The position numbers and the translations under genes are program-made. A stretch of 64,000 nt of DNA from Desulfobulbaceae bacterium (GTDB taxonomy: Bacteria > Desulfobacterota > Desulfobulbia > Desulfobulbales > Desulfobulbaceae). Numbering within the stretch: the stretch's first letter is position 1; the number at the start of each line of letters is the position of its first letter. This document shows positions 1-64,000 of this stretch, piece after piece. Where the stretch lies: contig JAFLKR010000003.1 in NCBI GenBank assembly GCA_019163135.1, positions 17,901 through 81,900 of the forward strand. The letters are read 5' to 3'. The notes beneath the pieces are model-generated. The model did not search any database. It had not been told where the DNA came from and worked only from the letters and a program-made list of their open reading frames with translations.

Positions 1-2388
1 ATGGTTGATGGAGAGCGGGCCCAGTCCTTCGCGCAGGCTGGCCACGGTGGAGAGCGGGACCAACTGGCCCTGGCTCGAGCGGATATGGAGCAGGTCGAGG
101 GCGGCGGGATCGGACTGGAATTGTTTTTGGAATTCAACAATCACGCTGTATTGGTCGTTGGCGCCGAAGATGGTGGAGACGTCGCGTTCGCCGTAGGCGC
201 TGTACAGGGTGTTTTCGATTTGCTCAGGCGAGACGCCGAGCAGCAGGGCCCGATTGCGGTCGATCACCACATTGAGTTCCGGGTTGTCCATCTGCAGGTC
301 GCTGGAGACATCGATCAGGCCGGGGGCGTCAACCATGGCGCGTTCGAGTTGGCGGGAGACCGCATACAGCTGGTCGGGCTCGATCCCCTGCAGGGTTAGC
401 TGGTAGAGGCTGCGGGAGCGCCGTCCGCCGATGGTGATCGGCAGGGGATTGACCAGCATAGCGCGGATCCCAGGGATCTGGTTGAGTTTGGGCCGCAGGT
501 GCTGGATAACCTGATCGGCGCTCAGCGCCCGTTCGGAGCGGGGTTTGAGGATGAACATCATGAATCCGGTGGTGTTGACGCTGATCATGAAGCGGTCGAT
601 ATTGGGGTCCTGCTGGGCAATGGCCCCCAGTTGCATCATGTGTTCCATCAGGTTGGACCAGGCAATGCCCTGGTCGGTCTGGGTGGAGACCATGATGAAG
701 CCGCGGTCTTCCGAGGGGATAAAACCTTTGGGCACGGTTAGGAAGAGTTGGACCGTGGCCGCGAGGAGTACCAGGGAAATCACCATGGTGGTCCGTTTGC
801 AGCGCAGCACGGCCAGCAGGCTGCGGTCGTACCAGCCCACCATCCGCTGGTAGCCGGCCTCGGTCCATTGATAGAGTCGGCCGTGCTCACTGTGGCCGCC
901 TTCTTTGAGGAAACGGCTGCAGAGCATGGGCACCAGGGTCAGGCTGATCACGCCGCTGACCAGCACCGCGACGCCGATGGTCACCGAAAATTCGCGGAAC
1001 AGCCGGCCCATGAGTCCGCCGAGAAAGAGCAGGGGAATGAAGATCGCCACCAGCGACAGGGTCATGGAGATGATGGTGAAGGTGACCTCATGGGCGCCAT
1101 CCAGGGCCGCCTGCATGCGGTTTTTGCCCATCTCCAGGTGGCGGACAATGTTTTCGAGCACCACAATGGAGTCGTCGACCACAAAGCCCACCGCCAGGGT
1201 CAGGGCCATCAGCGACATGTTGTTGAGGCTGTAGCCGAGCAGATAGATCACCGCAAAGGTGCCGATCACCGACATCGGCAGCGACAGGCTGGGGATGAGC
1301 GTGGCGCTGAAGTTGCGGATGAAGAGAAATATCACCAGTACCACCAGCGCCAGGGTCAGCAGCAGGGTGAACTGGATATCCTCAGCCGAGGCCTTGATCG
1401 CCAGACTGCCGTCGCGCAGGGTGGCCAGTTGGATTGAGGCGGGCAGGCTCTCGGCGAGTTTGGGCAGGAGGGCCTTGACGGCGTCGGCCACCTCGATGGT
1501 ATTCATGCCCGGCTGCTTTTCGATAGCCAGGAAGATCGATCGCGCCTTGGTGTCGGGGGTGAAGAACCAGGCGCCGGACTGGTCGTTTTCGACGCTGTCG
1601 ATCACCTCTGCCACCTCAGCCAGGCGGATGGGTCGGTGATTGCGGACCGCGACTACGATTTCCTTGTACTGCTCGGCCACCTTGAGCTGGCCGTTGGCCT
1701 GGAGGGTGAGATTGCGGTGCGGGCCGATCAGCTGGCCCATGGGCTGGTTGGCGTTCTGGGCGCTGACGGCTTTGGCGACTTCATCGCCATCGAGGTCCAA
1801 TCCCTTGAGCGCCTGCGGGTCGAGCTGGACGCGGACCGCATATTTCTGGGTGCCGCGCAGGGTGACCTGGGACACGCCGTTGATCATCGACAAACGCTGG
1901 CTCATGGTCTGGCCGTACTGGTCAAGCAGGGAGAGCGGCAGGGTCGGACTGCTGAGCGAGATGAACAGAATCGGGTCAACGGCCGGGTTGGTCTTGCGGA
2001 ACGAGGGCGGCGCAGGCATGCCGTCGGGCAGATTGCGGGCCGCCAGCGAAATGGCGGTCTGCACATCCTGCGCGGCGGCGTCGATATCGCGCTCCAGGGA
2101 AAACTGGAGGGTGATTTGGGTGCCGCCGACCGTGCTTACCGAGCTCATCGAATCGATGCCGGCAATGGTGGCGAACTGTTTTTCCAGGACCGTGGCCACG
2201 GTCGAGGCCATGGTGTCCGGGCTGGCGCCGGGCAGGGTGGCGTTGACCAGGATGGTCGGGAAATCGACGTTGGGCAGGTCGCTGATTGCCAGCTGCTTAT
2301 AGCCGATCAGGCCGGCCAGGAGGATGCTGACCATCACCAGCACGGTCATGACCGGCCGACGAATAAAGAGCGCGGAAATCCCGGTCAT
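1..2388 (-). CDS. RND efflux transporter permease (AcrB/MdtB-type), truncated at the left window edge
   Basis: Minus-strand translation from ATG at 2388: MTGISALFIRRPVMTVLVMVSILLAGLIGYKQLAISDLPNVDFPTILVNATLPGASPDTMASTVATVLEKQFATIAGIDSMSSVSTVGGTQITLQF, typical RND N-terminus. Open to window edge, so absent from the ORF track. ATGA overlap with upstream MFP gene. Confidence 0.93.
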   Translation of the reverse strand, partial: MTGISALFIRRPVMTVLVMVSILLAGLIGYKQLAISDLPNVDFPTILVNATLPGASPDTMASTVATVLEKQFATIAGIDSMSSVSTVGGTQITLQFSLERDIDAAAQDVQTAISLAARNLPDGMPAPPSFRKTNPAVDPILFISLSSPTLPLSLLDQYGQTMSQRLSMINGVSQVTLRGTQKYAVRVQLDPQALKGLDLDGDEVAKAVSAQNANQPMGQLIGPHRNLTLQANGQLKVAEQYKEIVVAVRNHRPIRLAEVAEVIDSVENDQSGAWFFTPDTKARSIFLAIEKQPGMNTIEVADAVKALLPKLAESLPASIQLATLRDGSLAIKASAEDIQFTLLLTLALVVLVIFLFIRNFSATLIPSLSLPMSVIGTFAVIYLLGYSLNNMSLMALTLAVGFVVDDSIVVLENIVRHLEMGKNRMQAALDGAHEVTFTIISMTLSLVAIFIPLLFLGGLMGRLFREFSVTIGVAVLVSGVISLTLVPMLCSRFLKEGGHSEHGRLYQWTEAGYQRMVGWYDRSLLAVLRCKRTTMVISLVLLAATVQLFLTVPKGFIPSEDRGFIMVSTQTDQGIAWSNLMEHMMQLGAIAQQDPNIDRFMISVNTTGFMMFILKPRSERALSADQVIQHLRPKLNQIPGIRAMLVNPLPITIGGRRSRSLYQLTLQGIEPDQLYAVSRQLERAMVDAPGLIDVSSDLQMDNPELNVVIDRNRALLLGVSPEQIENTLYSAYGERDVSTIFGANDQYSVIVEFQKQFQSDPAALDLLHIRSSQGQLVPLSTVASLREGLGPLSINH

Positions 2389-3617
2389 TGCTGGCCTCTC
2401 GCCTTGCTGTCGCCGGATTTGACGCCTTGCGGATCATCTTCGGCCTTGGCCAGGGGAGTGTTTTTGCGTTCTTCGACCTTGACGCCGTCGGCCAGCTGCA
2501 ACTGCCCGTCGGTGACCACCCGTTCCCCTGCCTGGAGTCCGGCCTCGATCACGGTCTCGCCCTGGTAGCGCATGCCCGGAGTCACGCCCCGATATTCGAC
2601 GCGCTGCTCTTCCTTGACCACATAGACATACGGCTCCTTTTGCCCGATCTGGACCGCCTGGGAGGGTACCACGACACAGTCGGGTCGGGTGGCGAGCTGG
2701 ATCCGGACATCAACGAGTCGGCCCGGCCAGAGGGCCTTGTCGGTGTTGGCAAAACTGGCTTTGAGCCGGATAACGCCAGTGGTGGGGTCCACGGTATTGT
2801 CGATGAAGGAGAGCGAGCCGGTGAGCCGCTTACCGCCGGTATTTTTGGCCACTGCCAGCACCTTGAGGGTTCCAGCGGCCTGGTAGGTATTGATAGCTTG
2901 GAGTTGCTGACCGGGAACGGTGAAGGTGGTCAGGATTGGCTGCATCTGATTGATAATGACCATGGGAGTGTCGGCGTTGGCCTTGATCAGGTTGCCCTGA
3001 TCGGTGCGGATCTCCCCGGTGCGGCCGGCCAGCGGTGAGCGGATGGTACAATAATCGAGTTCCAGACGAGCGGCCTCCACTGCGGCCTGATCCCCCTGCA
3101 CGGTGGCAATGAGGGTGGCCACTTTGGTGGCAGCTTGATCGGCCTGTTCGGCGGAAACATACCCTTTCTGGGCGGCCAGGGCATAGCGTTCTCCCGCCCG
3201 GCGGGCGTTCTCCAGTTCGGCCTTGTCCCGGGCCAGCGCAGCTTCCATTTTGGCCAGATTGGCGGCAAAGGGCCGGGCGTCGATGGTGAAGAGCAGCGCG
3301 CCGGCCTTGACCTCGTCGCCTTCCTTGAAATGGACCGACTTGAGGGTTCCGGTCACTTGGGAACGAACTTCCACCGAGGCAAAGGCTTCGACATGGCCGG
3401 TGGCATCGATCTCAACCGGCAGGGTCTTTTGCTGGCTGGTTGCGATGGTCACCGGCACCGCGGTTTTCTTTTTCTGTCCGCCTTTGGGACCCTCGTTTTT
3501 TTTATCTGAGGAACAACCCGGCAGCAGGAGGAGGGCGCAGCTGATGAGCACCAGGAGCAGAAAAAGAATACAATAAGGTCGGGATGCGGGACCACGTGAA
3601 CTGGGGGCGGAGATCAT
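2385..3617 (-). CDS. RND efflux periplasmic adaptor (membrane fusion protein, HlyD/MdtA-like)
   Basis: Signal/lipobox LLPGCSS; VPVTIATSQQKTLPVEIDATGHVEAFASVEVRSQVTGTLKSVHFKEGDEVKAGALLFTIDARPF typical MFP. Confidence 0.93.
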   Translation of the reverse strand: MISAPSSRGPASRPYCILFLLLVLISCALLLLPGCSSDKKNEGPKGGQKKKTAVPVTIATSQQKTLPVEIDATGHVEAFASVEVRSQVTGTLKSVHFKEGDEVKAGALLFTIDARPFAANLAKMEAALARDKAELENARRAGERYALAAQKGYVSAEQADQAATKVATLIATVQGDQAAVEAARLELDYCTIRSPLAGRTGEIRTDQGNLIKANADTPMVIINQMQPILTTFTVPGQQLQAINTYQAAGTLKVLAVAKNTGGKRLTGSLSFIDNTVDPTTGVIRLKASFANTDKALWPGRLVDVRIQLATRPDCVVVPSQAVQIGQKEPYVYVVKEEQRVEYRGVTPGMRYQGETVIEAGLQAGERVVTDGQLQLADGVKVEERKNTPLAKAEDDPQGVKSGDSKARGQQ

Positions 3618-5107
3618 AGGGTGTTCCTTGCTGCGGGGGTGTTTTGCGGATCAATAGTGGGAGGGGGAGAGGTTGGGTCGGTCTCGGTTTGCCAGCCGCC
3701 GCCCAGAGACTTGTACAAGGCGACCAGGTCGACCGCCAGCCGCTGGTCGCTCAGGGCAAGTTTGTCCTGGGACTGGTACAAGGCGTTTTCGCTCTGCAAT
3801 ACATTGAGAAAGGTGGTCAGGCCCGCTTTATACTGCCCCCTGGCAATGACCACGGCGCGTTGGCTGGTGACCACGGCCTCGCTCAACATGGTGCGGGTGG
3901 TCTGTTCGCGGTCCAAGGCGACCAAGGCATTTTCGGCCTCTGCCAAGGCCGCCAGCACCGTTTTTTCATAGGTGATCCGGGCACGATCGCGGCGGGCCTC
4001 GGTGATTTCGATCCCCGCTCTGGCACGGCCGCCATCGAAGAGCGGCCACTGCACTGCCGGTCCGGCTGCCCAGAAGCGACTGCCGGTGCTGACGAGATCC
4101 CCCAGGGAGGTGCTTTGAAGGCCGATCAGGGCAGAGAGCGAGAAGCGGGGGAACAGTTCGGCGGTGGCAACGCCCACCGTGGCGGTGGCTGCTGCCAGTT
4201 GTCGTTCGGCGCTGCGGATATCGGGACGTTGCCGGAGCAGGTCCGAGGGCAGGGTGGCGGGCAGTTGCGGCGGTAACGGCGGGACGGGTGTCACCTTGCT
4301 CAGCGCCGCCTTTAAGGATTTCGGCTGTTGCCCCAGCAGCAGCGCCAATTGGTGCATGGCCTGGGTGGAGGTACTTTCCAGAGCAGGAACCTGGGATTTG
4401 ATCAGGGAGAGCTGGGTCTCGGCCTGGACGATTTCCAGTTCGCCGCCCAGGCCGATCTGGAATTTGTTGCGAACCAGTTCCACGGTCTGTTCCTGGGTGC
4501 GGATATTATCCAGAGCTATGGCCAGCCGCAGTTGGCTGGCGCGGAGTTCGAGATAATTCCTGGCCACTTCGGCCTCCAGGGTGACCAGGACATCCCGCCG
4601 GTCTTCCACGGTGGCGGCGAGGTTGGCATCGGCGGCTTCGACTTGACGACGAATACCGCCGAAGATATCAAGCTCCCAGCCGGCATCGAAATTCGCCTGG
4701 TACAAAGTCTGGGAGTTGCTGTCGGAGGCGATGTTTTCGCTGCGTCGACTGTTCATGGCGCTGCCGCCGACGTCAAGGGAGGGGAGCGCCGCGGCCACAG
4801 TGAGCTGACGCTGGGCTCTGGCCTCGCGGATGCGGGTTTCGGCGATGCGAAGTTCAAGGTTGGCGGCTGCGGCTCTTGCGATCAGCGAGTCCAGCACCGG
4901 ATCGCGGAACAGGGACCACCATTGCTGGATCGCTGCATCGGTGGTCATCCGAATCGCTCCAGAGGCGTCCCCCCATTGGGAGGGCATATCCGGCTGAGGG
5001 GTCTGGAAATCAGGGCCGACCGGAGTGCAGGCGCCGAGGCTGGCGATTACGGCCCAGACGGCTAACCGCAGGGGCAGGGCTCTTCTGCTTGTAGTAACGA
5101 CGCTCAC
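3614..5107 (-). CDS. Outer membrane efflux lipoprotein, NodT/OprM family
   Basis: ORF 3614..5224; GTG start at 5107 preferred (GGGAG upstream, then lipoprotein signal VVTTSRRALPLRLAVWAVIASLGAC); TPVGPDFQTPQPDMPSQW and C-terminal YKSLGGGW typical of NodT. Confidence 0.88.
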   Translation of the reverse strand: MSVVTTSRRALPLRLAVWAVIASLGACTPVGPDFQTPQPDMPSQWGDASGAIRMTTDAAIQQWWSLFRDPVLDSLIARAAAANLELRIAETRIREARAQRQLTVAAALPSLDVGGSAMNSRRSENIASDSNSQTLYQANFDAGWELDIFGGIRRQVEAADANLAATVEDRRDVLVTLEAEVARNYLELRASQLRLAIALDNIRTQEQTVELVRNKFQIGLGGELEIVQAETQLSLIKSQVPALESTSTQAMHQLALLLGQQPKSLKAALSKVTPVPPLPPQLPATLPSDLLRQRPDIRSAERQLAAATATVGVATAELFPRFSLSALIGLQSTSLGDLVSTGSRFWAAGPAVQWPLFDGGRARAGIEITEARRDRARITYEKTVLAALAEAENALVALDREQTTRTMLSEAVVTSQRAVVIARGQYKAGLTTFLNVLQSENALYQSQDKLALSDQRLAVDLVALYKSLGGGWQTETDPTSPPPTIDPQNTPAARNTL

Positions 5108-5455
5108 GGGTATCTCCCTGAACCATGGACGATTGCTGATGTGTACGAGAATGGCTTCAAGGATTGCAACCCAGATATCTGACTGAGGCCTTCTTCGGAA
5201 ATAATCCGGTATGCATTGTTTCACCGCAAATAAGAAAAATTACCTGAAACTTTTTGTTTTCACAAGAAAATTGAAGTCTTCACCCTGGTGGTTTCTGTAC
5301 GGGGCAAGCTTGACGAAAGGTCGCACATGACTGTATCCGAAGGCCGAGTTGCAAAAGGCCGGGGAAGTGGACCGGTTTCCTGCGATACTTCATGGGGTTG
5401 TTATGTATCTACTTGTAATGTAATTGAAAAATTTCAGTGCCGTTTTTCGCCTTGT

Positions 5456-5506
5456 TTGTTAGAAAAGTGTTAGGGTACCGTTTTTTTGATGTCATAATTG
5501 TGTTAG
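5456..5506 (+). promoter_or_regulatory. Two tandem Pho-box-like direct repeats
   Basis: TTGTTAG-AAAA-GTGTTAG (5456-5473) and ATGTCAT-AATT-GTGTTAG (5489-5506): 7-mer/4-nt/7-mer, 11-bp period like CTGTCAT-N4-CTGTCAY, upstream of DUF47-pit. Confidence 0.5.
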
Positions 5507-5666
5507 AACGGTAAAGTCGTTGCGGCTTAAGGCAGGCAAATTCTGTTTGCCGGAGGTGGGGCTCCGTGTGTTGCTCTGGGATGATAACGTCCTTTATTTT
5601 TTAGTTCTGTTGGCCTTGAAGAGCCAGTTAAAAGCACCCGAATTTTGAAAGGAAAAGGAAACAATT

Positions 5667-6311
5667 ATGAACCTTGGTTTTCTCGCCAAAATACTGCCGC
5701 CGCCCGAGAACAAATTTTATCAACATTTTGAAAATGGGGCCGAGGTCTGCGAACTATCTTCCCAACTGTTTTATCAAATTGTCCATTCTGATCTGAAAGA
5801 GCGGGAAGAGTATCTAATCCATGCCAAAACCTACAAGCGAAGGGCCGTTGAATCCATGGAAGGCAGCCTGTCGCTGCTCAATGCTTCCTTTATCACCCCG
5901 ATTGACCGGGAAGATATTCAGCTGATATCGACCTACCTCTACAAAAGTACCAAGGTTATTCTCAAGGCCTGCGTCAACCTGCGGATTTACAAGATCGATT
6001 CCTACAACGATATAGTCAAGAAGCAGGCGGAGATTTTACTCAAAGCGGCGGAAGAACTGCGGACTATTATCTCCATGTTGAAGAATAACGCGCCGTTGAA
6101 AGATATCACCGCCTGCAACTACCGGATCAAGGATATTGAAAACCGCGGCGACGAGATTCTATTTACCGCCACGGAAGAGCTTTTTTCCGGCAAATACGAC
6201 GCGCTGTACGTGCTTAAATTGCGGGACATTTATAAGGGCATTGAAAATGCGCTGGATATATGTTCGGTCATTTCCGATCTCATTATCAATATCGCCCTTA
6301 AGCATAGTTGA
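5667..6311 (+). CDS. DUF47 family (PhoU-like) phosphate transport accessory protein
   Basis: All-helical PhoU-like sequence, immediately upstream of a Pit transporter; SD AAGGAAAAGG. Confidence 0.88.
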   Translation: MNLGFLAKILPPPENKFYQHFENGAEVCELSSQLFYQIVHSDLKEREEYLIHAKTYKRRAVESMEGSLSLLNASFITPIDREDIQLISTYLYKSTKVILKACVNLRIYKIDSYNDIVKKQAEILLKAAEELRTIISMLKNNAPLKDITACNYRIKDIENRGDEILFTATEELFSGKYDALYVLKLRDIYKGIENALDICSVISDLIINIALKHS

Positions 6312-6388
6312 GCTGTCCCTATTGTTTTTCCGAACGAGGGAAGCGTATTGCCGCTCATGATAGCATCACGGAAAAAGGAAGAGAATAA

Positions 6389-7372
6389 ATGGTTCTGACC
6401 CTGCTTATCTTTGTTATCGTCATTGCCCTGGTGTTTGAATATATCAACGGGTTTCACGATTCCGCCAACGCCATCGCCACCGTGGTATCAACCAAGGTCC
6501 TGAGTGCCCGTACAGCCGTCATCTATGCCGGGGTCCTTAACATGGTCGGCGCTTTTTTTGGCACCCATGTCGCCAGCACGGTCGGCAAAGGGATTATAAC
6601 GACGGGAAGCGTAACCCAGGGGGTGATTCTCTGCGCCCTGCTTTCGGCCATCATTTGGAATCTGATAACTTGGTATTACGGCATTCCCTCGAGCTCTTCC
6701 CATGCTTTGATCGGAGGATTGATTGGGGCAGGACTCTCAAAAGCCGGCTATGGCGTCGTTCAGATTCACGGCGTCACTCAAAAAGTAATCCTGCCGATGA
6801 TTACTTCGCCGCTCTTAGGTTTTATTATCGGTTTTTTGTGCATGGTGTTGATTTTATGGCTGTGCGCCAAGGCAAGTCCCAGTACGGCCAATCGCTATTT
6901 CAAAAAACTGCAACTGGTGTCTTCAGGCATCATGGCCTTGAGTCATGGCACCAACGATGCCCAGAAAACCATGGGAATTATCACCCTGGCCCTGGTGAGT
7001 TATGGTGCCCTGCCCACCTTTGAGGTGCCATTCTGGGTTATTTTCGGTTGCGCGGTGACCATGGGACTGGGCACCATGGGCGGCGGGTTGCGGATTATCC
7101 GCACCATGGGGACCAAAATGATAAAACTCAAACCTGTGCATGGGTTTGCTGCCGAAACTTCTGCCGCCATCGTCATTCTTAGTGCTTCCCATTTCGGTAT
7201 TCCGGTCAGCACCACCCATGTTATTTCCACCTCCATCATGGGGGTCGGCAGCACCAGGGGCATTCATGCCTTGAAGTGGGGCGTCGTCGGCAACATCGTC
7301 CTGGCCTGGGTCCTTACCATCCCCGTCTGCATGGTCATCGCCGCCGTGCTCTACCGCATCCTGCCGGTGTAA
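6389..7372 (+). CDS. Inorganic phosphate transporter, PiT family
   Basis: FEYINGFHDSANAIATVVSTKVL and MALSHGTNDAQKTMGIITLAL, PiT signature repeats. Confidence 0.95.
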   Translation: MVLTLLIFVIVIALVFEYINGFHDSANAIATVVSTKVLSARTAVIYAGVLNMVGAFFGTHVASTVGKGIITTGSVTQGVILCALLSAIIWNLITWYYGIPSSSSHALIGGLIGAGLSKAGYGVVQIHGVTQKVILPMITSPLLGFIIGFLCMVLILWLCAKASPSTANRYFKKLQLVSSGIMALSHGTNDAQKTMGIITLALVSYGALPTFEVPFWVIFGCAVTMGLGTMGGGLRIIRTMGTKMIKLKPVHGFAAETSAAIVILSASHFGIPVSTTHVISTSIMGVGSTRGIHALKWGVVGNIVLAWVLTIPVCMVIAAVLYRILPV

Positions 7373-7922
7373 CCGCAGTTCGGATTGATCGTATTGAATG
7401 CAGCTTTTTTCAAGTTAGCCGTAGGGTAACTTCTCCTGGTGATTGCCAATTTGGGTACCATGGCAGTTTAGCGGTGCGCTTCTGGTAGGCTCCGGGTGGG
7501 CCGGGTAACCTGCAGAGCCTTTTCATAATCCCCCGTGTCCCCGGTCGGTCTTCTCTATTCGTCGCAAAATACCCCCTGTTTTTTCCCGTTTTCCCCATGG
7601 GCTCGCCTTAGTATCTTTTAGAAAAAACCTTGAACATCTTGCATCTCATCTTCTGGCTATCTTTGGCTGCGGTTTTGCGCTGGTCACCACAACCAAATCT
7701 GACCCAAACCTGAGCGCAATTTTGTCCAGGTTGTTTGCGAACAGGCCCTTAGATTCCCTGTTGTCGTCCTCTGATAGCAAAGCGCATAATCCCCGTTGAT
7801 TTACAACCCAAGGGCGCATCGCTATGAGGCGACGAAACATGATCGAAGCGGCCGGCCGGTGCCGATTTTTCAATGGATTGTGCGCAGATTAACGAGTATC
7901 ATTTTTCCTTAAGGAGACGATG

Positions 7923-10775
7923 ATGAGCGTGCTGTCGCAGACCTGCCTTGGGGCACGGTCTTTACTTCATCAATCCCCATCTTCAGCCGACCGGAGCACT
8001 GCAGAGGAAAGCAGAAATGGACCCAGGAAAATCGGTCTGCAACGGGAAAAGCTTCATTCGAGAGCAAAATCTGGGGGCAGCCTTGCGAACGATCAAAAAA
8101 AAGCAGAGCTTCCTTTCGATAAGGCGACGAGATTTTTTCTGATGAAAACACCGCATGAACGAACCAAGGGATCGCCTCGTGAGAATCCTGCTTCCCGATC
8201 GCTGAGAATCAGGCTGCTCATCATCGCCGCCCTGACCTTGCTGGCGGTGGTGATTATTGCCTTCGTTGGTGATCAGATCACCCTGATGCTGCACCGGAAG
8301 CATCAACTACCGGTCACCGACAACCTGGCGGTGGAAATCAATACGTTCATTGCCCGGTATTATGCCCATTCCGTGCAGGGCTTGGCGACTTCAGGGGAGA
8401 TTGTCGAGGTCTGCACCGGTCGAAATCGCGTCGATAATGACTCCCTGCTCAGCGTGTTGAATACCGCCCGGGGGGCGCTGGACGTCAGTTTTGTCTTTGT
8501 CATGAATACCGCCGGCACCGTCATCGGCAGTTCGACTTCGCCGGAAGAAACGAGTCTCACCGGTCATCAATACCCCTTCCGTCCTTATTTTATCCAAGCT
8601 GTCGCTGGTTCGTCCGCTCTCTATCCCGCCGTCGGAGTCACTACTAAACGCAAAGGGTTCTATTTCAGCGCCCCGGTCTACGCTGCAGATAACCGCACAC
8701 CGGTGGGCGTGGTGGTGATCAAGACCAAAAGCGAGTCGATCGATACCCTTTTTACCGCGTTGCGGGGTAAACTGGAGGCCCTCCTGCTCTCCCCGGACGG
8801 GGTGGTCTTTGCCTCCACCCATGAGGATTGGAACTTCCGGACCGCCTGGCCGCTTTCGCCGAATCGTTTGGCGGAGGTCAAAGCCAGCAAGCAGTTCGGT
8901 GATTATAAGCTGCAACCTTTGCATTTCTCCTTACAGGAGGCCACCGCGCATCATAACGGCATCCGTCATACCGTTGTCTCGCATCCGCTGGAGATCGAAG
9001 GCTGGCGGATCGTCACCCTCAAATCGGTGCCCTTTCCCTGGGCAGAGGTGCTGTTGCTCGGCTGCATTGTGGTTTCCATCGGTATCCTCTCCGGTGTGGT
9101 CGTCCGACATGGATATAAAGAACAACAACTGACCGGACAGGTGCTGGCCGGCCAGGAGGTCAGTAACCAGGTTAAAGCCGCGCATCGGGCATCGGTCCGT
9201 GAGTTGGAAACCATCTTCAGTGCCAGCCTGGTCGGCATTATCCTGGTTCGGGATGGCCGGGTGGTCAATGCCAACCGGCGGATGACCGAGATGTTCGGGT
9301 ATAGCCGCAAGGAATTCCTGGAGGGGGATATTCGGCAGTTGTTCACCGGTAGACGCGCCTTTCGACGGTTTGTCCAGCGGCATTTGCATCAGTTGATTGA
9401 AAGCGATGTCGAGCAGGTGGAATATCAGCTTAAGCGAAAAAACGGCACGGTCCTTCCCTGCACCCTCAGCGGCAAGGCGATCGACCCCAAGAATCTGGCC
9501 AAGGGAACCGTGTGGGTCGTCGAGGATATTTCTCGGAGGAAGGCGGCCGAAAAAGAGTTGGAACTGGCCCGTGAGGCAGCGGAGGCCGCCAGTATCGCCA
9601 AGGGAGAATTTCTCGCCAACATGAGCCATGAGATTCGCACGCCCATGAACGGCATCATCGGCCTGGCCAATATCATGCTTCAGGAAGCCATGCCGGATGC
9701 CCAGCGGGAACGGCTGGAACTGATTCGGCGCTCGGCCATCCGGCTGATGACCATCATTAACGATATTCTCGATTTTTCCAAACTTGAGGCCGGGCGCTAT
9801 GAACTGCATCCGCAGCCCTTTTCCCTGCGGGGGGCGATGAAGGAAATTATTCGACCAATGGAACCGACGGTACAGGGAAAGAATCTGCAATTCAGCCTGA
9901 CTGTGGATGCAGCGGTTCCCGATGTGATGGTGGCGGATCAGACCAAGCTCATGCAGGTGCTCACCAACCTGATTGACAACAGCCTGAAATTTACCCGTAA
10001 GGGGCAGATTACCGTTCGGGTCAGTCTTGAGGAAAGCACTATGGCAGCGGAGCAGTCCTTGCTGTTTGAAGTCGCCGATACCGGCATCGGCATTACGCAG
10101 TCCTATCAGGCCAAGGTCTTTGAATCGTTTACGCAGGCCGATTCCTCGCATGCGCGCCAGTTTGGCGGTACCGGCTTAGGCCTGTCGATCTCCAAGGGGC
10201 TGGTGGAGCTCATGGGCGGTCGAATCTGGTTCGACAGTGAGCTTGAGCGGGGCTCCTGCTTTTTTTTCACACTTCCCTTTGTCGCACCGGAAAACGGTCT
10301 TGCACCGACACCCGATGGGTGGGTGCCGCATCTTCAGGAAAATGGTCCGGGCCCCCAGGGGCACGGCCTGCGGATTCTGGTGGCCGAGGACGAATACATC
10401 AACAGCATTCTGATCCGCACCCTGCTGCAGCAGGCAGGATATCACGTCACCATGGTAAAGAATGGCCGGGAGGCTTTGGATGCCTGGCGGGGCGGAGTGT
10501 TCGATTGTATTTTGTTGGATATTCAAATGCCGGAAATGGATGGCTATGAGGTGGTGGCCCGTATTCGGGAGGCCGAAAAAAAAGGTGAACATATTTTGGT
10601 GATCGCTATGACCGCTCATGCCATGAACAGTGACCGGCGCAAATGTCTGGCCGCCGGCATGGATGATTATATTGCTAAGCCGATTGACGGCGCCACTGTG
10701 CTGCATCTTTTGCAGCAGCATCTTTCCGGGCGCCGGGCCGCTGTGGTCGTGGCCGAAGAAATGGAGACCTCATGA
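7923..10775 (+). CDS. Hybrid sensor histidine kinase (Cache-like sensor, PAS, HisKA, HATPase, REC)
   Basis: [24 protein letters not shown] (H box), [24 protein letters not shown], receiver [24 protein letters not shown] at 7911; alternative start at 8142. Confidence 0.92.
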
Positions 10776-12472
10776 AACGGTTGGCCCGCCTGCTGTTTTT
10801 TTTGACGGTCCTCGGCCTGCTCGGTTTCCTGTTGACCATTAATGTCAAACCGGCGCCCGAAGCCTTTGATCTTCTGCCGACCGAGACCATTGCCCTGGTG
10901 GAATGGGAGAATCTTGCCCGTTCCTGGGGGACATGGCAGCGCAACGCCATTGGCCGGAAATTTAATGATCCGAATTTGCCGAAGCTTCTTAAGCAACTGG
11001 GCGTTGACGAAGCGCAAATCGTCGAATTCAAAGCATTGACCACCTTCCTGGAGCGTTTTCCCCAAGCGCCTTTTTTCAGTAAAATTTTTTCCACAAAAGT
11101 CGTGGTGGCTCTGCTGCCTGCACTTGATAACCAGACTTTCACCGCCGCATCCCTGCTCAAACATCTGGTGCTGATTGTTCCCCAGGGGATGGGTTTTCCG
11201 CCTGCAGAGCAACTGGAAGGATTCTTTGGACCGGTGCAATCCACAAGCACCACACCCTACCAGGGGGTTTCTCTAGTGACCCTTACCTTCCAATCCGGCA
11301 GGACTGTAACCTATTGTCGTTTTCACGGGCAGTTGGTCTGTTCCCTCGATGCCTATCCGTTGCGACGCTGTATTGATCAGTCCCTCGATATGATGGTGCT
11401 GGCCCGGACCGGGCTGCAGGCCAATCAAGCCTTTCAAAGCCTGAAAAGTCGAGCGGGCGGTTCAACCCCATTTTTTCTCTACGCCGATACGAGCGCATTG
11501 TTGCGAAAGTTGCCGGTGCTGGCCATGGAACCGACCTCGGAAATCGGGCTGGTTCCCCATCATTTTGCCCTCTTTGATCAGGCAGATACCGGACATGACC
11601 GCCTGACGATCATCGCCCAGGTCCCCAGGGAGCAGTTGGCTGCTTTCACCACCAACTATCAACTGGCTCCGCCTGCCGAGGATCCGGTTGGCCAGCGGTT
11701 CCCCCCCGACACCCAGCTACACCTCTGGACTAACTGGTTCAATTTGAAAACCTTGTGGGATTTCGGTTTGCAAATGAAAGACCAGGAAGCTGGGGCCTTG
11801 CTGTATCTTCTCATTCAGCGGGTCATCGAAGGGTCCGGTAAAACCAGTAATGAGTTTTTTGATGTCTTCGGCACCCAATTCGGAGTATTCATTACCGAAC
11901 AGCAGGTTGCGCAGCAGCCAAACCGGTTGATGTCCTGCCTGTACCTTGAGGTTCGCGATCAACAGGAAGTTGAGACCATGCTGAAGCGGTTGCTTCGCGG
12001 CCTTCAGGTGATCACCGTCATGACGGGCGGATTGGAGATCGGCTCGGTGAATATGGCTGGCGGTCTGTTGCAACCGGCGTACGCCCTCAAAGATCGGCAC
12101 CTGATTATTGCCGACAGTGCGGCCTTGATTGAGCAGGTCCAGCATCAAGAAGGGGTCGATCCGGTAACCGACCCTAACAATCTTGGGGCCGCAAAGGATC
12201 GGGCCGGCAACTTGTTTTTATTTGCCAGAAGCAAGAACGTGGCGGAACGACTGATCGCCATGCTGACTGTGCTGCTCAAGGAGATGGCGGATCAGGAAAA
12301 AGTCCTGTCACCTAAGACCAGGCTGTTGATCGAACAGATTTTGTTTCCGGTGCTCAAGAGTCTGCAGGCTGTGGAAACCTGCGCGTTGCGTGGTTCTGTT
12401 GCCGGGGACGAAATGACTGTGGAAATGGATTTTGCCACCGGCCGGGAAGGGTTTCGAATCTTCCAGCCGTAA
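10772..12472 (+). CDS. Conserved hypothetical membrane-anchored protein (DUF3352-like)
   Basis: N-terminal TM helix then FDLLPTETIALVEWENLARSW; ATGA overlap with upstream kinase. Confidence 0.6.
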   Translation: MKRLARLLFFLTVLGLLGFLLTINVKPAPEAFDLLPTETIALVEWENLARSWGTWQRNAIGRKFNDPNLPKLLKQLGVDEAQIVEFKALTTFLERFPQAPFFSKIFSTKVVVALLPALDNQTFTAASLLKHLVLIVPQGMGFPPAEQLEGFFGPVQSTSTTPYQGVSLVTLTFQSGRTVTYCRFHGQLVCSLDAYPLRRCIDQSLDMMVLARTGLQANQAFQSLKSRAGGSTPFFLYADTSALLRKLPVLAMEPTSEIGLVPHHFALFDQADTGHDRLTIIAQVPREQLAAFTTNYQLAPPAEDPVGQRFPPDTQLHLWTNWFNLKTLWDFGLQMKDQEAGALLYLLIQRVIEGSGKTSNEFFDVFGTQFGVFITEQQVAQQPNRLMSCLYLEVRDQQEVETMLKRLLRGLQVITVMTGGLEIGSVNMAGGLLQPAYALKDRHLIIADSAALIEQVQHQEGVDPVTDPNNLGAAKDRAGNLFLFARSKNVAERLIAMLTVLLKEMADQEKVLSPKTRLLIEQILFPVLKSLQAVETCALRGSVAGDEMTVEMDFATGREGFRIFQP

Positions 12473-12502
12473 TTTCAATAAGGGCGGGAACGTCTTCCGC
12501 CT

Positions 12503-12895
12503 ATGGATATGCTCAGTATGGAACAACTGGTCGCGGAACTTAAAAAGAATCTTCCTTTCAAAGAGACCACCGTGGTGGGCGATATTGTGATCATCGCCGC
12601 CAAGCAGCCGCAGATGCTGGTCTATGCCAAGGTCGGTGATATTGTTCGGGATGAAAGCAGGAAAGAGGAATGGTGGCAGGTGACGCTGCATCTGCTCGGC
12701 ATTCCCCTGCAAACGGTGGTTTGGACCTTGCGTACCGCCCAGTTCACCGGTCAGGAGATCTTCACCATGGGAGGCGAAGGACGGTTCATCAAGGCGATTC
12801 GTTTTGAGGAATCGGCCTCGCCAGCCCAGCCTGCCATCCGTGAGTTTCCCGGCAAAGGGAACGTACGGAAATCAGCTTTACGCATCGTTAAATGA
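12503..12895 (+). CDS. Hypothetical protein
   Basis: 130-aa ORF co-directional with and overlapping the next gene by ATGA. Confidence 0.6.
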   Translation: MDMLSMEQLVAELKKNLPFKETTVVGDIVIIAAKQPQMLVYAKVGDIVRDESRKEEWWQVTLHLLGIPLQTVVWTLRTAQFTGQEIFTMGGEGRFIKAIRFEESASPAQPAIREFPGKGNVRKSALRIVK

Positions 12896-13158
12896 ACTGG
12901 CAGCACTGCAGCTTACTGGTAGGGAATGAACGGGGCGTTCACGGCCGGGTGGCGACCCGTCTGGCTGAAATCGCCGCTGAGTACGGGGTGTTGCTGCAGA
13001 TCAGCAGGGGTGATGAAACCGTTGATTGCTCCTCCATCCTCGATGTTTTGGCCCTGGCCTTGGTGCAGGGGACCGAAATCAGGCTGCACGCAGGCGGAGA
13101 TAAGGCGGAGCAGGCCCTGCGGGCGGCGCAGGCAGTGGTAACAGGGCAGGACGATTGA
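12892..13158 (+). CDS. HPr family phosphocarrier protein
   Basis: [17 protein letters not shown] (His site, cf. GLHARPA) and [23 protein letters not shown] (Ser46 region); directly upstream of Enzyme I. Confidence 0.88.
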
Positions 13159-13162
13159 TAAG

Positions 13163-14962
13163 ATGATTATGAGAAAAATGAACGGCGCTCAGGCCGAAAC
13201 ATCGCGAACGCTGCAAGGCATCGGCGTTTCTCCCGGCATTGTGGTCGCCAAGGTCATGGTCCTTAAACGCCCGACCTGGAGAGCAGGTCGGTATCATCTG
13301 CCGCCTGAACATATCGAACAGGAGGTGGGTCGGTTTTCCCAAGCCATTAATGCCGCCGGCCAGGAATTGCTTCGTCTGCGGGAAAAGGTGGCCGACGATC
13401 TGGCTGATGCTCTGTCGATCATCGACTCCCATCTGCTTATGTTGAAAGATCGGATGATTATCGAGCGCACTACGGCCATCATCCGCCAGAATAATGTTAA
13501 TGCGGAGTGGGCCCTGGCCCAGGCCCTGTGCGATATCAAGGAGCGATTCGACCGGATAGACGACCCCTATATCAAGGAACGGTACGCCGATATCAAGCAT
13601 GTGGCCGACCGGGTCTTCGGTCTGCTTGCCGGCCGGGAAAGCGATCCGCTGGATCTGGCCACCGGTCCCACCATTGTGGTAGCCAACGATTTCTCCCCGG
13701 AAGACACCATGCGGATGCAGGCCGGCAACGTCCTCGGGTTTCTTACCGAAAAAGGGGGGATGAACTCGCATACGGCTATAGTCGCCCGATCGCTTGCTAT
13801 TCCGGCGGTGGTTGGCCTGGAACATGTGACTGGCATCCTGGCCACCGGTGATTTGATTATCATGGATGGCGGTTCGGGGCTGGTCATTCTCCGCCCTGAT
13901 CCTGAAGAAATCATCCGATATCAGGCTGATGAGCGGCACAGTCGGGCCAGGGCCGATGAATTGGACCGCTATATTTATCTGGCCTCGGAAACCCTGGATG
14001 GGTACACCCTCCGGTTGAGCGCCAATATCGAAATGGTTGAGGAGTTGCCGACCGTGCTCCGCTACGGCTCTGAAGGGATCGGGCTGTTCCGCAGTGAGTT
14101 CGATTATTTCCAGGGGCGCCGGCCACCGACAGAGGAACAGTTGCTGTCCACCTATCGCCAGTTGCTGGAGACTATGTCGCCGCACCCGGTGACCGTACGC
14201 ACCCTCGATGTCGGCGGCGACAAATTTCTCAACAGCTTTCCCGGCAACAAGGCTTGGTTTGATCAGGAACGCAATCCGGCCCTTGGCCTGCGTTCCATCC
14301 GGTTTTCCCTGTATGAAAAGGAGCTGTTCAGGATGCAGCTGCGGGCTTTGCTTCGAGCCTCGGTTCATGGCCGCCTGCGGATCCTGCTGCCGCTGGTCTC
14401 CGCTCTGGGTGAAGTGCGCCAGGCCAAGGCGATAATCAGGGAACTCATGGCTGATCTGGAGGCCGCAGAACAACCCTATGCCGTGGATGTGGAAATCGGC
14501 ATGATGGTCGAGGTGCCGAGTGCCGTGGTTATGGCCGATGTCTTTGCGGCGGAGGTCGATTTTTTTGCGATTGGCACCAACGACCTGATTCAGTACTCCT
14601 TGGCCATCGATCGCGGCAACCAGTATGTGGCCCATCTGTATGAACCCTTTCATCCGGCGGTGCTGCGAATGATCAAGCAGACTGTGGAGGCCGGCCATGC
14701 CCATAATATTCCGGTGTCGCTTTGCGGGGAGATGGCCGGGGATGTGCTCTGCGTGCCCGTGCTGATGGGCCTGGGGCTTGATGAACTGTCGATGCGGCCC
14801 GCGGTTATCCCCAAGGTCAAGCGACTGCTCCGCCATTCCAGCACCAGGCAGTTGCGAAATCTGGGCGAACAGGTGCTGCGCTGCGCCGACAGTAACGATG
14901 TCCGGGCCTATCTGGCGACGACCCTCCCTCAATACTACCCCAAAGAATTCCAGCAGCCGTGA
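13163..14962 (+). CDS. ptsI: PTS Enzyme I, phosphoenolpyruvate-protein phosphotransferase
   Basis: [39 protein letters not shown] (phospho-His), [23 protein letters not shown] (active Cys). Confidence 0.96.
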
Positions 14963-15972
14963 ACGAACGTCAAATTATAGAATATATCGCAGCACAGGCC
15001 GATCCGACTGATGGGCAACTGCTCAAGGGCATCGGGGACGATTGCGCCGTGATCAGAAAGGATGGCAACCGGGTCTGGCTGCTGACCATGGATACCCTGA
15101 TTGAATCGGTTCATTTCAATCGAGACTTTCATCCCCCAGAGAAACTGGGGCGCAAGGCGGTCTCGGTCAATGTCAGCGATATCGGGGCGATGGGCGGCAA
15201 GCCGGTCTTTGTCCTCTTGTCGGCGGGCATGCCCCACGGCTTTGACGAGGCCTGGTTCCGGGCTTTTGTCAGTGGGCTGACCGAGGCCTGCCGCGAATAC
15301 GGCTGCTTCATCATCGGCGGCGATACGGTTGCCAGCCCTGGCGGGCTCACCTTCACCCTGACGGTTATCGGCGAGGCTGAAGCCGATCAGGTGGTCTATC
15401 GCAGCGGTGCCCGGCCCGATGATGCCATTTGGGTCAGTGGTCCCCTGGGATTGGCCGCCGCCGGGCTGGAACTGCTGAATGCCGGCATCGAGCCCGACAA
15501 TCAGGCCTTTGATCTTCTGCGGGAAAAGCACCTCAATCCGCAGGCCAGGGTGTCGCTGGGGCAGCAGCTTGCCGCCAGCGGTCGGGTGCATGCCATGATG
15601 GATCTGTCCGACGGTCTGGCCACCGATCTGGCCCATCTCTGCAAGCAGTCCGGAGTGGGAGCACGGCTTTTTGCCAGGGACCTTCCTGGGGTTGCCATGC
15701 TTGCCGACGCTGCGCGACTCACCGGTTGCGATCCGGAACGCTGGGCCCTCAGCGGCGGTGAGGACTTTGAACTCCTGTTCACCGCCAACCCCGACGAGAG
15801 CTTCCATCTTGGCGGAATTGCCGAGGCCTGCGGGCTATCGATCTTTCCGGTTGGCGTCATCGTTGTCGGTGTCGGGGTTACCCTGATCCGGTCGGCAGCG
15901 GATGGTACCAACCATGAAATTGCGATCGCCTATCAGGGTTTTGATCATTTTCGTAACGGGAACGGAGGCTAA
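14959..15972 (+). CDS. thiL: Thiamine-monophosphate kinase
   Basis: [63 protein letters not shown]. Confidence 0.94.
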
Positions 15973-15973
15973 G

Positions 15974-18538
15974 ATGCTGGTCGGCGCCGTATTCAAACAT
16001 TGGTCGCTTCGATTATTTGCCCCTGATCGGATCTTACAGCAGACCTACGAGGCCTTTAAGATCCTGCTCAGCTTTGATAGCAGAAGTCATGAGCTGATGG
16101 CGGAATTTGAAGAGCTTTATCATGAGGGCAGGAGGGAAGATATTGCCCGCATCCGCAGCCGCTACCGACAGCTGGCCGAGGCGGTCGCCGGCATGGTCTC
16201 TGCCTTGGAACAGATGTCCCCTGCTCAGGCGGGCGGTCTGCACGACTATTTTAATAAATACGATTTCTACGTCCGGCTCCAGCTGGCCCCGCCCGAACAG
16301 TTCCTTATCCCGCCTTTTGTCGTTGGGCACGATGTCAGCACCGAGTGCGCCCTGATCGGCCACAAGAGTTCCAATTTACTGCTTCTGCAGCAAGCCGGCA
16401 TGGTGCGGGTTCCCGCCGGATTCACCATCACGGCTACTACCTTCGCCTTCCTGGTTGACCATAATCGCCTGCGTCCGGCCATCGACCTGCTGCTGGCCTC
16501 CATTGATCCCGAATCAAATACAAGCCTGGAAACGATTTCCCAGGCGCTGATGACTCTGGTGCGGCGGATGGCGATTCCCGAACAGATTGCCCAAGCCGTC
16601 CTGATGCAATACGATCGTATCGCCGACCTGCATGCAGACAGCGCCCCACGGGTGGCAGTGCGTTCATCGGCGCTCCACGAGGATAGCCTGCATAGTTTCG
16701 CCGGTCAGTACCACTCGGTTCTGGGCGTTGGCCGGGATGAATTGCTGGCGGCCTATCTCGAGGTGCTGGCTTCCAAATATACGGCACAGGCTTTGCTTTA
16801 CCGGATTTACGCCGGCCTCAGCGATGAGGAGGCCGCGATGGCGGTGCTCGTCCTGGAGATGATCGACGCTGTGGCCAGCGGAGTGGTCTACACCCGCGAC
16901 CCGGCTGCAGCTGGCAGCGGCGATGTCCTGCTGATCCATAGCATCCATGGGCTTGGGTTGCCGCTGGTGGGTGGCGAGACCGTGCCGGATGTCTTCGTTT
17001 TTCCAGCACAAAGTGCAACCCCCTCGCAGGTTGCAGCTGGATCGCAACACCACCAATTGGTGGTGCGCCAGGGCCAGTTGCAGGAGTTGCCGCTTACCGC
17101 GGGCGAGGCGCCATCGCTGTCGCTTGATCAGGCACAGGCCGTGCGTCTGGCGGCGATGGCCAGGGAGCTTGAGACCTTTTTCGGCGGGCCGCAGGATATC
17201 GAATGGGCCCTGGATCGTGATCAGCAACTCGCTATCCTGCAATCGCGTCCCCTCCAGATCGATGCCTCGCCACTGCCTGTGTCTGCGGTTGCGCTTCCGA
17301 CAGGCAAGCCGCTGTTGACCGGGGCCAAACGGGCGGCCGGCGGCATCGGTTGCGGCGTCGTCCACCACCTTGACCCGGCGGACACCGCCACTGTGCCACC
17401 GGGCGCGGTGCTGGTGACTCGGCATATTCCTCCCTCTCTGGTTCGTTTTATCGGCAGGCTGGAAGCGGTGATTTGCGAACAAGGATCGGTCACCGGTCAT
17501 TTTGCCACGGTCTGCCGGGAATTCGGGGTAGCCCTGCTGGTTGATGCGGCCGATGCGCTGGTCCTGTTGCCCGCCGGCCTGGAGGTCACGGTCGACGGAG
17601 GCAACGGGGTTGTGTATCCCGGCCGGGTGGCGGCGCTGTTGGCCCGTAAAACAGCGGCCAACACCACGGTGACCTCCGCTTTTTCGCGAAAACTCCGATC
17701 GTTGCTGGATTATATCACCCCGTTGAATCTGGTCGACCCCACGGCGGCCACCTTTCGGCCCCAGTCCTGCCGATCGCTCCACGATATCATTCGTTATGCC
17801 CATGAAAAGGCGGTGCAGACCATGTTTGGTCTCGGCGATATCGCCTCAGGCAGCTCGTCCCGGTGCAGAAAACTGGCGACCCCCCTGCCGCTCGATATCT
17901 ACCTGCTGGACGTGGGCGGAGCTTTTACGGATGGGGGCGAAGGTGGTGCGGCCATCAACCTGGAGCACCTCAAGGCAGCACCTTTTCTGGCGGTCTGGCA
18001 GGGGCTCAGCCATCCGGAGATCGACTGGCAGACGCACCTCAGTTTTGACTGGAAAGGCTTTGGCGATATGGCGCTGTCGGGCGGTGTCGCCAGTGGCGGT
18101 TCTAAGGATTACGCTTCCTATGCGATCATCAGCCCTGATTATCTCAATCTGACCATGCGGTTTGGTTTTCATTTCACCTTGGTCGACTGTCTCTGCGGTG
18201 CGGAGGCCAGGGCCAATTACTGCCAGGTCCGTTTCGCGGGCGGCGGCGGCGATTACCAGGGCCGATCGACGAGGATTATCTTGCTTGATCGCATCTTCCG
18301 CCGCCTGGGGTTTGAGGTCAATATCCGGGGGGATCTGCTTGATGCCCGGGTCAGCGGATATCCGGCCGACCCCCTCGGTGTGCTGCTTGCCGAAGTCGGC
18401 CGCCTGTTGGGCATGACCAAGTTGCTCGACATGGTGCTGCAGGCTGAGGATATCGACCACTATACCGAACAATTTTTCAAAGGGGCCGGCAGGTTTGCCA
18501 GCCATGCCGATCCTCCTGCCGACTCTGCCGATCAATAA
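15974..18538 (+). CDS. PEP synthase/PPDK-like ATP-grasp phosphotransferase with swivelling His domain and uncharacterised C-terminal domain
   Basis: ALIGHKSSNLLLLQQAGMVRVPAGFTIT (PPDK_N start), DIEWALDRDQQLAILQSRPLQI, GSVTGHFATVCREFGVALLVDAAD (His domain); no PEP-binding TIM-barrel motif read in the C-terminus. SD CGGAGG at 15963, ATG 15974. Confidence 0.85.
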   Translation: MLVGAVFKHWSLRLFAPDRILQQTYEAFKILLSFDSRSHELMAEFEELYHEGRREDIARIRSRYRQLAEAVAGMVSALEQMSPAQAGGLHDYFNKYDFYVRLQLAPPEQFLIPPFVVGHDVSTECALIGHKSSNLLLLQQAGMVRVPAGFTITATTFAFLVDHNRLRPAIDLLLASIDPESNTSLETISQALMTLVRRMAIPEQIAQAVLMQYDRIADLHADSAPRVAVRSSALHEDSLHSFAGQYHSVLGVGRDELLAAYLEVLASKYTAQALLYRIYAGLSDEEAAMAVLVLEMIDAVASGVVYTRDPAAAGSGDVLLIHSIHGLGLPLVGGETVPDVFVFPAQSATPSQVAAGSQHHQLVVRQGQLQELPLTAGEAPSLSLDQAQAVRLAAMARELETFFGGPQDIEWALDRDQQLAILQSRPLQIDASPLPVSAVALPTGKPLLTGAKRAAGGIGCGVVHHLDPADTATVPPGAVLVTRHIPPSLVRFIGRLEAVICEQGSVTGHFATVCREFGVALLVDAADALVLLPAGLEVTVDGGNGVVYPGRVAALLARKTAANTTVTSAFSRKLRSLLDYITPLNLVDPTAATFRPQSCRSLHDIIRYAHEKAVQTMFGLGDIASGSSSRCRKLATPLPLDIYLLDVGGAFTDGGEGGAAINLEHLKAAPFLAVWQGLSHPEIDWQTHLSFDWKGFGDMALSGGVASGGSKDYASYAIISPDYLNLTMRFGFHFTLVDCLCGAEARANYCQVRFAGGGGDYQGRSTRIILLDRIFRRLGFEVNIRGDLLDARVSGYPADPLGVLLAEVGRLLGMTKLLDMVLQAEDIDHYTEQFFKGAGRFASHADPPADSADQ

Positions 18539-18541
18539 CCT

Positions 18542-19585
18542 ATGTACGAACTCAATTGGATTACCGAACACCTGGCCACCGGCCATGCCCCCATGTCCTA
18601 CGAGGAACTCGACAGTCTCCGGGAACAGGGGATAACCGCCATTGTTAATCTCTGCGGAGAGTTCTGCGATCTCCACCGGATCGAGGAGGGTTCGGGGTTT
18701 GAAGTCTATTACCTGCCGGTGGTCGATGAATGCGCCCCTGATCTGGCGGCCATGGAAACGGCCCTGGACTGGCTGGATGAGGCCGTCTACCTCAATAAAA
18801 AAGTATTGGTCCATTGTCGGCTCGGCCATGGCCGCACCGGTACCTTTATTGCCGCCTATCTGCTGCGCCGCGGTTTTGATTTCAAATTGGCGGAAAAAAC
18901 CATGAAGGGCCGGAACGCCAACCCCGCCACCTATGAGCAGCGCAGCTTCCTCAAAAAGTACGGCAAGCAGGTGGGGCCGCTCCAGGCCGCGCCGCCTAAA
19001 ATCGACAACCGTCCGGGCATGGACATAACCCCCCTGCTCCTTGCCTATCAACAACTGATTAACCGTTGTGATCAGCAGGCGGCGGGCAAGGCTGTGGATT
19101 TAGGTTGCGGCCATGGCGATAGTGCGTGCTGTTATCAGCCCTTTGAATTATTGCTGATTGAAAGCATGCATCTCAGCCAAGCCATTAATAAAACCCTGCG
19201 GCAGGAGCAGCGTCAGTTCGTGATTGAGCGGGCCTTTGCCCTGGCGAGTCGGTTGAAGGAATTGCACCATCAGCATCCGGGCCTAACGACCGAGGCCCTG
19301 GTGGCGGACTTTCCTGAAGAAAGGCTGACCTGTCCGCTGCTGGAATCCGGGGAATGCCTCGTGTTTGCCGATCGTCCGCCGCGTTGCCGGAATTGGGGCC
19401 GCTTGGTCAGCGAAGAACAATATCGCGAAATGGTGGAGGCCGTAGCCGAACTTTCGAAAGAGGCCTATCTGTCGCTGACCGGCAGATTAGCGCCCGTTGA
19501 GAACCTTCGATTTTCCTCGGCGGACACCATTTCCGGAAAATTCGTGCAGCTCTATTTCCAGGCAATGGTCTCGGAAAAAGGGTAA
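18542..19585 (+). CDS. Dual-specificity/tyrosine phosphatase fused to YkgJ-like cysteine-cluster domain
   Basis: VHCRLGHGRTGTFIAAYLLRRG (HCX5R P-loop); C-terminal DLGCGHGDSACC...LTCPLLESGECLVFADRPPRCRNWG. Confidence 0.82.
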   Translation: MYELNWITEHLATGHAPMSYEELDSLREQGITAIVNLCGEFCDLHRIEEGSGFEVYYLPVVDECAPDLAAMETALDWLDEAVYLNKKVLVHCRLGHGRTGTFIAAYLLRRGFDFKLAEKTMKGRNANPATYEQRSFLKKYGKQVGPLQAAPPKIDNRPGMDITPLLLAYQQLINRCDQQAAGKAVDLGCGHGDSACCYQPFELLLIESMHLSQAINKTLRQEQRQFVIERAFALASRLKELHHQHPGLTTEALVADFPEERLTCPLLESGECLVFADRPPRCRNWGRLVSEEQYREMVEAVAELSKEAYLSLTGRLAPVENLRFSSADTISGKFVQLYFQAMVSEKG

Positions 19586-19594
19586 AATCGGCGT

Positions 19595-21022
19595 ATGGGC
19601 GAAACCAAACAACAGAAGGTGCTGATCGTCGACGATGAGCGTGATATGCTCAATCTACTGGCCAAAGTGCTGGTGAAAAAGTGTGGTTACGCCGTGGAAA
19701 CGGCGGCTTGCGCTGAAGAAGCCCTGGAGATGATTCATACGGATTCCCCCGATGCGGTGCTCACCGATATCAAAATGCCGGGCATGGACGGCCTGCAATT
19801 TCTCCGGCAGATGACCGCCATCGACCCGGCCGTTACCACTATCCTGATGACCGGCCACGGGACCATTGAAATGGCGGTTCAGGCCCTCAAAGACGGGGCC
19901 TACGATTTCATCGAAAAGCCCTTTGATAACGAGCGCATCATCCGCACCGTCGGTCGGGCGATCGAACGCACCCGCCTCCTGCGCGAGAATGCGCAGTTGC
20001 ACCACCGATTATGCGATCAGGACCATCTCCATGGGTTCATCGGGCGGTCGCGGCGGTTGCTGCAGACGGTGGAACTGCTCGGGCGGGTCGCCCACAGCAA
20101 TGTCACCGTGCTCATTCGGGGCGAGTCCGGCACCGGCAAGGAACTGGCGGCCAAGGCCCTGCACGCCATGTCCAGTCGGGCGGATCGGCCCATGATCACG
20201 GTCAACTGCCCGGCTTTGCCGGAGCATATCCTGGAGAGCGAGTTGTTCGGCTACCACCGGGGGGCCTTTACCGGTGCCGATCGGGATAAGGCAGGGTTGT
20301 TTGTCGAGGCCGAAGGTTCGACCCTTCTCCTTGATGAGATCGCTGATATTCCGGTGGGGGTGCAGACCAAGTTGTTGCGGGTTCTTCAGGAAAAAGAAGT
20401 GCAGCCCCTGGGGCAGAACAAGACGTTAAAGGTCGATGTTCGGGTAGTGGCCTCCACCAACCAGGACCTTGAGGCCAAAATCAGACGGGGCGAGTTTCGC
20501 GAAGATCTGCTGTATCGGCTCAATGTGATGACTGTCACCATGCCGAGTTTGGCCTCGATGGCGGCCGATATTCCGCTGCTGGCTCAACATTTCCTTGAAC
20601 ACTACATCCGGGAGCACGGGCGCGGCAACCTGGAATTCAGTGCCGAGGCACTCCAGGCGCTGATGCTGCGGCCATGGCCGGGCAATGTCCGTGAATTGCA
20701 GAATGCAGTTAACCGGGCCGTCCTGCTTGCCCCCGGTGATTTGATTGGAGTGAGTGATTTGTGGGAGGAGCAGGGCGCTCTCGGATCGTTTTGCAGGGAA
20801 GAACAGCAGAAACAAGGGGACCTGCCGCCGTCAAGCGAGCGCTTGTCTTATCGTGAGGCTAAAAATGCCCTGCTTCGCAAGTTTAATGCCTCGTATCTTG
20901 CCGAGGCCCTGGAGGCTGCGGAGGGCAACGTCACCCTTGCCGCCCGCAGTTGCGACATGGAACGGCAAGCCTTTCAGCGCCTGCTGCGGCGCTATCATAT
21001 CGAATCAAGGAGTTTTCGATGA
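19595..21022 (+). CDS. Sigma-54-dependent response regulator (NtrC/AtoC family)
   Basis: [17 protein letters not shown]+ [30 protein letters not shown] (GAFTGA loop); C-terminal Fis-type HTH. Confidence 0.96.
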
Positions 21023-21417
21023 TGCAGATACCGGCAGACTATTCCCTGGCCCGCAACAAATCGTACTGTGATTATTGTCCCGGCTACTGCTGCTATCGGC
21101 TTCCCGGCGCCAGCCTGTTGCTCAGAAACGATGATATCAATCGTATGGCCCGGCACTTCGGCATCAGCGATGGTGAGGTCAGAATGCAGTTTCTGGAAAA
21201 TAAGAACACCTTCAAAACAAGAGAGGACGGCAGTTGTATTCTGCTCGCCAATGACCGTTTTTGCAAACGATGTACCATCCATGAGGCCAGGCCCCTGCAG
21301 TGCCGCGACTTCCCCTACGATAAACCCTGTCCGTACCTGGAGAATCCGGATCTATTGGCTATCCTCCAGCCTCGGGTTGAACAGAGTCTTTCGCTGGTCG
21401 CCGACAACGGCACCTAA
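21019..21417 (+). CDS. YkgJ family cysteine cluster protein
   Basis: YCDYCPGYCCYRLPG ... FCKRCTIHEARPLQCRDFPY; ATG at 21019 overlaps upstream stop. Confidence 0.88.
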   Translation: MMQIPADYSLARNKSYCDYCPGYCCYRLPGASLLLRNDDINRMARHFGISDGEVRMQFLENKNTFKTREDGSCILLANDRFCKRCTIHEARPLQCRDFPYDKPCPYLENPDLLAILQPRVEQSLSLVADNGT

Positions 21418-21505
21418 TTTTTTAAAACACCCGCTTAGGCCGCTTGCTCCCATCGGTGGTCCTGCTCTCCCAAGATCCTCCTCCTCGGTCAACATCGGGT
21501 CGGGT

Positions 21506-21539
21506 GCATCTTTTTTGTTTCTCCCGCATCTTTTTTGTT
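21506..21539. repeat. Tandem direct repeat GCATCTTTTTTGTT x2 (20-bp period)
   Basis: Identical 14-mers at 21506-21519 and 21526-21539, about 120-150 bp upstream of a predicted sigma-54 promoter. Confidence 0.8.
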
Positions 21540-21659
21540 GCACTTCAGGGCGTCAGGCATCAGTCTGTATCGGCAGGTCGGTAGTCTTGCATCTCCTAAT
21601 TATTTAATATTTTAAGGAAAAAATCGAATTTTATTTTGTGTGTATTTGCGTTGTACATC

Positions 21660-21675
21660 TGGCATTGAGCATGCA
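21660..21675 (+). promoter_or_regulatory. Predicted sigma-54 (-24/-12) promoter
   Basis: TGGCATTGAGCATGCA aligns with TGGCACGNNNNTTGCW with exact GG-N10-GC spacing. Confidence 0.6.
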
Positions 21676-21727
21676 TTACATCTAACGTTACAGAGATACT
21701 AACAGGAATACTCCTCGGAGCCGGTTG

Positions 21728-22207
21728 ATGACCAACAGGAAAATCAATAGTTCGCTCGTATTTTTATTGCTGCTCATGGCTGTGATAACGCCTGGAGAGG
21801 CCTTGGCGCTGCAGGTGCATGGCGAGCCCGAAGGATTGTATGTGCATCAGATGGCCCATCTCCATTATATTTTTGCAATTGGGTACTTTTTTTGGGATAT
21901 CAGGCGCTCCTCGTTTACCGGCCGTGGCTGGCGGTACCTTCAGTTGTTCTGTATCCTGATGACCTGCTGGAATATGATCGCCTTTGTTGGCCATCTCGCC
22001 GGGGTGTATTTAGACCCGCAAGCGCTGCTCCAAGCCGACCACTATTTTCAGACCCGGCTGCTCGGCCCGTTCACCCTTAATAAATATCTGTATTTTATTA
22101 CTAAACTTGACCATCTTATTTACGTGCCCGCCATGTTTTTTCTTTTTCTCGGCCTGCGGTCCTTTTATTTGTCAGTGGTCAAAACAACGGGCGAGGAGGG
22201 CAGATGA
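21728..22207 (+). CDS. Hypothetical multi-pass membrane protein
   Basis: ORF with several TM segments; ATGA overlap with downstream histidine kinase; in-frame ATG 21728. Confidence 0.65.
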   Translation: MTNRKINSSLVFLLLLMAVITPGEALALQVHGEPEGLYVHQMAHLHYIFAIGYFFWDIRRSSFTGRGWRYLQLFCILMTCWNMIAFVGHLAGVYLDPQALLQADHYFQTRLLGPFTLNKYLYFITKLDHLIYVPAMFFLFLGLRSFYLSVVKTTGEEGR

Positions 22208-23766
22208 ACAGTATTTCCATGCTGCCCACTGTTCTGGTCGACATTACCGGGTCCGCTGCCAACATGCTCTTTTCCTTCCTGGCCCTGTGGTATGCATTTA
22301 GGCTGACCCGGCTCAAACCGGATAATTTTCTCTGGGGTTATCTCTTTTATGTGACACTGGCGATTACCGCCTTTGCCATCTCAAGAGCCGTCGGTCATAT
22401 CGCCAAAGAATTTTTGTTTATCGTCGGGAGGGGGGATCTCTGGCGCGCAATTGCGCCGTATTCGGGTGGCATCAATACCCTGTGCATGATCTCGGTTTCG
22501 GCGGTAATGATTTTCTACCACAAGGGCGTGCAAGCTTATGAAGCCATTGAGCAGGAGGCGGCGAAGCTCAAACAATCCAAAATTCGCCTGACCCGCGCCG
22601 CCCGCGAGTTGAAAGAACTCAATCTCAACCTGGAGGACAAGGTCGAGGAACGAGCCGCAGAGTTGTCAAAATCGGAAAAGAAATTTCGCCATCTGTTCAC
22701 GGCTTCCAAAGACATGGTGTTCTTTACGGATAGCAACCAGGCCATTCTCGATATGAATGCCTCGGGTTCGGAAATGCTCGGCTATGCACTCCCCGAATCC
22801 ACGCGTCTCACCCTGCGCCATATTTTTCGCCACGAGGGTGATGTTGCAGTTTACGCCAAAATGCTGGAAAACGATGGGTATATCAGAGACTTAGAGTCGG
22901 AATTCAAGAAAAAAGATGGCTCCACCATTTATGTCCTGATTTCAGCTACCGCTCTTTATGACGAACAGGGACTGATGATCGGGTCCGAGGGGATAGCCAA
23001 GGATCTGACCCGGTTGAAAACCATGATGGAACAACTGGTTTCCAGCGAGAAAATGGCTACAGTCGGTCAGATGGCGGCGGGGATAGCCCATGAGATCAAC
23101 ACGCCTTTAGGTATTATCCTGGGCTATGCCCAACTGATGATGGATGATTTTGCCAAGGATTCTGAAACTTATCAGAACCTGGAGGTGATCGAACGCCAGA
23201 CCCAGGCCAGCCGGAAGATTGTCGCTGATCTGCTTAAATATTCACGGCAGTCCGGCAGTGCGCGGGAACCCATCAATCTCAACGAGATCATTAATGATGC
23301 GGTGGCGATTACCGAGCACAGTCTCAATCTTAACCATGTCAAGATTGGGCTGCAGTTGGCGGGAGACCTCCCGGCTCTGGTCGGCGACCCTGAAAAAATG
23401 CGGCAGGTGGTCGTCAATATGATTAATAACGCCTACCACGCCATGGAAGCCCAGGGCGGTGGTGAATTGATTCTTCGCACCCGCTACCCTGCCGGAGCGG
23501 ACAAGGTTATCGCCGAATTTCAGGACAGCGGGCATGGCATTCCGGAATCGATCAAGGCCCGGATTTTCGATCCTTTTTTTACCACCAAACCGGTGGGTAA
23601 GGGGACAGGGCTGGGGCTCTCCGTCTCCTATGGTATCATCCGGGAGCACGGTGGCACCATCGAGATTGAAAGTCCCGTTCAGGGCCTTGGGGGCATGACC
23701 ACGCCCGGGACCTTGTTTCGGCTGATTCTCCCGGTGGCCGTGGAGTCGGCGGCTATAAAAGAATAA
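22204..23766 (+). CDS. Membrane-bound PAS sensor histidine kinase
   Basis: N-terminal TM segments, [24 protein letters not shown] (H box), [18 protein letters not shown]. Confidence 0.93.
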
Positions 23767-23794
23767 TCGTTGGTATAACGTTTCAGGAGGAAAA

Positions 23795-24166
23795 ATGGCT
23801 GAAATACTCACCTTGGATGATGTCCTGGATGCCACAGTGCTGGTCGGCAAGATCCTGCGGAAAAAGGGGCATGTCGTCCATACTTTCACCGAAGAAGACG
23901 AGGCAGTGGCTTTTGCAAGGCAGCATCCGGTTGATTTGGCCATCCTCGACATCAAACTGAAAAAAATGAGCGGGATCGAAGTGCTGGCCATCCTGAAGGA
24001 GGACAACCCAGCCATGCGGGCCATCATGCTCACCGGGTATCCCACCGTGGAAACCGCCCGGGAAGCCATCAGCCTCGGGGCGGATGAGTACTGCGTCAAG
24101 CCGATTGACCGTTCCGAACTTGAGGAAAAGGTGGAAAAGGTTCTGGCAGCAAAACCCCGGCAGTAA
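23795..24166 (+). CDS. Single-domain response regulator
   Basis: VDLAILDIKLKKMSGIEVL, IMLTGYPTVETAREAISLGADEYCVKPI. Confidence 0.9.
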   Translation: MAEILTLDDVLDATVLVGKILRKKGHVVHTFTEEDEAVAFARQHPVDLAILDIKLKKMSGIEVLAILKEDNPAMRAIMLTGYPTVETAREAISLGADEYCVKPIDRSELEEKVEKVLAAKPRQ

Positions 24167-24230
24167 AGGGGGTTGAGTCCATTGTTCGTGCATGCCCAAT
24201 GCCATCGCCTAAGAGATAAAAGAGAGTATC

Positions 24231-25904
24231 GTGGATAATCCGCAGTCTCGTGAGCAGCAGTTTTTGGGGGTTTACCAGAAGGTGACCCGCCTGACGTCCA
24301 TGGTGCTCGATCATCAGGAAATCATGGAGACTGTCGTTCGCAGTCTGCCGGCGTTGTTGACCATTGATGCCTGCACCATCAGGCTGCTGGACCTCTCCAC
24401 CCGTTCTTTTGTCCTGGGGGCGGCCCATGGGGTCTCGCTGGAATATCTTTCGCGGGAAGTGATCGATACCGAAGCAACCATGGCCATGATCCAATCGGGA
24501 TTTCCGGTGTACAGCACCCACCTGGACCAGGATCCGTTCCTGCCGTTCCGGGAGGCCGCCAACCGTGAGGGGATCAAGAGCGTGCTGACCCTGCCGATCG
24601 TTTTTCAGAGCAAACTCATCGGGATCATGCGCTTGCTGACCCGAACCGAACGAAATTTTACCTCCGAAGAGATTTCGTTTGCCATGGCCTTGGCGGAACA
24701 GGTGGGCATTGCCATTGCCCATGGCCGGATGTTCAAAGAGATGGAAGCGCAACTTGATTTTCTCCGGGAAATACAGGGCCTTTCCACCCTGGTGAATTCA
24801 ACCCTTGATTTGGACCTTATTCTGCGGACCATGGTCGAGCGGGTGGCTATCACCATGGGGGCCAAGGGCTGCACCTTGCGACTGCTCAATCCGGCCACCA
24901 ACAAACTGGAACTGGCTGCGGCCTTCGGGGTTTCCGGCGCGTATCTGCAGCGGGGAACGGTCGAAAGTGAACGGAATATCCAGTTGGTGCTCACCGGAGA
25001 ACCGGTGGCCATATACGATATAAGTCATGATCAACGGGTTGATTACCGACAGCAGATGGCGGATGAGGGAATCGTCTCGCTGCTGGCAGTGCCGTTAAAG
25101 GTCAATGAAGAGATCATCGGCGTCATGCGGATTCTCGCCGATGTGCCCCGGGTGTTCACCGGCACGGAAGTGCAGTTTGCCGTAACCCTGGCCGAGGTTG
25201 GCGCAACCGCCATCCGCAATGCCAGGAATTACCAGAAAATCACGCTGCTGTTCGGGCAGATCGAAGAGCATGAACGCTTTCTTAACGACATCATCAACAG
25301 CCTGCAGCACCAGTTGCTGGTTTTTGATCGGAATCGGCGGGTGGTGCTTGCCAATCAGGTCTTTCTTGCCGCCATGGAAAAGGATGAGGCCGAGGTGCTG
25401 GGGATGGATTATGGCGATCTCTGCAGCGGTGCTGCCGGGAAAGCCTCTTGCCCGGTAGATCAGGTACTACAGGATAGGAAGATGATGCCGTTGGTCCAGG
25501 AATTCAGTTCAGGTGATCAGCAACGCTGGTTCGAACGGACCGCTTCGCCCCTGTATGATGCCGATGGTCGGGTCGAGTATGTGATCGAGATCATTCGCGA
25601 TATCACCAGCGAGCATCTGCTGGCCGAAGAAAAGGTGCAGAGCGGCAAGTTGCAGGGCATAGTGGAACTTGCCGGAACCGTAGCTCATGAAATCAACAGC
25701 CCGCTTTTTGCGGCCTTGGGCACTGCGCAGTTGCTTGCCGAAGAAAGCAAAACGACTGAAATGGTCGATGAACTTGAAATCATAATAAGAAATTTGAAAC
25801 AAATCAGTGCGTTGACCCAAAAGATGACCGCTATGACCGGCTTTACTGGCAGGGAGTATGTGGGTACGAGCACGATCTTGTCGTTTACGGACGAACACAG
25901 ATGA
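24231..25904 (+). CDS. GAF-GAF-PAS protein with C-terminal HisKA-like dimerisation domain but no HATPase domain
   Basis: Two GAF-like units, PAS, ELAGTVAHEINSPLFAALGTAQLL (H box), terminates shortly after. Confidence 0.8.
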   Translation: MDNPQSREQQFLGVYQKVTRLTSMVLDHQEIMETVVRSLPALLTIDACTIRLLDLSTRSFVLGAAHGVSLEYLSREVIDTEATMAMIQSGFPVYSTHLDQDPFLPFREAANREGIKSVLTLPIVFQSKLIGIMRLLTRTERNFTSEEISFAMALAEQVGIAIAHGRMFKEMEAQLDFLREIQGLSTLVNSTLDLDLILRTMVERVAITMGAKGCTLRLLNPATNKLELAAAFGVSGAYLQRGTVESERNIQLVLTGEPVAIYDISHDQRVDYRQQMADEGIVSLLAVPLKVNEEIIGVMRILADVPRVFTGTEVQFAVTLAEVGATAIRNARNYQKITLLFGQIEEHERFLNDIINSLQHQLLVFDRNRRVVLANQVFLAAMEKDEAEVLGMDYGDLCSGAAGKASCPVDQVLQDRKMMPLVQEFSSGDQQRWFERTASPLYDADGRVEYVIEIIRDITSEHLLAEEKVQSGKLQGIVELAGTVAHEINSPLFAALGTAQLLAEESKTTEMVDELEIIIRNLKQISALTQKMTAMTGFTGREYVGTSTILSFTDEHR

Positions 25905-26100
25905 TGTCCACGACCAGGATAAAGGAGGTGGACAAGCAAGGGTAAGGCATGCTGGCCTTGTTGGAATCTGACGAGGAAGGCACCGTCGGGTGTCCGGCTA
26001 AGGTCTGCTACAGCAGGTGCGTAAACGGTTTTTAAATGGTGCAGCCCGATTTTTTCAGCTTCGGGTGGTGCGGAATTAACGATAAAAAGGAGATAGGGGT

Positions 26101-27345
26101 ATGAAAAAAAGAGTTGGGATCTTACCATGGCTTTTCTCGGCAATGGTGGTGCTTTTCGGAGTGCATGCAGGGATTGCGGCCGAACCGGTTGCGACGGCGG
26201 CAGCAGGGCAGGCCGCGGCAGGGGCAATGACAGCGCCGACCATCACTATTGATAAAACCGAGCTCAATAATGGCGGTGCTATCAAGGTTAGTGGTCAGGC
26301 GCCAGCGGGTAAACCGGTTTTCCTTGAAGTATGGGCGGCAGATCACTCGGTTCGCGCCAACCGTTTCGACAGTGAAAAAGACAAAAAAACCGGCATCCGG
26401 CCCTATATTTTCTACATCACCAGCGAGATGCCGGCCTATTACAAAACTTTTGTGCCCAAGGATCTGCAGCCGAAGATTGATGCGGCCAAGAAAGAAGGGA
26501 AGAAGTGGAGCTATTCCGCACTCCTCAAAGACCTAGGCGCTGATCTCGCCTATTCCGTACCGGCCAAGGCCAAGATTGATCGGTACCAATCGACTCTGGT
26601 GGCCAGCGTGGTCGGTAGTCGGGGTGATTTGCTCCCGGCTATGGACGAGAAAGAAAACAAAAGTCGTTCCATGCAGTTGGTCAAGGCGCGTTTCCAGAGT
26701 ATCGACAAGGTGGTGGCCGCGGCCGTCGAAGTCAAGCCTGACGGTTCCTATACTGCCGATATCAAAATCCGTGATGGACTGGCGCCCGGTAAGTATAAGA
26801 TCGTGGCCGTGGTCGATAAAAATGTGAAAAGCGAGGCCGTCACTTTTGAAAATAAGATAGCTTTCCCAACGGTTTATTTAGAGAATGCCGGGACTAGCAT
26901 GAATCTGATCTATCCCTTTGTGCTGACCCTGGTGGTCGCCATCTTCGGGGTACTCATGGGCGCTGGTGGCGGTTTTATCATGAATCCATTGCTGTTGGCC
27001 CTCTTTCCGGCCCTGCCGCATACCATTGTTGCCGGCACGGTTACGCCTACCGTGTTGTTTTCGCAGGGCAGCGGTATCTACAATTACTCCAAAATCAAGT
27101 TTATCAGTTGGAAGTTGGGGACCGGTATCGGTTGCGCCATGCTGCTGGGCGCGTTCATCGGCCCCAAGTTGACCGAAATGATCACTCTGGATCAGTTTAA
27201 ATTCGCTTTTGGCTGGATTCTGATAATTTTGGCCGCGCTGATGCTCTGGCAGACAATGCCGGGATATCTGGCCAAGAACAAAAAGGAGCAATCCATTTTG
27301 AAAGAATTCAAAAAGCGTGCTGAAGAAACGGCCAAAGGCAAATAA
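26101..27345 (+). CDS. TauE/SafE (TSUP) family half-permease with N-terminal periplasmic domain
   Basis: Signal peptide, Ig-like periplasmic region, then VFGVLMGAGGGFIMNPLLLALFP-type TSUP motif. Confidence 0.78.
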   Translation: MKKRVGILPWLFSAMVVLFGVHAGIAAEPVATAAAGQAAAGAMTAPTITIDKTELNNGGAIKVSGQAPAGKPVFLEVWAADHSVRANRFDSEKDKKTGIRPYIFYITSEMPAYYKTFVPKDLQPKIDAAKKEGKKWSYSALLKDLGADLAYSVPAKAKIDRYQSTLVASVVGSRGDLLPAMDEKENKSRSMQLVKARFQSIDKVVAAAVEVKPDGSYTADIKIRDGLAPGKYKIVAVVDKNVKSEAVTFENKIAFPTVYLENAGTSMNLIYPFVLTLVVAIFGVLMGAGGGFIMNPLLLALFPALPHTIVAGTVTPTVLFSQGSGIYNYSKIKFISWKLGTGIGCAMLLGAFIGPKLTEMITLDQFKFAFGWILIILAALMLWQTMPGYLAKNKKEQSILKEFKKRAEETAKGK

Positions 27346-27372
27346 TAAGCGAAATTCGAGGAGGAATCCGTT

Positions 27373-27762
27373 ATGAAAGTAGATTTTTGGGGACAAGAAT
27401 TTGAAGTAAACATGGTGGTCGGTTGCATCGGCGGTTTTTTGATTGCCGTAATGTCTTCGATGTTTGGGTTCGGCGGTGGTCCGTTCATGGTGCCGTTGAT
27501 GACGGTGGCCTTGCGACTGCCCATGTACCTGGTGGTCGGCAGTTCGTTGCTGGCGATTTTTTTCAGCACCTCGGTCAGCACAGTTCGTCATTATCAGTTC
27601 GGTAATTTCGACTTGATATTTTTCCTGGCCATGTTTCCTGCGGCCCTGCTGGGCGGGTATATCGGACCGCAGATCGCCAAACGGGTCAGTCCGTTGGTGG
27701 TGAAGCGGGTTGCCTGCGCCGGACTGTTGCTGCTGGCACTCAACTTGCTCGGCTTGTATTAA
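27373..27762 (+). CDS. TauE/SafE (TSUP) family half-permease, second half
   Basis: VMSSMFGFGGGPFMVPLMTVALRLPMYLVVGSSLLAIFFSTSVSTVRH; own SD GAGGAGG. Confidence 0.78.
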   Translation: MKVDFWGQEFEVNMVVGCIGGFLIAVMSSMFGFGGGPFMVPLMTVALRLPMYLVVGSSLLAIFFSTSVSTVRHYQFGNFDLIFFLAMFPAALLGGYIGPQIAKRVSPLVVKRVACAGLLLLALNLLGLY

Positions 27763-27836
27763 GAGGCCGAGTGTCGGCAGGCGACCGCAACGCCTGACCT
27801 TTTGATTTTATTAGATTTCTTTGCAAGAGTAAGGAT

Positions 27837-27871
27837 GCCGGGACCTATTGTATAGGTCCCGGCTTTTTTTT
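27837..27871 (+). terminator. Rho-independent terminator after the TSUP genes
   Basis: GCCGGGACCTAT-TGT-ATAGGTCCCGGC-TTTTTTTT, perfect 12-bp stem. Confidence 0.95.
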
Positions 27872-28059
27872 CAACGGGGATTGCCCTTAGCAACCAGGGG
27901 CAGCCCTTTCGCGTATTTACTGCTTCCATTACCTGCCATCGTTGTTCTCCTCTTTTTTTTCGCGATATCCGTGGTATAGTGCCGGGGAAAAAAAGTAACA
28001 GATCGAGTAACTTCCGTAACAAAGAATAGCAATGCACGCCGGGTTTGGTATCATTTCCA

Positions 28060-29397
28060 ATGAATAAATGCATCATATCTTTACTGTTGATGGTCGTGAC
28101 CATTTTCCTTGGAGCAACCGGCTATCATTTCATCGAGCGTTATCCGGTGATCGATGCGTTTTACATGGCGGTGATCACAATTACTACCGTCGGCTTTGGC
28201 GAGATTTATCCCCTTTCGGAAATTGGGCGATTGTTCACCATCGGGCTGATCCTGGTTGGCTTTGTGGTGCTTGGTTTTTTTGGAAGTTCCTTGGTAGAGC
28301 TTTTGCTCGAGAGAGTCTGGAGCGGTGATATAAAAGGGAAAAAAATGAAAAAACAGATAGCGCGCTTAAAGCATCATCACATTATCTGCGGCTATGGCAG
28401 AGTCGGTAAAGTTGCAGCCCAGCATCTTTTTGAAGCAGGGGCCAGCTTCGTGGTCATCGACTCCTCACCAGCCACCTGCGAACAACTGCAGGAACGCGGT
28501 TATCCCTACGTGGAGGGTGATGCCACTCGCGAGTCCATCCTCATGGAAGCACGGATCAAAGAGGCAAGCGGTTTGCTTGCCCTGGTGCAGTCGGATCCCC
28601 ATAATCTTTTTATCGTCTTGAGCGCCAGAGAACTCAATCCAACTTTGCATATTATTGCGCGCTCCGAAGATAAATACACCGAGAAGAAAATATTGAAGGC
28701 CGGAGCCGACGCTATCATCTCTCCTTTTGATTCCGCCGGTCGGCAGATAGCCGATAATCTGCTGGCTGCCACCGGTGGTCACCTCAAACTGACAACGGTA
28801 AATCAGATACAACTGCAACCCGAATGGATCATTGTTCAAGAAGGATCCGGGATGATCAATGAATCGATTGCCGCCATTGCCCATTCGATGCGCCACGATA
28901 TCATCGGCCTGCGTCGTAATGCTGTCGACATGCTGCAGCCCACCGGTGAAACCGTTATACTGCAGGGGGATCAGTTGTTGATTATCTCCGAACAAAGCGA
29001 AATCACCGCACCGGAAACCCTGCAGGTCATCCCAAAAAAAATCGTGATTGTCGATGATAACCCGGTGATAGTCAGGCTCTTCGCCAGATTGTTTCAAAAG
29101 GCCGGTTTTCATCCTTTTACCGCAGACAGCGGCGATACAGGCCTTGCCCTCATTCTTCAGGAAAAACCGGCTGCGGCGGTGGTTGATTTTATGCTTCCCG
29201 GATTGAACGGGTTGGAAGTCTGCCGACGGGTTCGGCAGGAATACCAGGGAGGACCCATTAAGCTCATTGTGTTCACCGGAGATGACGATCTGCAGTTGCG
29301 TATGAGATGCCTGGAGGCCGGAGCTGACGACGTTATTGTCAAGAGCTCTGATACCGCTGAAATTATAGGCGTTGTTTCCAGGCTCGTTCATCCCTGA
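28060..29397 (+). CDS. K+ channel (pore) - TrkA-N/RCK - TrkA-C - response regulator receiver fusion
   Basis: Filter ITTVGFGEIYPLSEIGR; RCK HHIICGYGRVGKVAAQHL; REC KIVIVDDNPVIVRLF...AAVVDFMLPGLNGLEV...IVFTGDDD...VIVKSSD. Confidence 0.9.
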   Translation: MNKCIISLLLMVVTIFLGATGYHFIERYPVIDAFYMAVITITTVGFGEIYPLSEIGRLFTIGLILVGFVVLGFFGSSLVELLLERVWSGDIKGKKMKKQIARLKHHHIICGYGRVGKVAAQHLFEAGASFVVIDSSPATCEQLQERGYPYVEGDATRESILMEARIKEASGLLALVQSDPHNLFIVLSARELNPTLHIIARSEDKYTEKKILKAGADAIISPFDSAGRQIADNLLAATGGHLKLTTVNQIQLQPEWIIVQEGSGMINESIAAIAHSMRHDIIGLRRNAVDMLQPTGETVILQGDQLLIISEQSEITAPETLQVIPKKIVIVDDNPVIVRLFARLFQKAGFHPFTADSGDTGLALILQEKPAAAVVDFMLPGLNGLEVCRRVRQEYQGGPIKLIVFTGDDDLQLRMRCLEAGADDVIVKSSDTAEIIGVVSRLVHP

Positions 29398-29506
29398 TCG
29401 GTTTTTTTTTCTTCAATTTCGTGGAAATGGCTCAGCTCGCGATTATCACCCTTCAGTCGGGGCCTTGGATGGTCGGTCGTGGTTACTAAAAAAACAATTT
29501 CCTCTT

Positions 29507-29535
29507 GCCATTATTGGCTTAGAATGTGATACTAA
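29507..29535 (+). promoter_or_regulatory. Possible sigma-70 promoter for the PilZ gene
   Basis: TTGCCA-N17-GATACT about 40 bp upstream of the PilZ start. Confidence 0.35.
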
Positions 29536-29572
29536 AGCAAATTACGCCGATTTTTCTATTTAGGTGGAAGAG

Positions 29573-29980
29573 ATGAAAACAGCAGGGCCGATCGCGCTCA
29601 GTCCTGAAAAACGAAGAGATACGCGGGTGATTTTTACCCGCAGTGTCAAACTCTTCGTCAAGGGGAAATTGCAAGGCCGATATCCCGCGAGGAACCTGAG
29701 TTTGGGTGGCCTGTTTATTGAAGGTACTGTCAATATACCCGATGGTGAGGATTGCCATCTCGAATTGCATGAAACCGGCCGTCATTCCAGCCTTATTTTG
29801 ACTTTTTCTGGAAAAGTGATTCGGCAAGATAAAGATGGGGTCGGGGTCAAATTCACCAGCATGGGAGAAGACAGTTTTATGTTTCTACAGACCATGGTCT
29901 TGTATTCATCTGACGAACCTGTCGGGGTTGCAGAACAATTTCTTGAGACCTTTAATTCTGACAAAGCCTCAAGTGGTTAA
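29573..29980 (+). CDS. PilZ domain protein
   Basis: KRRDTRVIF (RxxxR) and ARNLSLGGLFIEG (NxSxxG) followed by beta-rich sequence. Confidence 0.8.
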   Translation: MKTAGPIALSPEKRRDTRVIFTRSVKLFVKGKLQGRYPARNLSLGGLFIEGTVNIPDGEDCHLELHETGRHSSLILTFSGKVIRQDKDGVGVKFTSMGEDSFMFLQTMVLYSSDEPVGVAEQFLETFNSDKASSG

Positions 29981-30040
29981 TGTCATGTGGAAAAGATAAA
30001 AAGGCTCTTGTTTTGTTGTGGGGCATGAATTTTTTTTGCA

Positions 30041-30046
30041 TATAAT
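30041..30046 (+). promoter_or_regulatory. -10 element (extended, TGCATATAAT) for mla operon
   Basis: Consensus TATAAT about 55 bp upstream of mlaE; no good -35 seen. Confidence 0.4.
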
Positions 30047-30101
30047 CTGTCCACTTATTTATTCCTAGAACCGTTGACGGCCTTATCCAACGACCCTTTG
30101 C

Positions 30102-30920
30102 ATGAATCAACCTGAAAAAAAAATATTTATATTGTTCCGGGGACTAGGTGCGCTAGGTGAACAAAGCCTATATATCCTGACTGACCTCGGCAGGATGGGA
30201 ACTTTTTTGTTTTTTGCCCTTGTCGGTCTGTTTAAAAGACCCTTTCGTTTCAGGGAACTACTCAAACAACTCGCTTTTATCGGTGCCGGATCCTTCTCGG
30301 TTATTTTTTTTACCGCCCTTTCCTCGGGAATGGTGCTTGGACTGCAAGGGTATTATTCCCTCAATAAATTCGGAGCCGAGGGGATGCTGGGGTCGGCAGT
30401 CTCGCTCACTTTGATCATGGAATTAGGCCCAATCCTGACAGCTTTGATGGTTACCGGCAGGGCGGGGTCTTCGATGTGCGCTGAAATTGGTATTATGCGG
30501 ATTTCCGAACAGATAGATGCCTTGGAATGCATGGCTATCGATCCTTTCCGCTATCTCATTTCGCCTAAATTTCTCGCGGTATTAATCTCCGTGCCGTTGC
30601 TGACTGCGGTGTTTGATGTTGTGGGCCTTATGGGCGGATATTTGACTGGGGTCCTATTAAAAGGGGTTAACAGCGGTTCCTTCTTTAACGGGATGCAGCA
30701 AAGCGTCACGAATCACGATATCCGCATGGGGGTTATCAAATCTGTGGTTTTCGCCCTGCTGCTGGTATGGATTAGCACCGGGCGCGGGTATTTTGTTCAA
30801 AAGATTCGTGGTGCTGGTTTTGGGGCGGAAAGCGTCAGTAAGGTGACAACCCAGGCCGTGGTGTTGTCCTCGATTTCGGTGTTGATTTTTGATTATCTAC
30901 TGACTGCGGTGTTGTTGTGA
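30102..30920 (+). CDS. mlaE: MlaE family ABC transporter permease
   Basis: TALSSGMVLGLQGYYSLNKFG, ELGPILTALMVTGRAGSSMCAEIGIMRISEQIDALECMAIDP. Confidence 0.94.
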   Translation: MNQPEKKIFILFRGLGALGEQSLYILTDLGRMGTFLFFALVGLFKRPFRFRELLKQLAFIGAGSFSVIFFTALSSGMVLGLQGYYSLNKFGAEGMLGSAVSLTLIMELGPILTALMVTGRAGSSMCAEIGIMRISEQIDALECMAIDPFRYLISPKFLAVLISVPLLTAVFDVVGLMGGYLTGVLLKGVNSGSFFNGMQQSVTNHDIRMGVIKSVVFALLLVWISTGRGYFVQKIRGAGFGAESVSKVTTQAVVLSSISVLIFDYLLTAVLL

Positions 30921-31702
30921 TTTCCGCTGACCTTTCATCGCCTGATGCGGCGATACGTTTTGTCGATGTTTGTAAATCCTTCGGCGAAGGAACCAGGCGG
31001 CATATGGTCCTGGATCGAGTTAGTTTTTCGGTACCACAGGGGTTGACGACTGTTATCGCCGGTGGCAGCGGTCAAGGGAAAAGTGTCATCCTCAAATTAA
31101 TCCTCGGCCTACTTCGGCCGGACTCGGGCCAAGTGCTGGTAGGCGAGCAAGATGTAACGACCATGGGATATAGGGCGCTCCAGGAATTGCGGATGCGGTT
31201 TGGCGTACTCTTTCAGGGTTCGGCACTGTTTGATTCCTTGACCGTATTTGAAAATATTGCACTTCCTTTGCGTGAACGAACCGGGCTCTCCTCTGAAGAA
31301 ATCCATAATCGAGTTGCGGCCACACTCGACCAACTTGAGCTGACTGGCCATGAAGAAAAGTTTCCGGCTCAACTTAGTGGCGGCATGAAAAAACGGGTTG
31401 GTCTAGCGCGGGCGCTGCAATTGGAGCCTAAAATTGTGCTTTTTGACGAACCGACTACTGGGCTTGATCCGGTTATGACTAAGGAAATCTACGAGTTGTT
31501 TGCAGTCACCCAAAAAAAAATGGGATACACTGCGGTGATAGTCAGTCATGATATTCCGCAGATTTTTTCGCTGGCTGATCAAATAATATTATTGAATAAA
31601 GGTGAGTTGGATGTGTTCGCCGATGCAGACCAGATCCCTCATTCAAGCAAGCCTTTTATTCGAGAGTTTGCACGCATGGTGATGGGGCAGCAGGTCCCCT
31701 GA
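30917..31702 (+). CDS. mlaF: MlaF-like ABC transporter ATP-binding protein
   Basis: GGSGQGKSVILKLILGLLRPDSG Walker A variant, QLSGGMKKRVGLARAL, IVLFDEPTTGLDP. Confidence 0.94.
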   Translation: MISADLSSPDAAIRFVDVCKSFGEGTRRHMVLDRVSFSVPQGLTTVIAGGSGQGKSVILKLILGLLRPDSGQVLVGEQDVTTMGYRALQELRMRFGVLFQGSALFDSLTVFENIALPLRERTGLSSEEIHNRVAATLDQLELTGHEEKFPAQLSGGMKKRVGLARALQLEPKIVLFDEPTTGLDPVMTKEIYELFAVTQKKMGYTAVIVSHDIPQIFSLADQIILLNKGELDVFADADQIPHSSKPFIREFARMVMGQQVP

Positions 31703-31723
31703 AGAACAAAAGGAGAAACGTTT

Positions 31724-32176
31724 ATGGGTAACCCCCGAGTAGAAATCGTGGTCGGGTCCTTTTTGGTGTTGGGTTTTTTGGCTTTCGGTTGGTTGGCATT
31801 GCAACTGGGCGAGGTGTCATGGTTTACGGGATCAAAAACCTATATGCTGTCCGCGGAGTTTAATAATGTTTCCGGTGTCAAGACCGGAGCTGATGTTCAA
31901 ATTGCCGGGGTCACCGTAGGTAAGGTGCGCCAGCTCAATCTGAATAAAGAGAATATGGCGGTGGTCGAGATGCAGATCGACCGCGGAGTCAAGGTACCGG
32001 TCGATTCAATTGCCTCAGTCAAATCGCAGGGGATCATCGGGGATAAATATATCCAGATTAGCTTAGGTGGGGATGAAGCCCTATATAAACTAGGTGAAAC
32101 CATTGTGGATACGGAATCGTCTGTTGATCTCGAGTCCCTCATTTCTAAATTTGCTTTTGGTCAGGTGAGTAAATAA
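31724..32176 (+). CDS. mlaD: MlaD family MCE protein
   Basis: VEIVVGSFLVLGFLAFGWLAL; ADVQIAGVTVGKVRQL; SQGIIGDKYIQISLGG. Confidence 0.93.
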   Translation: MGNPRVEIVVGSFLVLGFLAFGWLALQLGEVSWFTGSKTYMLSAEFNNVSGVKTGADVQIAGVTVGKVRQLNLNKENMAVVEMQIDRGVKVPVDSIASVKSQGIIGDKYIQISLGGDEALYKLGETIVDTESSVDLESLISKFAFGQVSK

Positions 32177-32183
32177 AATCGGC

Positions 32184-32975
32184 ATGATCGCAATGAATCT
32201 AAATAATCTGTACCGATTGTCGTTGAGGTTGATGGTAGCTTTGGCGTTGGTTTTTGTTGTTTTCGCTAATGCCTCCGGCACAGAGGATTTTCTCAACGAT
32301 GAAAGCTATGATGACAAAGCGGTTGGCGTCAAGGCTTCTGATCCCCTTGAACCGTTCAACCGGGCCATGTTCACCTTTAACGATAAGGTGTATGTCTGGG
32401 TGCTTGACCCAGTTGCCACTGGTTACAGTAAAGTGTTGCCCGCCGATATCAGGCAGTGTGTCGGTAACTTTTTTTACAATTTCGGAGAGCCGATACGCTC
32501 AGTCAACTTTCTGCTCCAGGGGCGATTTCGTGACTCTGGCTTGACGTTATCCCGATTTGCGATTAATAGCATCGCTGGTGTTTTTGGCTTGGCGGATCCC
32601 GCCGCCGATGAATTCAAGATTCCCCGGAAGAAAGCCACCTTTGGTCAGACCTTGTCTGTATGGGGGGTTGGTGATGGTTTTTATTTAGTTGTACCTTTGC
32701 TGGGGTCCTCTACGTTGCGAGATTTTTCCGGCAAGATGGTTGAAACTTTGGCGACCTCTTCCTATTATCCCTGGAATGATGAAGCTGGCACTTCCGTTGC
32801 TGTTTTTAGCGGTCAAGTGGTCAACGACACCTCGCTTCGTCTCGGGGTTTATGAGGACATTAAATCAATGAGTTTTGATCCCTATGTTGCCTTTCGGAAT
32901 GCCTATTTCCAGTCACGAGACAAGGCAACCGACAACGTTTTGGTTCCAAACCCAAATTATGATGTCAATCACTAG
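32184..32975 (+). CDS. mlaA: MlaA (VacJ) family lipoprotein-like protein
   Basis: DPLEPFNRAMFTFNDKVYVWVLDPVATGY...GVGDGFYLVVPLLGSSTLRD. Confidence 0.92.
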   Translation: MIAMNLNNLYRLSLRLMVALALVFVVFANASGTEDFLNDESYDDKAVGVKASDPLEPFNRAMFTFNDKVYVWVLDPVATGYSKVLPADIRQCVGNFFYNFGEPIRSVNFLLQGRFRDSGLTLSRFAINSIAGVFGLADPAADEFKIPRKKATFGQTLSVWGVGDGFYLVVPLLGSSTLRDFSGKMVETLATSSYYPWNDEAGTSVAVFSGQVVNDTSLRLGVYEDIKSMSFDPYVAFRNAYFQSRDKATDNVLVPNPNYDVNH

Positions 32976-33012
32976 AAAAATCCCCGTGGTTTCGATGGGG
33001 TAATGGGCTGTC

Positions 33013-33648
33013 ATGTTGCGCAATAAATTTACAATAATATTAATATTCTTGGTTTCTTTTTGTTTTATGGGGATGGCGTTGTCGCAAAGTGCTGCCTCCG
33101 CGACCCCTGATCCCACTGAGCAATTCCGTCCTTTTCTTAAAAAAGTCACTGATATTCTGGTCGACCCTCAATTGAAAACCATCCCGAAAAATGAACAAGG
33201 TAGAAAAATCATTAGTGTCGTTCGGGAACACTTCGATTTTCGTGAAATGAGCAAACGGGTTCTCGGCCAACAATGGCGGGAGCTCAATGCTCAGGAACAG
33301 GGGGAGTTTGAAGATCTTTTTACTCAATTGTTGCAATACGCCTATATCGGAAAAATTGATGATTACTCCGGTCAGGAGGTTGAATTCACCCTGCAACGGA
33401 TCAAAGGTGAAAGAGCGGAGGTGCAGACCCTGTTAGTGGATAAGGGGAAAACAATTCCGGTCTCGTATATTATGTTGCTTCGAGGTGAGCAATGGATGGC
33501 CTATGATGTGGTTATAGAGGGGGTGAGTCTAGTGCGTAATTACATGGAACAGTTTAAGGAAATCCTGACGAAAGAAGGGTATACCGGTCTTGTTGAGCAA
33601 ATTAAAGAGAAAATCAGTCAGATAGAAAAAGAACAGAAGAAGAGTTGA
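33013..33648 (+). CDS. mlaC: MlaC/Ttg2D family ABC transporter substrate-binding protein
   Basis: VREHFDFREMSKRVLGQQWRELNAQEQGEFEDLFTQLLQYAYIGKIDDYSGQ. Confidence 0.92.
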   Translation: MLRNKFTIILIFLVSFCFMGMALSQSAASATPDPTEQFRPFLKKVTDILVDPQLKTIPKNEQGRKIISVVREHFDFREMSKRVLGQQWRELNAQEQGEFEDLFTQLLQYAYIGKIDDYSGQEVEFTLQRIKGERAEVQTLLVDKGKTIPVSYIMLLRGEQWMAYDVVIEGVSLVRNYMEQFKEILTKEGYTGLVEQIKEKISQIEKEQKKS

Positions 33649-33799
33649 ATGTCTCGCGGACAGAGTCTCTTCTTCACCCTTTGAAATATACCGTTGTCTG
33701 TTTGATTTCTTCCTCTCGTTGTCCTTAATTATTCATAGTTTCTTAGCCTGATACAAGAGAGCCTTTTTAGCTGTAATTTCTCCCTCATTGTGTTTTTAG

Positions 33800-33828
33800 T
33801 TGGCTAATCCTTTTTTTTTTTGTATGAT
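33800..33828 (+). promoter_or_regulatory. Sigma-70-type promoter for yceD-rpmF-fab operon
   Basis: TTGGCT-N17-TATGAT with a long T-tract in the spacer, 50 bp before yceD. Confidence 0.5.
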
Positions 33829-33878
33829 TTGCAGCTTCGACCAAAATTCAACCTTGGCGTGCAGGGGCTGAAGTAAAG

Positions 33879-34394
33879 ATGCAGATTAAGTTTACCGAAA
33901 TTTCACCATATGGAAGCAGTTATGAGGTGCAGCGCTTAGAAAGCCTCGTGACGCAGAAAGACTTTGTGGTGAAAAGTCCATTTTCGGCGCAATGTACCTT
34001 GAAGCGTAAGGGAGACAGCAAGGTTGAGATGCATGGCCGGTTGAAAACTTGCATCTCTTTGCCTTGTGACCGTTGTCTTGCCACGTATGATGTTGCTATA
34101 GATACCGAATATCAGATTCTTTTCGAGACGGGATCCAGCGATTCCTGGAAGGTAAAAGAGTTGGAGTGCACCCTGCCCGATTTGGATAGCATCGTTCTTG
34201 ATGAGCCGGTTATCGACCTCGACGATGTTCTGCGGCAGCAACTATATCTCTCACTTCCCGTGAAGAGTCTGTGTTCGGAACAGTGTAAAGGAATCTGCCC
34301 CCAATGCGGGGTCAATCGCAACCTTGCCGAGTGCAATTGTGCGAATGAAACCCCCGTCGGACCTTTTGCGGCTCTTGTTCAGTTGAAAAAATAA
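33879..34394 (+). CDS. DUF177 (YceD) family protein
   Basis: C-terminal LCSEQCKGICPQCGVNRNLAECNC; directly upstream of rpmF. Confidence 0.9.
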   Translation: MQIKFTEISPYGSSYEVQRLESLVTQKDFVVKSPFSAQCTLKRKGDSKVEMHGRLKTCISLPCDRCLATYDVAIDTEYQILFETGSSDSWKVKELECTLPDLDSIVLDEPVIDLDDVLRQQLYLSLPVKSLCSEQCKGICPQCGVNRNLAECNCANETPVGPFAALVQLKK

Positions 34395-34484
34395 AGCATT
34401 TTTTAATGATAAATTGTCCGTATGGCATATGGCCAGACCTGTTCGTACAGGGCGGATAAACCCAGGATATAATGGAGGAACACA

Positions 34485-34673
34485 ATGGCTTTACCTAAAA
34501 GAAGACATTCCTACTCACGGACCAGGCAACGCCGTTCGCATGACGCGCTGGTTAAACCAAACGTCGGCAAGTGCCCTGAATGCGGCGAGCCAAAAATGAT
34601 GCATCAGCTTTGCGGCGGTTGTGGCATGTATAAAGGCAGGAATGTTATCCGTCTTGGGGAAGATCTTAATTAG
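34485..34673 (+). CDS. rpmF: 50S ribosomal protein L32
   Basis: MALPKRRHSYSRTRQRRSHDALVKPNVGKCPECGEPKMMHQLCGGCGMYKGRNVI. Confidence 0.96.
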   Translation: MALPKRRHSYSRTRQRRSHDALVKPNVGKCPECGEPKMMHQLCGGCGMYKGRNVIRLGEDLN

Positions 34674-34681
34674 GCAATACA

Positions 34682-35692
34682 GTGAGGATAGCCCTTGACG
34701 CCATGGGAGGCGACCGGGGGTCAGAGATGGCGATCCAAGGCGCGCTTGCTGCGGTTCGAGACACCAAAGGTCTCGAAGTCATTCTGATTGGCCCCCGTAC
34801 TATTTTAGAACAGCAGCTTGTTGAGCATGTTGCCGGCAACATTGAATTCCTTGAACGAATCTCCGTTCACCATGCGTCTGAAGTTATCACTATGGATGAT
34901 TCGCCGGTGGATGCGGTTCGGAAAAAGAAAGAAGCAACCATTATGGTCGGCTTCGATTTGGTGAAAAATGGCTTGGCAGACGCCGTTGTTTCCGCCGGCA
35001 ACTCCGGTGCAACTATGGCTGCGGCCGTTAGGAAACTTGGTAGGTTGCCGGGGATATCCCGACCGGGCCTTGCTAGTTTTTTCCCAACCTTGAAGAAGCC
35101 TGTGATGCTGATGGACATTGGCGCAAATGTTGATTGTCGCCCTCAGCATCTCTATCAATTCGCCGTGATGGCTTCTTCATGCTCGCGTTTGCTGCTTAAT
35201 TTGGATCAGCCCCGCATCGGTCTTCTCAGCATTGGTGAAGAAACCGGTAAAGGCAATGCCTTGGTCAAGGAAACCTATGACCTGTTGAAACAGAGTCCGC
35301 TTAATTTTATCGGCAATGTCGAAGGGCGCGATGTCTATAAGGGAGATGTCGATGTCATCGTTTGCGATGGATTTGTTGGTAATATTTCTCTGAAAATCAG
35401 TGAAGGACTGGCTGACGCCGCCATGCAGATGCTGAAACGAGAAATTATGAAAACCTGGCGGGCTAAGTTAGGGTATCTTCTTATTCGTGAAGCCTTGAAA
35501 GGATTTAAAAAACAGGTCGATTACGCCGAATATGGTGGGGCGCCATTGCTAGGGATTGATGGAACTGGCATTATTTGTCACGGTTCCTCTAATGCCACCG
35601 CTATCCGCAATGCCATTGAGGTTGCAGCCAATATGGTGCGCAACCGCGTCAACGAAGCCATCGTTCAAGCCTTAGGCGAATACGCCGCTTAG
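34682..35692 (+). CDS. plsX: Phosphate acyltransferase PlsX
   Basis: RIALDAMGGDRGSEMAIQGALAA; GNSGATMAAA; GTG start. Confidence 0.95.
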   Translation: MRIALDAMGGDRGSEMAIQGALAAVRDTKGLEVILIGPRTILEQQLVEHVAGNIEFLERISVHHASEVITMDDSPVDAVRKKKEATIMVGFDLVKNGLADAVVSAGNSGATMAAAVRKLGRLPGISRPGLASFFPTLKKPVMLMDIGANVDCRPQHLYQFAVMASSCSRLLLNLDQPRIGLLSIGEETGKGNALVKETYDLLKQSPLNFIGNVEGRDVYKGDVDVIVCDGFVGNISLKISEGLADAAMQMLKREIMKTWRAKLGYLLIREALKGFKKQVDYAEYGGAPLLGIDGTGIICHGSSNATAIRNAIEVAANMVRNRVNEAIVQALGEYAA

Positions 35693-35706
35693 AAGCAGGT
35701 CCATTC

Positions 35707-36684
35707 ATGAATAAAGCTGTTATCCTTGGGACTGGTTCCTGTCTTCCGAAACGAGCGTTTACTAATGTCGATCTTGAACAGATTGTCGACACCACGGATG
35801 AATGGATCACTTCGAGAACCGGAATCCGAAACCGACACATCGCCGGTGAGAATGAACTTAATTTTCAATTGGCTTCCACTGCCGCTAAGCGTGCATTGGC
35901 CAGTGCTGGAGTTAACCCCAGCGAACTGGATCTTATTATTGTCGCAACCATATCTCCGCATATGATCATGCCCTCCACCGCATGTTTCGTTCAGGCGGAA
36001 CTTGGGGCGGTGAATGCTTTCGCTTACGATATCAATGCCGCCTGCGCCGGGTTTACTTACGGGTTGGATATGGCCAGTAATTATATCCAAAACCGTCCGG
36101 ATATGAAAATTCTGTTGATTGGCGCGGAGACACTTTCCGCCCGCGTCAACTGGGAAGATCGAAATACCTGTGTGATTTTTGGTGATGGCGCTGGTGCGGT
36201 CGTAATTGGCGGGTCGGATGACGGTCGAGGGATTTTTGGCGCTAGTATGCATGCCGATGGCAGACTGTGGGAGTTGTTGTATATGGACAGTCCTAAAAGT
36301 CTTAATCCTGATCTGCAGCAAGCAAATTGGCAGGGTTCTTTCATCCAGATGAATGGCAGAGATATTTTCAAACACGCGGTCCGGTTGATGGAAGAAGCGG
36401 TTACCACTTTGATGAAGAAGCATAGCGTAACCATCGACGATGTCAGTCTTCTGATTCCGCATCAGGCCAATATTCGGATTCTTAATAATTTGAAGGACAG
36501 GCTGAAGATACCGGATGAAAAAGTTTTCATCAATCTTAGCAAATATGGTAACACCTCTGCTGCCAGCATCCCCATAGCCTTGGATGAGGCCAATAAACAG
36601 GGACGACTGGTACCTGGAGAGATAGTACTGTTGTGTACCTTTGGCGGTGGCCTCACTTGGGGTTCGCTGCTCATGCGGTGGTAA
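35707..36684 (+). CDS. fabH: 3-oxoacyl-ACP synthase III
   Basis: GTGSCLPKRAFTN, DINAACAGFTYGLDMA, LIPHQANIRI, KYGNTSAASIPIAL. Confidence 0.95.
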   Translation: MNKAVILGTGSCLPKRAFTNVDLEQIVDTTDEWITSRTGIRNRHIAGENELNFQLASTAAKRALASAGVNPSELDLIIVATISPHMIMPSTACFVQAELGAVNAFAYDINAACAGFTYGLDMASNYIQNRPDMKILLIGAETLSARVNWEDRNTCVIFGDGAGAVVIGGSDDGRGIFGASMHADGRLWELLYMDSPKSLNPDLQQANWQGSFIQMNGRDIFKHAVRLMEEAVTTLMKKHSVTIDDVSLLIPHQANIRILNNLKDRLKIPDEKVFINLSKYGNTSAASIPIALDEANKQGRLVPGEIVLLCTFGGGLTWGSLLMRW

Positions 36685-36703
36685 GATACAAAGGAGAGTA
36701 TTT

Positions 36704-37852
36704 GTGGATTATTTTTTTACTGAACAACAGCAGATGATCATTGATACTGCCCGGGAAATCACCAACGAAAAAATTATTCCCGTACGGGCGGAGTTGGATG
36801 AAAAAAACCAATTCCCCAGAGCGATATTGCAGGACATCGCCAAGGCTGATTTATTTAGTATTTTTGTACCGGAACAATATGGTGGGCTGGGTGGTGGCTG
36901 TTACGATATCGTCCTAGCTCTGGAGGAACTGGCCCGTGGTTGTGTTGGCGTCGCCACCAGTTATGCTGCCAGTGCCCTCGGTATTTTTCCGGTCATGATT
37001 GCCGGCAGTGAAGAACAAAAACTAAAATACCTGCCCGATATCGCTTCAGGTGCACGCTGGGCAGCCTTCGGCCTGACCGAATCCAACGCCGGTAGCGATG
37101 CCTCGGGTATCAGGACCACTGCGGTTCAGGACGGCGAGGAGTGGGTGCTAAACGGTACTAAGCAATGGATCACCAACGGCGGTGAGTCCCAGATTTATTC
37201 AATTGTGGCGTTGACTGACCCCAGCAAGGGCGCGCGCGGGGCTTCGATTTTTATAGTGGAAGAAGGCGACCCTGGATTTTCCTACGGGAAAAAAGAAGAT
37301 AAAATGGGCATCCGTTCTTCCTCGACCCGTGAACTTATTCTCAAAGATTGCAGAATACCTAAAGACCGACTCGTGGGCAAGAGAGGAACCGGATTTATTA
37401 CGGTTATGAAGACCCTTGATATGTCACGTCCGGGCATCGCCTCCCTCGGTATCGGTTTGGCTCAGGCCGCCCTTGACGAGGCAGTTCTTTATGCTAAGCA
37501 GCGAGTTCAATTTGGCAAGCCGATTATCAGTTTTCAAGCAGTCCAACACATCCTGGCTGACATGGCCATTCAACTCGAAGCCGGTCGGGCCTTGGTGTAT
37601 GCTGCGGCTCGGCATATCGACAGCAATCCGAAAAATATGTCCAAAGCCTCTTCCATGTGCAAGGTTTTCGCCACCGATATGGCGATGAAAGTTACCACCG
37701 ATGCGGTACAGGTCCTTGGTGGATATGGTTATATGAAAGAGTATCCTGTGGAAAAAATGATGCGCGACGCCAAGATCCTTCAGATTTATGAAGGTACCAA
37801 TCAGATCCAGCGCAATGTTATTGGCCAAGAATTGAACAAAGAATATTCTTAA
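36704..37852 (+). CDS. Acyl-CoA dehydrogenase (short-chain/butyryl-CoA dehydrogenase-like)
   Basis: FGLTESNAGSDASGIRTTA, WITNGGESQIYS, AVQVLGGYGYMKEYPVEKMMRDAKILQIYEGTNQIQRNVIG (catalytic Glu); GTG start with SD AAGGAGA. Confidence 0.93.
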   Translation: MDYFFTEQQQMIIDTAREITNEKIIPVRAELDEKNQFPRAILQDIAKADLFSIFVPEQYGGLGGGCYDIVLALEELARGCVGVATSYAASALGIFPVMIAGSEEQKLKYLPDIASGARWAAFGLTESNAGSDASGIRTTAVQDGEEWVLNGTKQWITNGGESQIYSIVALTDPSKGARGASIFIVEEGDPGFSYGKKEDKMGIRSSSTRELILKDCRIPKDRLVGKRGTGFITVMKTLDMSRPGIASLGIGLAQAALDEAVLYAKQRVQFGKPIISFQAVQHILADMAIQLEAGRALVYAAARHIDSNPKNMSKASSMCKVFATDMAMKVTTDAVQVLGGYGYMKEYPVEKMMRDAKILQIYEGTNQIQRNVIGQELNKEYS

Positions 37853-37864
37853 GAGAAGTAGGGC

Positions 37865-38644
37865 ATGCATATAATTGTCTGTGTCAAACAGGTCCCGGAT
37901 GCAAAGGATGTCAGGTTGGATCCGGTAACTAACACCTTGGCGCGTGAAGGGGTGGATTCAATCATGAATCCCTATGATCGCCACGCCCTTGAGGAAGCGG
38001 TCGCCATCAAGGAGCAGCAGGGCGGAACCGTAACAGTAATTACCATGGGGCCGCCGCAGGCCGAAGCGGTTTTGCGTGAAGCGATTGCTTGTGGCGCCGA
38101 TGACGGCGTATTGATTTCCGATCGGGCCTTTGCCGGTGCTGACACTTGGGCAACCTCCTATACATTGGCCAATGCCGTGAAAACCCTGGGAGCCTTTGAT
38201 CTCATCCTTTGTGGAAAACAGGCCATTGACGGCGATACTGCCCAGGTCGGGCCGGGTCTCGCCTATCGCTTGCAAGTACCCTTTGCTACCTGCATCCAGA
38301 AAACCCGCAAGGTCAGTTCAGCGAGTATTGAAGTGGAACGGATGATGGATGACGGATTTGATGTCCTCCGTCTGCCGCTGCCAGCTCTTATGACCGTAGT
38401 TAAGGATATCAACGAGCCGCGAGTTGCCTCGTTAAAAGGCAAAATGAAGGCCAAAAAAGCGGAGATTAGAAAATTTTCCGCAGCCGATATTGGCGCTGAC
38501 CCGCAATGTATTGGTCTTGCCGGTTCGCCTACCCAGGTTGTTCGGGTCTTTTCTCCAGAGGCCCGTGGGGATCGAAAAATCTTTTCAGGAAGTGTCGAAG
38601 AACAAGTTGACCAACTGGTTGAGTGTCTTAAGGCATATCTCTAG
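37865..38644 (+). CDS. etfB: Electron transfer flavoprotein beta subunit
   Basis: IIVCVKQVPDAKDVRLDP; TVITMGPPQAEAVLREAIACGADDGVLISDRAFAGADTWATSYTLANA; KQAIDGDTAQVGPGLAYRL. Confidence 0.95.
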   Translation: MHIIVCVKQVPDAKDVRLDPVTNTLAREGVDSIMNPYDRHALEEAVAIKEQQGGTVTVITMGPPQAEAVLREAIACGADDGVLISDRAFAGADTWATSYTLANAVKTLGAFDLILCGKQAIDGDTAQVGPGLAYRLQVPFATCIQKTRKVSSASIEVERMMDDGFDVLRLPLPALMTVVKDINEPRVASLKGKMKAKKAEIRKFSAADIGADPQCIGLAGSPTQVVRVFSPEARGDRKIFSGSVEEQVDQLVECLKAYL

Positions 38645-38685
38645 AAAGCAGCATGGCTGCTACTGATAATTGAGTACCTCTTCAA

Positions 38686-39876
38686 ATGCTTATAATCCAT
38701 AGCGATAAATGTACAGCGTGCGGAATTTGTGAGACGAGTTGCGCCTTTGGCGCTATCACGATTCAAAATGATTGCGCCGTGGTCAATGAGTGCTGCACTC
38801 TTTGCGGTGCCTGTGTTGAGAATTGTCCGACCCAAGCCCTTTCTATTGAAACTGCTGAGAAAAGAAAGCAAGTTGATATAGACAACTATTCGGGAATCAT
38901 GGTTTTTGCAGAATATCGCCATGGAGACGTAGCACCGGTAAGTTATGAATTGCTTGGTATTGGCCGAAAACTCGCCGATAAGCGCGGGGTCAAGCTCAGT
39001 GTTGTGTTGCCTGGCGGTAACGTGACTTCCTATGCGAGTGGGCTGATTGCCGCCGGAGCAGACACTGTGCTACTTGTCGAGCATCCGATGCTCGAACAGT
39101 TTCGTGAAGATATCTATGCCGCTGTTCTGGAGCAGGTAATCGGAGAGCATAAACCCGAAGTGGTGCTAGCCGGAGCAACCGCCATCGGCCGTTCCGTCAT
39201 TCCCTATGTGGCCAATGCCATAGATGCCGGTCTGACCGCAGATTGTACCCGGCTTGAAATTCGAGAAGAAGACGGTATGCTGTTACAGACGCGGCCCGCT
39301 TTTGGAGGCAATATCATGGCGACCATCGAATGCCCCCATACCAGACCTCAGATGGCTACAGTCCGACCTAAGGTGATGGCGCCGGCGGTGCCGGATCTGT
39401 CGCGCACAGGCGAAATATTCCAAGTGCAGGTGCCTGAGCGATGCTTGCAGTCTAAAATAGAAGTACTTGATTCGGTCATCAACCATGATGATCAGGTCAA
39501 TATCCAGGAAGTGGAAACTCTGGTGGCTGGTGGCCGTGGCCTAGAATCCGAAAAAGGATTTACCCTGATCAGGGCGCTGGCACATGAACTCGGGGGCGCA
39601 GTAGCCGCCTCTAGGGCCGCTGTTGATTCAGGTTGGATTCCTTACCCCCATCAGGTCGGCCAAACCGGTAAAACTGTCAGCCCCAAGTTGTACATAGCCT
39701 GTGGAATTTCTGGCGCGGTGCAACATGCGGTCGGGATGCAATCTGCCGAAATTGTGGTAGCCATCAATAGGGACAGCGAGGCCCCTATTTTCAATATCGC
39801 CACCTATGGAGTGGTGGGGGATCTTTACGAGGTCGTTCCGCAACTGATCAAGCGACTTCAGGAGATAAAGAAATGA
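38686..39876 (+). CDS. etfA: Electron transfer flavoprotein alpha subunit with N-terminal ferredoxin-like 4Fe-4S domain
   Basis: CTACGICETSCAFGAI...CCTLCGACVENCPTQAL; then EtfA GGRGLESEKGFTLIRALAHELGGAVAASRAAVDSGWIPYPHQVGQTGKTVSPKLYIACGISGAVQH. Confidence 0.95.
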   Translation: MLIIHSDKCTACGICETSCAFGAITIQNDCAVVNECCTLCGACVENCPTQALSIETAEKRKQVDIDNYSGIMVFAEYRHGDVAPVSYELLGIGRKLADKRGVKLSVVLPGGNVTSYASGLIAAGADTVLLVEHPMLEQFREDIYAAVLEQVIGEHKPEVVLAGATAIGRSVIPYVANAIDAGLTADCTRLEIREEDGMLLQTRPAFGGNIMATIECPHTRPQMATVRPKVMAPAVPDLSRTGEIFQVQVPERCLQSKIEVLDSVINHDDQVNIQEVETLVAGGRGLESEKGFTLIRALAHELGGAVAASRAAVDSGWIPYPHQVGQTGKTVSPKLYIACGISGAVQHAVGMQSAEIVVAINRDSEAPIFNIATYGVVGDLYEVVPQLIKRLQEIKK

Positions 39877-40622
39877 TACTCGATAAAATGATTGCCTTGG
39901 TTACCGGTGGCAGTCGAGGAATCGGCAGAGCCATATGCCTTAAACTCGCATCATTGGGGGCAACGGTCGGCATCAACTATGTGGCCAATCCGGAAGCAGC
40001 GCAGGAAACCTTACAGCAAATCGAGGAAATCGGCGGCAAGGGCTTTATTGTCCGGTTTGATGTGGCCGATGCCAATGACGTTCAGGTAAACATCAAAGAA
40101 ATAATCAATACCTACGGCCAGGTCGATATTCTGGTGAATAATGCTGGAATAACCCGGGATGGCTTGATGGCCCGCATGAAGGAAGACGACTGGGACAGCG
40201 TACTTGACACCAATCTGAAGGGTGCATTTCTCTGCAGTAAAGCAGTCATGCGCACCATGATGAAAAAAAAGTGGGGTCGGATTATTAATGTCTCGTCGGT
40301 AGTCGGTTTTGTCGGTAATGGTGGTCAAGTCAATTACGGCGCAGCCAAAGCCGGCTTGACAGGATTGACCAAATCGATGGCGAGGGAACTGGCCGGGCGG
40401 AATATTACCGTCAATTGTGTGGCTCCAGGCTATATCGTTACCGATATGACTGACGGCCTTGCCGAAGATGTACAGGAAGCCCTCAAGGCCCAGATACCCC
40501 TAGGTACCTTGGGAACACCTGAAGATGTCGCAGCATCGGTGGGTTTCCTGGCATCATCTGACAGTAATTATATTACTGGACAGACCCTGCATGTCAATGG
40601 CGGGATGTATATGGGACATTGA
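39873..40622 (+). CDS. fabG: 3-oxoacyl-ACP reductase
   Basis: VTGGSRGIGRAIC, NNAGITRDGLMARM, YGAAKAGLTGLTKSMARE. Confidence 0.95.
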   Translation: MILDKMIALVTGGSRGIGRAICLKLASLGATVGINYVANPEAAQETLQQIEEIGGKGFIVRFDVADANDVQVNIKEIINTYGQVDILVNNAGITRDGLMARMKEDDWDSVLDTNLKGAFLCSKAVMRTMMKKKWGRIINVSSVVGFVGNGGQVNYGAAKAGLTGLTKSMARELAGRNITVNCVAPGYIVTDMTDGLAEDVQEALKAQIPLGTLGTPEDVAASVGFLASSDSNYITGQTLHVNGGMYMGH

Positions 40623-40706
40623 CAATAGATGTCCGAATGCTGATACGTATTTGGCATCGTTTAATAACAATAAAACAAACGCAACTCAATTTTCAGGAGA
40701 ATACCA

Positions 40707-40940
40707 ATGGCTGTTGAACAGAAAATGATTGATATTATAGTTGAACAACTTAGCGTCGATAGAGATAAAGTGGTTTCCGGCGCTTCTTTTGTCGATGATC
40801 TCGGAGCGGATTCTCTGGATCTGGTCGAATTGATTATGGCCATGGAAGAAGAATTTGACGTTGAAATTCCCGATGAGGAAGCCGAGAAAATCACAACCGT
40901 GCAAAATGCTATTGATTTTGTCGCAAAAATCCAGAGCTGA
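40707..40940 (+). CDS. acpP: Acyl carrier protein
   Basis: [36 protein letters not shown]. Confidence 0.97.
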
Positions 40941-40956
40941 AGCGGAGTGAATTAGC

Positions 40957-42195
40957 GTGAAACGACGGGTCGTTGTAACAGGGATTGGCTTAATCACCCC
41001 GCTTGGTATTGGTACCGAGCAGACGTGGAATGCGCTGATCAATGGACAGAGTGGGGTCGGGCCTATAACTCGCTTTGATGCATCTGATCAGACTTCGCAG
41101 ATTGCTGCCGAGGTAAAGGGATTTAATCCTGAGGATTGGTTCGAAAAAAAGCAGGCGAAAAATCTAGATGCATTTGTCCAATACGCCGTAGCCGCCGCAG
41201 ATATTGCCTGGAAAAGCAGCGGCCTGTCGATCACCGATGAAAATATGCATCGGGTAGGCGTTATTACGGGTTGCGGGATGGGCGGATTACCTACCATTGA
41301 AGAATACCACAGTGTTCTACTTAACCGGGGACCTCGTAAAATTACGCCCTTTTTTATTCCCAGAGTTATTCCCAATATGCCCTCAGGACATATTTCTATG
41401 CGGATAGGCGCTAAAGGGCCAAACCTCTCGCAAACCACCGCCTGTGCCGCCGGTACCCATGCCGTTGGAGAGGCCTTTCGTCATATCGCCTATGGTGATT
41501 GTGATATGGCGATCACTGGTGGTACTGAGTCGGTTATCTGCCCGCTTGCGGTGGGTGGATTCAGTGCGATGAAAGCATTGTCGACGCGCAATGATGATCC
41601 GCTAACCGCCTCGCGCCCCTTTGATCTGCATCGGGATGGTTTTGTTATCTCTGAAGGTTCAGGTATGCTGGTTCTTGAGGAATTAGAGGCTGCCAAGCGC
41701 CGCGGTGCAACGATTTATGCGGAGATCGTTGGTTACGGCCAGACCAGCGACGCCTATCATATTGCCGCTCCCCCTGAGAATGGGGAGGGGGCTGCACGTT
41801 GTATGGCTGCTGCCCTGAAAGATGCCGGTCTCAATCCCGAAGATGTTGACTATATCAATGCCCACGGCACCTCGACACCACTCAACGACAAATGTGAAAC
41901 CTTGGCGGTGAAAACCGTATTTGGCAAACATGCATATAAGTTGGCAATGAGTTCTACCAAATCGATGACCGGCCATATGTTAGGCGCTGCCGGCGGCATC
42001 GAAGCAGCCTTTACCGCGCTGACACTGTATCACGGTATCATCCCCCCCACGGCCAATCTCAGGACTCCCGACCCTGATTGTGATCTCGACTATGTACCCC
42101 TTAATTCCCGCAAGGCGAAGGTCCAGGTTGCCATGTCCAATTCCTTTGGTTTTGGCGGCACCAATGGGGTTATTATTCTGCGACGCTACGTATAA
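40957..42195 (+). CDS. fabF: 3-oxoacyl-ACP synthase II
   Basis: [57 protein letters not shown]. Confidence 0.96.
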
Positions 42196-42220
42196 GATAG
42201 CCTGTATTGGGAGTGAGCGA

Positions 42221-42646
42221 GTGAAGATAGCGTTAGGTTGCGACCATGGTGGATTGGCCCTGAAAAATGAAATGGTCCATTGGCTGGCTCAGGCTGGCCA
42301 TGAAGTTAATGATGTGGGATGCCATACCGAAGATTCGGTGGATTATCCTATCTTCGCCGATAAAGTCTGTGGAGAAATCATTGAAGGGCGGTCTTCTTTT
42401 GGAATTCTTATTTGCGGGACCGGTATCGGCATGTCTATTGCTGCTAACCGTCATCGACAGATTCGGGCAGCGCTCTGCCATGAAGCCTTTACTGCCAGGA
42501 TGAGCAGGGAACATAATGATGCCAATGTCCTTTGCCTGGGGGCCAGGGTACTAGGCAGCGCCCTTGCCTTGGATATCGTCAAGTCCTGGCTGGCAACGGA
42601 GTTCGCCGGTGGCCGTCATCTGCGCAGGATTGCTATGATGGGGTAA
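42221..42646 (+). CDS. rpiB: Ribose-5-phosphate isomerase B
   Basis: KIALGCDHGGLALKNEM...DYPIFADKVC...GILICGTGIGMSIAANR; GTG start. Confidence 0.94.
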   Translation: MKIALGCDHGGLALKNEMVHWLAQAGHEVNDVGCHTEDSVDYPIFADKVCGEIIEGRSSFGILICGTGIGMSIAANRHRQIRAALCHEAFTARMSREHNDANVLCLGARVLGSALALDIVKSWLATEFAGGRHLRRIAMMG

Positions 42647-42675
42647 CTTGCCGCCTTCAAGTATATATATTTTTG

Positions 42676-42712
42676 AAACCGGTATGCTTTGTTCCAAAGC
42701 TGCCGGTTTTTT
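42676..42712 (+). terminator. Intrinsic terminator after rpiB
   Basis: AAACCGG-TAT-GCTTTG-TTC-CAAAGC-TG-CCGGTTT-TTT. Confidence 0.85.
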
Positions 42713-42763
42713 CATGGTACTTCGGGTGTAGTCTCCTCTTTTCGCACTAATCAAGGGTATGTT

Positions 42764-43228
42764 ATGAAATGTCCCTATTGCGGTCATTTGGATAATCGAG
42801 TTATCGATTCACGTATCAATAAGGATAAGACTATCACCAGACGCCGCAGGGCCTGTGGTTCTTGTCAGCGACGATTTACCACCTATGAACGTATCGAACT
42901 GATGTTGCCGATGTTGATCAAAAAAGATGGCCGACGTGAACCCTGGGATAGGGGTAAAATGGTAGTAGGATTGGAAAAAGCCTGCGAAAAATTGGCTGTC
43001 AGTATGACCGACATCGATAATTTTGTTGATGCTATCGAACAGAAACTCCAGGATTTCGGCGGCAAGGAAATTTCCACCAGCCAAATCGGCGAATGGGTCA
43101 TGGAGGCGCTGCCGGCACTGGATGAGGTGGCCTATGTTCGTTTTGCCTCGGTGTATCGACAGTTCAAAGATGTCAATGAATTTATGGAAGAATTGAAGCT
43201 CTTTCTAGGCGAACAGGGAAAACGCTGA
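42764..43228 (+). CDS. nrdR: Transcriptional repressor NrdR
   Basis: [49 protein letters not shown]-cone. Confidence 0.97.
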
Positions 43229-43235
43229 TCTTTTT

Positions 43236-44348
43236 ATGGGTATGCAAGACGATCATAGCTTTTACATGCGTATTGCCCTTGATGAGGCCAAGAAAGGCGT
43301 GGGCCGAACTTCACCCAACCCGGCGGTGGGGGCCATTATTGTCAAGGAAGGACATATCATTGGTAAGGGGTATCATAAAAAAGCCGGTACCCCGCACGCC
43401 GAAGTCAATGCTATTGCTGATGCTGGTCAAACAACTCAAGGCGCAACTCTATATGTAACCCTTGAGCCCTGCAATCATACCGGACGGACCCCACCTTGCA
43501 CAGAAGCCATTCTCCGTGCAGGGATTGGTACGGTGGTCATCGGAATGCCTGATCCCAATCCTAGGGTTAATGGGGGAGGGGCCGACTATTTGAAACAACA
43601 AGGGGTAGAAGTCTGTATCGGAGTGCTCGAACAACAGTGCCGAGCCTTGAATCGCCCTTTTATCAAACACAGTGCCACCGGCCTACCCTGGATGATCATG
43701 AAGGCTGGGCTGAGCCTGGACGGTAAAATTACCTTTTGTCCCGGGCAAGGAGCTGCCTTGACCGGGTCTGAATCACAACGATATGTACATCAACTCCGCA
43801 ATCAGATGGATGCTATCTTGATTGGGGTGGATACAGCTCTTATTGACAACCCCAGTCTGACCACCCGGCTTGAGGGCGTTTCGGATACGCGGGACCCTTT
43901 GCGAATCGTTCTGGACTCTCACTTGCGACTGTCGGCGGATGCCAGAATGCTCACCCAGAAATCATCTGCAACTACCTGGATAATATGTGGTGATAAGGCC
44001 TCTCCAGAAAATGAGGCGCGATTGGTAAGCCGTGGCGCCAGGGTTTTTCGGCTGTCCCTTGCTAGCGATCAACGGATCGATTTGGTCGAATTACTCCGGT
44101 TTCTCGGACAGAACAATATTACCTCGGTGCTTGTGGAAGGTGGTGCGCGCGTGCATGGTGCATTTTACCGCCAGAAACTGATTGATGAACTACTTCTTAT
44201 TTATGCTCCATTCATTATTGGAGACCAGGGGACTCCCCTTGTCCAGGGATACAGTCTGAGCCATCGTGCTGAGGCGCCGCTGCTATTTAACACTTCGGTT
44301 CAGCTCTTGGGGAACGATGTGTTGTTAAAAACCTTGATTCAACGATAA
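43236..44348 (+). CDS. ribD: Riboflavin biosynthesis deaminase/reductase RibD
   Basis: GTPHAEVNAIADAG, TLYVTLEPCNHTGRTPPCTEAI. Confidence 0.95.
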   Translation: MGMQDDHSFYMRIALDEAKKGVGRTSPNPAVGAIIVKEGHIIGKGYHKKAGTPHAEVNAIADAGQTTQGATLYVTLEPCNHTGRTPPCTEAILRAGIGTVVIGMPDPNPRVNGGGADYLKQQGVEVCIGVLEQQCRALNRPFIKHSATGLPWMIMKAGLSLDGKITFCPGQGAALTGSESQRYVHQLRNQMDAILIGVDTALIDNPSLTTRLEGVSDTRDPLRIVLDSHLRLSADARMLTQKSSATTWIICGDKASPENEARLVSRGARVFRLSLASDQRIDLVELLRFLGQNNITSVLVEGGARVHGAFYRQKLIDELLLIYAPFIIGDQGTPLVQGYSLSHRAEAPLLFNTSVQLLGNDVLLKTLIQR

Positions 44349-44356
44349 ACGGATCG

Positions 44357-45307
44357 TTACTCGACGATCGTTTTAATTATCTCCCATTTTTGCCGCAGGG
44401 TGGCCGTATCGGCCAAGCTGAGGCATACTTCAACTTTATCGTCTTCAAACGAAAGGCTGTGCTTGATCGTCACCTTTTCAGGAGGATGCAATTCTTGCAC
44501 AAGTTTATGAAAGTGCTGTTCTGCCTTGCTTTTGGCGGGATAACACTGTTCCTGCAGACACTGCATCAGTGCCTGCAACCGTTGCGGCATATTTTCCGAG
44601 GTCGTTTCTTGATTTTCTGGCAACCATTGGCCGATAATCTCCACGATTGGTTTATTATCTCGCCGGATTAATTCGGTTACCATTTCAACCAGTTTCTGCT
44701 GTTTCGACCCGCCAAGCCGATAGGTGTTGATCAGGTGGACCAGATGTCGTTGGTCTTCGTGGGAGAGGCAGGTCAATTGCCTTGCAGATTTTTGTGAGAG
44801 GATACCGTGATGAAGGGCCAAAATGGCAGAAAGCTCAAGCTGCAGGAAACTGCCAAATTCTTTAAGTTTATAACGCTGGGGCTTGCAACCCATCAGGGCG
44901 AGCAATCGTAGTTGTTCTTTCTCGGGGACATCGTGTTGCGCTTTTCGTAATAGATGAGCTTGCAGGATCGGGCTTGCTTGGGGTGAAGCAAGATCAATCA
45001 AAATCTGGATTGAATAGAGATGGATTGGCGGAGTTGACGACGGCAAGATGTGGCAGGCTACCTTTTCCGCGCTGAGCATCTTAAGCGCTGTATAGCAGGG
45101 ATAATTGGCAAGAAGGTGATGTTGACCGTTAACCTGTTGCTGTACCAGCAATGGTTGCAATTGGCCGAATTCTTGCGTGTTTTTTAAAATTACCGGATCA
45201 ATTGGTCCTTCAGAGAGCAGACGGATAAAGTCATCCGGAAAATCAATTGATTGCAATGAAACAAATTGGAAAGAGGCGTCCGGTAGGTTGAGCGGGAAAT
45301 CGATCAT
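44357..45307 (-). CDS. ParB N-terminal-like domain protein, orphan
   Basis: DPVILKNTQEFGQLQPLLVQQQVNGQHHLLANYPCYTALKMLSAEKVACHIL resembles ParB/Srx fold. Confidence 0.55.
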   Translation of the reverse strand: MIDFPLNLPDASFQFVSLQSIDFPDDFIRLLSEGPIDPVILKNTQEFGQLQPLLVQQQVNGQHHLLANYPCYTALKMLSAEKVACHILPSSTPPIHLYSIQILIDLASPQASPILQAHLLRKAQHDVPEKEQLRLLALMGCKPQRYKLKEFGSFLQLELSAILALHHGILSQKSARQLTCLSHEDQRHLVHLINTYRLGGSKQQKLVEMVTELIRRDNKPIVEIIGQWLPENQETTSENMPQRLQALMQCLQEQCYPAKSKAEQHFHKLVQELHPPEKVTIKHSLSFEDDKVEVCLSLADTATLRQKWEIIKTIVE

Positions 45308-45370
45308 AACGTCAAGAGTTCAGTCGGGAAGGTTAAAATTTCCTGTTTTTATTGCGAGCCAATAGCAAGG

Positions 45371-45403
45371 AAAAAAAAAGGGGCGCCACACGATGGGGCG
45401 CCC
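45371..45403 (-). terminator. Intrinsic terminator downstream of ihfA
   Basis: Minus strand GGGCGCC-CCATCGTGT-GGCGCCC-CTTTTTTTTT. Confidence 0.9.
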
Positions 45404-45430
45404 TGATGGCAGCGGTGAATGGTAAAAAGT

Positions 45431-45718
45431 TTAATCCGAATTAATTCGAGTCCGTAGTATGCCTGAGGGCTTGAAAGTTACCACTCGTCGCGCGTCCAGG
45501 GTGAGTTCGCTTCCTGTTTGCGGATTACGCCCACGGCGGGATTTTTTATCCTTGATGTTAAATTTGCCGAAGCCACTGAGTAATAAATCTTCACCGGTTA
45601 TCAGGGAGGATTTCGACAACGATAAAAAGGTTTCGACAGAATCCGTGGCCTGCGATTTTGTCAGGTTAGGATGGGCTTTGTAGACCTGCTGTACCAAATC
45701 GGCTTTTGTAAGGGTCAT
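45431..45718 (-). CDS. ihfA: Integration host factor alpha/HU family DNA-binding protein
   Basis: MTLTKADLVQQVY...GEDLLLSGFGKFNIKDKKSRRGRNPQTGSELTLDARRVVTFKPSGILR. Confidence 0.92.
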   Translation of the reverse strand: MTLTKADLVQQVYKAHPNLTKSQATDSVETFLSLSKSSLITGEDLLLSGFGKFNIKDKKSRRGRNPQTGSELTLDARRVVTFKPSGILRTRINSD

Positions 45719-45813
45719 TTGTTACCTCCTTGTTGACTCACAATAAAAGATTGGATTGGTTCGATTTTTTTTATACCATAGGTAAAAATACCGGGGGTTG
45801 TCAACTCGATTCA

Positions 45814-47139
<1,326 letters not shown>

Positions 47140-48345
47140 TTATACGACACTGGCGATCTTAAAGATGGGCAGATACATGGCAACGACAAGGCCGCCGATC
47201 ATACCGCCAAGAAAGACCATCATAAAGGGCTCAATCATTGCGGTCAAGTTTTGCACGGCCTGATCGACTTCTTCATCATAGAAATCAGCTATTTTTTCAA
47301 GCATGGTATCAAGGGCACCGACGGATTCACCGACATTGATCATCTGGACAACCATATTGGGGAAAACACCTGATTCCTCCAGGGGATCGGCAAAGGGCCG
47401 TCCTTCAGCAATACTTGAAGCGACCCGAATAACCGCTCGTTCTATAATTTTATTCCCTGAAGTTCTGGCGACAACCTGCAGGGAATCTAAAATGGGAACA
47501 CCACTTTGCAATAAGGTGCTCAGCGTTCGGGTGAATTTAGCAACCGCTACTTTTCGGACAAGAGTACCGACTACCGGGGACCACAAAATCATATTGTCAA
47601 TTTTTAAGCGGCCTTTATCGGTATTATAGATTTTTTTGACAATCCAGGAGAGGACAAATGCGCCGATAATCAGAAAAATAATATTGGATTTGAAGAAATT
47701 ACTCATGTCAATGACAATCTGGGTCGGGACGGGTAGGGTGGAGCCGAAGTCTTTGAACATTTTGTCAAAGACCGGAACCACAAATACAAGGATGACCACC
47801 AGGATGACGAGCGAAATTCCAAGGCAGATGGCCGGATAAGTCATTGCGCCTTTGATTTTCTTTTGAAGGGCCATGGATTTTTCCTTGAAGGCTGCGAGCC
47901 TTGAAAGAATAGTATCCAGGATACCTCCCAGTTCGCCTGCTTCAATCATGTTGGCATACAGGCTATCAAACACCTGTGGGTGTTTGCGCATGGAATCTGC
48001 CAGGGTTGTTCCGGTTTCCACATCGCTTTGAATCGTGGTCAGCACTGTTTTAAATGTTTGGTTGCTCTGCTGTTTTCCTAGAATTTGAAGACATTGGACC
48101 AATGGCAAGCCGGCATCGATCATGGTCGAAAGTTGCCGAGTAAAAATGACAATGTCTTTGCCGGTGACTTTCGGCTTGAACAATTTAATGTTCTCAAAAA
48201 GATCTTTAGGCTTTAATTTAACAGTGAGATTCTCGACCCGTTGACGCTTCAGTTGAGCGCGGGCTCCGGCTTCATCAACAGCTTCGATTTCGCCTTTTCG
48301 TGTTTCGCCGAAGCTGTTTTTTCCTTTCCAGACATAGATCGCCAT
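47140..48345 (-). CDS. pilC: Type IV pilus/type II secretion inner membrane platform protein (PilC/GspF)
   Basis: DIVIFTRQLSTMIDAGLPLVQCLQIL; GELGGILDTILSRLA; VQMINVGESVGALDTMLEKIADFYDEEVD. Confidence 0.94.
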   Translation of the reverse strand: MAIYVWKGKNSFGETRKGEIEAVDEAGARAQLKRQRVENLTVKLKPKDLFENIKLFKPKVTGKDIVIFTRQLSTMIDAGLPLVQCLQILGKQQSNQTFKTVLTTIQSDVETGTTLADSMRKHPQVFDSLYANMIEAGELGGILDTILSRLAAFKEKSMALQKKIKGAMTYPAICLGISLVILVVILVFVVPVFDKMFKDFGSTLPVPTQIVIDMSNFFKSNIIFLIIGAFVLSWIVKKIYNTDKGRLKIDNMILWSPVVGTLVRKVAVAKFTRTLSTLLQSGVPILDSLQVVARTSGNKIIERAVIRVASSIAEGRPFADPLEESGVFPNMVVQMINVGESVGALDTMLEKIADFYDEEVDQAVQNLTAMIEPFMMVFLGGMIGGLVVAMYLPIFKIASVV

Positions 48346-48538
48346 GGATTATTCTCCAGTCAGTTTCCAGAATTTTTTAAAAAAGCAATTGTGATAAGGT
48401 GTTGACAGATGATACAATTGCTTTTATAAAACGTACCTTTTGGTTGAGAGGTGACACGGCACCCCTTGCTTTTATCATTGTAGGGAAGATTTTTTTCTGA
48501 TTCAAGAAAAAGTTTATATTTTTTCAGGAGTTGGCAAT

Positions 48539-48787
48539 ATGCAAACGAGTAATGCGGCAAAATTCAGCGATGGGTCGTTTCTGCCGGTAGTTGAACAATG
48601 CATCGGCTGTGAGCGAATCGTCGAAGTAGACGGTAATAAATTCTGTGACAGCTATGTTAATCCAGGTGCAAAATGGCGACTGGGCATCTGTAATTTTGCC
48701 ACTCATGCTAAACCTGAGGTTACCATCGTCAAGATTCGGGTTAACCCACTGAAAGCGGCAAAGCGGGCTTCTTCCAGGCGGAAGTAG
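48539..48787 (+). CDS. Small cysteine-rich protein (PxxKW-like)
   Basis: QCIGCERIVEVDGNKFCDSYVNPGAKWRLGICNFATH. Confidence 0.7.
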   Translation: MQTSNAAKFSDGSFLPVVEQCIGCERIVEVDGNKFCDSYVNPGAKWRLGICNFATHAKPEVTIVKIRVNPLKAAKRASSRRK

Positions 48788-48923
48788 CCTTAAGTGCTTT
48801 ACTGATGCGTCTTGAAAAGTTGTACTGCCGTATAACGAATTACTGTTGTCGGCATTAAGCATTTTTTCTGGCCTCACCTCGCCATCCACCAGCTTTTTCC
48901 TATGTTCGGATGGTTTCAATATT

Positions 48924-48966
48924 GTATTCCCTTCCGAATTCTGAAGCCAGAACCGGAAGGGAATAC
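48924..48966. repeat. Perfect 13-bp inverted repeat
   Basis: GTATTCCCTTCCG (48924-48936) / CGGAAGGGAATAC (48954-48966), 17-nt loop, no T-run. Confidence 0.9.
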
Positions 48967-49013
48967 TGTGGTTTAACTCCGTCGCGACCATCAGGATAAA
49001 ATCCCTTAGGGTG

Positions 49014-49727
49014 TCATGCCCCCTGCTGATCGAGTGCATGTGGTATTCTGTTGCCGAACAGTGCTGTGCCAACCCGTATAATGGTTGCGCCTTCCTCAAT
49101 TGCGACTTGATAATCACCGGACATCCCCATGGATAGCTCAATTTGATTATTATCCATGAAAAGTTGCTGTGCGCTTAATCGATCTGCTAGATTCTTAAGT
49201 GCTTTGAAATACGGCCTGCTTTTTTCTGGATCCGAAAAATATGGGGGTATTGTCATCAGGCCAAGAATCCGAAGATTGGTCGTTTGAGCAATCTGGCGAA
49301 GGAGTTGCTCGGTTTCTTCGGGAAGTACCCCGGATTTCTGTTTTTCCTTGCCGGTATTAACCTGAACAAGAATGGACAAATCTTTGTTCAGCGACTTGGC
49401 ATGTTTGTCAAGCGCTTGTGCCACTTTCAGGCTATCAACCGTTTCTACTACATCGAACAACTCCGCAGTTAGTCTGGCTTTGTTGCTCTGCAGATGGCCA
49501 ATAAAGTGCCAGCTGATTTTTTGTGAAAAATGTCGAATCTTCTCAGAGGCTTCTTGTAAATAGTTTTCACCGAAAAGAGTCTGGCCACAATCGATTGCCT
49601 GCCCGATCTGGTCGACTCCCATTCCCTTGCTCACCGCCACCAACTTGATCTCTTGTGGGTTACGTCCACAATTAATGGCCGTTTGGATTACTGTGTCAAA
49701 GATTTGAGTAAGATTATCGCGGATCAT
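49014..49727 (-). CDS. yggS: YggS family PLP homeostasis protein
   Basis: IKLVAVSKGMGVDQIGQAIDCGQTLFGENYLQEA; WHFIGHLQSNKA; LSMGMSGDYQVAIEEGATIIRVGTALFG; ATG at 49727. Confidence 0.93.
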   Translation of the reverse strand: MIRDNLTQIFDTVIQTAINCGRNPQEIKLVAVSKGMGVDQIGQAIDCGQTLFGENYLQEASEKIRHFSQKISWHFIGHLQSNKARLTAELFDVVETVDSLKVAQALDKHAKSLNKDLSILVQVNTGKEKQKSGVLPEETEQLLRQIAQTTNLRILGLMTIPPYFSDPEKSRPYFKALKNLADRLSAQQLFMDNNQIELSMGMSGDYQVAIEEGATIIRVGTALFGNRIPHALDQQGA

Positions 49728-50550
49728 TAGTTGTGGTTTCCGGGAGTTGAAAAAGGCGGACAGCGTTGGTCGTTGTGGCCTGCGCCACTGTATCAATGGA
49801 GAGTTGCTTGATTTTGGCCACCATCTGGGCCGTATAGAGCAGCAGTTTGGGTTCGTTACGCTTGCCTCGATAAGGCACTGGGGCCAGGAAGGGCCCATCG
49901 GTCTCCAGTAGCAAGTGTCGGAGGTCGACAAACCGGATAACCTCCTGCAAGGCATGGGCATTGGCGAAGGTGGCGACACCCGGGATCGAAATGTGCAAAC
50001 CCAGATCGATCATTTCTTGGGCTAGTTGTACGTCTCCGGAAAAGCAGTGCATTACCCCTCCTTTAGGGAGTGGTCCGACCGAACGGAGTAGATTGCGGAC
50101 GTCTTCGTGGGCCTCCCGGTCGTGAATGACCACGGGCAGGTTAAGGTCTTTTGCAAGATTAAGTTGTTGCTTGAACACCTTTATTTGCACATCGCGCGGG
50201 GCGTAATTTTTGACATAATCAAGCCCGATTTCACCATAGCCGACCACTGAACGGTTTTGTGCCAATTCAGCTAACTCTTTAAGGGCTTCGATTGTGGCCT
50301 GGGAGGCGTCATGGGGATGAAACCCGATCGTCGCAAATATATTAGCGTACTGGTTTGCAATGTTCACTGCCTGTCGCGAACTTGGATAATCGATTCCTAT
50401 GGTAATAATGCGCTTGACGCCATACTGCACCGCCGATTCAATAACCGAATCCAAATCTGATTGGTATGCCGCCATATCGAGGTGGCAATGGGTGTCGATA
50501 AGTTCGAACTGGCCAGAAATTTGCGGAAGAGGGGGGAGCGTTTGTTTCAT
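49714..50550 (-). CDS. tatD: TatD family DNase
   Basis: LIDTHCHLDMAAYQSD, GFHPHDA, VGYGEIGLDY, GVMHCFSGD, LLLETDGPFLAPVPYRGKRNEP. Confidence 0.94.
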   Translation of the reverse strand: MKQTLPPLPQISGQFELIDTHCHLDMAAYQSDLDSVIESAVQYGVKRIITIGIDYPSSRQAVNIANQYANIFATIGFHPHDASQATIEALKELAELAQNRSVVGYGEIGLDYVKNYAPRDVQIKVFKQQLNLAKDLNLPVVIHDREAHEDVRNLLRSVGPLPKGGVMHCFSGDVQLAQEMIDLGLHISIPGVATFANAHALQEVIRFVDLRHLLLETDGPFLAPVPYRGKRNEPKLLLYTAQMVAKIKQLSIDTVAQATTTNAVRLFQLPETTTNDPR

Positions 50551-50993
50551 GGGAAGGTCTAAGCCAATACTTGTTTGCCGTTGATTTGGAATAATGCTTT
50601 CTCTGACCGCAAAGTTACGATATTCACGCCAGGGTAGAATTTGTCAGGACAATTACCCACTATCATAGTTAATGTTTGTTGACATTAAAACCTTATTTTT
50701 TTACAACTGTTCATCTGTGTTCTTTCTTCTTGTTTTTCTATTTTTTCCAACATTATCATTTGCACAGGCGCGACTGTGGACAGTGGTGGCGTCTAATTTG
50801 AAAGGTGGGAAAGGACAAACATGGGACTGCGCAAGCAAAACCCTGTTAAGCATTTTTTTTGCTGAATGGAAAGTTTTAAAGGAGCGCAAGGTATTATGGA
50901 TTGCCTGCTCCAACGTGATAACCTGCCAATCTAATGATTGGCTGTCAAAAGGATCGCTGCGTATTTTTTTAACAAAGCTGGAGGATAAGTCGA

Positions 50994-51476
50994 ATGAAGA
51001 ATTGCTTTAAAATCAGATTGTTGACTTTTTTTAGTGTGGTGTTGCTCCTTATTTCAACGGGTTGCGCTTCAAATAAGAATAAAATGGGCGGTGATATGGC
51101 CGGCCTGCCGCAGGTCTCCAATTTTGCCGATGATATTAAAGATATTACCTTGCCTTCAGAGTTGGAATGGGACCGCAAGAATTCCATGGTGATTAAAACT
51201 GAATCCTTCAGAGGCGGCATTTTCACCTATAAGGGCAAGGTGGAGGTTATGTCACTGAAAGATTACATGGTTGCCTCCATGCAGGATAATAAATGGAGGC
51301 TGGTGGGAGAGACAGCTTCTAAGGATATTATGCTGGCCTTTGTCAAGCCCAACAAAACCTGCATGATGGTTATTGCCGATGGCATGTTTGGAAAAACCGA
51401 GTTGAAATTGTATGTCGCCATCGATAAAACAGCGTCCGGGGGAATGAATCCCTTTGGCGAGGCTGCCACCCACTAA
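50994..51476 (+). CDS. Hypothetical lipoprotein
   Basis: Signal peptide with lipobox LLLISTGCAS. Confidence 0.75.
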   Translation: MKNCFKIRLLTFFSVVLLLISTGCASNKNKMGGDMAGLPQVSNFADDIKDITLPSELEWDRKNSMVIKTESFRGGIFTYKGKVEVMSLKDYMVASMQDNKWRLVGETASKDIMLAFVKPNKTCMMVIADGMFGKTELKLYVAIDKTASGGMNPFGEAATH

Positions 51477-51489
51477 AGCTTGGGGGATT

Positions 51490-52707
51490 ATGTCCAGCCT
51501 GCAAGGAAAGCGAATTCTTTTAGGGGTGACCGGGTCCATTGCTGCCTATAAGGCGGCGGAATGGGTCCGGTCGCTTGTTAAGGAAGAGGCGATGGTGACC
51601 GTCGTCATGACTAGGTCCGCCGAACGGTTTGTTGCCCCGCTCACTTTTTCCGCCCTTTCTGGTAATCCAGTATACCGGGACATGTTCGCCGACGAATCGG
51701 AACGGGTCATGGCGCACATTAACCTTTCCAGGGAAGCCGATGTTATCTTGGTCGCACCAGCCACTGCCCAGACTATCGCCCGACTCTCTATGGGCTTGGC
51801 TGACGACCTGCTGGCAACGGTCATTCTTGCGGCTCGGGTTCCCGTGGTTTTTTGTCCGGCAATGAATTCCAACATGTGGGCGCATCCGGCCACCCAGGAA
51901 AATATTAAGCGCTTGCAACACTTCGGCTATCACTTGGTGCATCCGGACAGCGGTACCCTGGCTTGCGGTGATGTGGGCGACGGCAGGTTGCCGGAGTGGG
52001 ATGTAGCCCGAGAGACCTTGTTGGCCCTTTTTGAGCCCGACGATCTTATCGGGAAAAAAGTTTTGATCACCGCTGGACCGACCAGGGAACCGCTCGATCC
52101 CGTGCGTTTCCTCAGTAACCGATCCAGCGGGAAAATGGGATTTGCCTTAGCCCGTACCGCTCGACGCCGAGGCGCGGAAGTCACCTTAATCACCGGTCCG
52201 GTAAGCCTGCCCGATCCACCCTGTATGGAGGTGATCAGGGTGACGACGGCGGAAGACATGGAAAAAATGGTCATGTCGAGGGCTTCGGCCGTACAGGTTA
52301 TAGTCAAATCCGCTGCTGTAGCCGATTTTAAACCGGCTGCCTGTCAGGTCCATAAAATTAAGAAAACAAGCCAGGGCTTGCATCTTGCCCTGGAAAAAAA
52401 CACCGACATCCTCAAGAAGTTGGGCGAAAATCGTAAACATGGTCAGATACTAGTCGGATTTGCAGCCGAAAGTCGTGATCATGCAGGAGAGGGCTTGCGA
52501 AAACTCCAGGAGAAAAATCTGGACCTCATTGTGGTCAACGATATTCTCGGGACGCAAACCGGTTTTGATGTTGAAACAAACCAGGTTACCCTGATCGACC
52601 GTAAGGGTAGCGCCGTGTTGCCGCTGCTGACCAAAGAGGACACGGCCAATCGAATCTGGGATAGTGTCGTTTCCTTGCTGCACAAAAGGGGCGGTGATGC
52701 CGGTTGA
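51490..52707 (+). CDS. coaBC: Bifunctional phosphopantothenoylcysteine decarboxylase/phosphopantothenate-cysteine ligase
   Basis: LLGVTGSIAAYKAAE, PAMNSNMWAHPATQENIKRL, ITAGPTREPLDPVRFLSNRSSGKMGFALA. Confidence 0.96.
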   Translation: MSSLQGKRILLGVTGSIAAYKAAEWVRSLVKEEAMVTVVMTRSAERFVAPLTFSALSGNPVYRDMFADESERVMAHINLSREADVILVAPATAQTIARLSMGLADDLLATVILAARVPVVFCPAMNSNMWAHPATQENIKRLQHFGYHLVHPDSGTLACGDVGDGRLPEWDVARETLLALFEPDDLIGKKVLITAGPTREPLDPVRFLSNRSSGKMGFALARTARRRGAEVTLITGPVSLPDPPCMEVIRVTTAEDMEKMVMSRASAVQVIVKSAAVADFKPAACQVHKIKKTSQGLHLALEKNTDILKKLGENRKHGQILVGFAAESRDHAGEGLRKLQEKNLDLIVVNDILGTQTGFDVETNQVTLIDRKGSAVLPLLTKEDTANRIWDSVVSLLHKRGGDAG

Positions 52708-52731
52708 ATTTAGCCGAAGGGCTCCAGGAAT

Positions 52732-53286
52732 ATGCAGATAAGTCGATCAGAACAGAAAAGACGCATGAAAGACATTGAGAGCCTTGTGGCCGAACTGGTG
52801 ACGCTACCCGTTCCGGTACTTGAACGCTCACCATGTCCGGACGATATCAAGTTGCTCCTTCGGGAAGCTGGGAAACTGCAAGGGAGCACCAGGCAGCGGC
52901 ACATCAAATATATTACCAAACTGATTCAAGACCAACCCCTTGCCGAATTGTACGATTTAGTCGGTAAGTATCGCGGCAAAGCTTTGGCTGACCAGAAGCA
53001 GTTGCACACGCTGGAATTCTATCGCGATGCCTTGATTAATGAAGCCCTTGAACAACGACAATTCTGCCGTGAAACCAATGCGGAATGGGTGGAAAATTGG
53101 ACGGGCGACACCTTGGCGGAAATCAAAGAACAAATGCCAGAAATTGATATCCTTGCCTTGTCGCGACTTTCCTATCTGTTTGTCCAAACCAGAAATCCAC
53201 GGCACAGTCGTGAAATTTTTCGCTATCTGCGTTCCATCCAGGAATTGCGGCAACGAAACAGCGAACGTCTGGCAAAGGCAGAATAG
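52732..53286 (+). CDS. darP: DarP/YjgA family ribosome biogenesis factor (DUF615)
   Basis: SRSEQKRRMKDIESLVAELVTLP...TRQRHIKYITKLIQ, YjgA-like. Confidence 0.8.
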   Translation: MQISRSEQKRRMKDIESLVAELVTLPVPVLERSPCPDDIKLLLREAGKLQGSTRQRHIKYITKLIQDQPLAELYDLVGKYRGKALADQKQLHTLEFYRDALINEALEQRQFCRETNAEWVENWTGDTLAEIKEQMPEIDILALSRLSYLFVQTRNPRHSREIFRYLRSIQELRQRNSERLAKAE

Positions 53287-53429
53287 AGACGGCCCCATAG
53301 GTTATGGATTTTCGTTCTCAGAATGCGACTCAGTGCAGGGCGAATAGCCTGCCCTTTCACTGTGTAGCGCGTTTTTGCCCTCTTGGAAAAGTTGTGAAAT
53401 CAGCGGTAATTATTAGGATATAACTCTAA

Positions 53430-54344
53430 CTATTCAGGCTGTTTTTTCATTTTTCGGGCATAGGTTGCCGCTTCCATGCCGGCGACACAGCCCTCACCTA
53501 CGGCCTTGGCCATTTGGTAGGGAGGGCCGACGATGTCACCGGCGGCGTAGATCCCGGCGATATTTGTTTCTTGTTTTCGGTTGGTGGTGATGTACTTAAA
53601 TGATTCCGTGTCAAGCAGGACACCAATCTGGGTTGCAAGTTCCAGCGCTCCTTTCGAGCCCAGTTCTATAAAAATGCCCTCGGTTTCCAATCGTTCGCCG
53701 TTTGCCAGTTGTAGCGAGTCAACCACTCGGTCGCCGTTGATCTGTTGGATTGAACTTTCGATGCAGGTAACTTTGCTCGCCTTGAGGCGGTCCATCAACT
53801 CTTTGGATACGTGGAGTTTGTCAGCGACCAGATAGACTTTTGCCGCATAATCAAGCAAGGTCAAAGCGCCATCGACAGCTGCGCTTCGGTCTCCGGTTAC
53901 GGTCACTACCGCGCCGCGATAGAAGTTGGCATCACAATCCACACAATAGCTGACACCGCGACCTGCAAGTTCCTTCTCGCCGGGCACTCCGAGTTTCTTT
54001 TTCGAAACCCCCATGCAGAAAATGAGGGCGTGGGCAATAACGTTTTTGCCGCTTTCAAGTTCCAGATGAAACAGGGAGTCTTGTTGGGAGATTTTCAATA
54101 CATCTACAGGGGATATTTCGGCCCCGAAACTTTTCGCCTGTTCCAGGCCATTGTGCAGCAAGTCCGCTCCTTGGGAGATACCGCTGACAAAGGCATAATT
54201 TTCCACATGTGCATTCCACAAGGCGGAATTTTCAATCCGGCCCAGCATGAGCACTCTTGTTTTTTTTCGTGAAGCGTGGATGGCGGCCTGAATGCCCGCA
54301 GGGCCATTACCTATAATTACCACATCATAGATCTCACCTGACAT
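53430..54344 (-). CDS. Thioredoxin reductase-like FAD-dependent oxidoreductase
   Basis: VIIGNGPAGIQAAIHASRK; GVSYCVDCDANFY (CxxC); IYAAGDIVGPPYQMAKAVGEGCVAGMEAA. Confidence 0.88.
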   Translation of the reverse strand: MSGEIYDVVIIGNGPAGIQAAIHASRKKTRVLMLGRIENSALWNAHVENYAFVSGISQGADLLHNGLEQAKSFGAEISPVDVLKISQQDSLFHLELESGKNVIAHALIFCMGVSKKKLGVPGEKELAGRGVSYCVDCDANFYRGAVVTVTGDRSAAVDGALTLLDYAAKVYLVADKLHVSKELMDRLKASKVTCIESSIQQINGDRVVDSLQLANGERLETEGIFIELGSKGALELATQIGVLLDTESFKYITTNRKQETNIAGIYAAGDIVGPPYQMAKAVGEGCVAGMEAATYARKMKKQPE

Positions 54345-54731
54345 GCCTTCCTCCTAGTTATATGAAAAAACGAGAAACGATAATCGATCAACAAACCTGG
54401 GTTCTGGGACGATCGAATATCCTGCTGGATTTGTACACTATCATTAGATCGAGGTCGACAGAATTATAGTTTTCGTGTACATTTAGAGGTTATTGTAAAA
54501 ACTGTCCCCCTGCTGTATCGGCGCGGCCTCGAAGGGGGCGGAAACGTAGCGAAAATGGCCTATTTTTGGCTTGTAGCCGTTGTTTATTTAAAAGGTTAAA
54601 GGAGCTCTCTGTCATAATATGGCAGGCACTTTTAAGCCTTTGTATGTCAATGGTAAAGGCGATTGTGGATGCCGGCAATCATTTCGGTTGCGAGGGAACA
54701 ACATAAGACTAATTCAACAGGAAGGAACGAC

Positions 54732-55424
54732 GTGTCATTATCAATTTTTTCAATGATGGCCAATGCCGGATTATTAGTTAAGCTGGTCATGCTAACATTG
54801 CTTATTTTTTCAGTTACTTCGTGGTCCATTGTTATTATGAAATTTATCATGTTCAGGAAAGCTCGAAATGCTTCCCTGGATTTTCTGGATTCGTTTTGGG
54901 ATAGCAAAACGCTCAATGAAGCCTACGAATCGGCAAGGGAATATCCCATGAGCCCGGAGGCGACCGTCTTCGTTACCGGGTATACTGAGTTGAAGAAGAT
55001 CAGTGCGGCCCGCAGTTCAGGGCAAGCATTGGGTACGCTGGAGATGCAGTTGGCAACCATGGATAACCTGAAACGGGCGGTTCGCAAGGCCCAGTTCCTC
55101 GAAAGTGACCGCATGGCCCGTTCGCTTTCCTTCCTCGCCACCACCGGCAGCGCTACCCCTTTTATTGGTTTGTTTGGGACGGTCTGGGGTATCATGACAT
55201 CCTTTCAAGATATCGGGGTGCGGGGTTCCGCATCGCTTGCCGTTGTTGCGCCCGGTATCTCAGAGGCGTTGGTGGCCACTGCCGCGGGACTCGCGGTAGC
55301 CATTCCTGCCGTTATTTTTTATAATTTTTATTCCAATATGCTATCTGAATTCGAATCCAATGTGGAGAGCTTTAGTACCGATTTTATCAATCTTATTGAA
55401 CGTGATATTCTGACCAGAGCGTGA
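54732..55424 (+). CDS. tolQ: TolQ/ExbB family proton channel subunit
   Basis: ATTGSATPFIGLFGTVWGIMTSFQDIG...VAPGISEALVATAAGLAVAIPAVI; GTG start 54732 with SD GGAAGGA. Confidence 0.94.
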   Translation: MSLSIFSMMANAGLLVKLVMLTLLIFSVTSWSIVIMKFIMFRKARNASLDFLDSFWDSKTLNEAYESAREYPMSPEATVFVTGYTELKKISAARSSGQALGTLEMQLATMDNLKRAVRKAQFLESDRMARSLSFLATTGSATPFIGLFGTVWGIMTSFQDIGVRGSASLAVVAPGISEALVATAAGLAVAIPAVIFYNFYSNMLSEFESNVESFSTDFINLIERDILTRA

Positions 55425-55428
55425 CGAC

Positions 55429-55851
55429 ATGGGGCCGATAGGGAATAATAAAGGCAAAAAAGGATTTGTTGCCGAAATCAACGTTACCCCGTTGGTTGAT
55501 GTCATGTTGGTTTTGCTGATCATTTTCATGGTTACCGCACCAATGATGACCCAGGGGCTTGAGGTCGAACTACCTGAAGCCACGACCAAGGCGCTTCGTC
55601 AGCAGGAAGAACCGCTCGTTGTCACCATTAAAAAGGAAGGAGACGTCTTTCTTAAAAAAGAAAAAGTCACCTCTGTATCGTTGAGGCAGCAGTTGAAAGA
55701 CCTGCCCCCTGAGAAGAAAAAAGAGGGGATTTTTTTAAGGGCAGACAAAAGTGTGCCCTATGGTGTAGTGACGGCTACCATGGCTGATATTCACTCAGCT
55801 GGTTTTGAAAAACTGGGTATGATCACTGTACCGGTAGAAAAAGAGAAGTAA
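55429..55851 (+). CDS. tolR: TolR/ExbD biopolymer transport protein
   Basis: AEINVTPLVDVMLVLLIIFMVTAPMMTQGLEVELPEA. Confidence 0.95.
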   Translation: MGPIGNNKGKKGFVAEINVTPLVDVMLVLLIIFMVTAPMMTQGLEVELPEATTKALRQQEEPLVVTIKKEGDVFLKKEKVTSVSLRQQLKDLPPEKKKEGIFLRADKSVPYGVVTATMADIHSAGFEKLGMITVPVEKEK

Positions 55852-55869
55852 GGAACTGGTCGACCAGCT

Positions 55870-57030
55870 GTGTATTTTACTGATACTGATTTTTTTATTC
55901 TGCAGCAGGAAGCTGACCGCCGATGGTGGCTCGCTGCATCGCTTGCCATTGGTGTGCATGCCGTCATCATTTTGCTGGTCATGTTTACGCCTTCGCTTTT
56001 TGACACCAAGCCAATTGTTGAGGACGTCGTTTCGGTAAGTTTGATTTCCATGCCCGAAACAACCGCCCCCTCAGGCCCTGCCGCTTCTGCGGCTCCAGCC
56101 GCTGCTGCCAGCCCGAGTAAACCGGTTGCTGCTGAAAAAAAAGTGGAACCACCACCACCTCCTCCCCCGCCTCCTGAACCAGCGGCACCGCCTGAGCCAG
56201 TTACCCCGCCGCCACCCAAGGTAAAGGTCCCGGTGGCAGCAGAAACCGCTCCTCCGGAACCGGTTGCCCCAACCAGCCCGGTTTCGATATTTCCGGATAA
56301 GAAAAAGATTAAAAAAGCTCAGGATGTCCGACTCGAAGAGGATAAGCTCAAAGAGCGTGAGGTTCAGCAACGTCAACAGGACGAGCGAGAGCTAAAAAAG
56401 AAGATCGAGGAACGGCAACGCGAGGTGCAGCAACGTCAGCAGGATGAGCGCGAACTGCAGAAAAAAATAGAAGAACGGAAGCGTGAGGTTGAAAAGAAGG
56501 AATTGACTCAACGCGAAGCTGATCGGAAAAAAGCCTTAGACCAGGCTCGACGCGACCAAATCCGCGCAGAGAACGAGGCAAAACAGGCTGCCGCCGAGGC
56601 GAGACAGTTGGAAGGTGAAGCAAAAGCGGCACGTGATGCGGTCGCCACCACCCGGAACGAAGCCACCCGGCAAGCACAAGCTATGCAGAATGCCGTCACC
56701 CAAACTTCCAGCGGCAGGCAGCAGGCCCAATCGGCCGTTGAGCAGACTTATTGGGGCGCTGTGGCGCAAAGGGTGAAGAGCTTCTGGGTTTTGCCGGAAA
56801 TGCGGAAATGGGACGCCGGATTGCTGGCCAAGGTGGCCATAACGATCAACAAAGACGGCGAGGTTGTCAAAATTCAGTTCGAAGAACGATCAAAAGATCC
56901 GCTTTTTGACCAACTCGTGGAGAAAACAATCAAAAGTGCGTCCCCAATGCCACGTTTCCCTGCACTTATGCAACAGGAAACCACAGAAATTGGGTTCAAG
57001 TTCAGACCTGGTGAGCTTGGCAATATGTAA
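55870..57030 (+). CDS. tolA: TolA/TonB C-terminal-like protein
   Basis: Single TM, proline-rich and charged coiled-coil region, C-terminal TonB-like domain; GTG start. Confidence 0.9.
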   Translation: MYFTDTDFFILQQEADRRWWLAASLAIGVHAVIILLVMFTPSLFDTKPIVEDVVSVSLISMPETTAPSGPAASAAPAAAASPSKPVAAEKKVEPPPPPPPPPEPAAPPEPVTPPPPKVKVPVAAETAPPEPVAPTSPVSIFPDKKKIKKAQDVRLEEDKLKEREVQQRQQDERELKKKIEERQREVQQRQQDERELQKKIEERKREVEKKELTQREADRKKALDQARRDQIRAENEAKQAAAEARQLEGEAKAARDAVATTRNEATRQAQAMQNAVTQTSSGRQQAQSAVEQTYWGAVAQRVKSFWVLPEMRKWDAGLLAKVAITINKDGEVVKIQFEERSKDPLFDQLVEKTIKSASPMPRFPALMQQETTEIGFKFRPGELGNM

Positions 57031-57101
57031 GAGATCGTGTATATATTGAATGTTTGTTCCGTCTTATACTTTAAAATTTAATTGTTTAGCGGTTGATTAT
57101 T

Positions 57102-58382
57102 ATGCGAAAAATTGATTTTGCTACGATCATTGCCTTGGTGACCTGCTTGCTTCTTTGTCCCTTGGCACAAGAGAGTTCGGCTGAGCGTGCCTATTTCGAT
57201 ATAACCGCCACCGACGTACGAAAAATTATGGTCGCCGTGCCGAATTTCTCCGGAAGTGCAGGGATGCCAGGCACCTCGGTTTCACAGTTGTTGACCAAAG
57301 GCTTTGAATTGCATGGCTTTATCAGTGTGATTGACTCCAGCAAATTTGGAGGGAGCAAGGAGGCCGATTGGAAAACTCTGGGTGCCGATTATGTCGTCAT
57401 GGGGCAGGTCAGTAGCGATCCCGCCGGGATGGTGATCGAAGGCCAGATACTCGATGTCGCTAGTAACAAATTGTTAGCCGGACGTCGCTATAAGGGATCC
57501 GCGTCCCAGATGGAAGACATGACTTTGCGACTCTGTGATGGATTAATCGAAGATTTCACCGGTGAAATGGGTGTTGCCCGCACTTCCTTGGCGTATATCT
57601 CGGATGCAACCGGCAGGAAAGAGGTGTATGTTGCCGATATTCTGGGGAGACATCCTCGGCAAGTGACTAAACACCAGGCACTTTGTGTTTCCCCCCGTTT
57701 CACCCCGGATGGTAATTTTCTCGCTTATTCTACCTATCATAACGGCAATCAGGATCTGTACATTACTGATTTGCGACAGAATGCGTCAACCAATGCACTT
57801 TCTCGCCGTAAAGGGTTGAACCTGGCCCCCGCCTTTGCAATCGATGGCAAGACCATGGTTCTCACGCTAAGTAAGAATGGAAATCCAGATCTCTTTCGTA
57901 TTGACCGGCAGGGAGAGGTATTAGAGGAGTTGACGTCTCGCAGTGGCATTAATGTCTCACCCTCGTTTTCCCCGGACCGGCAATCCATGGCCTTTGTCTC
58001 TGATCGGAGCGGCAAACCTAATGTCTATGTCATGAATATGAGCAGTCGCCAAGTGAAACGGATGACCTTTAAAAATTCGGAAAACAGTGAGCCTTCCTGG
58101 TCGCCCAAAGGGGATGAAATCGCCTACACCGGTCTGCAGGGCGGTTCTTATCAGCTTTTTGTCATGGATCGTAACGGCGGCGGCGAGCGACAGTTGACCT
58201 CCGGTGGGGGGAATTACGAAACCCCGACTTGGTCACCTGATGGGCGTCTGCTCGCCGTTGCCCGAAAAAGTGGCGGCAGGTCTGAAATCTGTGTTGTGAG
58301 TAAAAACGGTAAAGATGTTCGTGTTCTTTTTGCAATGAAAGGCAATCAATCTTACCCCCAATGGTCCAATCGTTTGCCATGA
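57102..58382 (+). CDS. tolB: Tol-Pal system beta-propeller protein TolB
   Basis: FDITATDVRKIMVAVPNF; repeated WD40-like SPSFSPDRQSMAFVSDRSGKPNVYVM, PSWSPKGDEIAYTG. Confidence 0.95.
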   Translation: MRKIDFATIIALVTCLLLCPLAQESSAERAYFDITATDVRKIMVAVPNFSGSAGMPGTSVSQLLTKGFELHGFISVIDSSKFGGSKEADWKTLGADYVVMGQVSSDPAGMVIEGQILDVASNKLLAGRRYKGSASQMEDMTLRLCDGLIEDFTGEMGVARTSLAYISDATGRKEVYVADILGRHPRQVTKHQALCVSPRFTPDGNFLAYSTYHNGNQDLYITDLRQNASTNALSRRKGLNLAPAFAIDGKTMVLTLSKNGNPDLFRIDRQGEVLEELTSRSGINVSPSFSPDRQSMAFVSDRSGKPNVYVMNMSSRQVKRMTFKNSENSEPSWSPKGDEIAYTGLQGGSYQLFVMDRNGGGERQLTSGGGNYETPTWSPDGRLLAVARKSGGRSEICVVSKNGKDVRVLFAMKGNQSYPQWSNRLP

Positions 58383-58499
58383 TGGCTAAGAATTGCTTTT
58401 TGTGCCGAATATGACTGTTGCAAGATTGACCCGAGCATTATATTAACTCCAATTTGTCCATTTTTTAGATGTCATCTGCTTGAGAGGAATAGGTATACT

Positions 58500-59630
58500 A
58501 TGAAGAACATAAGAAATTTTGCCGTGGCCAGTTGTTCCTTACTGCTGTTGACGCAATGCGCATCCCAGGATGAGATCCGTGATTTGCAATATCAACTTAG
58601 ATCCGTCAATCAAAAGGTTGAAGACGTTAAAACCAATACTGTCAGTCAGATGCAGAAACGCCAGGCTAGTTCGGTCAGCAAAATCGATCAGGTAGAAGAT
58701 GACACCCAGCGCTTGAAGTCGTCCATCGAAGAAACGAGTTCGCAAACTCAGCAATTTCGCGAGCATACTAAAGAAAGTATTGCTCAATTGCAAAAGTCCA
58801 TTGAGTCCACACGGGCGGATCATGATGCAAAAATTAGCGAAATGAATCAGAAAATAGCTGTGTTAGACGAAAAGCTCAATCAAGTAGCCGAGAGTTTTGG
58901 CAAGGCACAGCAAGCAAAGATCAGTGAGGCCGAAAAGCGAGCCCAAGAGGCCGCCAAAAAAGCAGAAGAAGCTAAACAGCGCGCCGCTGCAATCTCCAGC
59001 GCTCCTGCCGTCGTTGCCCCCATCACGCCCTCCAGTGCCCAAACAGCGGTGGTGAACGTGAATCCCAGCACCAAAAAAACAAAGGTAGCCAGTACGCCAG
59101 TTGTTCCTGAGGCACCTCCTGCTCCTAAAACTGTTGAGACAACCGCAACCAAAAAAAGTGTTGAGACGACCACGACCAAAAAAGGTGCCGAGCAACCCGC
59201 AGTCGCACAACCGGCAGCTGCTGTACCTGCTCAAAAAACCACGGAAAACGCACCCGCCGCGTCGTCCTCCGACCCCTTCTCCCAGGGCATGAATCAGTTT
59301 AAAAGCAAGAATTACAAAGAAGCGTATAAGTCATTTGAACAAAATCTTTCCGCTAATCCCAAAGGGTCACAGGCGGCTAAAACCCTTTTCTATATGGGAG
59401 AAAGTCTTTACAATCAAGGGGAATACGATTTGGCCATCCTCGATTATCAGAAAGTCATCTCCAACCATGGTTCGGATGGGCTCGCTTCCAGTGCCTTACT
59501 CAAGCAAGGCATGTCTTTTGAGAAGTTGACCGATCATGAAACCGCCAAGATTATTTATAAAAAGTTGATCAGCGACCATGGTAACAGCCCGGAGGCTACC
59601 CAGGCGAAAGAGCGACTCGGGAAATTATAA
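58500..59630 (+). CDS. cpoB: CpoB/YbgF-like Tol-Pal associated TPR protein
   Basis: Lipobox LLTQCAS, coiled coil, C-terminal TPRs DPFSQGMNQFKSKNYKEAYKSFEQNL...FYMGESLYNQGEYDLAI. Confidence 0.9.
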   Translation: MKNIRNFAVASCSLLLLTQCASQDEIRDLQYQLRSVNQKVEDVKTNTVSQMQKRQASSVSKIDQVEDDTQRLKSSIEETSSQTQQFREHTKESIAQLQKSIESTRADHDAKISEMNQKIAVLDEKLNQVAESFGKAQQAKISEAEKRAQEAAKKAEEAKQRAAAISSAPAVVAPITPSSAQTAVVNVNPSTKKTKVASTPVVPEAPPAPKTVETTATKKSVETTTTKKGAEQPAVAQPAAAVPAQKTTENAPAASSSDPFSQGMNQFKSKNYKEAYKSFEQNLSANPKGSQAAKTLFYMGESLYNQGEYDLAILDYQKVISNHGSDGLASSALLKQGMSFEKLTDHETAKIIYKKLISDHGNSPEATQAKERLGKL

Positions 59631-59642
59631 GAGCGTGAGCTG

Positions 59643-60452
59643 TTGACCGGTCCCAAGAAAAAGCGACTCGACCTGCTGCTCGTGGAACAGAAGCTGGCCG
59701 AATCCATCGATTGGGCCCGTCGGTTGATTGGGTCCGGCCAAGTGTTCATCGATCATCGAGTTTGTGATAAAGCGGGCAGTCTGGTCGCTGCCGACAGTTT
59801 GATAACCTTGAAAGCTGTTAAACGTTTCGTCAGTCGAGGTGGTGATAAACTCGCAGCCGGTCTGCAGGGGCTAAAAATTGACCCGAAAGGGTTTATTTGC
59901 GCAGATATCGGGGCTTCAACCGGTGGGTTCACCGATTGTCTGCTCCAATTCGGGGCTCGAAAGGTCTATAGCGTTGATGTTGGCTATGGTCTACTTGATT
60001 GGAAACTGCGGCAGGATGAACGGGTGGTTGTCCTTGAACGGCTCAATGCCCGTTATCTGGGGGTTGATCACATTCCTGAGAATATAGATTTGGCGGTCAT
60101 CGACGCCTCTTTTATTTCGCTTGAACCGTTGCTGGCTCCTTTGCTTCGCTTTTTTCAGAGTACCATCCGCATACTGGCATTGGTCAAGCCCCAGTTTCAA
60201 CTACCGCGGGATAAAATAGGTCCCGGCGGCATTGTCTGTGACGAACTGTTGCATCAGCAGGCCTTGGATATGGTGCAACAATTTGGTATCGACCTTGGCC
60301 TGCAATGCGCAGGCGTTATAGCCTCCCCGGTGCTGGGGATGAAAGGTAATCAGGAATTTTTTATGTTGTTATCCGGTCCTTCCAAGGTCGAGATCGACGG
60401 AACGGAAAAGCTGGAACAAGGAGATTATGATGAAGTTTCGAAAAATAAGTAA
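59643..60452 (+). CDS. tlyA: TlyA family rRNA 2'-O-methyltransferase/hemolysin
   Basis: KKRLDLLLVEQKLAES (S4 domain), DIGASTGGFTDCLLQFGARKVYSVDVGYGLLDWKLRQDERV; TTG start. Confidence 0.93.
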   Translation: MTGPKKKRLDLLLVEQKLAESIDWARRLIGSGQVFIDHRVCDKAGSLVAADSLITLKAVKRFVSRGGDKLAAGLQGLKIDPKGFICADIGASTGGFTDCLLQFGARKVYSVDVGYGLLDWKLRQDERVVVLERLNARYLGVDHIPENIDLAVIDASFISLEPLLAPLLRFFQSTIRILALVKPQFQLPRDKIGPGGIVCDELLHQQALDMVQQFGIDLGLQCAGVIASPVLGMKGNQEFFMLLSGPSKVEIDGTEKLEQGDYDEVSKNK

Positions 60453-60879
60453 AAGCGTTTCGTTCACTCTGGTGGCATCAGCTTTCATTTTGACCACCGC
60501 TTGGGCTGCTGAATATATGAGTGTTGCCAAAGATGGCATCAATCTACGCTCAGGCCCGGATACCAAGTCGGAAGTTCTTTATCAGCTCCCTGCCGGGTAT
60601 CCGCTCGAGGTCGTCGAACGTAAAGGCCAATGGCTGAAAGTGACCGATTACGAAGGGGATAAAGGTTGGATACAGGAACCGATGGTCAATAAAACGCCCC
60701 ATGTCATCGTCAAGGTGAAAAATGGAAACGTTCGCAGTGGTCCCGGCGCTAATGAAAAAGTCGTCGGTAATGTTGTTAAGGATGTTATCTTTACTAAAGT
60801 CGAGCAAAAAGGTGACTGGATTAAAATTTCACATCCCGATCTCACCGGTTGGATTATGAAAGATCTCGTTTGGCCCTGA
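60427..60879 (+). CDS. Secreted SH3b domain protein
   Basis: Signal peptide, two SH3_3 repeats: INLRSGPDTKSEVLYQLPAGYPLEVVERKGQWLKV and GNVRSGPGANEKVVGNVVKDVIFTKVEQKGDWIKI. Confidence 0.9.
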   Translation: MMKFRKISKSVSFTLVASAFILTTAWAAEYMSVAKDGINLRSGPDTKSEVLYQLPAGYPLEVVERKGQWLKVTDYEGDKGWIQEPMVNKTPHVIVKVKNGNVRSGPGANEKVVGNVVKDVIFTKVEQKGDWIKISHPDLTGWIMKDLVWP

Positions 60880-63805
60880 GGGTCAGTTCTCTATACCTAC
60901 AATGCTTGGTGATTGATTGAGCGAAGTCAACCGGCAGCCGTACCTCTCGCCCTGCTTTATTCTGGAAGAGCAGGTACCGCTGCCGGAGACCAAAAAGGAA
61001 GAGATCTTTGGTGATCTCGACGTCTTTTTGGCAGTATGCGGCAAGTTTTTCCATCTCCCCCTGTCTGAACCAGCGAAGGGCCTGTAGTCCGTCGCCATCT
61101 TTTTTTATCTGCAGTGTTTTTTCCGCCAGCCGGTCCAGGCTGAGCCGGTACCCCAATTGCTCAGTCACCGCTTCCAGAATATCAAAGGCCGGGAGCAGCG
61201 CTAAATCCCGGTCGGTGTACGCCGATAACACCAGGTTGTCAAAGCGCTTGTTGTTGAAACCAACTACGAGATCAAGCGCAAATAATCGTTCGATCATTTC
61301 GTCAATGGTCTCCTCGGTGAAGGAGGTGAACCGCTGCCCGTCGTTTTCATAAAGCACTGCGACACTGACCCGCATCAGATTGGCTCGGTGCCAACCGCCA
61401 ACTTCTTCCGCCGATTTCTGGGTTTCAATATCAAAGACGCCGAACCTTTGCGGAAGGGTAAACGATGGCGATGTTTTTTGGGGCTGCGGTGCTGGTCGCA
61501 CTATCTGCAGATTGCCCGAAGAATCGCCCTTTTGTTTTTCCGAACGGAGCAGTTCCAAGAGATACAGACAGGCCGCCTTGTCGATGGGGCGGTTGCCGGA
61601 ACCACATTTGGGTGAATGGACGCAGGAGGGACAGCCCTGTTCGCAGGGACAGTCGGTGACGGCTTGCCGGGTATGCTCTAATAATCGGGCTATTGCCTCA
61701 TAGCCTTTAGCGGTCAGCCCCATGCCTCCGGCGTGGCTATCATAGACAAAGACGGCAGATCCACCCGCCTGATCATGCCAAGGGTGGGAAATTCCGCCCA
61801 GATCATTGCGATCACAGAGCACAAACAACGGCATTAGCCCGATAATCGCATGTTCCAGGGCATGGATGCCGCCCATGAAATGGAATCGCGCCGCCTCGGT
61901 CCGGGTCCGTATCCAATCGGGAATCTTAATCCAAAAACCCTCGGTTTCGAAGATTTGCGGCGGGAGATCCAAGGGCACCCGGTTGATGATCCGCATGCTG
62001 CCGGGGGCGATTTTGTGGTAGGCGTTAATGTGTTCCGTGACCCTTAAATTCCCATAACAAATTTGAGTGGCCCCCCAATGGACGCTGCTTTCCTCTTTCA
62101 AAATTTCCGTGGTCTTTTCAGATAACACCCGGGTGAAATAGGAGGGCTTGACCGCTGATACTAAAATCTCCCGACCTTCGAGATCCAGGCTGTCGACATG
62201 GTAGGTTTTGGCCATGTGGAGATAGATGGCCCCTGGGTGGCAGTCTCGCAGTCCACGGTAACTGTCGATTGCGCCCAGCATCTTGCGCTGCGGTTGTTCG
62301 ATGATGGCCAGGGTGATCCCGCCCCCGCGGAGATTAATATGGCGTTGCGGGTAGGCCTGCGGCGAAAACCAGGTTTTGCCGTTGGCCGACTGGAGGAGTT
62401 GACCTGTCTTGGTCAAGCGATGAAGCAACGCCTTCCGGTTTTCGGTGTCGAGCAGTGGGTCGGCCAGAGTCAGCGGCAACTCCGTCGCGGCACAGACCAG
62501 TTGGGGACCGGCAATATGCGGGTTGTCTGGGTTTATGGTCACCGGTTCCACCGGCCGGGTAAAAAAATGCTCGGGATGGCGCATAAAATATTGGTCGAGG
62601 GCGTCCTCGTGACCGATCAACACCACCAGCGATTCCTGCTGTTTTCTGCCGACTCGTCCTGCCCGCTGCCAGGTGGCCATCATCGAACCCGGGTAGCCGA
62701 CCAGGATGCAGATATCCAGATTGCCGATGTCTATGCCGAGTTCCAAGGCCGAGGTGGAAATTACCCCGAGCAGGCTGCCGGTGGCGAGGCGATCTTCTAT
62801 CGCCCGGCGTTCTTCAGGCAGAAAGCCGGACCGATAAGAAGCAATCACGCCTTTTTGTTTTTTTAGTCGCTGTTCTGCCCAGATGGTGATGAGTTCGGTC
62901 ATCTTGCGCGACTGGCAATAGACAATGGTCCGCAGGCCTCGGCTGATCGCGGCTTCGAGCAGTTGGGTCGCGCTGGCGGCGGCGGAATCGAGCGGATTGA
63001 GCAGCAGCATGTTGCGCTGTGCTGTTCCTGCACCTGTTCGGGTGATCTCCTCAACCGGACCATCGATCAGCAAGCGGGCGTGCTCGCCGGGATTGCCGAT
63101 GGTGGCCGAGGCCAGGATAAAGGTCGGCTGTGCTCCGTAGAGATTGCAGATCCGTTTGAGGCGCCGCATCACCCAGGCCACATGGGAGCCGAAAATACCG
63201 CGGTAGGTATGGACTTCGTCAATGACGACATAGCGGAGATCGGCAAAGAAATGGCCCCAGCGGTCATGATAGGGCAGCATCGAAAGATGGAGCATATCCG
63301 GATTGGTGATCAGGATGGGTGGCAGATGGTCTCGGATTTTTTTGCGATGATATCCGGAGGTGTCGCCGTCGTAAATGGCCGCCGACTGCCTGCCCTGCCG
63401 GATCGACTCCGGCAACAGACTCCACAGCTTTTCAATGGTTTTGAGTTGATCCTGAGCCAGGGCTTTGAGCGGAAAGAGATAGAGAGCCTTGGCGGCAGGA
63501 TGGTGGCAACAGGTCTGGAATACCGGCAGGTTATAGATGAGGCTCTTGCCGGAGGCTGTGGGCGTGGCCACCACCGTGTTGGTTCCGGCAAGAATATTCG
63601 CAATGGCCGTATGCTGGTGGGTATACAACTCGGTTATGCCCATGGATTGCAGCAGTTGACATAGTTCCGGCACCAGGTGGTCAGGAGGGCGGAGCTCCGC
63701 AGTTGTGGTCGCAAAGGTGCGATGGGCCACCACCTGGGGTCCGAACTTCCCCGAAGCTTTCAAGGCGGCTATGTATTCCGCTACTGTGCCGCGTTTCGGG
63801 TCCAT
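60854..63805 (-). CDS. DEAD/DEAH helicase with DUF1998-type Zn domain fused to a DEDD exonuclease-like domain (MrfA-MrfB-like fusion)
   Basis: VVATPTASGKSLIYNLPVF (Walker A), VIDEVHTYRG, QRAGRVGRKQQ; CPCEQGCPSCVHSPKCGSGN; C-terminal FGVFDIET, GFNNKRFDNLVLSAY, YCQKDVEITKDLF. Confidence 0.93.
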   Translation of the reverse strand: MDPKRGTVAEYIAALKASGKFGPQVVAHRTFATTTAELRPPDHLVPELCQLLQSMGITELYTHQHTAIANILAGTNTVVATPTASGKSLIYNLPVFQTCCHHPAAKALYLFPLKALAQDQLKTIEKLWSLLPESIRQGRQSAAIYDGDTSGYHRKKIRDHLPPILITNPDMLHLSMLPYHDRWGHFFADLRYVVIDEVHTYRGIFGSHVAWVMRRLKRICNLYGAQPTFILASATIGNPGEHARLLIDGPVEEITRTGAGTAQRNMLLLNPLDSAAASATQLLEAAISRGLRTIVYCQSRKMTELITIWAEQRLKKQKGVIASYRSGFLPEERRAIEDRLATGSLLGVISTSALELGIDIGNLDICILVGYPGSMMATWQRAGRVGRKQQESLVVLIGHEDALDQYFMRHPEHFFTRPVEPVTINPDNPHIAGPQLVCAATELPLTLADPLLDTENRKALLHRLTKTGQLLQSANGKTWFSPQAYPQRHINLRGGGITLAIIEQPQRKMLGAIDSYRGLRDCHPGAIYLHMAKTYHVDSLDLEGREILVSAVKPSYFTRVLSEKTTEILKEESSVHWGATQICYGNLRVTEHINAYHKIAPGSMRIINRVPLDLPPQIFETEGFWIKIPDWIRTRTEAARFHFMGGIHALEHAIIGLMPLFVLCDRNDLGGISHPWHDQAGGSAVFVYDSHAGGMGLTAKGYEAIARLLEHTRQAVTDCPCEQGCPSCVHSPKCGSGNRPIDKAACLYLLELLRSEKQKGDSSGNLQIVRPAPQPQKTSPSFTLPQRFGVFDIETQKSAEEVGGWHRANLMRVSVAVLYENDGQRFTSFTEETIDEMIERLFALDLVVGFNNKRFDNLVLSAYTDRDLALLPAFDILEAVTEQLGYRLSLDRLAEKTLQIKKDGDGLQALRWFRQGEMEKLAAYCQKDVEITKDLFLFGLRQRYLLFQNKAGREVRLPVDFAQSITKHCRYRELTLRAKRDLS

Positions 63806-64000
63806 ATGGTTAAGGCCGCACTTTAAGGTTTGTTATTTTCTGAAAAAATTTTTATTATCGCTGAGCGGTGAACCAGCATTTCATCCAATTATAGGTGTTG
63901 TAGGACTTTTTCAGATACGCCCCCATCCCGCGCCTCATTCTTTCCTGAAAAAATCTACAGCTTTTTGTCCAGACGGTGCGGATCCGGTCGCATGGTACCT

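Follow-up and report, generated by a model that had tools for sequence, protein, structure and literature searches.

A putative dikinase–phosphatase pair next to the HPr–Enzyme I genes of a Desulfobulbaceae bacterium: one gene run, two apparent modules

Genes for phosphoryl transfer are packed closely together in a 64,000-nucleotide stretch of a Desulfobulbaceae genome (contig JAFLKR010000003.1; hereafter, the window), raising the question of whether their products hand on phosphate in one relay. HPr, Enzyme I (EI), the thiamine-phosphate kinase ThiL, a PEP-synthase-like dikinase (PPDKL) and a Cys phosphatase (PTP) are encoded in a single tight same-strand run (12892-19585, + strand). A preliminary description of this DNA had read these five consecutive genes, with their short gaps and overlaps, as a single PEP-dependent relay in which the dikinase and the phosphatase act on a shared target, possibly feeding the adjacent sensor kinase and NtrC-type regulator.

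The open reading frames (ORFs) and curated models bear out the five genes, their positions and their close spacing, all on the + strand: HPr (12892..13158; PF00381, 62 bits; TIGR01003 above the cut-off), EI (13163..14962; TIGR01417, 557 bits, cut-off 342), ThiL (14959..15972; TIGR01379, 318 bits, cut-off 184), PPDKL (15974..18538; assigned by PF01326, PF00391, conservation and a structural model) and PTP (18542..19585; DSP/PTP models). HPr and EI are separated by 4 nt, EI and ThiL overlap by 4 nt, and the gap between PPDKL and PTP is 3 nt. The run is longer than five genes. On the 5' side, an ORF for a 130-aa protein of unassigned function (12503..12895, + strand) overlaps HPr by 4 nt and is kept directly upstream of HPr-EI in relatives, whereas on the 3' side, PTP is followed after 9 nt by the gene for an NtrC-type sigma-54 activator with a receiver domain (19595..21022, + strand), which in relatives comes after PTP or ThiL, and then by a YkgJ-like protein. 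The PPDKL reading frame is open from 15902, but translation more likely begins at the ATG at 15974, 1 nt past the ThiL stop, a start chosen by inspection because orthologs start near residue 25 and GGAGG precedes this ATG. Promoter-like sites were at least as numerous in shuffled sequences as in the real one, and sigma-54-like sites occurred at chance level only; terminator-like sites were modestly more frequent than in shuffles (24 vs 16.3, sd 4.1), at uninformative positions.

To compare gene order, we looked for PPDKL and EI in 56 related genomes and then read the neighborhoods in tables built on simple ORF calls; because the gene caller was simple, ThiL is visible only as an antisense ORF in some of the tables in which EI and PPDKL are linked. 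EI and PPDKL are contiguous in the genome of the window (G000) and in G003, G011, G012, G018, G023, G027 and G028, and the full five-gene order is seen in certain species only, from the genus of the window and two sister genera. Elsewhere, EI-ThiL stands without PPDKL-PTP beside it (G001, G004, G015, G024, G025, G029, G031 and G033), with PPDKL-PTP located at another place in six of these genomes (all except G029 and G031) and the NtrC gene directly following ThiL in three (G001, G004 and G015). Furthermore, PPDKL is kept but EI was not found in six genomes of the same genus (G005, G007, G010, G013, G016 and G022); several of these are drafts, and the six include G010, a single contig with 99% completeness, and G013, listed at 100%. 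Close relatives without EI retain ThiL-PPDKL-PTP, and on a contig of G007 (locus L004), the 130-aa ORF is followed directly by ThiL, with HPr-EI missing. In a sample of 395 genomes of the phylum, EI is near universal (365/395) and shows no association with PTP (36 of the 42 genomes with PTP vs 329 of the 353 without; p 0.11).

Because related genomes carry HPr-EI-ThiL and PPDKL-PTP apart, gene order shows the run to consist of what appear to be two separate modules side by side: module A (130-aa ORF-HPr-EI-ThiL) and module B (PPDKL-PTP). Upstream of module A, a 566-aa protein (10772-12472) with no Pfam or NCBIfam match at E <= 0.01 is conserved in many relatives. We reject a common PEP relay through the five genes on account of the separation of the modules and the loss of EI; the lack of an association between EI and PTP and the absence of a PEP domain from PPDKL (see below) also speak against it. 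Conservation of gene order, proposed as a check on the relay, thus fails for the five-gene unit and holds for a smaller one. Shared transcription of modules A and B could still couple the two in this lineage.

The components of module A appear intact: the GxHxR active-site motif of HPr, including the active His, and the GGxxSH and CGEMAGD motifs of EI are all conserved, and EI carries three PTS_I domains only, without the GAF domain of PtsP-type EI. The genome of the window encodes one HPr, one EI (at E <= 1e-30) and one EIIA-2 protein. No PTS permease genes are among the ORFs identified within positions 8000-26000 of the window, and neither EIIA-Man nor the HprK C-domain was found in the genome at E <= 0.001. 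Hence, of the two partners that had been suggested for a search elsewhere in the genome, EIIA and HprK, only the former turned up, as an EIIA-Ntr (PF00359, G000:C13) adjoining rpoN (sigma-54) and the gene for an LptB-like ABC protein. This is the usual setting of ptsN, which typically sits beside sigma-54 and an LptB-like ABC gene. Since the genome encodes EIIA-Ntr beside rpoN, HPr-EI fits, on a plain reading, a regulatory PTS-Ntr. The likeness to the known EI-HPr-EIIA-Ntr system thus extends to active His residues in EI and HPr and to the position of EIIA-Ntr, whereas the missing GAF domain and the linkage of HPr-EI to ThiL set the system described here apart. Cofitness links PtsI to a putative, unlinked EIIA in Desulfovibrio vulgaris, where the defects are seen on alternative nitrogen sources (PMC10102598).

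Turning to module B, PPDKL matches PF01326 (234 bits) and PF00391, and the PEP/pyruvate-binding domain (PF02896) is absent. The ATP-grasp residues are intact, as is His533 (numbering from 15902; codon at 17498..17500, + strand), the presumed phospho-accepting residue, which is invariant (56/56). The phospho-His domain (499-569) comes after the ATP-grasp, and the 300 aa beyond it gave no match to a Pfam family and no placement in a fold search; within this C-terminal domain, H627, D628, R631 and H634 are invariant. The predicted structure (pLDDT 86) comprises a helical N-terminal domain, for which only a sub-threshold model match was obtained, a dikinase-like region that resembles PEP synthase, rifampin phosphotransferase (RPH) and HpeI, and the C-terminal domain. 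Because the PEP-binding domain is missing, the phosphate donor of PPDKL, predicted from its domain content, should be ATP. A role as the PEP synthase of the cell was rejected given the absence of this domain and the presence of a separate full PEP synthase, with PF02896, in the genome.

The known roles of dikinases of the PEP synthase type lie in central metabolism, in the inactivation of antibiotics and in the degradation of phenol. PPDKL shares with PEP synthase and PPDK (PF01326-PF00391-PF02896) the ATP-grasp and the mobile phospho-His domain, with conserved catalytic residues, but differs in lacking the PEP domain and in having its own C-terminal domain and an extra helical N-terminal domain. 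RPH and the two-component dikinases HpeHI and PpsAB combine the same dikinase core with a non-pyruvate acceptor (PMC4844700, PMC12167813). However, the domain order in RPH is ATP-acceptor-His, in contrast to ATP-His-C-terminal domain in PPDKL, and the C-terminal domain of PPDKL shows no detectable relation to the RIF-binding domain. The genome of the window encodes a second PPDK_N protein with a C-terminal His domain, an RPH-like order, and no PEP domain (L252, G000:C149, 298-2466), and at another locus (L179, G000:C55), a PPDKL paralog and another PPDK_N fragment lie among several sensor kinase and receiver genes. Three PPDKL relatives of ~1060-1080 aa (L006, L007 and L108) have a lectin-like C-terminal stretch (PF06439 or PF21708), which is above the curated cut-off only in L108, the one with a PTP partner.

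By fold and sequence, PTP is a putative DSP-type Cys phosphatase. The HCxxGxGRTG loop is invariant at H91, C92, G95, G97, R98, T99 and G100 (catalytic Cys92 codon at 18815..18817, + strand), and the predicted structure (pLDDT 82.5) has the DSP phosphatase fold, with a Foldseek TMt of 0.85 to ShufPTP. Both fold and loop are shared with Tk-PTP, VHZ/DUSP23 and SsoPTP, from which PTP differs in its Cys-rich, YkgJ-like tail (a sub-threshold CxxCxxCC match) and in its near-constant PPDKL partner. A similar Cys pattern is found in the separate small YkgJ-type protein encoded 3' of the NtrC gene (21019-21417).

PTP is present in 42 of the 395 genomes of the phylum sample and, in most of these, adjoins PPDKL, the exceptions being G262, in which no PPDKL was seen, G096 and G131, in which the two genes are on opposite strands, and G236 and G396, in which a sensor histidine kinase (HK) and a receiver (RR) gene lie between them. 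In two genera of one family (G323 and G433), a single ORF (1259 and 1252 aa) encodes PPDKL and PTP together, and both motifs are intact. A tree of 151 sequences places every PTP-partnered PPDKL within one clade of 63 (support 0.999), which includes nine members without PTP; of three "fused" tips, one is a truncated duplicate locus of G323. The conserved pairing and the two gene fusions fit the earlier proposal that the dikinase and the Cys phosphatase may act on a shared target. The literature covered, titles and abstracts with few full papers beyond, contains no description of a dikinase–phosphatase pair, and the PPDKL-PTP pair has apparently not been described previously.

The window also encodes a PAS sensor HK (22204..23766, + strand) and a stand-alone RR (23795..24166, + strand) that, across the phylum, tends to be present in genomes with PPDKL-PTP. 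An RR homolog was found in 51 genomes, 38 of the 42 with PTP vs 13 of the 353 without (Fisher p 3e-37, ignoring shared ancestry). In 29 of these 38 genomes, no more than 10.5 kb separate it from PTP; in the other nine, it is distant or on another contig, and it is missing from four genomes with PTP. Apart from the order seen in the window, HK-RR-PPDKL-PTP is the commonest arrangement; unlike the direct upstream position in most distant relatives, the HK and RR of the window are 3-4 kb downstream of PTP. RR is a single domain without an output domain, and its acidic pair, Asp, Thr and Lys are kept and nearly invariant across 42 sequences. It thus resembles stand-alone CheY-like response regulators, which likewise have a single receiver domain with intact active-site residues, but is distinguished by its genomic tie to the dikinase–phosphatase pair. 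In the wider PPDKL family, a receiver is located within 1.5 kb in 22 of 47 cases vs 27% elsewhere in the same loci; this enrichment is modest, and therefore, we claim the receiver link for the PTP-partnered clade only. The preliminary description named the adjacent sensor kinase and NtrC-type regulator as possibly fed by the relay; a link to a nearby sensor kinase is supported, with the stand-alone receiver, rather than the NtrC-type protein, as the main connection.

We propose, with about an even chance of being right, that module A encodes a PTS-Ntr phosphorelay alongside the housekeeping ThiL, and module B, an antagonistic PPDKL-PTP pair under two-component control. In module A, phosphate would pass from PEP to EI, HPr and the EIIA-Ntr encoded beside rpoN. 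In module B, ATP would supply a phosphate that PPDKL passes through His533 onto a hydroxyl group of a target bound to the C-terminal domain of the dikinase, and PTP would remove this phosphate again. HK would set the balance between PPDKL and PTP through RR, which might bind PPDKL, perhaps at the helical N-terminal domain, or PTP.

Other assignments of the pair compete with this two-module proposal. PPDKL might be a small-molecule dikinase like RPH, HpeHI and phenylphosphate synthase, acting on a metabolite; PTP would then recycle or proofread the product, and the role of the two-component genes would be limited to the control of expression. The shared ATP-grasp and swiveling His domain, together with the small hydroxyl compounds phosphorylated by RPH and HpeHI-type relatives (PMC4844700, PMC12167813), count for such a role, but the domain order is unlike that of RPH, the neighborhoods read contain no constant catabolic gene, and the conserved RR lacks a DNA-binding domain, which makes this assignment unlikely. 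Still less probable is a bacterial analog of the plant glucan dikinase/phosphatase cycle, in which PPDKL would phosphorylate a glycan and PTP dephosphorylate it. Plants do have such an opposed pair, the PPDK-like GWD and the DSP SEX4, and the lectin-like stretch of some PPDKL relatives, including the PTP-partnered L108, is in line with this analogy. However, the proteins of the window have no glycan-binding domain, glycogen genes were not noticed as constant neighbors, and the domain order is unlike that of GWD.

The close linkage of HK and RR could alternatively place PPDKL inside the phosphorelay, where it would use ATP to phosphorylate RR or HK and PTP would be a passenger without a related role. 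We regard this as highly improbable: PTP is the most constant partner of PPDKL and is fused to it in two genera, and DSP enzymes act on O-phosphates rather than on receiver Asp-phosphate. At the bottom of the scale is the transfer of PEP phosphate by EI-HPr to PPDKL or to a target shared with PTP. The tight gene run in the window and several relatives is in its favor, but it is opposed by the six PPDKL-carrying genomes of the same genus in which EI was not found, the unlinked modules in other genomes and the absence of an EI-PTP association across the phylum.

To conclude, PTS genes adjoining other phosphate-handling genes need not be functional partners. The conserved, sometimes fused dikinase and DSP phosphatase, together with the stand-alone receiver, suggest reversible phosphorylation under two-component control. 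Somewhat more tentatively than the two-module proposal as a whole, we suggest that a lone receiver and its sensor kinase may control, by protein contact, an ATP-dependent dikinase and an opposing DSP phosphatase, which would be a new signaling output in bacteria of the sulfate-reducer type. These genomes encode many PPDKL-type proteins, and the identity of the target would assign a function to a large family.
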